Origin: Hydractinia symbiolongicarpus
Lineage: Eukaryota; Cnidaria; Hydrozoa; Anthoathecata; Hydractiniidae
Assembly: GCF_029227915.1 (NCBI RefSeq)
Contig: NC_079881.1
Coordinates: 3,782,001-3,846,000 of the forward strand
Reading direction: 5' to 3'
DNA: 64,000 nucleotides
Position 1 is the stretch's first letter. Every line of letters starts with the position of its first letter. Shown one piece after another: positions 1 to 64,000 of this stretch. The notes below the pieces were generated by a model. That model was not told where the DNA came from. It saw nothing but the letters and a program-made list of their open reading frames with translations, and did not search any database. A program made the position numbers and the translations under genes.

Positions 1-66
1 TTTTCCGATCCGTGTAAAAACCGGAAGATATGTTAAAAAAATTTATTTAGCTTTCAGAAACTTCAA

Positions 67-87
67 CCCCCCCCCCCCCCCCCCCCC
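67..87. repeat. Poly-C run
   Basis: An uninterrupted run of about 21 C bases. It is a simple homopolymer and its exact length may be an assembly estimate. Confidence 0.95.
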
Positions 88-117
88 GGTCATAGTATGT
101 TCGAAAAACCCCGGACC

Positions 118-548
118 GAATAGGGTTAAACAGAATGTTCTGACACTGGACAATGTCATTGAATTTGAAGATTTTTAGATTGCCATACATGATACTAGAT
201 GATGCTCTTCGAGATTCAAAAGTCATTAGTCTGATAGCAAAATTTTGTAAAACAGCAATACGATTAACATCAAGACTGTTTTGGTTAACCCCAAATTTGA
301 TTCACGATAAAATTTGATTACAATATTGCAGACTGGAATAAGGACATTTTGAGGCACAAAATGACGAAGTTTAGCTAAAGCTCCATTAGCCCTCTTGAGT
401 TTGGCAACAGTATTATTGATTGATCTGAGTCTTCGAGTTTAAATAAGAATCTAATAAAACACCAAGATATTTAATAGAATCAATAGACATAAGCCTTTTA
501 CCATTGATGAGAAGCCTAAAGTTTTAATTAAGAGGTTTATGTGCATGT
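118..548 (-). mobile_element. Decayed non-LTR retrotransposon (LINE) reverse-transcriptase fragment
   Basis: On the minus strand the conceptual translation, with stops and frame changes, gives a pattern typical of the C-terminal part of LINE reverse transcriptases. There is a NGKRLMSIDSIKYLGVLLDS block, then AKLKRANGALAKLRHFVPQN, then (in another frame) an LQNFAIRLM block and GNLKIFKFNDIVQCQNILF. The order and spacing match the thumb region of Jockey/CR1-like elements. No intact ORF remains, so this is a relic. The exact clade and the boundaries are not clear from the sequence. Confidence 0.7.
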
Positions 549-1691
549 TTAAATATACTCAGGATACGCGCGCGCATATACGGAACTCTGTAAACATTCT
601 CAACTCATCTATATAGCTAGCTATAGGGCTTAGCTATAAATATTGGCAAGTCAAGTTAAAGTGACACAAAGTCAAGGCAAGTTTCTTGCAAACTGTCACA
701 GTATACGTTGCCCCATAAAAAAGTTAAAGATATAAAAAATACGTTGCGCAACACACGGTAGCTAAATAAAAGGCATTCATTTCTCTGAAGGTTGATTTGT
801 TTTGATTGCTCCTTTTTTCGTGCATTTATTCCGCCATGTTCTTTAAACACTTTTGCCGGGACCGAGAAGAATAAACAAACCCGTTGCCATAGAATTTCTA
901 GCGACAGCTTTTCCCGGCCGGGACAAAAGTTCAGACGTTGGCGGATAGAAAAAACCAGTAAGATTTGACTTAAAAGATAGTCACGTAATACATACATCAA
1001 ATGAAAACTTGAGTATTTATTTCTCGTTTAATTTCGCCATTTTGTTTCGATGCTTTTATTCACACAATACCATTTCATTATCAGTGCGAAATATTCTTTA
1101 TCAGAAATGGAGTCATTCCGTTTTGCATATCAGATAGACTCAGTGTGTGGAGTTATCCCGTACAAAATCCGATCCTTATCCGCATCGTGTGAACATTGTC
1201 TCTTGCAACAAGCGCTCTTTTTTCCCTCTTCTCCGTCTACAGTATTACATATAGTTTGCGGTATTACTTATATTGTGAGAAAACCTCGTTAACTAACATT
1301 GCGTTGAATTGTTTTAACTTATAATTTGTAGTATTTTCATGCTATGTTAGGTGTTTGAGCAATCAGAATAGGATTATTCCGTTTTAATTACAAAAAGCGT
1401 ATACTTCCAGGGCGTTAAAATAATGATCGCTTTCATTTCGTATAACGAGTAATAAAAGCTTGTACGTTCCCTGCAATATAATTATGTCCCCAACGCTCAA
1501 CGCCCTTGTTTACTTGTTTCGCTTCACTCAGAACAAATTTTTTTTTAATACTACTCTTCCATAAAATAAGACTGAATATAATTCTCTGCGATGTAGGAAG
1601 ATATTGATTTGATATTGGTTATATTCTTGATAAATTATCCAACTTTGTTTTGATCCTAGACGATTGTTAGTTTTAATTTTTATAGAAACAG
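549..1691. other. Non-coding stretch, nothing recognised
   Basis: AT-rich sequence with a few GC-richer patches (around 840-940). The open frames here are short and have no recognisable domain. I see no RNA gene or clear repeat. Confidence 0.5.
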
Positions 1692-1700
1692 CAGCTGGAA
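1692..1700 (+). repeat. Left target-site duplication of helicase transposon
   Basis: CAGCTGGAA directly abuts the left inverted repeat. The identical 9-mer in the same orientation abuts the right inverted repeat at 4859-4867. A 9-bp direct repeat exactly flanking inverted repeats is the expected footprint of a cut-and-paste transposase. Confidence 0.88.
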
Positions 1701-1775
1701 CAACCTCGAACCCAGGGCCTGTAGCGTTTTTTGATATGAGGATGAAACGCGTACGAGGCCCTGGTACAACAGACT
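1701..1775 (+). repeat. Left terminal inverted repeat
   Basis: Begins CAACCTCGAACCCAGGGCCT and ends GGTACAACAGACT. It is itself an imperfect hairpin: CCCAGGGCCTGTAGCG can pair with CGCGTACGAGGCCCTGG around a loop of about 20 bases. It matches the reverse complement of 4784-4858 with one difference (G or A near the middle). Confidence 0.9.
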
Positions 1776-2108
1776 GAAATTCGCCCAAAATTAAGCATGC
1801 AGAGAAACGTAATGTATGCGTGACGTTTTCGATCGAAGATGGTGTTCTAGTGGCGGGAGGGTACTTTAGCCAGCGCTACCTATAGCTACACTGTAAAATT
1901 ACAAAGTAAATACAACCCTTAATGGCTTTCTAGTCATTTTGTGGTGTATGATACATATAGTATTGTATAGTGGAAACAATCCACTAACTATAGGTTTTTG
2001 TGATTTTCTGGGATAGCCACTTTAAATGTTTATTATTATTCTTATTTTAAATATTATAGAATAGAATTTCTAAATTTTACATCTACGTCAAAAATAACAG
2101 ATGATGCG

Positions 2109-3987
2109 ATGGAACCCTTCGCAATTTTGGAGAAAATTCAAAGATCTCTGGAGTGTCGAAATTTTCCTGACCTTAACTTTAAACCCAAACAAGTCAAGTG
2201 CTTGGAGTCCATAGTAAGAGGACAGGATGTCATTGGGGTGTTTCCAACAGGATATGGGAAATCTTTAATTTTTCAACTGTTACCAGATGTCATGAGAAAC
2301 AAAGACGAAAAATCTTCAATTGTCATTGTAATCACTTGTTTAAACGCAATTATGGAAGATCAAGTGAATTTTCTGAAAAAAGTAGGAATGACTTGCTACA
2401 TCCTACGTGACTTAAATTTTGAGGAGAATGCTGTACAGACGTTGTTTGAGGATATCTGTCTGAGTGATAAAACAGAAGATGTCTTACCATCATTTGTATT
2501 GGATGGTCATTGTGACTTCCTATTTTGCCATCCAGAGGTTATATTGAGTGAGAGAGGAAGAACTTTGATGAAAACGAAAATTTATCAAAAAAATGTCAAA
2601 GCTTGTGTCATTGATGAGGCTCACTGCTTGGACACCTGGTAAGTACTACTTTATTTATATAGGTATATATATAGCTACAACTTTAAAAAAGTTAAATATT
2701 ATATATATATGTATATATATATATATACAAGAGTAATTTCTCTAATAAGGAAATATGCAATAATGTAATGTTAATTGCAAAATGCTAATAAAATAACAAA
2801 GACAAGAATATCTGTACAACAACTGAATAACAAAAATGTATATATATAATATAAAACAGATATAAAATTATATATAACTAACAAAATTATTATATATAAC
2901 TAACAAAATGTTAATCCTAAAATATATATATATTTCTTTATCTTTAAGGGGAAAAGAATTTCGCAAAGAATTTGAAAACTTGGGAGCAATGCGAGCTTTT
3001 TTTAGAGAGGTACCTTTTATCGCACTTACAGCTACCGCAACAGAAAAAACACTGGCTAAAATAAAACATATACTTGGAATGAAAACCCCAACAATAATAT
3101 CTGTTAATCCAAACAGAAAAAATGTATACATGTGCAAAGAAAAGAGAAAAGTTGGTGAAGAAGGTATTGAAAATATCATCTTGCCACTTGCAAAGGAGCT
3201 AAAATCACTAAAGAAAAGTTTTCCTCAAACTATTATATATTGTGGATTGAGGTTTTGTGGGTATATATACAAGTTAATAAAAAATGTATTAAAGGAACAC
3301 ATGTATGTTGAAAACATAACAAACCCTAGCAATTGTTTAATTGTGCAATTTCACGCACCACAAACAAAGTCAATGAAAAACGAAATTCTCCTTGAAGTTG
3401 CAAAAGAAGTTTCAAACATACGCCTTATAATAGCAACTTCTGCGCTTGGTATGGGTGTTCATGCACCCTATATCGAACAAATTTTCCATATAAGTCCACC
3501 AAGTACCATCGAAGACTATATGCAGCAATTTGGACGGGCTGGTCGAAGAGGGCAAGAAGCATTGGCAAGATTGTACTATACCGGGCATGATATCAGCAGT
3601 AGGCGTTTAAAACAAAATAAAGTTGATGAACATATGGTGAATTTTTGTACTACGACACAATGCCTTCGTAAAGTATTGATGATTCACTTTGGATATCATT
3701 ATCAACCCCAGGATCAATGCTGTAGCAATTGTGATTCTTCACTCTTGAAAGAACCTAAAAAAGAGGAACGTATTAAATATAGAGAAGTATCAGATGAGAG
3801 TTTAAAGAAACTATCAGATGAACTTGATAATATACTGGCAGATCACGACCAAGCCACACATGATGCAGCCATGGAGTTTTATAACATTGTGGATACGACA
3901 TTTACGACAGATTATATCATTTATGTTATCAGTTTGCACAATTGTGATACCCACAGTGCCTTGTATTTTCTCTTGAAGTTGTTTTGA
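2109..3987 (+). CDS. RecQ-like SF2 DNA helicase, two exons, transposon-borne
   Basis: Exons 2109-2638 and 2949-3987 join in frame across a GT-AG intron (split Trp codon, DTW/GKEF) to give about 522 aa. Helicase motifs appear in order: motif I FPTGYGKS (residues about 45-52), Ia around ITCLNAIMEDQV, motif II IDEAHCLDTW (about 166-176), motif III FIALTATATE, IV TIIYCGLRF, V RLIIATSALGMGVHAP, and VI QQFGRAGRRGQ. A Cys cluster (CCSNC) follows, as in the zinc-binding part after RecQ helicase cores. There is no exonuclease or HRDC domain. The family unwinds DNA 3'-to-5' using ATP. The gene lies wholly inside a TIR unit, so its role may be in transposition or it may be captured cargo. The last 40 or so codons overlap an antisense ZAD-like ORF, so the true C-terminus is less sure. 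Confidence 0.85.
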
Positions 3988-4106
3988 TGTTCCAATATTT
4001 CCAAAAATTTGACTAAATCGTTTTAAGTCAGTCTCAGCACACAGTCTACACACTTTATCACATCCACTATAAACTTTATGTGGTGTGATATTTTCTTTCC
4101 CTTTGC
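3850..4106 (-). CDS. ZAD-like zinc-finger exon, antisense to helicase 3' end
   Basis: After a good 3' splice site (TTTTTAG before 4106) the minus strand reads GKGKENITPHKVYSGCDKV, then CRLC, about 45 residues including FSQIFG and IVQTDNINDIICRKC. Two C-x2-C pairs at this spacing are the signature of ZAD-type treble-clef zinc fingers, which serve in protein dimerisation or DNA binding. The 5' partner exon is not found: the candidate around 4455-4500 does not splice in phase. The 3' end is uncertain. It overlaps helicase codons in antisense. It could be the DNA-binding piece of a lost transposase or an exon of a second element gene. Confidence 0.5.
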
Positions 4107-4783
4107 CTAAAAACAAAGATTTATATTAGTTGTTATTTTTTGTATATATATATTTCCTTTTATTTATACAGCTAGCTATACTTTATTTCCTAAAATATTT
4201 TTTAATGCTCTAGCTAGTATTCTTATCCCAAAAAATTGTCAAATAATATCCCTTGAATTGTGACATAAAAAAGATTACTTGTCATTGTTGTGCATCTTCA
4301 AGCTAGCTAACAGTATCTAGCTAGTTAGCCAGCATACATACTAAAAAAGTTGCATCTATACCAAGTTTCTGTTTACTTTTTAGCATGTGAAAACAAAAAT
4401 TAAATTGCAGTTTTTTTAAAACTATAAGTATTGTGTCCCAACAAAAGGTGAGAAGTACCTGCTACTTTCGTTAGCAGGACAGATGTTCATCGCACCATTC
4501 CATTTGACTTGTCAGCTGCCTTTTTCCCATCAGTGAAACAACAAAAATAATGTTTAAAAATTTTGAACAGCACCGATAAATTTGTAACGATGCAAGGAAA
4601 GTCAAAAATAACGTGAATTAATAAATATTTTCTTCATAAACAAGTTACCAAAAAATCTGCGTAATGCTCATCGCCATATTTGCTGTTACTATAAAATGCT
4701 GTGCTTGCAAAAAATACTTCTGCATTTATTATCTTTTTAGCATAATTTAAAAAAGCCGTATACGCATTCTCATTGGTTGAGTA

Positions 4784-4858
4784 AGTCTGTTGTACCAGGG
4801 CCTCGTACGCGTTTCATCCTCATATTAAAAAACGCTACAGGCCCTGGGTTCGAGGTTG
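4784..4858 (-). repeat. Right terminal inverted repeat
   Basis: Reverse complement of the left TIR with one difference. It ends GGGTTCGAGGTTG immediately before the 9-bp duplication CAGCTGGAA. Confidence 0.9.
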
Positions 4859-4867
4859 CAGCTGGAA
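4859..4867 (+). repeat. Right target-site duplication of helicase transposon
   Basis: CAGCTGGAA, identical and in the same orientation as 1692-1700. Confidence 0.88.
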
Positions 4868-5905
4868 TAGATTCTTTTCCAACCTCGATAATTTTATTCG
4901 GTATTTCCTCGATTGAACAATTAGTGTTAATTCTAGTTTTCTTGTGTGTACGCATGATGAATAAAGTTTTTTAGGGAAAGCAATTTTGCAAATTCTATTG
5001 TACACTAAAACACAATACACTATACTGAAATAGAAAAATACGAAGGGTAAAAAATAATAAGAGATAAAATATATTTCAACGTCATTTAACTTCTGAAATG
5101 TTGGCAAAGTTTACTTTATTAAAGAAAAAAATTGTGCGGAGGAATGTTCTCAGTTAAGGAAAAAAAAACCCTAACCGCACCCTCGCCCCTAACCGCTATT
5201 TTGATTACAATATTAGGAAATGTCACAAGGAAAACAATGTGCAGCGGATGTATGCCGAACCAATCAATTAATTTCACCTTTGTTTATTAATTCAACGCCC
5301 GATAAAAAATCGGTAAGCAGGCCATTTCTTTAAATAATTGTATGCGAAAATAAAATAAATAAATTGACCAGCGAAATTAAATCCCGGCAAAACAAAAACA
5401 GTTGCGGTAAAAGAAAAAACGGAAACTCTTTTTGTTTTTTTACAAAAGTCTTATTTTAGCAATTAAGTCATTTTTAGTAACTTTATTTATGCGGGAATTT
5501 TCGTGTGGACAAATTTTGACGAATCAAGATGAAATTCGTTAAATTTGATTAACCTAAGATACAAAGCATTTAGAGAAAAAACACACGCTTGAAATACATG
5601 TATTCCATGTGGTAGGTCAATGTTATAAGTCAAACCTTGAGCACAATTGTATATCGACCGACAAAGCAACTCTGGGCCCCCAGAGCCCTTTAATTAACCT
5701 CAAAACTTTATCACGAGAATCAATGATACTAGTATCTTCAGAATAAGCTAATGTGAGGCACTGTGAACGAGGTCGGACGATCAGATCAACTTCACAATAA
5801 AACGTAAAACCATGAAGGTAGAAAAAAAGACTATTTTAAACTTTTATTATAAACTCTACTTCTAAACAGAGTACAAATAATCATATAAAAACTTCATTTT
5901 ATTTA
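4868..5905. other. Intergenic spacer between transposon and POLD2 3' end
   Basis: AT-rich and non-coding as far as I can see. A short piece at 5755-5782 (GGCACTGTGAACGAGGTCGG) resembles the right end of the CAACCTCG...CCAGGG element family and may be a solo, decayed end. Nothing else is recognised. Confidence 0.5.
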
Positions 5906-8900
5906 TCATCTGACAGTTGCATTAACATGTATAGGAATACACGAACGATCACGAAGATTCACAGCGACGCACACACCACTCTCCTCAAATGACGGGATAC
6001 ACAACAGCAAAACTGATTGTCCGTCTGCACCTAAAAACATTACAACTGACAAATTAACGAGTGTTCTACAACAATTTGTCATGTTATCTTTGTTTGGAAT
6101 TTTAAGAAAGTGGTTGTTGAAATCTTGAAAAATGATAACAATGCTTCACCGGACGTAAACTTTCGGAAACATTCAAATCATAGCCGCTTAAAAAAATCAG
6201 GCTGTCGGCTGTTCTCTTGTTGGAATTTCCTGAATATCGTTGACTATTTTCAACTTTCGCTAAATACAACGTTGATGCTCAATTTTGTCTGAAGATGAAA
6301 TTATTCGCAAAAAAAGCAAGTTTAGCTTTGGGTTATCCTTTCTTAATTTAAGCTTGACGAATATCCTTCTTCTTCTACTTACGCTAAAAATCGCGCTGAA
6401 CGTGAATGCGCAAAATTGACACTGCGTGAAAAATAAAAATAAAAGAAAAATATTTTATCAACAGCTTTTAAAGTCTAAACTGGTAAACCTTATTCTATAT
6501 ATATAAGTAGATTAAATAGATTTTAATAATCTTGATCTGTTTGAATGTCTTTATGAAAATTGCGTAGTTGTTTTCGCTTTTCACGAGTAAATTTAAAACT
6601 GCGCGAATTTGTTAACTTTTAATAGGAAAAATTAAAATTTAGCACGTGTAAATTACTGACCGACGCGAGTTTTAGCATAGTAAGGTATTTCAAATTAGTT
6701 ATTTAAAAAGTGATTTTTTAGCAAAAAAGATGAACAACAAAGTATAACAAAGGACTGTCTACCTTCCGTTTTTCTTGCTTGAAAATCAGGTTGGTTACCT
6801 GCGAAGTATATATCCGGCCACTCATCGATGATAAACGGGTCTTCGGAATAGAAGGGATAGCAACCTACATGGAAATTAAAATTACAAATATTTTCGCGAG
6901 TTTATAAAAAATTTACAACATTTGCCTTTTGCACAAGTTTGTACAAATATGAGACTTATTTACTCATAGAACGTCCGTCCACAACGATTCACAAACTGTC
7001 TATTAATTTTTACAAGTTACTAGCATCTTATAATTTAGTGATACAAAAATATGCGTTAAACTTTTCTTTAAATTTTTTTATATAAATTCTTCAACAAAGT
7101 TTTTAAAGGTAAAAGCAACATACTTAGCGTATCAGGTGATGTAGGGCAGACGTGAGCACACTTCAATGTTGCTTCTAGAATGTCAAGACGGTCATCCATG
7201 CCAGAAAATTGATAAATATTTGATACATTCTGACCAGATGTTCCATGTATCCTAAAAGATATCCAAACAAATTATTCACACGATGCATTCACGTATGTAA
7301 ACACCATCCACCTTTGTTTACCTCACTCCACCAATGACAGCTTCGTATGGATTTGTAACACTTTGTACATATGGATATGACAACACGCTCGAGAACATGC
7401 ACTTGTGTAGAGGTTGCTGCGGTAAGAACTGATTTGTTGGGTCGTGTGCACCAGGCATAACATCAATAGGGACCGAAGACTATGAAAGAAAATTATCATT
7501 TCAAAATAATGAAGTGGTTTTTTTTACCCGAGAAAGAAAACAGGGCGATACTTTACATAACTGACGTGAAAAGACAAAATCACTCAAAAATTAATGAAAA
7601 TAAGGACATGAAATCTACGAAAAATAGCAACATCAGAACGAAAGAAAATTCATCAACTTTATCAGCAGATAATACTTTAATGGTAGACGCTTTTGCGGAA
7701 AGAAGTTTTCGCGGTTTTTAGCTGTTTCGCGAAATCAGGAAGTTAAATCGAAAAGTTAAATTGCCGCGAAATGTTTAATGAAATATTTTTGTCTTACCTA
7801 AAAATTCCGAAAAATTTAGCGGTTCTACTAGGCGCGAAATTTTCTTGTCGCTTAAGTTTCTATGAAAAGTATCTTAATCTTAATATAAGAATAATGTGGA
7901 GGTGCACAAGTAAGAAAAGAAAACGCAGTACGACTTACACCAATTTGAACAAGCATTTCATCAAACAATTTTATCGCTTCCACGCTCTTCGCTTGCGTGT
8001 TTCGACTGAGATATTTCGCCTACATGAGAATAACACAAACAGCAATACAAAAATGACCGTAAAATCATAATTCCGGCAAAAAACATGAATAATTTTACGG
8101 CAACTGTGGTGTTTTATTGCAACAAGAAGTACTTCCATTACCTGAAAGGAAATTCCTTTAGAGTAAGAATGGTACTTATAGAAAGGATTCTAGTTTTCAA
8201 GTTTTCAAATGGATTATAAGAGAATAAGAATGATACTTATAAAAAGGATTCTAGTTTTCAAGTTTTCAAATGGATTATAAGAGACAATTCATATGAGATC
8301 AAAGTGGCATTCAGACAAGGCGAAATTTCACATCATAGTGATAAGTTTACACATTTCACTTTGGGTTGAATTTAAATTTGGAGTGGTCATTAAAGAGCCG
8401 AGGGGTGTGTTTGTGACTTTTAATAATCGAAAACCGGATTTCTCTACGTGGTGAAGTGTCCACATGGAAATGACACACCATTTCACTTCGGTCAATTGAC
8501 CAAAGTGAACTGCCACACGAAATGAGTTTTTTTCGTCCGAAGTAATAAGAACTTATGTAAACAGTCCTAAAAAATACATCGTAGAGTGAAGAAACAATTA
8601 CTTATGTCTCATGTAAACTGCCTCTAAGGCATTTTTTTGCACACAGCTATAAGTCAAAGAGCTTAGACACAAAAATAAACTCCCGCTGAGCAACAGTTTT
8701 TCCTAACTTTGTGAAAGATACTGCAGGTGAGATTGATTATATAAATCACGATATCACAAAGTTATTAACAAGTAAACATTGTTTATTTAAAAAAATGAAA
8801 ATTTCACCATTATTTTTGGGGGGTTCATGTTTTCTCAAACTTACTCGGATTATTTCTACTTTGGCACCACTATGGAAACAACAGAATGAAAATCACTATA

Positions 8901-11395
8901 GATGTAGTTGAAACTTACAATTTTTTCGGAATCTTTGTCTTGGGTGTCACGACTCAAACAATTACCAGCAAGTATAACACGACATATGTTAGCTTGATTC
9001 AACTGATCCTAAATTGTACAATACCAATAAAGAATGTTTACTATGAAGGTTGTTTTTACAGATCATAGTATCAAGCAAAAAATAGAGCTCTTAGAGTGGC
9101 AAAAGTATGCTTGCACAAGAAATAAGAAAATTTACTTTAGCAGGGTGACCACTAATAAAATGAGAACAAGTAAGGATATTAAGGAGAATAAAGGACACAA
9201 ATTGACATTTTTTAAGGACATTTTGCTGCGAACGAGAATAAAAAAATAAGGATAATTAAGGAGATAAACAATTTTAGTTCTCTATCTTTAATGTTACATA
9301 TTATGTTCTATGATAAGAAAATTATACATATCATACAAATATAGAAAATATAGGATTTCAGGTAACAGAGAAATATGTCTTATTTTACTGGTGATGAACA
9401 ATCCATAAACACATTTCCGAAAAAGCTACGATCAGAAAAAATAAGAAATAAGGAGAAATTAAGGAGAATGGCTAAATTTTCAATTTTTTTAAATATATTT
9501 AACTACTGTTAAGGAGATTTTCTTTTTCTAAGGTTATTTAAGGAATTTAAGGAGGAGTGGTCACCCTGTTTAGTCCTTTTTTAAAACAACACACAGCACA
9601 ATAAACAAAAATTTCAACTTAGTGTTTTCGTAGCACGGTATAAATTGCATATTGTATATATACTGTGCTGTTTTGATTATATCAAAAATAATTTCAAATA
9701 AATCGAACCAACAAATAAACAAATAGAAAATAAAATAAAAACAAGGTTATTTACTTCTCCTGATGAGAGTTTTCCAGTCAGCAAATCAATCAACATCTGC
9801 AGTTTTAGTATATTCTGCTGCTTACTGCCAATCCCTAACCCGGAAAGCAAAATTATGTATCTAAAAGATAATAACATCAGAAAATACTCAGTGGCTAATG
9901 ACAATGCGAATAATCAAAACCAGTAGTACCTGAAAGTCAATCCAAAATAATACCCAACATTACATAAAAAAAATTCTAAAACTATACCTGTCCTCTCCAT
10001 TTAATAAACTTTGGTCGATGTTAATGTTAGTGCTACTAGGTACTCCACAATAACAAGTATCTTCAATGAAGAATTTACCACCTGGTATTTGATATCCTGC
10101 AACAGCAACCACAACGCCTAAGAAAATAGAGGGATGGTAACTTGTGTTGACTTGTACGCTGAATAATAATCTTTGTTTTCCTGACAGACTAAAATCCTTG
10201 CTATTTTTCTTACCATTTTGACTTACTTAAAAATTCCTGACAATTCTTGACAGAGTTGACTGATTTAAACCCCTTTTTGAGTCCGAACTTCTCTCCCGCA
10301 AGAAGAATCTAATATCATTAAAACACTTTCCAATTTTCTTTGTTTTTAATTCATGTTCTACATCTGTTGCTTGGCTGATATTTCTTGGTGTTTAATGTGT
10401 TTTCCAATAAAAAAAACTTTACAACACAATTCAAGTCAATCTTCTAAACCTTAACAGGCTAACAAACAAAATTTGAAAAACAAAATTATAGGACTTTGCA
10501 GAATTTTTAAGACAAAATAACTAAAAATTCCAGTTCAATTTTGCAATTTTTAAATATAGTGTTTTAAAAAGTGTTACAAACTAGTTGAAGTAACAGCTAA
10601 TTTGGGCTGTAATTAAATATAAACAATGGTTTAAAGAAAAAAGGGCAAAAGCAATCAATAATAATCACTAGAGTCAGCATTCATTTGTAAGATAAGAGAT
10701 TTGTAAAGGTCTTTTTTTCAAGATCTTTTCTTAAATGACCCGTTTTTACAAATTTTCTAGGATCAAATCAATGTATTCTAAATTTTCCAGAATTTTCTAG
10801 GATCTTTTTAACAGGCAATTTTGTTATCAGAAAACATTTTTTTTTTGCTAAATATACCTGTTATTGAAATTATTGTGGATATGTTTCCAACTAGTAGAAT
10901 TCTTTGTTGTTGTTCTTCTAAAATTAGTTCATCCTCCTCTGAAATATACTTTGTGGAGTGTGGAATGGGTAAAACGCCCTCCTATGAATGAAAACAGCTT
11001 AAATTTTAAACGTCATGAAATTTTTATGCAATTTCAAAAGTAGATAAGTTTCATAGCAATAATTGATTAGCTTACCTCTTGACATATTTCTTTTAATATA
11101 CTTGGTTGTAATTCCATTTTACGAAATAAAGTTCCAATAATACAACATGCTTCGTTCTCGGTAATCTCGGACAGCTGTTTAATAGGGTACTTACTTCCCC
11201 ATTTCTCAGTGCATGTGTTTAGAAGTCGTTTTCTCAATGCGATTAATCTCACAGCATATAACTGTGAGTATTGCAAATCAAATTTTCTCTTTTTTGTATA
11301 TAAATACTTTTCGGATTTATTTTGGTATGTGCATAATTTTCTTGGGGCATGGCATTCAGTCATTATAATATTCTTTTTGTCAGTTTGGATGAAAC
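5906..11395 (-). CDS. POLD2: DNA polymerase delta subunit 2 (small subunit)
   Basis: Ten exons (5'-to-3' on the minus strand): 11076-11395, 10858-10981, 9988-10117, 9755-9860, 8919-9008, 7939-8019, 7322-7479, 7124-7251, 6763-6864, 5906-6030. From the ATG at 11361-11363 they join with all phases matching to 443 aa plus stop; human POLD2 is 469 aa. Recognisable POLD2 blocks are [82 protein letters not shown] and [24 protein letters not shown]2 is the OB-fold plus inactive phosphoesterase-like B-subunit that holds the Pol delta catalytic and C-subunits together in replication. The first exon is preceded by a 3' splice site 32 bases before the ATG, so a 5' exon or a trans-spliced leader is likely. 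AATAAA lies just after the stop. Confidence 0.95.
8160..8284. repeat. 62-bp tandem duplication in POLD2 intron
   Basis: Two adjacent copies of a unit of about 62 bp containing GGATTCTAGTTTTCAAGTTT and ending GGATTATAAGAGA, with only a few differences. Confidence 0.85.
9141..9568. mobile_element. 428-bp MITE with CAGGGTGACCACT ends, in POLD2 intron
   Basis: Starts CAGGGTGACCACT and ends AGTGGTCACCCTG, a perfect 13-bp inverted repeat. TTTAG occurs immediately outside both ends, which fits a 5-bp target duplication. The interior is AT-rich with repeated TAAGGAGAA-type motifs and has no coding frame. CAGGG starts recall hAT elements, but those make 8-bp duplications, so I leave the superfamily open. 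Confidence 0.75.
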
Positions 11396-12901
11396 CTAAA
11401 AGAAAATAAGCTAAAGCTTTAAAAATTGATGTAAAATGTTTTTATACACATACCATAAGGGCAAAATATGAAAGCAAAAGTTTTAAATACCTTAAGGAAA
11501 CAATTTTTTGCATAAATTTTTGTGCATTTTATTTATAATGGATATTCAAAAATATTTGCTAAAAATTTTTTTTGGAATTTCAGCAAAATCCACAAAATAA
11601 GTTTAAAAAAAAAATGTTCTTCTGCATATAAATTCTTCCCTTAAGACACCTTATTCATTTCGTGTCTCAGGATCTAATCACCACCATGCAATTATAAACC
11701 ACATCTCTCAAGATCTAATCTCCACTATGCAATTATAAACGACACATCTCAGGGTTTGATCCCTACCATGCAATTAAACTGTACCTTTCAAGAGCTGATT
11801 CCCACAATGCAATTATAAACCAAACTTCTAGTTTTAAAAAAGTAATAACAAAAAAGATTGTTTTAAAAATGACGAAATTACAAAAAATATAAGATTTCGA
11901 TTTGTCTCTTTAAATAAACTGATAGTCCACAAGTTTTTAGTTGCAAATTACAAAAGTTAATGTTGACATGGATTATCAAACAGAACCAATAATCTTCCGG
12001 TTCTTTACCATAGTATTCATTGGGATGGACACATCAAAAACTTACTAAATTTTTCCAGGTGACCCTACATTCATTAAAATAACTGAAAATATCAATCCAA
12101 TAATTTAAAACAATAAACATGCTTAGTCGATGAATATACATAACAAGCCTTTCCAATTCATGGTGGCAGTCAGTTAAGTATTTGCTGGGAAAAAAAAGGT
12201 TGTATGTCTTTATTATTAAAGTTTAGCAACATTAACCTTTTAAAGGTTACCTCCTGTGAAAAATCAAGTTAAGAAAATATGAAAGATCTTTGAAAATTCT
12301 CTAGAATCTTTTTATTTTTTGAAAAATCTTTATCCGTTCTCAAGATAAGTGTCTTAAAAGTTGCTCTAATTATGCGAAATTATGACGTCATGATTAACAT
12401 TGGGCATAATTATGGTAACTAAATATTTAAATTTATGTAAAATGTTTAAAACGCGTCAAAGTGAACAACCAGAGAACAAAAAAACTTTATATGGCTTGTC
12501 AAAAATGTTAAATATAACAACCTCCAAGAGCATACTCATGACATTATCATAATTAGTGAATCTTCTTAGACCAAATTCTAAAAAACCAATCAAGAATTTT
12601 AAAATATTCAAATTCCCAGACAACCTTTCAAGCTCTTTCATATGCAATTAACTTTATTTTTTGCAAGAGGCAACCTTTAAAACGATTCTCCATTACTTTG
12701 GTTACAACCAATTTAGAAATTCCACACACGCTCAACAATAATTTGACGGAACACGTATAAACAACATAGGAGTATCCTTACAGCAAGCCAAAAGCCATTT
12801 TTGATACATTAATAAAGAAAGACAGATTGCAGCAAAAGTTTACTATTTTATCCAACAAAAACATGTAATGTAAAAAAAGTAATGTTATGAAAACGTCAGT
12901 T
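11396..12901. other. Spacer between NUP62 3' end and POLD2 5' end
   Basis: About 1.5 kb of AT-rich DNA. It should hold the POLD2 promoter and any 5' non-coding exon and the NUP62 3' UTR; none can be pinned down by eye. It contains the four-copy minisatellite at 11655-11828. Confidence 0.5.
11655..11828. repeat. Diverged tandem repeat, about 43-bp unit, 4 copies
   Basis: Four successive units with the pattern TCTCAAGATCTAATC-nCCAC-ATGCAATTATAAAC, each with several substitutions. Confidence 0.8.
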
Positions 12902-15900
12902 TTAAGTCAAGTGAAATGTTCTGTCATAATTTCGTTTTCTTGCAGAAACAAGCTGACTAACGTCCTTCATTCGTTGCTGCAGCTGATTTGCATTTTGATC
13001 GATCCACTGTAGCGAGTCCATATGCGCATTCAGTATTTTTGCAACTTGGCTCATAGTGTCATCAGTTTTTGAAGGTGAAACGTGAGATTTGTTTATGTAG
13101 TCAATTATTTCTTTCAAGTCCTAAAATATGTAAAAAAAGATAAAGTTTTCATGATGTAAAGCTACTTGATAACGAAAGTCTCCTTATACAATTATACAAT
13201 TTCTAGTATTTCTTTTGCATCAATCATTTAATAGTCTTAAACAAGTGTTTACTATTACTCTGATGTAAATATTGTTGTCAACCTAAGGTGTAAAAAAATT
13301 TTTTTTCCTCATTACTTAGAAATGAGTCACTATATAACAAAAATTAACAAAGCAAAAGAAGACTGTTCTTATTGTAGGTCATTTGCTACAAAATTTATTT
13401 TATCACAAACTTGCCTGCATCATTGTTTTTAACTGTGAATCTATGTTTTCTGCCATTCTAAATGTACGTTCCCTTTCTATATCAGAGTGTTGTGAGTGCT
13501 TCAATGCTTGTTGTGATTTTACTTGCGTTTCAAGTGGTTGCAAAAGCTCTTCCAACTCTTCTTGTTGAGACAATATGAAGTCTAATTCTCGATCTAGCCT
13601 CTTTTGTTCAGATTTAACTCTTTCAACCTATATAACCAAAAATAGAAAGGAGTATTTTAAGGACGTTGCACATTTTTTTTGAATTAACAGTTAGTGACTT
13701 TTCACCAGGGTACATTGCCCGACATGTTTTTATGGTAAATATTGGGAAAACTTTGCTATTAAATTGTTATGTATTCAAATGTTTCATATAAACAAAATAG
13801 CTGTTTAAAATATTTCATGCTGTTACAATCAAAATTTAATTTGTAAAATAAATTTATGTAGAATTTCTTTTAAAAGCAGTTTCTCAGAAATTGAAACGTG
13901 CACACCATACTAATGCAAATGGAATAAAAATAGTCTGTCTTTATGAACCAGGGCTGAAAAGGTCCCTAGTTTACACAATCCAAGGAGAAAATAAAAAAAT
14001 TAAAAATTGTGGCAATTAGTGTAGATTTTATTACCATTGAACAAAATCATTGTAGTTTAAATTAACACCAGTAAGAAATTGATGTCCACTTTTAGTTACT
14101 TCATTTATTAAAGTGAAATGTTAATTTCTTATGAGGTTTTGTACTTTTGGATTTTGACGTTTAGGCCAGACAGGAAGGGGAATTTGCAAGTTATTTCTAA
14201 CTTTTAAATAAAGAAATTTATAAAAAACATTTTACAGAATAGAATTTTTGTATCCTTTTGCTATAGATTCATAATTAAAGGGGTTGGGCAAGTCCTTCAG
14301 ATACAAATACTTCATAAATGTTTTAACATTCACATCCACCCCAAATTCTTAAGTGAGTTTACAAAAATTTTATACCTCATTATGCAACTCTGTCACTTTC
14401 TCTCCATTTTCAATCAGTTGTCTATCCCAAAGATTAACTTGAGAAGCTTGATTTAAAAATGTTTTCTCTTGCTCTCCAAGATCATGAAGCCATTTTTCAA
14501 CTGTTTCCTCAAGTTCCTAAAAATTAACAACATGCATAAAGTTAGTTTTATGTTGTGTTTACTGAAAGTTTCTATATATTTTTCGAAAGACTGGTGAGCT
14601 TTTGGTTTCAACACACAACAAATTGATATATCTCGATAAAGTTAAAATACTGAAGTGAGAGTAGTGGAATTAAATTATACTGTAAAACATTCTTCTTTAA
14701 CCACAATTAAAGCCTAAATGTTAAAGGAGTGGTCCTGTTATTTTTTTTTCTTATATATAATTTTGTTAATCAGAGAAAAGATGCTATATATATTTCTTTG
14801 ATCAGTGTTTTAAGCTAACGGGTTAACAATTTGTAATTGACGGGTCATTGGTGGCCTCGTTTAAATTTAAATGATGGATTTTTTTCATTGTAAAGCATAA
14901 GCAGTAATAAAACCTTTAAAACAAAACTTTCTATTGAACTTTCTTACTTTGAATATGTTATTATGAATTAACACATTGTGAGTATAATGACATGTTGCAT
15001 AGTCTTTAATGTTATGTTTCACTAATTCTCCCTTTATTTTCATTGGTTAGGAAACATATTTGACTTTCAGCCAACTCATATGAATAAATTTATGGGTTAG
15101 TTTGTGTCTGTCTGTTCTCATTGTTGCTGCAATCTACTTTGGCACCATGCCCAGCCATATATTCATACCATATTTTCTGGTATATAACCCGCGGGTTATA
15201 AGTTGACTTTTACAACTTCCGCCGTTGGTGCGGGTTATAATGTGGTGCGGGTTATGTGATAAGTTTTTTATTTTCTCTCATTTATTGTGAAAGTTAATAC
15301 ATTCAATGAAGAAAAAAGTACCAACGGGATAAAATGCATACATTAATATAACTGCATGCGCGATCTCATATCTACGTAACCTTACTTTAACTACGTGATT
15401 TAATTTTTTTCACACAGTGAAATTGCTTTAACTTTCTATAGCTTGCCAGTGCTAATATTATGAGCTCTCTCTGAAACACAATTCTGGAGATCATTTTTCT
15501 TTTTGTGTTAAATGTAATTCTAATCTATTTATATCTTTGCAATCACATTGAGCACATTGAAATGATTTGCTTTTGGTAATAGAGCAATATAGCAGGTATC
15601 ATTTTTAGGTTTAATTGACATGTATTTCACAACCTAGTGCCCAGGACATAATTATTAATTCCTGTTAAAAATATTAAAAAATGTTAAAATTAAAGTATAT
15701 ATAGATAATAATTTTCTTTTTATCTTCACTACCTTCCAGCAACAGGTGGCCACTGAAAATATCAAAAATAAATATAAAATACAATTAATAAGACAGACAC
15801 ACGCAACTATCTCCTCCTTACTGCCGCCATTCATTTTATCATGCACACTGTGATTGCTGAGATATAAATAGATAACAAGATTCTATAAACATTAGAAAAG

Positions 15901-17543
15901 AACGTTCCGTACATCGCTGTTACAGACAATCCGTGATAATTATCATGTTGTTTATTTTTATGCCGAAAAACTTAAATATACATAAAAAACAGAGATTTTA
16001 CTTTAGGTTTATAACTTGATAGAATGGTTTTTTTGTTTGTTTTTTTGTTTGTTTAATTGCAGGGAGCAAGAGTTATTATTGGCTAAAACTAATGTCTTCA
16101 AATAAAAAGAAAACAGTGTTGTCTGATTTAGTACTGTTGGCATTAGCAGAAGATCGACTTGTCAAATTAATTTTAATTTATTATTATTTCGGCAATCGAA
16201 GACAAGAAAGTTAAGACCAGGAGAGTCGCTAGTTCAAACACTCGGTTCTCGTGTTTGGGGTTCACAAGTTTAAACATCCCCCACTTGTCTCCAGCATGAA
16301 AAATAAACAGAACACACGCACTTGTTTATAAAATGATTAGGGTAAGTAAAAATATGCCAAAATTTTGTTCTTAACACGATGCGGGTTATATAAAGGTGCG
16401 GGTAAGTAAAACTCATTGATTTAAATTGTATGCGGGTTATACGAAGATACAGGCTATCTAATAGCATCCAGTTTATAACTCCCTAAAAAAGCTGAGCTGC
16501 GGGTTATACGATGTGCAGGTTATATACCGGAAAATATGGTACCAACTATTACTGTGTTTTAAGCATCTAACTTTTTGCAGGGAATCTAACAGATAACTGT
16601 AGTGACTTTCTAATGGCAGTGTCTTCAAATCACAATTATAAACACTAGATAACGCTACCTGAATCTTATGATACTCGGAGGAAGAAATTAATAAAAATTG
16701 GGCAAAATTTCTAAACTAATTTGATGTGGCTGAATCAAAAGTTTTAAATGAAAAATTTACTGGACCACTCCCTTTAAAATATGACCTTAAATGACAAATT
16801 ATTTACAGATGAAATACAGAAATATAAAAATTAAAAGTCCTAGCGTTTACCTTGTATGACATTTGCTTGAGTTGAGTTGCCGCAGCTGATGCAAGGTTGG
16901 TCGTTGCACCAGTAGAAACAATGGTGCTTCCTGTCGAAGCTGTTGCTGTTGTTGAAGTGGAGAGGGTGAACTGTTTAGCAGTGCTAGTACCCAGTGACAA
17001 AGATGGTGTTGAAGTTGCACTTGAAGCTACTGCAAAAGGCGTAGTTGCTGCAGCAGATGTAGTCTGGCCTTTTAGTAGATTAGATGAAAACATTCCACCG
17101 GAAGTACTAGTTGTTGAGTTTGAGAATGAAAAACCGCTTTGCTGTGGAGCATTATTTGTTTTGCTTGTACTAAGTCCAGCAAATGGTGCAGTGGTGTTGG
17201 GCTTTGTAGCTGCTGCTTGTGTAGTCACGGCAGTAGCTGCACCAAAACTGAATGGTTTAGCCCCACCTAATGAACCAAAATTACTACCAATGGTTTGCGC
17301 AGTACTACCAGCAGTTGATGCAGCACTAAATGAAAATCCGGTTCCACCCAATGTGGAAGTAGTAGCAGATGGCGCTGTATTTCCACTAGCAAAGTTAAAT
17401 GATGGTTGCGTTCCTGTTGTTGAGTTAGCAGGCAAGGTAGAATTCGCTCCACCAAATGAAAATGTTGACTGACCCCCAACAGGGGCTGCACTGGATGTTG
17501 TACCACCAAAATTAAAACCACCTGGCTTGAAATTGAACGTCAT
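12902..17543 (-). CDS. NUP62: Nucleoporin NUP62 (central channel FG nucleoporin)
   Basis: Four exons: 16851-17543, 14376-14516, 13415-13627, 12902-13120, giving 421 aa (human 522). Residues 1 to about 225 are a Gly/Ser/Thr/Ala-rich FG domain with FNFGG, FSFGG, FSFSN and similar repeats. The rest is the alpha-helical coiled coil that assembles with Nup58 and Nup54. Blocks matching the family are ELEETVEKWLHDLGEQE, QASQVNLWDRQLIENGEKV, RLDRELDFILSQQEELEELL and AKILNAHMDSLQWIDQNA. The protein forms part of the nuclear pore transport channel. The junction between the third and fourth exons uses a GC-AG intron (ATGCAG|GCAAGT). A YTAG acceptor lies 17 bases before the ATG. The second intron hosts a 1.37-kb transposon. 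Confidence 0.95.
15168..16539. mobile_element. 1.37-kb TA-flanked DNA transposon, non-coding, in NUP62 intron
   Basis: Left end CCATATTTTCTGGTATATAACC, right end the near-perfect inverse (GGTTATATACCGGAAAATATGG), each bordered by TA (15166-15167 and 16540-16541). TA duplication points to the Tc1/mariner/pogo group. Both sub-terminal regions are rich in GCGGGTTATA motifs, some inverted. No transposase frame is seen. A truncated copy of the left part sits at 42475-42625. Confidence 0.8.
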
Positions 17544-20500
17544 TCTAATTTGATTCCTTACTAAATAGACATCGAATATTTTTTAAACATTGTTGGAAGA
17601 ATAAATTTAAAACAATAGCTAGTTACGTTAATCATAACAAACTAAATGTAACAAAGAGAGATTGTTATATATTACTTGTTATGTGAAAGGCCTACAGAAT
17701 TTCAAAAAATTCAGAATAGGAACAGTGCTTTACAAATCATAAGCACTGCTGTTTTTTAGAATTTCCCAATAATCTAATACCAAAGGGTTGTTTGGTGCTC
17801 TTGTTGCACCTGTTTTTCATTTTTTTAAGAAGTTTCAGTGCAAAAAATGTTACTCATGTTGCACCGCTTTTAGAGCAGGGTGAATAGCGCACTAGTTAGA
17901 AAGATTTATAACTTACAGTTGACAGTCAACACTCTAATCCACCAATTGCACTCATTTCTCTATTTCTTTGGTTCAAAACAAGCAGCAAAAAAGACTACCA
18001 TTAGGTAAAAAAATTTTAACTATGCAAAGTTTCGCAACAACAATTGCTGATTATTCGTTAAATGTAAAAAAACAGAATAGCCTGCGAAAGTAAACAAAAA
18101 AATGAAAGTAAAGTTTGTGTGTCTGTATGTTTAACATTGATTATATTATGTACTCTGATTTCAGCAATTCTGATACCGAGCAAGTCATACTGATACTGTT
18201 GTTTAGTAGGCGAGGGAAGTGGTAAGTAAATCAAAATTGTTCCGAGACAGGATGTGGTACCTTTTTGTTGTAAAAGTCAAATAGTCTTTTGCTGACAGAA
18301 ATATACAGCAAACATTTAAACAAATTCAAGTGCGTATAAATCAAAATGAAAAGGCACTGATTAGGATGGACTACGAATCTTTTCCAAATTGGAAACAATG
18401 TGACAACTGTTGGAAAACTATGAATAAGGCATACCGCAATGCCAGCAGAGACCACAATAGGATTTCGGGAAATAATTGTAAGACTTGTCCTTTTTTTTAA
18501 AGAATTAAATAGATTAAATAACGATTGCTTTGGAGCCGGAGACATTAAAAATCACTTCTATGATCTATATATAATCGCAGCTAATGCTTTTGACAACACC
18601 ATATTTGTTATTGTAATTAATTTTGCTGTGACAATATCGCTTACCATCTTACTCGTCACATAATACACCTTTCTCGAATTTCATAAATTAGAATAATTAT
18701 GACATCACCAAAATTTCATAATAGTTCTATGCTCTTTAAATAAGAATATTCAGGATATCAAATTATCATGACATAACTGAAGCTTTTAGAACAATATAAA
18801 ATTCTGGTTGAAACAATTTGAAACGATTTTTTTAGCAAAAAAATATTTTAAATTCGTTTCAAATTCATATAGAGATTAATAAGAAAAGTTTTAAAAACAC
18901 ATGTTAAAATTTTGTTTTTAATTTATAAAGTAGCACGAAGCTTTTCGTAACTGAGTTACATTTTCAAGTGATAAAATATCCTAAGCTAAAAACCTTTATA
19001 CAAAATATCTACAATAAAATAATTAATTGATTTAATTAAAATGTTCTACCCAAGGGAATACAAGTAAAAATCATGGACAAGCGAAACAAAAGAAAGAAAA
19101 TGTGCAAAATCACCATGTGTAAAAATTAAACTAAAAATGCTATCAGACAAGCAAAAAAACACAATCCTTTGAAAGATATGGGAGTGAAAATTAAGAAGGG
19201 GTAATATTTCCGAGTTTTTCACTTCCAACTCAAAATTAGTGATTTATTTATCTATTTAGTATGAAGAGTCAAAAAAATTGTACCAGTATATTGTCTGTAA
19301 TTGGTTAACTAAACTCTGTGGAGTGAAATTATGTATTTTTAAGAGTGTTAAATATATATATGGTGTACACAGGGATTAAATTTTTGAAATGAATGTGGAT
19401 TGTAAAGCAGAACTTTTCTGAAACTGATGATAAATAAATAAATAAATTCTTTATTCCCAAGATTTGCGAAAACATTTTTTTCATTGACACATATGGGATC
19501 CCCCTTATTTAATTTTATAAACACAATGTTTAAAATTGAAAATTTAATCTTTGATGGAGCTTAGAGCTCAATCTCCATGGAGATGCATGGAAAATTGATG
19601 AAAAACAGATAAAATTTTTGTTGTGAGAAAAAAATTTTAAGAAAACATTTTTTTCGTATGCTAGCTTTTCCTTTTAAAGTAAACCATTCTTTTAAGCTAA
19701 AGTGGTTGATTTAAAAAGATCAACTTATTTATCTGCTTGTAATTCGAAAATTGGCAGTGCCAGGCACACCACATTTTTTATCCAACTTAACCGGGCAAAG
19801 CTTTAATACAAAAACATCATCCGTATTCTTTCTCCAGCTGACAAAAAAACTTTCTACACACATCACACATACCAAGGCTACAAGGGTTAAGAAGTAAGGC
19901 ATTATTTCTGATTTTAACGGATTTTAGCAGTATTTCACAGGACACTAACCCTTAATGAAATATTATCGACGTACTGTCAAAATTACCAGGGTTGTCTTTG
20001 CTTTTAACTGTCACATGTTACCTTTATTTATATTTTTTACCCCTTAATGCAACAGAAAGTGAAAGTGCGTCCAAGTACGTCAAGATTAAATTAAGGGGTA
20101 TATGCTACTATTTTAATAACTGAATTTTGAGCTCCTTAATGAAACAACATGCAAGTAAGTTGCAGGATAATAAGCAGTTTCTTTCGTATTTCCCCATATA
20201 ATTGATGAATATGCACTGAACTATATAATAGAGTGTGCATGTGTGTATTATGTGTAGAAATTCAACACAGCGCATTTTAAAAAAGCAACCTGGGAATATT
20301 TTTGTATATAAGCGAAATACTTTTTTGAAATTGTAACAACAAGGCTTTTGACAAAAAAATAAGTACGTCCACCTGACTAAATTGACATAAATCCACCATC
20401 TTGAAATGCTGAATTTGTCAATAACATTTGAGACAAATTTTTACATTAAAGGAAAATGAAAACATCCACTTTGCCTGTGTTTAGCTACACCACAGACACA

Positions 20501-23016
20501 GTGGGTGTGCATATGCACCTTCTTAACTTCCAGAGTGGGGACAATCTATTAAAAATTTCCCCTGCACCACTCTAATTTTTTGCATGATAGCTTAGCTAAG
20601 CTGTGATACATACAAATTATCACACCACTGATCATCCCACAATCCAATACCTGTTTGTTTTTACTGCAATTTGACCAACCAAACAACATATAAGTGCTAA
20701 AAATCAAGATTAAATAAAGAAAATGACTTTATTTTCCTTTCCTTTACCTGTCAATTAGTCAGGATTCCTGACGCTTATTCTTTCGATATCGAAATCCGAG
20801 TAATAAATTATAAATATCAGATTAAAAATACAAATTTCAGACCATGTGTAGCTGGATCATCCAGCTACAAAAGAGAAAAAAGTGTTATTGAGTTGAGTTT
20901 GGCCTGTCGAATTACCCGCCAATAAACTCTGGATATAATATCCTGGTTATACAACCTGGTTAAAGACCGACCCTCGTCCGGCCCAAGGGCGCAAAATGAT
21001 TGTTTTTTACGAAGCTATACCGACACGGGGGTGTTGCCCTTTCATTTTCGACACTTAAAAAGCGGGCTGTCACTCACAAACAAAAATGAATTCAATCTAT
21101 CGAGTAAATAGTAAAAATTAATCTACGTTTAAAACTGGCTCGATGTACATTACACCTTCGAAAACTTTCGAAAATTTTCCTTTATAATTCATTCGTTTTT
21201 TTTAATAACTAAGTAGTACACTTAAATTTTCTTCTGTTCTTCTGTTATCTTTATCCTGTAAACAGTTCAACTCTACCTCATCATTTCCTTTAGCTATTTA
21301 CTGCGAAATATTATAATTTCCCACTATGAATTTGGCAAATTTTTTTAAATATTCTTTTTATCATGTATTTTTAAAAGTTACTTTCGAAACTCCACCAACC
21401 GCGTTCTTTTAGGATTGATGAAGGTCGGTACTTTTCGTTGTGCTTTAACATCCACTATCATTTTTATTTTTTTTTTTGCGTATAATGTGATATAGGTAGA
21501 TTTATGATAAATATTGTGTGTATTGCGACTCCATCATAAAAATTAATTTTGTTAAAGCCCGAAATTGCTGAAATAGTCAAATGTCGTTTGTCGTGTTTTC
21601 TTTGTCGTGTTATTTTTTGCGTTTTTGGCTGACTTTCTGCCTCGGTAGTAAATATAATAAATTTTCGACGTGGTCAAATCTTGGGAGGAGCTAAAATTCG
21701 CGGAATTAAGGTGATAAATTTTTGCTAATATTAAAAAATTTTATCATAAAAACTTTATCGCATAAAGTGAATAATCATCTCCTAAATTAATAAACCCTTT
21801 TATCATAAGACATAGAAGGATATCGAGTATTATACTAGATGTTAAATAGATGTTAACCATATGTAATACATAAAAAAATTATTTATGTAAACATACAAAT
21901 TTAGAAGAAGCTAACATTCTCTATTCCCTGCATGGTTTATATGTTTATTTTAGCATCCCATGTGCCACTTGTGTTTGCTTTGAGGAAAGAACCTTTTTCT
22001 GAACTTAATTTCGCGACTTGAAGTCTTAAATTAAAATTTTGCAGAACAAATTTTCGCGATTATGCAAAGTGCGGAACTTATACACGTTTTTCATTTCAGC
22101 CCAGAGTTGCAAAGTAGTGGCCAACTTTTATATGGAAGATGGCTCTTAAAGCTATGTTGTTAAAGCCGGAGATGAGGAGAATTAGGAAAAACTGAAGAAT
22201 GATTAAGACCTATAAAACTTACAGAAAAATATTAGTGTTATTATTTGATTTTTTTAAATAACAAAATATTGAGTGCGTTATTTTGTTTTAATTTTCAGTC
22301 GTAATTCGAAAAATACAGTATACTATAACATATTGCTTTTATAAGGAATTAGATTTTTCTATAAGGAAACCAAATTTTAACCAGACTGGTCAGTATTCTT
22401 ATTTCTTTGTTCTAAAAAAAAATCAGACCTATTGTCAAAAAACGCACTCGTACACAGGTTCAAAATTCTTTGAGTGTGTTGAGTAACAACATATTTATAA
22501 ACAGGCTTATAACTCCTTGCCGCAACGTTTGTCCGTCCTCCTTGGTTGGTCATCTATCTACGTAGACGCCGTGGCGAGAAACTAAAGAGCTTACATCAAT
22601 CTAGAAAACTCTTAATTCATTTCCGCCAGTAAAAGTACATTTCAAAGAATATAACACTTGTGTTTAAAAAAATTAATGTTTCGTAATACTCTCAGCTATA
22701 CGAATTAACGTATCTCTGGTACTTCCATCAACACCAAGTAACACTTCTCCAACGCAGCTTCTTTTTTCTTTTTTTCTAGTCGGACAACAATTCATCAATA
22801 AAAATGTTTTTATCGTTTCTAGGCTAAATCTAGTAAATGTTATTTTCAGGTTAATTCCGGTGAATGTTTATTCTGATCATTCCAAACTATTCTTGCTAGT
22901 TCTAATATACAATACGAATATCTATTTCCGAGACTATTAATTTCGTGGTGATATTTAACAGCCATGCGATGGACGATCTTTGACTGTGTACAGATTATCC
23001 GTGCCGCCTTTTGATA
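17544..23016. other. 5.5-kb spacer between INTS15 3' end and NUP62 5' end
   Basis: AT-rich. Apart from the Myb/SANT-like relic at 18283-18600 I recognise no gene. A GC-richer patch at 20880-21070 (GACCCTCGTCCGGCCC and nearby) stands out but matches nothing I know. Confidence 0.45.
18283..18600 (+). pseudogene. Myb/SANT-like (trihelix) DNA-binding fragment with frameshift
   Basis: The plus strand reads an open stretch with MDYESFPNWKQCDNCWKTMN, then KAYRNASRDHNRISGN and CKTCPFF, ending at a TAA created by a run of eight T bases (18491-18498). In the next frame the text continues KELNRLNNDCFGAGD. The W-x-Q-C-x2-C/K-W and 'SGN..KTCPFF.ELN' arrangement resembles Myb/SANT-like domains of Harbinger-type transposon proteins. 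The break is a one-base homopolymer shift, so either a decayed copy or an assembly error. Confidence 0.4.
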
Positions 23017-28846
<5,830 letters not shown>

Positions 28847-30020
28847 CACTGAAGCAGACAAGAAATGTTATGTTACAGCTGCATATCATGAATTCTATTT
28901 TTCTAAACTCTAGAAAAGATATATAAAAATAATACCAAGAACAATAATACTGAGAATTTTAGGGACACCAATATTTAGTGGCAGCTCTTAGGATCATGTG
29001 TGGATCTGAGATCCTTCTTAAAAAAATCACAAAACAAAATGGAAAATAATAACAATAATAAACAAAAATAAAATAAAACCCATTTTTTCTTGCTTTGGAC
29101 ATATTTTAATAAATAAATAAAAAATTAAAATTATTTTTAAGAATGATAAATTACCATTGACAAATTGTTCAAAACAAAGAAAAAACCTACAAAATCACTA
29201 AAGTCCAGTTATGTTTCCTAGTAGATTAAATAAGGAACAATGATAAAAAAATTATTATAATGGTAAAAACCCTTAACAAGGCATAGTGCCAAAAAATGAC
29301 TGAAAAAAACTTTTTATTAGGAAAAAATATTTCTTACAAAAAAACGTCCTAAATCTTTTTAATGGTACAAATAAATTGAAAACTTTGTTTTTTTATAAGT
29401 TTCTGCCTAAAAAAACAGCTTCAATGAAACAAAAGAAATATAAAATAATCTATTTTCAATTATCACCATATTAAATTACATTTAAAACAACATTAAAAAC
29501 ATCCTTATAAAACAACATAATAAAAACATCTTTATAAAACAACATTAAAAGACAAATTGTAAAAAGACAAATTCAATCCAATTTGTTTTTCTTTGCTAAT
29601 GTAGCAAAACAGCAGGCAAAACCAAACCATATTATTCTATTTAAGGCTAAAAAAAGCGCATGAGAGTGACCAGTACGTAACAGTCTGGTGTTCCTTATAA
29701 ACACCTGCTCTGTTTGGCAATCGGTAACCAGTGACAATTAACACAAGTATAACATTTCAGCATCCAGTCACGAATTGCACCACTATATGGCAGGTCAAAA
29801 CATGTCACTTATTACTATATGGCAGACCATAGCATGGTATCACAACTTATCCGCCATTATGAAATTTTATAGCATTTTTACATCTTGTGATGCATTGTAT
29901 GTTATTTGGTACACTAAATAACTGAATGAATCTTCCACCTTGTCACAGCATTATATCTTATGACGTCACGGCTCTTGTATCCCCTTACAACTATCCTCGT
30001 GTCACTTATATCATGTTATG
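28847..30020. other. Spacer between kinase 3' end and INTS15 5' end
   Basis: Very AT-rich, no coding sequence recognised. A duplicated motif AAAACATCYTTATAAAACAACAT occurs near 29490-29550. It presumably includes the INTS15 promoter. Confidence 0.5.
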
Positions 30021-30300
30021 TCAATCAACCAGCATTTCTTCCTCTGTATTTAAAATGTCCCTTGCAAGAACAGCTTGATGTCTCTCGGGTAGACGTTTCG
30101 GGAGGTTTTCATCCATATATGAAGTAATTCTGCAATAAAAATATAAAGCTTCAGTTGCTAAACTTTAAAACCTAGAAAAGTAATGAAAGTTTGACCCTTT
30201 TTAACTTAGAAGTTATAGAATTATATGACGTCATCATCTGGTCAAGTGATTTAAAAACCTATGCCTCTTTGGCAAGCAGTTACAAGGAAAAAAAAAATAA

Positions 30301-30364
<64 letters not shown>

Positions 30365-33300
30365 TGAAAGAGTTAAACAATAAAAGTACGTTGTATGGGA
30401 CAGATCTGCATATTAATAAAGTTTCGAAAGCCCTTCATCAGTTTCAGACATGTAAATCTAGCAAAATATGTTGCATTAAAGCCCTAAATTTTAAAAACTT
30501 TTAAAAAAGGTTCATTGAAACAACCTGAATTTTAATAATAAAGGTAAAGACAAACAAACAAACAAAAAATGCAACAAATTTTGAGCAGTCCTACTTTGTA
30601 AAGTTGTTGAAAAGTCACCAAATTTTATGTAAAGATTACTTTAATAAGACATTTTAATTTTACCTATGTGTTAGAAACCTCTTTATTTCTGAAGCGTCAT
30701 TTGGAACTGGTAATGGAACAATTGGTACATTACCACAACGCCTATACACTTCATAAAATCTTCCATTTTCTTTAAATTCTGATAACAATTTTCTAGCCGA
30801 TGGTCGTGAAGAAGGGTTCATCTAGATTTTAGACATAATGGTGATAAATAAGCAGTATATCTCAGCAGGCATTTACTTCCACGTAAAAGCTTAAACCAAA
30901 AAAAAAATTTGGAAAAAATTTTCAGAAAACCATTTTTTATGTACAAAAATTGGATGTTTTTAGGCAAATATGCCATGGTAAATTTATGGTAAAACTAATA
31001 ATCATTTCTATTTGCAAAAAGCAACTGAAGTCAAAAAAATTGATTTATATCCTCCTGTATTCCAAACTATTAATGTCCTGATCTGTTGACAACAAAATTC
31101 CAATTCGTATTGTCCATTTTCTTAAATAATCATAAAAAAATCCAATTCTACATAAAAAGAAGAAAAATTGGAAAAAATAGTACAGAAGATAAGAAAATAA
31201 ATAAACACAAACGCATCTTACAGTTATATAAAGAGCTTACGTCTAAACACATTTGCACAAAACATGCAATCTGTTGATCTATCTTGTACAAACCAATGAT
31301 CTAAAATATAAAAATGTAAAAAACACTTGCTTCTTGATGCAAAAAATAGCATCAAGGGAATTGATTTATGGATTCAACTAGACACTGAACAAAGTACACA
31401 AAACACTGAACAAAGTAATTTTAGGGATTTTTTAAAGAATTCTTTCATAAAATCCTAAACAATGTTGTATTTTAGTACAAAAGAGCAGCTTTTAACTTAA
31501 AAGAGAAATGCAGGATTTGGTCAATAAATAGATACATAATTGATTTTGTTGTTATCTTCACTGACAACAAAACTCAACCACTAAGCACAAAAATAAATAA
31601 TTTTTCGTTAGTGAGGAAAAATTTATTCAAGAAAAATGTAAAAATATTTCAGGAAAAATTCTAAATGCATACCTAATTTTAAATTATGTTCAAACATGGT
31701 CCACAAAATAGCAAAGATTTGCAGAACTCATATAAGAGGAAACAACAAACAGAGCTGAAAGGACAACCTGAAATCTTGAAACATTATGTCATAATATTTG
31801 AGTCCTTGCATAATTGTAAATAAACATTGTAAAATAACTTTTTTTATGAAAGGTAAATCAGAGATTTGGTGGTACATAGCAGCATACATTATACAGAAAC
31901 TTATGCCTTTGTACTTACGATTTTTTCACGCCTCCGTCCAATTTCTTCCAAATAATTAGAGCATCGTCTAATAGCCATATCACCAAGAAACATCTCTGCA
32001 ATTGTCATACCAAGGGAAAATATATCTGCGACACAATTTACCGCAATGGGTTCTGCAACTACCTTAAAAAGATTAAAACAAAAAACAGCAATATAAAATA
32101 GTTTTGGAGAACAAGCAGTACTTCAAGAACAATTAAGAATTTTTTTTTATTTCTTAAATACATTAGAAATTTAAAGAACAATATTCATTTTTTACCTAAA
32201 TAATCTATAAAACAAACAATAACAAAAAGTTTTTTAATAAAACCATTTACAGTGGGGTCTTACTACACAGCATTTATACTTGAAGGTGGGATTTTTAAAC
32301 TGAACTTTAAAATAAAACGATTTAAGGTGATGGTATACCTTTTAAGCATGGTTTTTTAAATCGCAATTTTTTCAGCGATAGTTAATCAAAGTTTATACAT
32401 CACCAAAAAGCACTTTTAAACACCTATCAAATGGTATAAAAATACTTTGAAACTTTTTAACTTGTGAAAAGTACAGAGACATTTTTGAAACACACCCTGC
32501 CTTCAAAAAAGTGACTTCAATTACAAAACTACTTTGGTCCAAATCTCATTCGGTGTTCTTTAGAATCGTAATAGATGTATGTAAAAGATTTTTTAATTAT
32601 TTCACACAAAGTCCCCGTTTTTTTATTTATTTTACTTTTTCTAAAAATGCAATTTTTTAACTTAAACTTTCGTCTTTAAGATGTAATATCTAGAGAATTA
32701 TCTAGAGATTATATAGAGAGAAGAATTTTTTAAAAATAAAATAAAAAATTGCTTTTAGATAAACAAGTTGCCTTCAGCACAATAGCACTCTCCCTTGTAG
32801 ATCTTCTGTAGTTTTTTAAAAGAGAGTTCAAATGTAATATATGGTAATAGAAAAAAAAACATTACGAAAAAGTGTTTTAAAGATTTTTTAAAATATCACA
32901 CCTTTCAAGCATACTCATAATGATGGTTATACTTCACACTTCCGAGGTGATGAATATTCAGAAAGTTGTCCTTTTAAATTTTATTATTCCTAAAGACATG
33001 ACTGAGAATACCATAGAAATAGAACTTTCTATGTCGTTTAACATTTTTTCTCTGACTTGCAGAAACAGAACAGAATGGCATACATTTCTAGAACTGAAAG
33101 TGTTTTTTTCAGATAGTCATTCTTTTTGGAAAGGAAATAAAATTTATTTTTAAAAGTTATACCAAGAGGATGATAAAAACATTCACTCTTAACTCTTATT
33201 CAATTTAAGGTGTGAAAGACCGATCAGAAAAAAAAAAAGAAAAAAGTTTCACCATTCGAAAGATCGTCGTTTCTTTAGTATAAATGTCTAATGGAAAAAA

Positions 33301-36300
33301 ATAACGATTTCTTGATACAATAAAGGTATACCGTCACCTTTAAAAACCATCGAAATACTATACCATAATTTCATTAATTAATTAATATAATACCTCTGGT
33401 GCAGCGTAACCATAAGTACAAGATATCGGATCAGTTGAATTAACAAATTTAAACCCATCAAAATCAATTAACTTCACTTGTTGCATGTTGTTAACAAGCA
33501 CAATATTTTTAGCTGTGTTGTAAAAATGAAAAAAAATCAATTAGATTTGACAAGTTTAAAAATCACAGCAAAAAAATATTTACTACTTATATAAAAAACA
33601 TAAAGCTAGGTAATTCGTAAAAAAATGATGCACTATATTTACCTTTTATGTCACCATGAATAATTTCATTTTTGTGCAATGTTTTCAAAGCTACTAATAG
33701 TTGTCTGATAAAAATAAAAGCAATTTCTATTGTCAAGTAGGAGCCATGTAAGTTGTTGTAAGCCATGATGTAGTCAAACAATGTACAATCTGAAAAAAAG
33801 AAGGTTGTGAATATGTATATGTATCATGGACCCAGCATCAAAATGTTGCGTTAAGATAGAAGTAACTTTTTGACTCTTCGTCTTGTACTAACATAAAGTA
33901 CTGTGTTGATATATTATAGTGTTAAGTTGTAAGTGGTAAATAGACTGGTGGCTAATAATTAATATTGTTATTCCACAAGTATCTTTGTTTGGTGTAAATA
34001 TACAGGATGTAAAGCTGAACATATTTATCACAAAATGCTTGTTTACCAATACCATTATATTGTTATGCCAAGTTCATAATACATTCAGAAGTCTTCCTAG
34101 GCATATTCTCAGAGAAAAAGCATTATAATAAAAATATCACCTAACTGTTAGCCAAAATATAAAAATAAAAACATAATATAAATATAAAATAAATATAAAA
34201 ATGTTTGGGGGAACGAATTGTATTTGGCTACTTTCACTTTTTGATTGGTGAAGATAACAGACAAAGAAAATATTGCTGGCTAGGACGAAAGGTTCTTATA
34301 CCGCACTGAATAATATGGCTAGCTAGCTGCCTTCTCAGGATCCTCCCTCAAATCCAGGTTTGTAGCCAAAACAATCAGCTATAACATGTTGTATCATAAA
34401 CAGAACCAGCGAATAATATTAACAGGGTTACTATTTAAAATGGCGTATAAACATTATGCAGGTTTTAAATAAAAATTTCAAGTAAAATTTCTTTTTATTT
34501 ATGCTTCAAAAGTGTATTATGTTTGGTGAATTTTTTAATTTCCAGTTTATTCCAGTGTTCTAATTGTTCAGGCATTAGCTTGGCAATGTTTTTTTTGACA
34601 TTCACATGGGATGTAAGCAACCAAATGAATATAATTCACAACCATGTAGACTTTAATCCTGAAAACCATCATGACAAAATAGTGTTGTTGATATAAGACT
34701 TGGCAATTTTAAGTAGAATTTTTATCATCTCAACTATTACCACTTTGCAGACATTAAATTTTCAAATGGCATGACATTTTAGAAAAGAAATCATTTTCTC
34801 AACAACGATTCAAATATTATTTCTAAATTAAATACATAAATTTTTGTTTTACAGCAACACTTTAATCAAGTTTTTCTTTTTAAAATCAAAATATTCTTAA
34901 ACTGTGCTATTTGATCTTTTAAAAGAAAATTGAATACTGTATTTTTTATAAAAAATCTGATTGAGAAAATGTTTGTTTTGTTTTTATTATTTGCTTCTCA
35001 AGTATCTCTGTTCACATCTGTGGTAGTTTCATAATAACAACATGAAAACCATTGTGATTTTGACACTCATCCTAAATAGAATCTGGATATCTTAAAATAA
35101 AAAATTTCAAAATATTGTGGTTCTGGAGATCTACATTTAACAGGTTATAGTAGGCAGGATCAACAAATTCCTGAACTGTTGAACAATAAAAATCTAATGA
35201 AAACAACATAGGAACAGATTTTATTTTCATTTCGGTTTATCATCAGAAAAGTTAACCTAATACCATTATGTTAACACACTGGTAGATCAAAAATCCACAA
35301 AAAGGACTAAACCAATACACTCCTCCTTAAATAAATGAAGGTGTAAATAATGTATCACACGTTAGTAATTTACGAAACTGCATCTGTCATGGGGCAGCCT
35401 TGTATCCCTGTGACCCTTTTAAGACCACAAAGATAAAAAAATTTACATTCATATTCACCGTATTATAAACAATTTAAATTAAATTTGTTATAAATCGTTA
35501 GTTTTAAGTTATAAAAGTTTTTATACTTAAAAAATTACAGCATACCTCCTTTCTCCATAAACAGCATGCTAAAATTATTATTACTTGAGTCTTCCAGTAT
35601 TAACTGTGATGTGAGCAAGTGTGGGTGAGAGCCAAATATTGTTGCTATTTCTGTCTCTTTTTGACAGTTATACCTTGCCTAAATATTTAAATTCCAAATA
35701 AATAACAAATTCTTTTACCCACTTAAATAACTTAATAACTAAATAAATTAAACTGTGATGGAAAGAAAACATTTGTACCAATTTAACGGCAACAGCAGCT
35801 TCACCAAATTTCCCGAGCCACTGGTAATATACATCTCCATTAGTTCCCTTTCCAAGAGAACCTTGAAAGAAAATATGGTAGTCAGTACAAATGTTCACTT
35901 GCTCTTTCAAGTCAAACCAACACGAATCCTTTATTCAATGGAAAGAAAGAAACCACAAGATAATAACTCAATTGCACATTGTAGATATTGTATCAAACCT
36001 TTTATGGACATTAAATGGATTCATAGAAGAAAGGATTACTTTAATCTATACAATGCTCAATTCATCCTATTAAAATAATATTACTGGTGATGACATACTG
36101 AAAATCTGACAATGCCACAACACTCAGAACGTGTCCATTCAGAGTTTTCAGAATATATGTCTCTAGATAAAAAAAAAAACATTTTTAAAAATATAACACA
36201 GCCATCAGATTTAAGACAATAGTGCAAATGGCATTGTATGTGTTAACTATACCAAATGCATTGATATTAACAATAATATTGTTTTAAGCATGGCACATTG

Positions 36301-39300
36301 AACATATAAAAGTTGACAGTACAAAGGTAAAAATAATCTTATTACTCTATAACAGTGCGTGCTTTCATTTTTTTAAGGTTGTGCAATTTTGCCAAAGAGT
36401 GTAAGATCTTTCAAATAACACAATTTGCAACGAGCCCCATGGCCTGGTAACAAAGCTTATTGCAAAAAAATCATACCATTCAAATCTACTTAAGTACTGA
36501 AGTTCTGATTTTTAAGGTCTAGGTCCAAAATTATTTTAAAGAGTTGATTCCCGTGCTTCTTTAAATGAAAGGCCATATAATATAAAAAGATTGTATCCTT
36601 ATCGCATGTAATTACCGAATTTCTTGGCAGTATAAGGTATTACAGTGTTCCTGCTCACACCCAAAGGCGTGTAATAGCAAAGCGCTCAGAACAACCTTTG
36701 TAGAAGGACTCCTCACATTTCTCCTAAAATTTTCCAAGTGCATTTCAATCAATTGGTTTAACTAAAAAAAAATATAAACCAAAAGTATTACTCATAATAA
36801 CAAAACATGACACTCAAAACACTGCAAGGTATATCCAGTTGTCAAATTAATAGTAGGACATACTTTGTTAGACCACCACTAAAAAGTAATGGACATATTT
36901 GGCCTACCTCATTTTTCCCACACACAAAATAAAAATATTGCTTTTTAGAGTATGGAAAAATTCACAGATTTTACTGGTGAGAGAAATCATCATCATCATC
37001 ATTTTCTGCTTAACGACCATTTTCCATGCTAGCATGGAGTGGACAGGGTATAATAATCCCATCTGATCTAGACTGTATTAGATCTAAACTCAACTTCCTA
37101 CGTATCAAGCCTGTCCTTATAACCTCCTGCCAAGTCTTTCTCGGTCTGCCTCTGGGCTTTGCCCCAGGAACTATCAAGTCTCTACACTTTCTTTACTATT
37201 TTTAGCTCACAGACAGACAATGAGTATTATAATACAAACTAGTCGTAAGCCTGTGCAAATCCATGGGAATATGCCTGTTGCAGCAAAGTATATCTCATTT
37301 GTTATTTTTAGCTTTAAGATTTCATGCGTCGTTAGCAAAACCCGGTTTTGACGAACAGACAGACAATGGCTATTATAGAGATATGACATGTTTGGCTAGA
37401 ATGTTTTTTTTGGAAATACACCTTCAATACAAACCAAATGCCGTGTTTTGTTACTTGTTTAAAGTGCTAATATTGATTATAGTGCTAAGTATCTGAAGTT
37501 AAATATTGCTGTATTTTGTTAAAACACCTTTGAAAAACTTTCACACAAGGCTCAAAAGTCAACTTATTTCATTAAAAAACCATCAAAAAGCTTTAGGTAA
37601 AAAAAACTACACTAATAAATTCTGCCAGCCATCATTGTGCAATAAAGGTTTTTCTATGAGGCTAGAAAAAATGTATAACGTATAATGTAGCACTTAAATA
37701 CTACAGCTACAAGACTACAAATAAAAAAACACAATATTAGCTTTATCATAGATGTGTAATGGAACAATTAAATCGGTATAATATTATAGAATATGATAAA
37801 AAACAGAAGTGTCCTAAATAACAACACAAGCAATTTAAAATAATTATTTGCTTCACTTAAATCTGAAAAAACAAAACCTTACCTTTGGAGTGTCACAGGG
37901 AGGATTACACTGTAACAAACAGGTGGAAGCGTGATTCAAATGATTCTATAAAAGTGAAGATTTGTTTATTGCACTTGGAGGAGTTAAATAAAAGAAAATA
38001 TAAAATAATAAAAGAATAATAATAGGTAATGATATTACGAAATTGACTAAATTTTGGTCTCAGGTGGTCCCTAGTTACCTATGCGGGAGATGATGTTATT
38101 TGGCTTTAAAGTTATAAGTGCATTATATTGGTTTGTTAATTTAAATTAAACTACTTTAATGTTATTGACATTGTAACGTTTAATTTGCTGATTAGTATTT
38201 GAGACATGCATTTTTTCTAAGAAAAATTTTTTTTGCCTCTAAACCTATCCTGGATGACGTTGTTAAACTACAGTATTATAAGGGAGTACAACAACATTGG
38301 TTGGTATATACAAGTAATTTTCTAGAACTATAGGCAAGAAAGATCAGGATGCTGCATTTTATGAAGCTGCCTTTTTCAATTTTTTCAATTTTATTAAAAA
38401 AGAAAAAAATGATTAAAATATCATGGCGTTTTGAACTGATTCTCATCAAAGGTAAATTACGTCATTCTTAATAAACAATTCGCTGTTTTTTAAATGGCAG
38501 TAATTGATTCAACATGAAATATTCACAGATCTGGCTTCATTTTAAATGCTAACTTTTGATAAAAAATATTTTAGGGTGCCTATATGGGTACTGTGTGCAG
38601 ATGCCTTCACATACATTTTAAAAAAGGCGTGGTTATACAAATACACTAAAGAATAATGTCAAAAAAATTAAGTACCATAAAACCTGGTGGCACCAGTATA
38701 TCTTTAGCAATCGCATTTTCTATCACTTTGTAAGTTTCTGTAATTCCTCTCTAAAAAAGAACAGTATAATACAGTACTGCTTGAATGCAACATGTAAGTA
38801 GGTTATAAAACTGTGCGTAACAACCTCATGTTTATACAAAGAACCTATGCATATCTTTTTTTTGCATATGAACCTATTTGCCTGTGAACCATTACAATAA
38901 TACATAATGAAGCCTTTTGTTGTCTGTAACATGCAAGCTATAGTTTAAAAGCACTAACAATCGTGAAAGCTATTCACATTTATATATGTATATTTATAAT
39001 TTTTTAAAGGAACAGACTTCATTTAACACCAACTACCTTTCATACTTCTTTATTACGATTAAAATAAGTAATTTTGACTGCTGTATTATTTAACAAAATA
39101 CAGCAATTTTTAAGTTTGACAGAACGTTTCCTCATCATTTAACCTTCATAGGGTTGTTTTCTTGTTATTCTAGAGCTACATACAGTGATTTTAAAGCTAC
39201 GATGGGGTCTTTTATCAATATTTTATACTGGAATAAGAAAATTTTTAATGGGTCATTTTCCCAATTTTTCAGAACAAAATGTAAAGATTTAAAAGCTTTG

Positions 39301-42072
39301 TTAGATGTGTTTCTTTTTATTTAAATACAACTATTCATGTGTGAAACAGGCAAAACTTAGCCTTGTTATACATTTTATATTATTTTTTTGTTAGACTAAG
39401 ACGCTATAATTAATATAATAATAATAGGTTTTCGAAAGTTTACATAAGCTCAATAAAGTTTGTGTCTGAGACATAAACTCTATCGTTTTCACATACAAAA
39501 ATAACTCAAGTACTTAACAATAGGTTAACAATGAAAACAAAAGATCTCACACCATCAACAGCTCGTGCAAAGTTATTAACTATCATGTAAGCGGTACTAT
39601 AATTAAGATTTCGGATGGATCAGAAATCTTATTTAAACAAGCGGTCGTTTCCTTCTTCTTCTTCTTCTTCTCCTTCTCCTTCATTTTAACCAATTGCCGT
39701 AACGTCACGGTGTTAAGGTCCGACCTGACCCTGCGACCTGGCGCTACGCCTGCTGTGTGCGTATTTTGATATTCGTGATGGATAAAAAGTAAAGACTGAG
39801 TTATGAATTTAATCACAAATATTGTTACAGACTGTTACTTTAATATTAATTGATGAGCTATGCTAGATACTTCTTCAAATTTTCGTTTCCAGTTATGTTT
39901 TTAACGAGCTCTAGGGGTTAAGGTACGAGTTGTTTCTTTCGAGGGACCGAGTTCAAGGACGCCATATTTGTTATACTCGCCTTCTTTACCAAGCTGTGAA
40001 TCAAAATTTATTTGAAGGAAGAGGAATATTTGGTTTGGTCAGTATAATTATTCAACTGCCTAAATTTCAGTTCTATCAACGTTTAAGATATTCTCTTCAT
40101 TGTGTCTATGTTTTATGGCTATATGGATATGTGTCATTGTTCCTGTACTAATCCCTCAGCCCAGAGTATGTTTGAACTTTTAGCGGGAATGTTCTCTGAA
40201 AAATAAAAAAGGTTGGCCAAATGTTTTTGCTATAACAGGGGAGCAATGAGTTGTAAATTATGTTTTTATTTCAGCTAAAGTTGTGAAAAGTTATTTTTTT
40301 TAAAAAATATATTACACTGGAAATCACTACACCACAAGCAATGATATTTAATAAATGGATATGCTAAAATGTCTTCATTTCTTTCTTATGAGTGTTAAGT
40401 GTAGTGTACTGTACTGACATTTGTACTACATGAAACATTTTGCAAGTTCCAGACAATACCACAGGAGAACACCTATTTATTTCAAATAACGGAACAACAT
40501 AGTAGAAGTTCTGTACAAAACAGCCTACTGGCAACCTTAGGTATAGGGAATAAAATTACACACGAACAAGAATCGGAAATCTTACTTTTTAAATTGTTTT
40601 TAAATTGTTTTTAAGGCGTGAGTATACGAAAAAAATGTTGTTTTTTTTTAAAAAAATTTTTTTCAGTGATTAGATAAAAAAAGATCTGCACTTTAAAATG
40701 GTGTAAAAATATTTTTAAAAAAATGTATTTAGGATAGATTATTATCCCCGAAAAAATTTTTTTTCATAAATCACTTTTTTGTTATGCGATAAAGATCAAA
40801 TATTTGTTCACACGTAATCATCTTGGGTATTAATTTTTACTACTCAATTATGTTCAAGGTTAAAAATGATAGTCGACTCAAAGAGGAAAATGATTTTCGT
40901 ATGTAGTTAAAAGATTCTTTTGAAGTTTTTCTCCTATTTCCCATAAGAATATTTTCTTTTTCTTTTTTGTCTTCCGAAGTTGAATATAATTTACTGTGAA
41001 AAACATGGCAAAACCAGTTTATAAGTTAACAGCGAATAAAAATGTCCTTTCGTCATAAAGCTTTTATATCATCAAAAAAAAGAAGAAAATCCAAAACAAA
41101 AATATTTGACTTGCCAGCTAAAAGAAGATTAAAGCAAAATGTTTCTACCACCGATCGCCAAGCTAGCACTAGTCGAAAAGATTTTTGTTTCTAAAGTTTG
41201 TTTTTGTTTTACCCATACTCAACTGTGTATAATTGCGAATGTGAGCGAACATGTGCAGCATAAACAGAAGATGTAAAAAAACCTGTTAACAAAATGGTCG
41301 TTACCATAGTGATCAATTATTATGCAGAAGTATAAGATTTCTCTGAGAAACTTAAAAGCTCTTTTTCACAGTGTTAAATTTTTAAGGGGTATCACTTACG
41401 TTTTAAATCTCTTTTACAAAACTATAAAGAATGTGGGGTGGAGAGCACACTTAGCGTGGAGAGGAATGTTTGATCTAAAAAAGCTTTTTTTTTTATTTCT
41501 TGAGAATGAGTAGAACACGTGTTATGATGAGTTTTCTGACAATTAGAGGTTAAAAATTGTGGAAAAAATTTTAATACTAAATAACTCCAAAAGTAAAAAA
41601 CAATAAGAAAAAATTAAAAAAGCGTTTTTAGATCAATGTCTTGTGATCACAAAAAAGCAAATAGCAAACTTGAGAAATTAGTAGTTTTGTAAAAGAGATC
41701 GCATTTGTAGGAGAGGGGTCATTTTTTTTTTGTGTCTATTAAACCTTCAAATTTTATTTTTTCTTAATAATTTTTATAGCATTATATAGGTAATCATATA
41801 GGCTTTCTAAAAATATATACATTAATATATCAAAATAAAGTTTTGGTGAAATAAAAGCATTTTAAAATATCACACCTTTTTTGTATACTCATGCCTTAAA
41901 TTGTCGAAACTTCTGCCCTAAACTATCAAAACTATCATGTTTTTGGTTTAACCAGTATAATAGGAATCAAAACATTTTGGAGTAGTTTCTTCCTTTAAAA
42001 AAAACAACAAAGAAAAATCAAAGTAAAAAAACTCACCCTTTCCTCCGAAAAATTTTCTACTGCATCAGCCAT
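30021..42072 (-). CDS. Uncharacterised protein kinase with Cys/His-rich N-terminal region
   Basis: Exons: 42037-42072, 38676-38750, 37883-37945, 36616-36761, 36085-36162, 35779-35861, 35546-35678, 33643-33789, 33394-33512, 31919-32062, 31241-31300, 30664-30821, 30021-30129; about 450 aa. Kinase landmarks in order are the glycine loop SLGKGTNGDVY, VAVKL (Lys), an ETEIATIFGSHPHLL helix, catalytic loop IIHGDIKAKNIVL, LIDFDG, GYAAPE, VADIFSLGMTIAEMF and PSSRPSARKLL. So HRD reads HGD and DFG reads DFD, while the catalytic Lys, Asp and Asn are kept. The N-terminus has NHASTCLLQCNPPC and LLLHAFGCEQEHCNTLYC, a Cys/His array recalling TAZ-type fingers. The 36616-36761 to 36085-36162 joint is out of phase as I read it, so a small exon is probably missed there. 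The family is not recognised. Introns hold several transposons. Confidence 0.75.
30301..30362. repeat. (TGGC)n microsatellite
   Basis: About 15 perfect TGGC units in the last intron of the kinase gene. Confidence 0.97.
32326..33339. mobile_element. 1.0-kb TTAA-flanked MITE in kinase intron
   Basis: Left end GGTGATGGTATACCTTTT preceded by TTAA; right end AAAGGTATACCGTCACC followed by TTTAAA. The inverted ends and the TTAA context suggest a piggyBac- or Kolobok-like non-autonomous element. No coding frame of note. Internally, 32885-32915 resembles the right end region of the 40615-41895 element. Confidence 0.65.
36985..37200. repeat. (ATC)n plus CCATGCTAGCATGG interspersed repeat
   Basis: A short ATC array is followed by CTTAACGACCATTTTCCATGC and TAGCATGGAGTGGACAGGG; CCATGCTAGCATGG is a perfect 14-bp palindrome. 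The rest reads like the interspersed repeat with this signature that I recall from several invertebrate genomes. That recollection needs a database check. Confidence 0.5.
37239..37385 (-). mobile_element. Short Helitron-like element
   Basis: On the minus strand it runs from about TCTCTATAATAGCCATTGTC through GTCTGTC to a hairpin-like CCCATGGATTTGCACAGG and ends CTTACGACTAG followed by T. The CTAG-T end and its likeness to the 25815-26207 element support a Helitron-type assignment. A second truncated start (CAGACAGACAATGAGTATTATAAT on the plus strand, 37210-37234) abuts it. Confidence 0.5.
39651..39682. repeat. (CTT)n microsatellite
   Basis: Short run of CTT with CTC interruptions in a kinase intron. 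Confidence 0.9.
40615..41895. mobile_element. 1.28-kb TTAA-flanked DNA transposon, non-coding, in kinase intron
   Basis: TTAA|GGCGTGAGTATAC at the left and GTATACTCATGCC|TTAA at the right give a 13-bp inverted repeat with one mismatch and a clean TTAA duplication (40611-40614 and 41896-41899). TTAA is the target of piggyBac and Kolobok elements. The interior is AT-rich, without a transposase. Confidence 0.75.
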
Positions 42073-42474
42073 GTCCCCTGGAAATGGTGTCAATCATATC
42101 AAAATCATGCGATGCATGCGAATGAGATAAATATAGTGTTAGACCTAAAAAACAGAAAAGTATATAAATACAACAAAAAAACTTTTGGTATTGTATTAAA
42201 ACAACTGTACCACTTTAAAATCTTGTTTTTACAAAAAATTGTTCTGTATCTATAAATTTAAACTACCATGCTTATTAAATATTTTTTTGTTTGTTGTGAC
42301 CTACGCCCCAACAATCAACCCTAAACAAAAATGGTAGGAGTTGGTATGTTACTTTACTGAAACTAACTGATGGCAGCCCTTCGTGAAGAATGGTTGTCTT
42401 TTCAAAATTTTAGTTGAGAATTAAAAAAAGACCAGAGCACACACCTTGAATTATTGTCCTTAAAATACCCTTAC

Positions 42475-42625
42475 TGCTTTTTCTGGTGTATAACCCGTGG
42501 ATTATACTGTTGGTGCGGGTTATGTGGTATGGGTTATATGATAAGTTTTATTTTTTCTGTCATTTATGGTGAAATTTAAAGTTTTTACATTCAAGGAAGA
42601 AAATATTAACCCACAGGATAAAACG
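42475..42625 (+). mobile_element. Truncated copy of the 15168-16539 element
   Basis: Shares TTCTGGTRTATAACCCG, TTGGTGCGGGTTATGTGGT and a following ATGATAAGTTTT...TTTATKGTGAAA...ACATTCAAKGAAGAAAA order with 15175-15325. Only the left part is present; no right end is seen. Confidence 0.75.
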
Positions 42626-42639
42626 TTTTAAAATAAAAT

Positions 42640-42985
42640 GTTTTTTTAGATCACCTTTTAAAAATTTAAGAACGAAAAGCAGCGATAGAAATGTTTTTTT
42701 AGATCGCATTTTATAAATTTAAGAACGAAAAGCGGCGATAGAAATTTTTTTTTAGATCGCATTTTAAAAGTTTAAAAACGAAAAGCGGCGATAAAAAGGT
42801 TTTTTAGATCACCTTTTAAAAATTTAAGAACGAAAAGCGGCGATAGAAATGTTTTTTTAGATCGCATTTTAAAAGTTTAAAAACGAAAAACGGTGATAGA
42901 AATGTTTTATTAGATCGCATTTTAAAAGTTTAAAAACGAAAAACCGCTAGAGAAAAGCTTTTTTCGATTGTGTTTTAAAAATTTT
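42640..42985. repeat. Minisatellite, about 53-bp unit, 6-7 copies
   Basis: Repeats of TTTTTTAGATCGCATTTTAA, AAGTTTAAAAACGAAAAGCG and GCGATAGAAATG with scattered substitutions. Two variants (GATCACC and GATCGCA) are mixed. Confidence 0.9.
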
Positions 42986-44544
42986 AGACTCTTTCTTCAG
43001 TATTAAAATTTAAAAAAAAAATGTTCTCACAATGAGTGCTTTGATCTTTCCAGAACGTCAAAAGTTATATTTTTAGATTTTTTCTTTCTTCGGTATTAAA
43101 ATTTAATTTGTTTTCGAAATCTTATCGCAAAGGGAAAAGTCCCAAACGTAGGGTTTTTCCGTTTGCGTTGCTAAACGCTGCTTTTTATAAAAAGAACTTT
43201 TAAAAGTTTCACATGTTAAAAAATATGTTTTCGACGATAAAGAAATATATTACTAAAAGTTTTAAAAGTAGCATTGGTTTTTTTAAAAATATTTAGATCA
43301 TTGGATTTGTTGTTTTTTAAAAGAGCTTGTGTTTTTTAAATATATCGAGATTAAAATCGTGTTACTATAATTAGTTTCGTTGTTAATGGCCTTCGCATTC
43401 AAACAATGTTTCTTGCTATGGTCTTGTTTTTAACACAAAGCAATTATTTTCGCGCAATTTGAAAGGAACACGCTATCCTATTGTATTTTTGAATGAAAGC
43501 AATTATTTTTGCGAGTTGAGCGTACACATACGCTTACATCTGGACCGTGCTGTAATTCAAATTCTTTTTTTTCGAACAAAAAAATATTTTAGATTCGCGC
43601 CAGTCTTAAAATTTTGGACTACACATTGCACTTGTTAGCTTATGTGGTGCTAATTTTCATTCATAACTATGGCTACATTCAGATGATGAATTTCTTAGCA
43701 CGTACTAAGGAGAAAAACCTAGATCCAGATTTGTTTTCACAAGAAATTAATTGACTTTCTTAATAAACATAAAACAAACAAAGAAACGTGTTCTGCTGCT
43801 CGACAATTTAGGTTTAGGAATTTTTATGTGTAGGAATTTTTTTATGGATTTTGAGGATGCTGGGATGAATGATGTTTTGATGTTTTTATTATCAGGAAAA
43901 AAAGTAAGTGCAAATACCTTATGGTAATCCAGTAAACTAAATTCATCATTTTTCCCTTCTTGATATTTTTTATTTCTGGCAAAATGGCATTTTGATTCAC
44001 AAATTGCGAATTGTGAACTGCTAATTCAAGCCTGTTTCATGTATATATCTTAAATTGCCTATGGCTGTAGCTGTCGAAACGTAGCCTAGAATAAACTTGC
44101 CTGTTCATGACATGACAATATTTATATTATTCAAAAAAGAATAGAGTTGGAGAACATTGGAAACATGGTGGAAATTGTTGTGGAATCATCTGATACCAAA
44201 AAAATAAAATTAAAATTGGATCATGTTTTTAAGAGTTCAAAACAATTCAAAAAGTTGAAAGGAAATTTTCCCATTTTTTACAAAGCCCATGGTATTTTTT
44301 TAAAATCATCACAACCCGTTGTGGCCATTTTAATGGCGTATATAGAAAGTATAGTGCAAACTTGGACCTTGTAAAGAAATGTGGATTGCGTAATGTAAAA
44401 TTTTTGAACCTTGAGTGTAGAAAAGTAGACAAATATGTTGTTAAAATGTAAATATGTAATGAAAAGAAAGTTTGTATTATTACTGCAGTATTTTTGTTTA
44501 AATATCCTGTTTTATTTATTCTGAAAACTTGTATAAGAACAAGC

Positions 44545-44945
44545 GTTGGCAGTTAGGACAGGTGGCCCATCTTCAAAGGCCATACTTCTTTAAGAAAAGT
44601 TATTTAAAAAAAAGTGTTGATAGTTGAGACGGGTGGTTCATCCTGAAACGCCACATTTTTTTATTTTGGGACATGGGACCATCTTCAAATTCCATAAAAA
44701 ATTTTTGAGAAAATTTTTTTAAAGAAAAAGTGTTGATAGTTGGGATGAGTGGCCTATCTTGATACGTCACATTTTTTTCAGTGTATCGGAAAAACGTTGA
44801 CAGTTGGGATGGATAGCCCTTCTTCTATAACACCAGTTTTGTATGAAAATCTTATGTGTTGATAGTTAGGTTGTGTGTGTCCCAAATTTTAACGAGACAT
44901 CCTATTTAAAAGTGGGACGGGTAAGCGTTGATAGTTTGCCGGAGT
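44545..44945. repeat. Diverged repeat with GTTGATAGTTGGGAYGGGTGG motif, 6 copies
   Basis: The motif GTTGATAGTTGGGA-GGGTGGCC occurs near 44545, 44615, 44733, 44795, 44860 and 44926, most copies followed by a CATCTT-like stretch. Spacing varies from about 60 to 120 bp. Confidence 0.65.
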
Positions 44946-45786
44946 GGAAAAATGGGACAGAACAGTACCATGTGACATTTATATAAAAGGTGAATTATTA
45001 GGCTTTTCCAATAACAAATATTGGGATTTACGCAAACTCAAATACCTTTTTAATAATTTAACCTCTGGCATGGTGGCCACACAATTTGCTTCTTAAAATT
45101 ACAGAATTTTTGAAGTTATTTTTATTTGGGTATTCGTAAAGAGGGCATAGTTGTCCTGATTTATTCATATAAAAAGGCTTGGGATAAAGCAGTTCTCGTT
45201 TTCTAAAGATTATATATGATATAGGGTTAAAAATAAGGAACAAAAAATTACAAACTATTTTCTAACCAGTACAGACCAGCCTTATGTTTTTCAACCTATA
45301 AACGTCCAACAACTTTGATCACGCGGACAAAAATGGAGCGAACGGAGTTTTGTGTTAAATACGAACGTTGTGCTAATTAATGCTATGTGTTTTTTACTCT
45401 GGCAAGTTGATGCAGTAGACTAAACAGGAAACTGTTTGACCTTTAATACAAGGACCCACGTTTTAGATGGTGTAACGTTTTTTATTTTCAATGTTTTACA
45501 TAGAAAATGGTAAGCAATATTGCACACTTAATAAAAATTGCTGGGAGACTTAATAGCATACATGCACCAGAAGCGGAACTGTAGTAACAAAAGTTCCATC
45601 CACATGCGTTTCGTGTAAACAAACACGGGAAAAGAAAATGTAAGAGTGAAAAGCTTTTATACGTCTTTACTTTACTATTGTGTCGTTAAAAATATCATTT
45701 TCTCTCTTTTTAAAGAGCTTTTTTTGGACCTTACTAACACTGACACTAGCATTTGAAATATTTTTTTCTCTGTTGTAGGATATGAT

Positions 45787-48700
45787 ATGGCTGCAAAAAA
45801 AGATGATGAAAATGTTTGCGACCAGCTTCGAAACGTAACACTTTCAGCAGAGAAAAAAGAAACACCATGTATTTTGGTTTTAGGAATGGCGGGCTCAGGC
45901 AAAACTACATTTGTTCAGGTGACTATAGCTAGATAGCTTTATATACAGTATTATAGCTATATTGTTAACGCCTGATTAAACGATCCTGATATTAAACACT
46001 TCCAGAGATGCCAACCTTAATACAAATTTAAGACTTCTAGATTGGCGGAAAATACCTTCTCCAGGCTTATTTCTCAAAATCTTGCTGTCACAAATATGCA
46101 TTTCATCCTTATATCAAAACACACTACAGGCACTGAGATCGAGTTGCTCTCTCTTCTTCAGCGTTCAAATGTGGTATTGTGAAAATAAGCCTCGCAATTT
46201 TTAATAAATTTGTGTTATTTTTCTCATAGTCTTATGTGACTATTGTTTTCTCAACGAAACAGCTACAACGTTCACAGAAGATTGAAATTTTCGAATTTTC
46301 TATATTTAACAGTTCTAATTCGAACACGTTTTGAAAAAAAACATTATTTTTATATGTATTTAATGATAATAGAAACCATGCTATCTCGGGTAGCGAAAAA
46401 GACGAAATATTAGTCGCAAAGCAACCAAGCAATAAAATATATTCCAGCATTTTGAATGACTTTGGACAAGTTTTTATTCTAAACTAATTTTCTAATCGTA
46501 ACTGCGACCAAATATTATTCTGAATGCACATGAAACTGCTGGATGCAGGTGATTCTATCTATAACTTTTTAGTCGGGTGAGGATACTGTGATTGTGGATG
46601 TCACCCACTCGATGTGGGTGAGTTTACATATCTGCACTTCCCATTTGATAACATTGATAAAAACTCTGTCCAGTTTAAACATGGGGTAACTTGATTAAAA
46701 AAGCATAGTAAAATCCATTATCCATTTGTTCTTATATTTGTTTACTTCATCTCTTAACTTTTGATGTCTCTTTTTTTCCATGTACTCCTCTATCCATTGT
46801 TATACTTTTTCTTCATTACTCTCTATTGGCTTCACTCTTTTAATTGATCTTCATCTCTTCTATAGCATTCTCACACGTCCCTAATATGCTCCGAAACCTC
46901 TCTCCATATATATTCACACTTTCTTCCCTTCCCTTGGTTTTTTCTGATGTCATTTATTTCTAGTCTCATATTATTTTTGTAGCTGCACTTATCTTTATTT
47001 CTTTTAAATATTTTTGCTTTTTAATTAAACTTTATATCATTAAACTAAACTAAATTAAACTAAAACGTAACTTTATCTTGACTTTGTCGATCTTCATGCC
47101 TTCATTTAACTGCTTTGTGACCAATAACTGAATTTACTTCAAGGAGCTTTTTGGCATGGCTGTTAATGGTAAAATCTAATGTCATATTGTGTTTTTAACA
47201 GCTGTGCGAACATCCGTTGTAAATTGACCAGTGAAGATGTCAAAAATTAGCAAACCTCTGTTTCTAGATCATGCTTTTCTTTTTCCTTTATTTGGTCGAT
47301 CAACTCTATTGCTTTGGAGAAATAGGTTGGATTTGTACTTAAACTGAATTCGTCAGGATTTCTAAAGCAAAACGTATACCAGTTATACTTTTTATATTCA
47401 GTGCCACCTTCTACAGTGACAAATTTTTAGCACTTTTCAACAAGTATGAAGTTGCCTGTAGGTACTACTTGAGAAGTGTCTGATCAATATTTAGGAGTAT
47501 TGAGTGATGGGAAATTCCGATTTCCTTTTTCCACCATCAGATCCCACCACCAGAATTATACAATTTGATAATGATAATATAATACAATGTTTATAGACAT
47601 TTACATTTCTCATGTCACAAGGTAAAGGATACGTTTTAAAAAGTCTTTTGAAAGTTGAAAAACTATTTTGTTTTTAAGCAATTTTATATAGACCTGCCAG
47701 CTGTTTTTAACTTCAATTTATCTAGAAACTTACTCACCAAGAAATATTCAGTAACCTGCACGCCCTCCACCCTGCAAATAAGACAAACTTTTTCTTATGT
47801 CCCTGTGTGATTTTTTACACAGTAGCATGTTTCACAGCAAAATCTCCGCAGCTCTATTTTTTTTTGGCAAGATTAAACTTTCGCGATATACGATAACAAT
47901 TATTTCGTGAGTATAAACTTTTGCAACTTATAGAAATTGTGAAGTTAAATTTTGGCAATTTAGCCCAAAAATTGTAAATCAAGACGACATTATTTTAAAG
48001 TTTTAAAGTTAGTGTCACCAGCAAAATTGGAAATACTCTATAGACTCTCGCTTTACTAGGAAATATACTACATTTTGTTCTAAGAGACCATTTTCAAGAA
48101 GGTTATTGCTTCAGCTAATTTTTGTTGTAAATGAAGTCTTTGTTAATGTCACAGGAAATTACTCACACAACCAAAAGCTTCATTATCAATAAGTGATATG
48201 TATTTTATTTCCAGACAACAGAAAGAGCAATTTAGCTGATGGAGTACATTCTGAAGTAATTATGTCCCAAAATTTTAATAAATTGTGAAAATCGTGAGAA
48301 TGAAAAAAAGATCAAAACCAGACAATATGTTCTATTAATTCCTTTTTCTACATAGAGGCTCACATCCTATCTTCATTCTAAGAAGCAACCACCATATGTA
48401 ATTAACCTGGACCCTGCTGTTCATGAGGTACCTTACCCTGCTAACATTGACATACGTGACACAGTAAACTATAAAGAGGTGATGAAACAGTACAACTTGG
48501 GACCAAACGGAGGAATAATGACATCACTAAATCTGTTTGCAACCAAGTTCGATCAAGTGATAGATTTTGTAGAGAAAAAGAAAGAGGAATACGGGTCTGT
48601 CGATTTTTCTTTTTTTTCTGTAAACTCTTTTGAAAATAGTCTTTATAATTTGTCATAGAAGCAATGCATTTTTGGTAGTTATCCAGGATACCAATGCGAG

Positions 48701-51381
48701 TAAAACTTTTATTTTACATTAAATATTAACTTTTTATACAACGCTTTATTTTAAGTTTTTTTTTTTTGCAAAGTTGTGGTAATATAAATTGGCCAATTTT
48801 TTTTGTGTTAAAAGCTTTTTCCTTATAAGTTATATCATTTGCATTTATCCCTTAGTTTGACATCAGTGGTTTCTGTAGTTCCGAACCCAATGTAAGTAGT
48901 GTTATATTTTTTTAGCTGTATTTTGTTGGACACACCTGGACAAATTGAAGTGTTCACTTGGTCAGCGTCTGGTACAATAGTCACAGAATGTCTTGCCTCC
49001 ACATTTCCTACAATTATCGTTTATGTGATTGATACAGCACGTTGTACGAATCCTGTGACATTCATGTCAAACATGCTGTACGCATGCAGCATAATGTACA
49101 AAACAAAATTGCCATTTATTGTTTTGTTAAATAAGGTACGTAGAGTTTTTAATTTATGTATGCTTTGTCTTCCTTACTTCATTGATAAAATTACTCGGTC
49201 CATTATTTAAACTTTGTTAACTAAAATCTAAAATACCTATGTTGGCTTTAAAAAAATTTTGAAGTGTGTATAACTGACGTTAGAAGATTCTTCTTAATAT
49301 CAAGTAGAAGCTGACAGTTATTTAAACAGCTGCTTCTAAAGAAATTGTTTAAATAACTGTCGGCTGATAATTCTGAAAAAATGAAAGAGTAAATTTATTT
49401 AAAGCATAAAATAGGATTTTAGAGATACTGGTTAAGGTTGACAATCGTCCAGGGTAAGGCGTAAAGGGTTTGTGCTTTCGAAAAAACTGTATGATGTTGT
49501 TATATGTACACTTTGTTGTTTTGTTTGTTTGTTTGTTTGTTTGTTTGTTTGTTTGTTTGTTTGTTTGTTTGTTTGTTTGTTTGTTTGTTTGTTTGTTCCA
49601 TTTGTTTTTATCCTTCTCATCTAATATACTTTAGGTGGACATTATAGATCATTCTTTTATCACTGACTGGATGACCGATTTCGAATCTTTTCAAGATGCG
49701 CTTGCTTCTGAAACATCTTTCATGTCTAACCTAACTCGTTCGATGAGTCTTGTACTGGACGAGTTTTATCAGCATTTAAAATGCGTCGGTGAGTATCTTA
49801 TATGCTCGTTTAATCTCCCAGGGTGCTCGTTTGGTAACGAAAGTCTAAATATTTTGTTGATACTAACAAAGGAGAATGAGGTAAACAAATAGTCAACCAA
49901 ACTTAAGAAAATGAAACTTTAAGAAGGATTTCAAAGCCATAGAAAGCCTATATGTTCTTAACTCGCTCTGAATTTTTGTCTGTGAAAGCCTTTCATTTTA
50001 CTGTTCACAAAAAAACCCGTTGAAGTTATGTGTTACTCTCACCGTACAAACATTTGCTTGCGGTGTGTGAGTAAAAATTTGTTGAACAGGAAGAAAATTG
50101 AGTCAGGAATTCAAAAATTCAATAGACAGCGACATTTCTATCGACTAAGATTTCATTATTTGATCTTCTTTTCATAGAATATTTCTTTATATGCGGCTGA
50201 TTTAAAGCACTGATTGTGTTTGTTTTTTCAATCCTCGATTCTCCCACAATTTCTGTTTGGAAAATTTAATAGTTGCAAACACCGTTTCTCTTGACGGGAA
50301 AGGTTACATCTTTTTTCAAGCTGAGTTTTTTTTTTCTAGGTGTGTCATCGATGACAGGGTTTGGAATGGACGATTTCATGAAGAGCATCGAGACCGCTGT
50401 ACACGAATACAACACAGAGTTTAAACCAGGTAACAAGTGTTTTGAACACAGATAAACCTGTACGTAAAATATCTATGAAATCGTGCGCTATGTACAGGTG
50501 TATATAGTAGCTTTTTAAGAATTTGATTTTAATTCATTTAAAAGGGGTTTTCTCTTGGTGTATTTCACAGAATTTTTGCCGATGCATTTTTTGTAGTTAG
50601 CTACGCATTTTATTTTTGTTGCAAAAATGGAAAGCCTTTAAAAATGCTGACGTGCAATTTTTTCTTCAAAGTAGTTGGTAACTGTTCATTTTCTCTAAAA
50701 TTTTGTCGACATACTTTCTTTAGTTCTTTTTTCTAAGTTCTAAACCATAAACACTTTAATTTTCCTAAGACGTCCTAGAATTGTAACAAGTTGTTGCTAC
50801 CTGATATCATTATTTCTCGCCTTCTTTTTATCAGTTGAGCTCAGTTTCTTAAAAACTCGAACTCGAAAAAAAATTAAAAAAAGTGTTAACACTTTTAATG
50901 TTGCGAGAATTTCTTCAAAGGCTGCAAAATCTGCGAAATACAATCCCAGAAATTGATTCTCTTTATAAAATCAATTTACATTTCGTCGATATTGTCTAGT
51001 TTATCACCAAATTACACGCCATGCAGTTAAGTTGTTAAAATTACAGCCCGTCTAACTCCATGACAACGACGATTGTTCGCTAGGATAATAACCTAGTCAC
51101 TGTAAAAGTTTATACGAACAATGATTTAAAAAAGAAGCTAGCAATAACATTTAGGGATATTAACTCTTTTAGAACTAGAGAGAAAGATAAAAGAAAAGAA
51201 AAAGAGTACGTCGAAGAAAACTAAAGGTGAAGACTCTTCGAAGTTATTCTCCAAGCCTGTGTTTAGCGTGCCTGTCGACCAGACTGACGCTTCTGGACGC
51301 GAAGACGAAAATTCGAACAACATCAACGAAGATATTGCGTTCGATAGGTTCGTAAATGAAGCCAAACCGCGGGAGGAATAA
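45787..51381 (+). CDS. GPN1: GPN-loop GTPase 1
   Basis: Six exons: 45787-45918, 48356-48594, 48916-49135, 49635-49788, 50340-50429, 51173-51381; all phases match and give 347 aa (human 374). Motifs: P-loop [10 protein letters not shown] (residues about 34-43), [20 protein letters not shown], the GPN loop in [26 protein letters not shown] (G3), [18 protein letters not shown] followed by VDIIDHSF, and [14 protein letters not shown]. Where the family has NKTD the spliced protein reads NKVD, so the G4 motif NKxD is intact across the splice. GPN1 works with GPN3 in RNA polymerase II assembly and nuclear import. The C-terminal tail is Lys-rich then acidic, ending with [14 protein letters not shown] strong polypyrimidine-AG sits 8 bases before the ATG; the stop overlaps an AATAAA. 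Confidence 0.96.
46096..46148 (-). mobile_element. Decayed end of the helicase-transposon family
   Basis: TTTCATCCTTATATCAAAAC-CACTACAGGCACTGAGATCGAG parallels 4812-4855 (TTTCATCCTCATATTAAAAA-CGCTACAGGCCCTGGGTTCGAG) with about 20 percent differences. It lies in a GPN1 intron; no partner end is seen. Confidence 0.7.
49519..49597. repeat. (TTTG)n microsatellite
   Basis: About 19 TTTG units in a GPN1 intron. Confidence 0.97.
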
Positions 51382-53649
51382 ATAACGAATATGGTAGATT
51401 AGCTGCGAAAAATAATCCGAATAATCGTAACATCAGAGCATACCGGTTCGATTTGGAGACAACCAGTTGAGGCCATAGATCTCAAGAACGTTGAAGAAAT
51501 GTAAAGTAACGAAAAAACATTATCTTTTGTAAAATGTTGATAAGCGGGTGAAGTAATAAACCGCAAAAACTCTCGCATTCGTACTTTTTATGCATTTGAT
51601 AAGAATTCTATTAGTGATTCCTTTAATATGTACCACAACTCCGCGTAAATAAATCGCCTTGTCTGTCTACGAACGCATTTCTTACTAAAATTTCATGACA
51701 TGCTGGAACAACTTTATTCCTTGATAACCCTCTACAATCTATTTCAAATGTGTATAAAAACAGTGTGAAAATAAAAGCGCGAGGAATAAAAAAGGCGGGG
51801 TTTTTTTTCGAATTTGGGTAAGAAGCAATGCTCTGTTTAATGAGGTGCCCTAAAAATGGCAAGTCGTACAAATTAGTTTCCCGATACGCAAAAAAAGTTA
51901 CTCTGATTTAGTTTCCTAACAAAAATATGAAATGGATTTGTTACTGACGCTTAAAAACTGCTAAGTCCCAAACTTAAAAAGTAATAAAAACAAACATTAA
52001 TCGATCTCAATATCATTGTCGCCTTCTTCATTCTCGTCTACGATTGTCTCTAAGTGAGCCGCATCAATCATTTTTTTCGGCATCTGGGATAAATGGATTA
52101 TCTTCCGTCTCGTTTACCAGTTGCATTTGTTCATTGAGCATTGCAAGAGCAGTCTGACAGGGCTGATGCTCTTTAAAACAACATTAATCGATCATTTACG
52201 GTAATTTGTGATCACACGTGATAGAGAAATGTTGTTGACCCACCGTAGTTCCCAGGAATTTTGTTGTTTTTTGATACGATTTCCCCGCCTTCTCTCATTA
52301 AAAAGGCGAACAGGGTAATTGTAACCTTAAAAATGATACTGTAAAACACGATTTTATGAAACCAAAGAAGCACTATAGAAATATCGGCAAAAAACAAGTA
52401 ACTCTCGAAACTCAACATGGGGGTAACACTTTAGGAACTCAAGCCTCTGACAATGTGGGCCTCTTATGAAAAAACACTTCCTCGAAAGTGATCATTTTGG
52501 AAGATAGAACTGTAAATACTGCTTCGGCTTTAGAATGCAAGAAAAGATTTTTTCTTTATTTCTTTTGATAGTTTGTTATTAGTACTGAGGATAAAATTTG
52601 TGTCTGCTGTCAATGACTTTTTTCGAATAAGTTCTGTTGTTGTTGTTTCGCCCAGTGATCTACGTAAGCTGTACAGACGCAGCAAAAGCTCGAGTTATTG
52701 ACCTCCGAACTTGTTTCCTTATGAAGCAGATTTAAAATGTCTATGCTATTACGGTTCAGACAGTTTAAACTCACTAGCGTTCGCACTGTGAGCAACTTGC
52801 CCCTGCAAGCACTGCCAAAACTATACCATATATGTCCGTTATAGGCTGAATGAGTATTGTTTCTTCGAATCGCAAAAAAAAAAATATTAAAAAGCTTTCA
52901 AGCGTATTGTCATGCAGTTTTTATGTCTGTTAAAGAAAACATAGCATATCTTAGGTTACATCAGCGAACAACCTGAGATTTAGTTGTTTTTGGTTTCTAA
53001 AAAACGATTTACTCTAATTTTTTTTCTCACTTACCTGAAACTGCATATAATATATACGTGAATTTCAACTTCAGCAGTCTTTATTTTGTATCTTCTATAT
53101 AAACCTTTTTTTCGCGAAATTTAATTCTCGCAAAATATTACGACGTGCCAATTTCGCGGAAATTAGTTCTCGCGAAAATTAAACTTTATTCTACTCCTAT
53201 ATTTTTTTAAAAATGCTATATTTGCAAAAAATTTATTGTCGCAAAAATTTGCGAATTTTACGCCACGCGAAACTCTTTCATTTAAAGTTTAATTTCCAGG
53301 GTTTTTTTCCCGGAGTTGTTTCCGAGGTCATAAATTCCAATGAAAAGTAAGTCAGACAAGGGTGGGTATATGAAACAATATAAAAGTCTATTTTATAAAT
53401 ACGTCTTTTTTTCTGGTTAAAGAAATAAGAAAATATATACCAAAAATAAAATTTTATAAAAATATATTTTTCTTTTTTGATGAATGAATTAAACGAAATA
53501 CAAACTGAAAATTCAAAAAGGTCGATACAAAAATGATTCAATTTTAACTAATACTTTATTGTCGGGAATTGACACGGGAAGAAAATTTTGCGTTTTTATT
53601 AAAACAAAACGCGAAATTTATTTGTCATTTCTTGCTATTATTACTTACT
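51382..53649. other. Spacer downstream of GPN1
   Basis: AT-rich. Short minus-strand frames near 51995-52150 (acidic) and 52610-52805 (SSFCCVCTAYVDHWAKQ) look exon-like in composition, but I cannot assemble a gene or recognise a family. Confidence 0.4.
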
Positions 53650-54262
53650 TGTGATTTGTTTACTTGTGGTTTACTTAATTGTTTACTTGTGGTTTATTTA
53701 ATTGTTTACTTGTGGTTTACTTAATTGTTTACTTGTGGTTTATTTAATTGTTTACTTATGGTTAATTTAATTGTTTACTTGTGGTTTTTAATTGTTTACT
53801 AGTGGTTTATTTAATTGTTTACTAGTGGTTTATATATTTGCTTGCTCGTGGTTTATTTAATTGTTTACTTATGGTTAATTTAATTGTTTACTTGTGGTTT
53901 TTAATTGTTTACTAGTGGTTTATTTAATTGTTTACTTGTGGTTTATATATTTGCTTGCTCGTGGTTTATTTAATTGTTTACTTATGGTTAATTTAATTGT
54001 TTACTTGTGGTTTTTAATTGTTTACTAGTGGTTTATTTAATTGTTTACTTATGGTTTATTTAATTGTTTACTTATGGTTAATTTAATTGTTTACTTGTGG
54101 TTTTTAATTGTTTACTTGTGGTTTACTTAATTGTTTACTTGTGGTTTATTTAATTGTTTACTTATGGTTAATTTAATTGTTTACTTGTGGTTTTTAATTG
54201 TTTACTAGTGGTTTATTTAATTGTTTACTTGTGGTTAATTTATTTGCTTGCTCGTGGTTGTG
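53650..54262. repeat. Minisatellite, about 23-bp unit, some 26 copies
   Basis: Repeated TTGTTTACTTGTGGTTTATTTAA with variants (ACTAGTGG, ACTTATGGTTAA, GCTTGCTCGTGG). A higher-order pattern of several units recurs across the array. Confidence 0.95.
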
Positions 54263-54287
54263 GAGCTACAACCACAAACAAGCAAGT
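54246..54287. repeat. Hairpin closing the 23-bp array
   Basis: GCTTGCTCGTGGTTGTGGAG is followed at once by CTACAACCACAAACAAGCAAG, an almost perfect inverted repeat made from the array motif, exactly at the array's right edge. Confidence 0.75.
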
Positions 54288-54297
54288 AGTCACAATG

Positions 54298-54560
54298 ACG
54301 TTATTATCCTAAAATATGACCAACCTAATCCAAACGTTTCATTTCCTAAAAAAACTGTATCCCCACCAAAATGACGTTATTACCCTATAAAACCGGTAAC
54401 CTACTCTAAAAAATGTTTCGTATCTCTAAAAAATGGTCGGCCACTCAAAAATGCATTTTACCCTAAAAAATGCTCAAGCATACCAAAAAAGTTGTTTTAT
54501 CTCCTCAAGCAATTGTAGTCCCACCCATAATTGTGTTATTTCCCTAAAAATGATTATCAA
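54298..54560. repeat. Degenerate CCCTAAAAAATG-type tandem repeat
   Basis: Recurring blocks of the kind TTATTACCCTAAAAAATGNNC-ACC with irregular spacing of about 35 bp. Poorly conserved. Confidence 0.5.
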
Positions 54561-55200
54561 CCTGAAAAACCGAACCTGAAAAATAAAACAAAACAAAAAT
54601 AAAACTAGAAAACGAAATTCGAAAAATCGAAGTTAATAAAAAATGCAAAATCAAAAAACTTGAGCCAGAAACTACAAAAAAAGATTTTCAAAAAAAGCGT
54701 TGGATTTTCACAATCCACCTCGCATCTACAAAGCCGGACGAACTTAAAAACTTCATCATCCAACTCAATGAGATTTTTGCCCAACACTTGTCTCCAATTT
54801 TATTTTTTAGCAGGAATAATAGTTTTTAGCTCGAGTTCCTCAATGTGAGTAACAAGACGCTTTCTTTTGCGAGACGGTCTAACCCTTGCAGGCTGAGGTT
54901 CTGGCTTTTGCTTGTTCCTTTTAGGTTGAAAAAAGTGTTCATCCTTCGACGCGTCAACAAAATTAAAATTCTTACTCTCCTCAATCTTACCTCCTCTTCG
55001 CCCCTTTTGATAGCCGCATGTGAGGGGCCAATCCCTCTTCAACTTCACCACCCTAAAGGAAAAATACAAATGTTTAAGCACGAATTTACGATTTAAAACT
55101 TCCGCTATCAAAAAGCCCGCATTTCCAACTCCCACGACAACTCTGAAAGTAAAAAAATCAACAACTTACTTGATACTTTTCCTTTTGTTGCCAACCACAC
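54561..55200. other. Spacer with one lysine/arginine-rich minus-strand frame
   Basis: A minus-strand frame from about 55148 (after an acceptor TTTACTTTCAG) to 54800 encodes about 115 aa ending in a basic stretch (VRPSRKRKRLVTHIEELELK). I cannot place a convincing start codon or family, so I do not call it a gene. Confidence 0.35.
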
Positions 55201-55676
55201 CTATGGGTGCCTTGCCGACTCCAACATCTTCTTCGACACTTCCCCTTCCATCAGTGGCTTCTTCAGCTCTTCACTGCGATACCGAAACCACGTAGGATTT
55301 GAAATACACATCACTACATCCGAACTAAAGCTACTAGCACTGTTATATAGCACAAAGTAACAACAAAGAGTCTGAAAAAGAATAGAAAAACAACCAAAAA
55401 TGTTGTATAGCTAAGTTCGCTAGTTTTATCATCCGATCACATTTTTAAATGTGTTAAAACGAAAAAAACATTCCCGAAAAGCTATGAAAAAAACGCATGT
55501 CTTACCAGTTGAATACAACTAACAAAGAAACTTGCTTTAGCAACGGTTAATATTCTGGTGAGTTTCCATAGAGATGATTTGCGGCCAAGACCAGTAATAA
55601 TGGCATGCTCTTTGACGTCATATATTTGGTAACGCTTTTTTGCACCAATGCAAAAATTGCAAAAACGCTTTAACAT
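55201..55676 (-). CDS. Possible small two-exon protein, unknown
   Basis: An ATG at 55676 opens 57 codons (55506-55676) ending at a consensus donor (CTG|GTAAGA). A second block (55201-55371) after TTTTTCAG continues in the same phase for 56 codons to a TAG, giving 113 aa. The product is basic at its start (MLKRFCNFCIGAKKRYQIYD), has a hydrophobic middle (ASFFVSCIQL-TLCCYFVLY) that could cross a membrane once, and ends EELKKPLMEGEVSKKMLES. I recognise no family. Clean splicing of two frames is the only support. Confidence 0.35.
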
Positions 55677-56345
55677 TGTGTCTACAAAAATACAACTGCA
55701 CGATTGTAGATAGGCTTCTCGCGGTCAAGTATGTAAAAGTTCGAATGTAAAAATTAGAAACGCTAAACCATTCTATTTATCCCGCCTAGTGACAAGGAGT
55801 TTAACCTTTAACTTCTTCCCCAAGTGGGGCTTTTGCCTTTTTGACATCGAGGCCGTCACAGTCGTCAGGCAATAAGGCGCTAGCGGCTTTGCCATAGGCA
55901 ACAAACCCTGGGGACGAGGATGTGTAACCCTTGGGATACGAATACCTGGTTAATGAGAGAAGCAAAGCTGTACTTTAGCCCTTTGCATTTGATCCTCAGA
56001 AGGTCTCGTTGTCGAAAGATGTAGAGCGTGTCCCCGCAGAAATATGAAGATTGAAATTAAAAACGGAAATGTTATTCTGTTGTTAGGAGAGAATCTCATA
56101 GATGCTTTAAACAATCGTTCGCGCTATTTCGAGATGGAAAAGCGAATAAGGCCCTGTGAACGAGGTTGTCGAGGTACTTCGTAGGTAAAAAATAAATAAC
56201 AGATCTGTTAGTTTTAATTCAACTTATCCCTAGATTCTTTTTTTTGCTTTGTTATATTGAGAACGACCTCAATAAAAAACAAGAAAAGGGCCCTGGAGTC
56301 GAATTGAAGTGTACTTTTATATTATGGCGGGTACACGTATCGAGG
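55677..56345. other. Spacer with several decayed ends of the CAACCTCG...CCAGGG family
   Basis: Motifs like the right end of the helicase transposon appear at about 55908 (CCCTGGGGACGAGG), 56151 (GGCCCTGTGAACGAGGTTG) and 56288 (GGGCCCTGGAGTCGA). No coding sequence recognised. Confidence 0.55.
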
Positions 56346-56445
56346 CAACCTCGTTTCCAGGGTATTTTGCGTTTTTTAATAAATTTTATTTTTGGTCGTT
56401 CCGTAATAACGGCTCAGGGCTCACAAGACCCTGGTGATGAGGTTG
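56346..56445. mobile_element. 100-bp MITE sharing ends with the helicase transposon
   Basis: Starts CAACCTCGTTTCCAGGGT and ends AGACCCTGGTGATGAGGTTG, the same ends as 1701-4858. Flanking 9-mers GTATCGAGG and GAATTGAGG match at 7 of 9 positions, which fits an aged 9-bp duplication. No room for a gene. Confidence 0.7.
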
Positions 56446-58158
56446 GAATTGAGGCTGCATACAATGTTGTTCGCAATTAATTTCATGGTGAAGTTACTTC
56501 ACTTTTTTTAAGGTGGTCCTATAAGGATGTATGGACATAATCGCCACTGTTGACCAAGTCACATGGGATTGCTTCACATTGCATGGATCGAGCCCTAGCT
56601 ATAGCATCAGCACTATAAATGAGTAAAGAAACACAATAAAAAACACAATAATGGTGTTCACTACAGTTACCTAATTATTATAGGTCTGTGGTCATGGATA
56701 AACCTTGAAGATAGCTTACGATCAATGTTTGCAAAAAGAGTAAGGCAAAACCAACTTTTGCACCTGTATAAATAACTTGAAGCATATTTGCTTAACCAGA
56801 ACGGAATCATAGAGGCAATTCTTTGAATAAACTCCCTGACGACGCTCCTACGAGCTTATTTATATGGAAAAGCTTCAGATTATCTAACTCTCATTTTAAA
56901 ACACCTGAAATCATCAGTCCGTCTGAAATTTGTGTCTGCCGAATTTTTGAATTGTGTTTAAAAGTTTTTTTGTCCAAGTTTTTTCGCCAAAAATTTCGTT
57001 CCTAATGTAAGAGAATTTATGATGATTCCAGATGTTTTAGGAGATTTTTTCGATTAGCTGGGAAAATAAATTCAAAAATTCAGGTGATTTTATAGGAGAA
57101 TTTGAATTAGTGAAAGTGTTACTTAGAATCAAGAATAGCAAATTGAACAAAAAGAAGACAAATGTACTTCACGAGATTTCATTCTCGCATTAGCTAGTGC
57201 ATAATATAAATATGTTGGACCTATGTTCCACAAATGAAACCCATTATATATAAAAATTGAAGAACGAACAAAGATCAAGTTTTTCCTGCACGACCTACAA
57301 CTTGTGATACCATTAGATTGAAAGACAAAAGAGCCGATATTTCATAAATATAAAAATTCATTCGTAGTCAGAAATACAAATCAATATATACATTTAAAAA
57401 CATGAAACATAAATTAAAATCATACATTAATTTTTATCTTTTATAACCAATTTGGATTAACTTTGTCCCCAGGACTTCCTTAGTTATAGCTAGATTACTT
57501 TGGGATATAAAAAAAATTAAAATTTTCCGTATTTCAACTCGAACAAAATTCAAAAGGAATAAAAAAACTTGATTCATTTAAAGTTATGTTGTTTAACCCA
57601 AACTGATTTGATAATAAAACAAAACACTCCTCATAAATTAGGAACAAAAGAGAGTAAAGAAAACGGGCTACACCATCTATGAATGGTTAATTCCACGAGC
57701 AAAAAATTATTTCGCGGTTTTATAAAATTTATATGCACTAAAAACAAAGCGCATAAAACCGCATATAATCCTGACAGAACTTACAGCAGCTTCCAGTGGT
57801 AATTCAATCTTTCTATATATATAAACTTAGGTGAATGTGAAAAAAGGTTATTAGTAGTTGAATTGTCAAGCAAAAATGTGTTAATACAAGATATTTTTAA
57901 TCCGAGGCAGAGAAGCTTTGCATGTATAACTCCACTGATATCTTTTATAGACCAGTTATGAAAAGTTTTAAATTAACTGGTAAATACGACAAAACAGAGA
58001 TTTCCCGAAATTTCTCCCAGCTTTTAACATTTGAGACAATTTTTTTGAAAAGTAAGTAAAATAAAAAGATTTTTTAAAATGGTAGCAAAAACTTCTTTTG
58101 CGTGCACGACGAAAATGTACCTCAATAAATTAGGTACTCGAAAACAATAACAACTATT
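56446..58158. other. Spacer downstream of the formin gene
   Basis: AT-rich sequence that should include the formin 3' UTR at its right end. No gene, RNA or repeat recognised. Confidence 0.5.
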
Positions 58159-61100
58159 TTATTTCTTGTTTTGAGTTACAAGTACTGCTTGGAAACGAGC
58201 AATAATCGGTTTCCCGTTTCCTTCCAATGAATTTGGAGATCTTGGCAGAGGAGAAGGAGGGCCAGGGTCCGCAAAATTTGCTTGCTTTTTAGGCTTCTTT
58301 GATCTATCTGGCAAAGGTGGCGGACTTTCAGTGTTTTGTTGTGAACAAGCGTTACGATCTGGTTTATCAATGCTTGATAACGAGGTCGTGTTGTGATTGG
58401 GTGAACGTCGAGGAAGCGAGACAGGACTATTTTTTATTGATCTTTTTGGCTCGTCATTCAGTATCACATGCGGAACGGAGTACTCCTCAGTAAACACGTT
58501 GATCAAATTTTTCTCGACGGGTTGAACAAATGTTGGGCTATTCTGCGTCACCGCTTCAACTTGAATCACTTGCTTTACCGTTGGAGTGAGGCGAGCGGAA
58601 GACGAGTCGACGCTTGTATCAGTCGTAAGACTTTGACGATCACTCTGGTGAAAATTTCTCCGAGTCAATTCCGGTGACGGTTCAGGTGAATAATCCGGCG
58701 ACGGTATTATAGTGCGAAGTAAAGTTTCGTTCCCATGGCGAATATCAACATCATCACTATTAGCAGGAGAAGGTCGTTTCATCCGGTCTTCAAACGCACC
58801 ATGTAATTTCGGTTTCACTGAACGGTTTATTTCTGGAGGCGTTTCTGGGATGCTGTTTTTACTTGGTTCCATTATGATTTCAGGCGTATTTATACTGATC
58901 GGAATGTTACCCTGTGGAACGAGCTTCATGGCCATTCTACCTTCTGGATAGGTAGTGGTGACCAGATCGAACGCAATGTCAATATTCTTTTCTTTAACCA
59001 TTCCTCCCAAACTTTTCATTTCTGCCGAAGACGCTCTACCGACTGCTTCATTATTAGTTTTAAATTCTTCGATTGGAACTGATTGGTCGTTTACTTCAAC
59101 ATCCACTTCTCTAACGTAGGGCGTATTTTTACGTCTTTGTTCGATTTGTGGAGAGCCTTTCAGCGGTGATTCAGTTCTCGTGTCTTTCATGACAACTTTA
59201 TCTTCGTCCACTTCCACGATTTCATCGATGACTTCGACTTGTTTGACAAACGAAACATTGTTTGGTTTAGATACAGACTCCTTCTTACGTAAACTTGATC
59301 GACGAGGTTTCTTGACATGGTCTTTATTTGGCGAGGAAGGCGCAGATGAATCAGATGATGTCACTGAGGATTGACGCATTTCCTCGGTTTTTTCTGTTTT
59401 CCAAAATGGCCGATCAACATCATGGGGGTGAAAAGAAAACTTTATGTCATTCTCAGTGTTTACTTTGTTGTTGTTGTTACTTGCTGCACCGAAGCCATCA
59501 ACATCACTTGCGTGTGGTGTATAATCGGGAGACGGTATGGTCGGCAGAGCTGGCTTTATCCCAGTTTGAAGGTACTTCAATTCAAAATCGGGTTTATCAA
59601 ACAAGTGTTTATTACCAGCTGTTCTGAAGAATCTTTGGTTAATACGACTTACTTCTTCGCTTGCTAGAGATATGTCCGATGAAGAGCGGCTGTGATCTCC
59701 ATCGTAGTTGTTATTGTTTTTGTTGTTGTTTAAACTACCCGAACTAGATGTAGATGATGTGGATATTGGTGAGAGTTGACTTTCAGGTGAGACGGCGTCT
59801 TCGACGATATTTACACTACGATTGTCGTTTTCGTTGACGTCGTTGCTATTATTTCTGCTGTTATTATATTCCGTGATAGCAGCTTTTATGACAAGTGCAT
59901 ATAAAGGCTCGTCATCGCACAAGGACTCGTTTATTTCGTCCTCGTTGTCTTTGTTAATCAGATTCTTTTCCAACAAATTCTCTTGTAACATGCTTAAGAA
60001 ATTTGGTGTTCTGCGTCCCGCCTCCGTCTCGCTGATGTCCAAACCTGTACCAGCGCTAACACCGAGCTTTCTCACACGGTCGTGTTCTTTCTTTCGAACT
60101 TCATAGTCTTGTAACGTTTCACGAATAGCACTGGCGTATAATGGTTCAGTCACAGATTTTTTTCTCTTTGTTACATCCTCTAAATCATCTCCAACATTCG
60201 GAGCCTTTTCCTTCAACTTCTGTTGCATGATAGTTAGAAAATTGGGCGAATTTATACGACGCATCGTAGGACTGTTGTTGCCATTCGCGTTTCTTTCTTT
60301 GTCTTCCTGTCGCTGTTGCTCATAGTCATGTAACGTTTCTTTCATGACACGAGCGTAAAGTGGTTTTTCGTGCTTTGTGATTTTTCTTCGCAACTTCGGC
60401 CGTTCAGCCTTCTTTTTTTCCTCTTCTAGTTTGGCTTTTACAAGATTAAGATATTTTGGAGCCATTTGTGGAGATCTGGAGGCTTTTATCGCAGCATTAT
60501 AGGCACTTTCCTTCACTGGTGATACTTCCGGTGAAGACATATCATTTTTAAAAAATTCCACCGAAGGGTGAGGCAAATCTGATTTTTTCTGGGCCTTGTG
60601 GTCCATGAAATCTCCTTCTTCGTTCAGTTTGTCGGACTTTTTGTGATTCAAACTGTTTATCTTTTCTGACATTGTATCTTTTTTATGGATGATTTCACCT
60701 TTATCAACTAACGTTGTTTTGGCTAGTGTAGGTTTCGGTGGTAATGGCGGAAGTGACTGACTCCGTGACTCACTTATCGACTCATATATTGGTATTTCGG
60801 GGCTGCACGGATTTTGTTGAGTGTTTACGAGAAATTCCCTTTCAGTTTCCGATTTAGAAAGTTCATTGGTTAGAAATTTTTTCCCATTTAAAATGTCCAC
60901 AGGCGTGAAACGATGAGAGTCTACGGGAGAGCTATTCGAATTGTCGTTTGCATGAGTCGTTTCAATCAACTTATCTTTCCCTGATCTTAACTTTCGATTT
61001 GTTTGAGGAGAAGAATGAGGAGAAGAATGAGGGGAAGCCTTCCATGGTCTTGGCGATACATTCGCATCACGAGAGGGAACGTTTTCCACATCAGCGTCAA

Positions 61101-63466
61101 TATTCACAGACACTTCCCATGCGTTGACTACTAGTGGCGGTGCTGTCTTACTGCTTCCGCCTGACAGAGTACCTTTCTTAGGTACCGAAGACAACTTAGC
61201 AGCTATTTCTTGTAAAGATAACTTAGGAGTTGGCTCCATTTCTTCCGCGACGCAGATAGTTTTCGACAAATTAGGCGTTCTACTGACAGATGATGTTCTT
61301 GACTTTTCTATGCTAGATAACAGAGGGTGTGGTCGCTCAACGGTTGCGTCGATTACGGCAGGTAAAGAAATTCTTCGCTTTGAATTTTCGTCTGTGTTCT
61401 TTTTGGCAGGATAAATAACTGATATTCTATCGCGTGATGCCTACATTGGATGAAATAACAAGAAATAAATAAACTATAAAAAAATAAAAAATTTAATCGA
61501 TAGGTTTGTTAGTCCAAGTTAAACATACAGAACTAGTTAAAGGAGATTAAAAATTAACTATGTTTTAACTATTTATTACATTTTAACAATCGAATTTTAA
61601 GTAAAATAGTTTTAACAAAGTTTTGGTAAGTTATTTTTATTACGATTACGTTTGCAATGAATTGTACTGGCTTTGGGCTTGCAATTGACGCGTAGAATGT
61701 AAGTTTTGTCCACGATGGCTTGTGTATTCTTTAGCGTGCATTTAAAACTAATGGTCATTTTTTAGGCGAACGAGATACAATAGACTCACTGTATCTTTAT
61801 CTGGAACAACTATTTTCATAGATGAAGATTTACCGCACATCCGTGTGTCCAGTCTCTACTGGGAATGGCCCACCCCGATCAAACATCATAGCGGTTTTTT
61901 AATCGAATTAAAGTGGAAATACTTTGTGCATCGTTAACACACTGCCTAGTAGCGAGTGGGATTCGATCCGCAATCTCCAAAGCTGAGAGCCGCAGACGAA
62001 CCCACTAGACTGCGTGCAGTAATATGTTAGCGACGCTATCTGGATGGCCTCTATATGAAAATAAGGGTTTGTCATTGCAAATCCGTGTATGTTTATCCGT
62101 GTGTCTTCTTTACCAAGAAATATTCCCTTGCTGGTTTGGTAGAGACCACTGCAGTTGCAAATTTTTTGCAAATATGCGTCGCAACGTCAGGGATGTGTGT
62201 TTGTGTGTGTGTTATGTGAATTATTACATGGCGAGTTAACTGTGTAGCGAGTTAACTGTGTAGCGAGTTAACTGTGTAGCGAGTTAAATGTTTGTGTTAT
62301 CTACTTACATGTATTTAACAAACTTTGTTAGGTTCAACAAAACTGTTGTTGCGTATAGAAAACTAATATAAAAAAAAGAATAAAACAGTTAAAATTAAAA
62401 TTAAACAACAACAATGATTGTAGAAGAATAGAAACACAACTGGATTAAAGTTTTATACGACCACTGTACATTTCTTTATAACAAGTATATTTTTGGTGTT
62501 TCTTAACCTTGAAGGAGATTTTCTTCAATTAAAATCGCGTTTCTCATACCAAAAAAAGGTAAATAATAATCTTTATTTAATAGTATTATTTTTATTTATT
62601 TTTATTAATCATGTTATTTTTATTACTTTTATTATTATATTATATTTACTTCACTTTCATTTACTTCTATTTTTATTTTTTATTTACCTTTATGCTTCTT
62701 TCCTTGTTTTTATTCTGTGCTTTCACCAAATCGTCTTTAGTATTCTACAAAATATAAATATAAATTTCATTACAAGGCTAAGGTTTTTTTGACTTTCAGT
62801 TTCCACACGACATTTCATGTTTTATTAAAAATTTTTTCGAGTAACCAATTTGCCACCAATTAGCGTATCTACAGCCTCAGTAAAAATGGTCGTATTTTAG
62901 AGTATCTACATCCTCAGTGGAAATCGCTGTGTTTTAGATGTTTCTCGAACTGATAGGATGCGAAGGCTTAACTTTAGTAGGGGTGTAAGTATAAACGTTA
63001 AAAAATGCGCTAGCTGGATATTCAACAATGTCCTCTTCACAAAAAACGCCACTTCACAGGCCGGAAAACGCAAAGTCAGGAAATTTTTGCTTATGGCAAC
63101 AAAAAACTATTTATAATTTTGGATTTGACTAAATGAATTCTGTGTATTATTAGAAAGAATTTTTGCAAGATTAGTGTTACTGAGATAGAAGATTTTTTAT
63201 CTCTTGTGGTTATGTCTTCATCAACCTTTGCATTAATATATGTCTAGGGTTGCAGTTAAAAGTACTGTCTATTACATTTTTTCCTCCAAGTTATTACTCA
63301 CCTCTATGTGTTGCAAAAAGACTGCAAATGAACCAAAAAAATCTTCCGTCGTCGTCTTTGTGTAGTCGTCACCAAAAAACTCGACCAATTGTTGAAAGTC
63401 GTATTGCATTTGTGTAAATTGTGTTAGTAGTTCATGAAACGAGTGGTGAGCTTCGTTTACAAATTG
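58159..63466 (-). CDS. Formin, C-terminal part: end of FH2 domain and long tail (partial)
   Basis: Two exons are visible: 63302-63466 (55 codons) and 58159-61440 (1093 codons plus stop), joined in phase. The first reads EAHHSFHELLTQFTQMQYDF and FFGDDYTKTTTEDFFGSF, the pattern of the C-terminal helices of an FH2 domain, which nucleates and caps actin filaments. The second is one very long exon coding a Ser/Pro/Glu/Lys-rich, probably disordered tail. It contains repeated modules (PKYLNLVKAKL, PNFLTIMQQKL, PNFLSMLQENL; PLYARVMKETL, PLYASAIRETL, PLYALVIKAAI), two IPSPDY(T/S)P motifs and a C-terminal PPPLPDRSKKPKK that could bind SH3 domains. The FH1 and most of FH2 lie right of the window. The formin subfamily is not settled; other FH2 proteins cannot be excluded from 55 residues alone. 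Confidence 0.8.
61830..62020 (-). mobile_element. tRNA-derived SINE-like sequence in formin intron
   Basis: The minus strand reads CTGCACGCAGTCTAGTGGGT, TCGTCTGCGGCTCTCAGCTT, TGGAGATTGCGGATCGAATCCCACTC. An A-box-like start and a B box (GGATCGAATCC) at tRNA spacing, degenerate stems and a non-tRNA extension point to the head of a tRNA-derived SINE rather than a functional tRNA. The left boundary is a guess. Confidence 0.5.
62231..62288. repeat. 16-bp tandem repeat, almost 4 copies
   Basis: GCGAGTTAACTGTGTA repeated three times and a partial fourth (GCGAGTTAAATGT). Confidence 0.95.
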
Positions 63467-63634
63467 CTGGAACAGTTAGTCAAGGAAACATGGTAAAATA
63501 ATATTAAATAATAAGTTTAGCTCAGAGTATAACGAATTTCGCTTCAGGCAACAAAGTAACTTGGTGTGTCTGAATGTGTCAAAATTTCTAAATGAACCAC
63601 AATAAAACAACAATTTTTGAACATTTTTAAACTG

Positions 63635-64000
63635 TTTTGACTCATTTTGCCCACACATCTGCCGTTATTAAACCAGAAAAAAATTCTTAAAAAACGGTCT
63701 GTGTCACATTTGAGGGTCACATTTTCACTTTCTCTGTGTGCAAAAAATAAAAATAAACTAATGATCCAAATCCTGAAAAATTTCCTAAAAGCACATTTTA
63801 TGACCATTTTTCTCATTTTGCGCATAAATCCGCCATTATAAAGCTGATAAGATTTTTTCTCAGAAAACTGACTTCGTCATATTCGAAGGTCTATTTTTCC
63901 CTGTCATTGCGCATAAAATCAGAAATAAATCAATGATCCAATCCTGAGAAATGTCGTGAAAACCGGATTGGATCATTTTGCGCATTAATTAAATAAAAAA
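63635..64000. repeat. Diverged tandem repeat of about 185 bp at the window edge
   Basis: Two successive copies share CATTTTGCNCATAAATCNGCC, TATTAAAC-like, AAAACNGTCTNNGTCA, AATCAATGATCCAATCCTGA and GAAA blocks in the same order. A third begins at about 63966 (GGATTGGATCATTTTGCGCA) and runs off the end. Confidence 0.7.

Follow-up and report, generated by a model that had tools for sequence, protein, structure and literature searches.

A RecQ-type helicase of Hydractinia symbiolongicarpus lies within an internally deleted transposon copy, very probably of the AcademH type

Transposons of the AcademH type were described in 2020 (Kojima, Mob DNA 11:15; cited in PMC10045372 and PMC10799480), and the title, as cited, places AcademH in animals and fungi. 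According to the relevant passage of PMC10045372, AcademH elements generate target site duplications (TSDs) of 9 or 10 bp and AcademX elements TSDs of 3 or 4 bp, lengths that are linked to their helicase and nuclease. A RecQ helicase also accompanies a DDE transposase in KolobokH and Kolobok-1_CCri, the latter from a rhodophyte, where the excerpt of PMC9587614 that deals with these elements places the helicase on the complementary strand and gives the Kolobok TSD as TTAA, 4 bp. Here, a 64,000-nucleotide stretch of contig C7 (hereafter the window) from the 480.9 Mb genome of the small marine hydroid Hydractinia symbiolongicarpus was analysed, in which positions 1701-4858 constitute a transposon with 75-bp inverted ends, an exact 9-bp duplication and a two-exon RecQ-type helicase. 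The likeness to AcademH, as outlined in the same passage of PMC10045372, is that both encode a helicase and both make TSDs of 9-10 bp, the difference being that the window copy is without most of its transposase gene. The arrangement of genes in full-length relatives of the element resembles that of Kolobok-1_CCri as portrayed in PMC9587614; however, KolobokH was considered and rejected, the duplications here being of 9 bp and varied sequence as opposed to TTAA.

The terminal inverted repeats (TIRs) were located at 1701-1775 (plus strand) and 4784-4858 (minus strand), 75 nt each with a single mismatch at position 33 (G/A), and the 9-bp repeat CAGCTGGAA flanks them exactly at 1692-1700 and 4859-4867, just as a first-pass annotation of the DNA had described. 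Between 1400 and 5200 the longest exact inverted match spans 42 nt, whereas none of 100 first-order Markov sequences of this region exceeded 20 nt, which places the TIRs far beyond chance; the probability of a chance match at all nine flanking positions is approximately 1e-5. The left TIR starts with CAACCTCGAACCCAGGGC, a terminal motif that is common to other subfamilies with 0-3 mismatches, and contains an imperfect palindrome (1712-1764, plus strand) comprising a CCAGGGC core and its inverted copy. The hairpin potential of this TIR is pronounced (z -3.9 versus 200 mononucleotide shuffles), and the corresponding palindrome in the right TIR (4795-4847, minus strand) can be presumed from the left TIR computation, given the one mismatch between the two. 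Hairpin potential is weaker elsewhere (z -2.4, -0.5, -2.3 and -1.1 at L021, L025, L026 and L027, respectively). A palindromic, MITE-like sequence of approximately 100 bp at 56345-56444, which starts with CAACCTCG, ends with GAGGTTG and has imperfect 9-bp flanks (seven of nine positions equal by eye), is probably a short relative within the same transposon group, and a lone relic of a TIR end lies at 46095-46147 (84% identity over 49 bp).

The helicase is encoded on the plus strand by exons at 2109-2638 and 2949-3987, separated by a GT...AG intron (2639-2948), with exon 1 and the splicing in agreement with the spliced protein P0001. The frame is open across both exons (522 aa) and returns matches to Pfam DEAD, Helicase_C and RecQ_Zn_bind (PF00270, PF00271 and PF16124), all above cut-off, hence the SF2 core and the RecQ zinc-binding domain that define the RecQ family are both present. 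Helicase motifs I-VI are likewise all present. Among solved structures the highest scores were 131.4 bits for bacterial RecQ, 118.9 for WRN, 115.0 for BLM, 112.7 for RECQ1, 96.8 for RECQ5 and 84.9 for RECQ4. The best protein match is P0001 from H. symbiolongicarpus, which is 99% identical, belongs to a cluster of 14 sequences and carries the NCBI name 'ATP-dependent DNA helicase RecQ-like'. The second exon follows the family sequence only to position 3896, where an internal deletion junction (3896-3898, with one filler base at 3897) is encountered, and the last 29 residues, which lie beyond it, replace the C-terminus present in the full-length sister element L012. Since close copies in which exon 2 is complete mostly match P0001 only to residue 498 or 499, and the 29 residues differ from L012, the C-terminus in the window is seemingly not the original one. 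Judged against the family sequence, the window helicase is truncated, though its frame is open; the initial description of an intact helicase holds for the frame and the motifs but not for the C-terminus.

Next, copies of the element elsewhere in the genome were examined. A search with P0001, in which the best 83 of 498 candidates were scored such that counts are lower bounds, returned at least 103 matches, about a dozen near 92-99% identity and many at 41-50%. Individual examination covered twelve close copies (L009-L020) together with eight loci from other subfamilies (L021-L028). Exact 9-bp TSDs of varied sequence were found in all 11 same-subfamily copies in which both ends were covered (the window copy, L009, L011-L013, L015-L019 and L041; the match extends to 10 bp in L015), with L010, L014 and L020, covered at one end each, standing outside this count. 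Insertion with duplication of 9-10 bp is evident at the level of the sequence. The joined flanks of 17 insertions were then compared with the window and the locus DNA examined, which revealed precise empty sites for three relatives, namely L019 (95.0%), which belongs to the window's own subfamily, L024 (98.7%) and L026 (98.3%), at up to these identities over 300 bp. The matches are uninterrupted tandem-repeat units that span the junction; no spanning match was found within the DNA of the examined loci for the other 14 insertions, the window copy included. Tandem arrays with units of approximately 203 bp (L019 and L026) or 373 bp (L024) thus serve as insertion sites that supply ready-made empty sites.

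A genome search with the 75-bp TIR, based on the best 40 of 424 candidates, yielded 14 inward-facing pairs and 12 unpaired ends, and all or part of the helicase was found in 13 of the 14 pairs; the refuting outcome named in the first-pass annotation, that other copies never enclose the helicase, did not occur. Shorter or older relatives are undercounted, as lower-scoring TIR candidates fell outside the best 40. In five of the 13 pairs that bear the helicase (L015-L019) a deletion cuts into it, and in others its C-terminus is changed. The exception, L041, is a 1,034-bp copy with TSD GCTGCAAAT, likewise derived by internal deletion; it retains reference positions 1-660 and with them the initial 252 nt of helicase exon 1. 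On contig C6 of the genome (G000), matches to the 75-bp TIR (96-97%) that face outward, approximately 3.3 kb apart, were also observed at 16650346-16653824 and 32831229-32834697, whilst L020, an 11.4-kb copy from TIR to TIR, contains part of the right block three times in tandem.

Large internal deletions were identified in nine of 13 copies, with seven distinct junctions, one of them common to L015 and L016 and another to the window copy and L009. The latter two reside at different sites with different duplications, and their alignment of 3,159 columns shows 13 substitutions as well as 3 gap columns. Since the same deletion occurs at two sites with different duplications, the derivative occupied two sites once the deletion had formed, the simplest reading of which would be that it moved in trans. 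L009, a deletion derivative of the transposon on contig C6, encodes P0001 letter for letter, and the suggestion that stand-alone RecQ-like genes in cnidarian genomes could have spread as transposons is to this extent supported for the present genome.

The full-length sister, L012, measures 6,231 bp including both TIRs and has the TSD TTCTTCATC. One of its strands encodes the helicase, and the opposite strand carries, tail-to-tail with it, a multi-exon gene with zf-AD and DUF6589 domains. The zf-AD match scores 39 bits (profile positions 1-74 of 75) and that to DUF6589 138.5 bits (3.2e-40), with no match above cut-off in the stretches between the zf-AD and DUF6589 exons. A longer copy of the kind that the first-pass annotation asked about does carry a candidate transposase gene. 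Frameshifts or a short deletion affect the ZAD-DUF6589 gene in L010, L012 and L014; in L020 the zf-AD exon and exons of 199 and 608 aa, the longest being that with DUF6589, are all open. P0122, P0161, P0190 and P0192 likewise combine the two domains in a single protein; those with a named source come from Hydractinia and Clytia. Longer proteins were also sought with an X-padded zf-AD query, which gave no match. DUF6589 was detected in none of 14 control genomes, is listed by Pfam as of unknown function and was not found mentioned by name in the literature searched. Scans of viral contigs with P0001 and with A1 returned no relative of either.

The predicted fold of a DUF6589 relative resembles DDE transposases, with the P element and Hermes first among the matches listed, and on this model DUF6589 proteins are probably DDE transposases. 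The predicted likeness to the P element and hAT (Hermes) transposases extends to an RNase-H-like core in which a large helical insertion precedes the final catalytic acid, whereas identity with the predicted model is only 6-9%; P and hAT elements are not known to carry a helicase gene and make 8-bp duplications. Relative to the L012 reference, the window copy is missing positions 2197-5273, a deletion common to L009 that takes the whole DUF6589 exon. What remains is a truncated zf-AD exon at 3898-4106 on the minus strand (its start placed by the splice acceptor), which scores 28.2 bits over profile positions 1-52 of 75. The minus-strand zinc-finger open reading frame at 3814-4125 accordingly represents a truncated exon as opposed to a whole gene. 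The idea of a family in which a helicase and a zinc-finger protein move as a pair was essentially right, except that the zf-AD domain forms the N-terminus of the putative transposase rather than a separate protein, most of the transposase gene having been deleted from this copy. The window copy does not contain a transposase and is a derivative; it is real, recent and non-autonomous.

The same pairing of genes recurs in other subfamilies, between which helicase identity is mostly 41-50%. Parts of a convergent ZAD-DUF6589 gene were found at six of eight distant helicase loci (only the N-terminal part at L023 and only a C-terminal piece at L027), with none seen at L022 and L024. The terminal motif CAACCTCGNNCCCAGGGC (0-3 mismatches) together with exact 9-10 bp TSDs at both ends was identified in nine of 11 other-subfamily loci (L021, L023-L028, L039 and L040); the motif scan located one end at L022 and no convincing end at L038. 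A simple TIR and TSD scan missed ends in L022, L023, L024 and L028, and the motif scan recovered both in the last three. When same-strand pieces within 2.5 kb were merged, and with the best 102 of 112 candidates scored in the DUF6589 search, at least 74 helicase and 83 DUF6589 loci were counted genome-wide, forming at least 48 pairs within 10 kb. All 48 pairs are convergent, 38 of them with a gap of 435-738 bp, and 26 of the 74 helicase loci listed have no DUF6589 within 10 kb. Three of four apparently sole DUF6589 loci examined (L038, L039 and L040) do in fact carry a convergent helicase open reading frame, hence the count of 48 pairs is too low. The linkage may extend beyond this genome, as suggested by the helicase P0038 (gene16284) and the DUF6589 protein P0189 (gene16282), which have neighbouring gene numbers and apparently one source.

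Taken with the TSDs, these data make it very probable that the window element is non-autonomous and derives by internal deletion from an AcademH-type cut-and-paste transposon with two genes. The assignment is by description: TSDs of 9 or 10 bp and a helicase are what the available passage of PMC10045372 reports for AcademH, and both are found here, in 11 of 11 same-subfamily copies and nine of 11 other-subfamily loci for the former. The hint at the Academ group in the first-pass annotation was a correct lead. It is quite unlikely that the element instead represents a separate lineage with 9-bp TSDs and a RecQ helicase, the transposase of which is unrelated to Academ and its AcademH likeness convergent. 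Such a lineage would be compatible with the likeness being drawn from descriptions as opposed to sequences, and zf-AD is not named in the Academ descriptions in those parts of the literature consulted. The evidence from L037 bears on this indirectly. Positions 1154-7140 of this locus form a 5.99-kb element with TIRs of approximately 300 bp, devoid of hairpin potential (z -0.4), and a 3-bp duplication, ATA. The 1,063-aa frame of the element scores 39.2 bits against DUF6589 (cut-off 27) and presumably carries XPG-like motifs, with no Pfam, NCBIfam or PDB match to an XPG nuclease. A 3-bp TSD and XPG-like motifs are features of AcademX, and L037 looks like an AcademX element, which argues against a transposase unrelated to Academ; conversely, A1 and L037 matched weakly when their profiles were compared directly (probability 7.7, E 0.0045). 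Identity of the putative DUF6589 transposase with the Academ transposase has indirect support, short of proof.

Mutator-like elements have TSDs of 8-11 (about 9) bp and long TIRs, and Pack-MULEs are their non-autonomous copies that carry a gene. A Pack-MULE-like element, in which a Mutator-like non-autonomous transposon had captured a cellular RecQ gene, was one of the two alternatives initially proposed for this locus, and the 9-bp TSDs, the long TIRs and the lack of a transposase in the window copy are all in keeping with it, albeit 9-10 bp TSDs are equally those of AcademH. However, the full-length sister has its own transposase candidate with a match to DUF6589, and a Pfam search with the four exons of that gene gave no MULE match up to an E of 1. 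The helicase is, moreover, a core gene found regularly in many subfamilies (at least 48 convergent pairs) as opposed to a one-off capture, and the 41-50% identity between subfamilies means that any capture must be old, rendering this explanation very improbable. That a domesticated host RecQ gene merely lies between two TIRs by chance is scarcely credible, despite the open frame and the naming of the L009 twin as an NCBI gene product, given thirteen near-identical copies, TSDs at every copy testable at both ends, and 33 non-synonymous to 11 synonymous differences in the helicase against a neutral expectation of 3.05:1, with 4 stop mutations over the 13 copies.

In these counts, gapped copies were kept and differences common to related copies counted in each, and no selection on the helicase was detectable. 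Divergence among the helicase copies is what would be expected if no selection acted after insertion, so it is more likely that the window frame is open because the copy is young than because the host uses it. A midpoint-rooted tree of 97 of 120 listed proteins (those of at least 420 aa), with animal BLM, WRN, RECQ1, RECQ4 and RECQ5 not knowingly included, placed element-type sequences in a clade of 42 (support 1.0), separate from the remaining 55, among which are sequences named as bacterial or plant RecQ.

The complete AcademH-type element would comprise a RecQ-type helicase gene that reads in from the left end and a multi-exon zf-AD-DUF6589 transposase gene that reads in from the right, the two meeting tail-to-tail. 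The DDE transposase may be envisaged to cut at the TIR ends and to join with a 9-bp stagger, and full-length copies could feasibly move the deletion derivative in trans. The zf-AD part might help to bind the palindromic ends and the helicase could aid strand separation at the ends or repair of the excision gap, with internal deletions perhaps arising from interrupted gap repair after excision. ZAD is a dimerising zinc finger in flies. A bolder proposal, which we consider unlikely, is that the transposase reads the palindromic, hairpin-prone ends via its ZAD, that the tail-to-tail RecQ opens the ends or drives gap repair, and that helicase-only derivatives spread as helpers that supply RecQ in trans. 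As long and deleted copies are near-identical and their ends are defined, the question of why a RecQ helicase should be part of a cut-and-paste transposon becomes testable.

Transposons of this kind have been described already, to which the present analysis adds the reading of ZAD-DUF6589 as a transposase, the strict convergent layout and the shared terminal motif, as well as the observation that a helicase-only derivative is the source of one NCBI-named RecQ-like protein. Many RecQ-like "genes" in this hydrozoan genome are thereby provided with a concrete origin, and RecQ paralogues in such genomes should be counted only after filtering, since P0001 is transposon-encoded and at least 48 helicase loci lie beside DUF6589. 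DUF6589 itself, on the basis of the predicted fold, probably belongs to a DDE transposase whose N-terminus is zf-AD. Elsewhere in the window, positions 24177-24710 and 27790-28242 (minus strand) match Integrator complex subunit 15 and are probably exons of one gene, and a long simple repeat at 25805-26317 translates as TDRQ from one strand and as CLSV from its complement.
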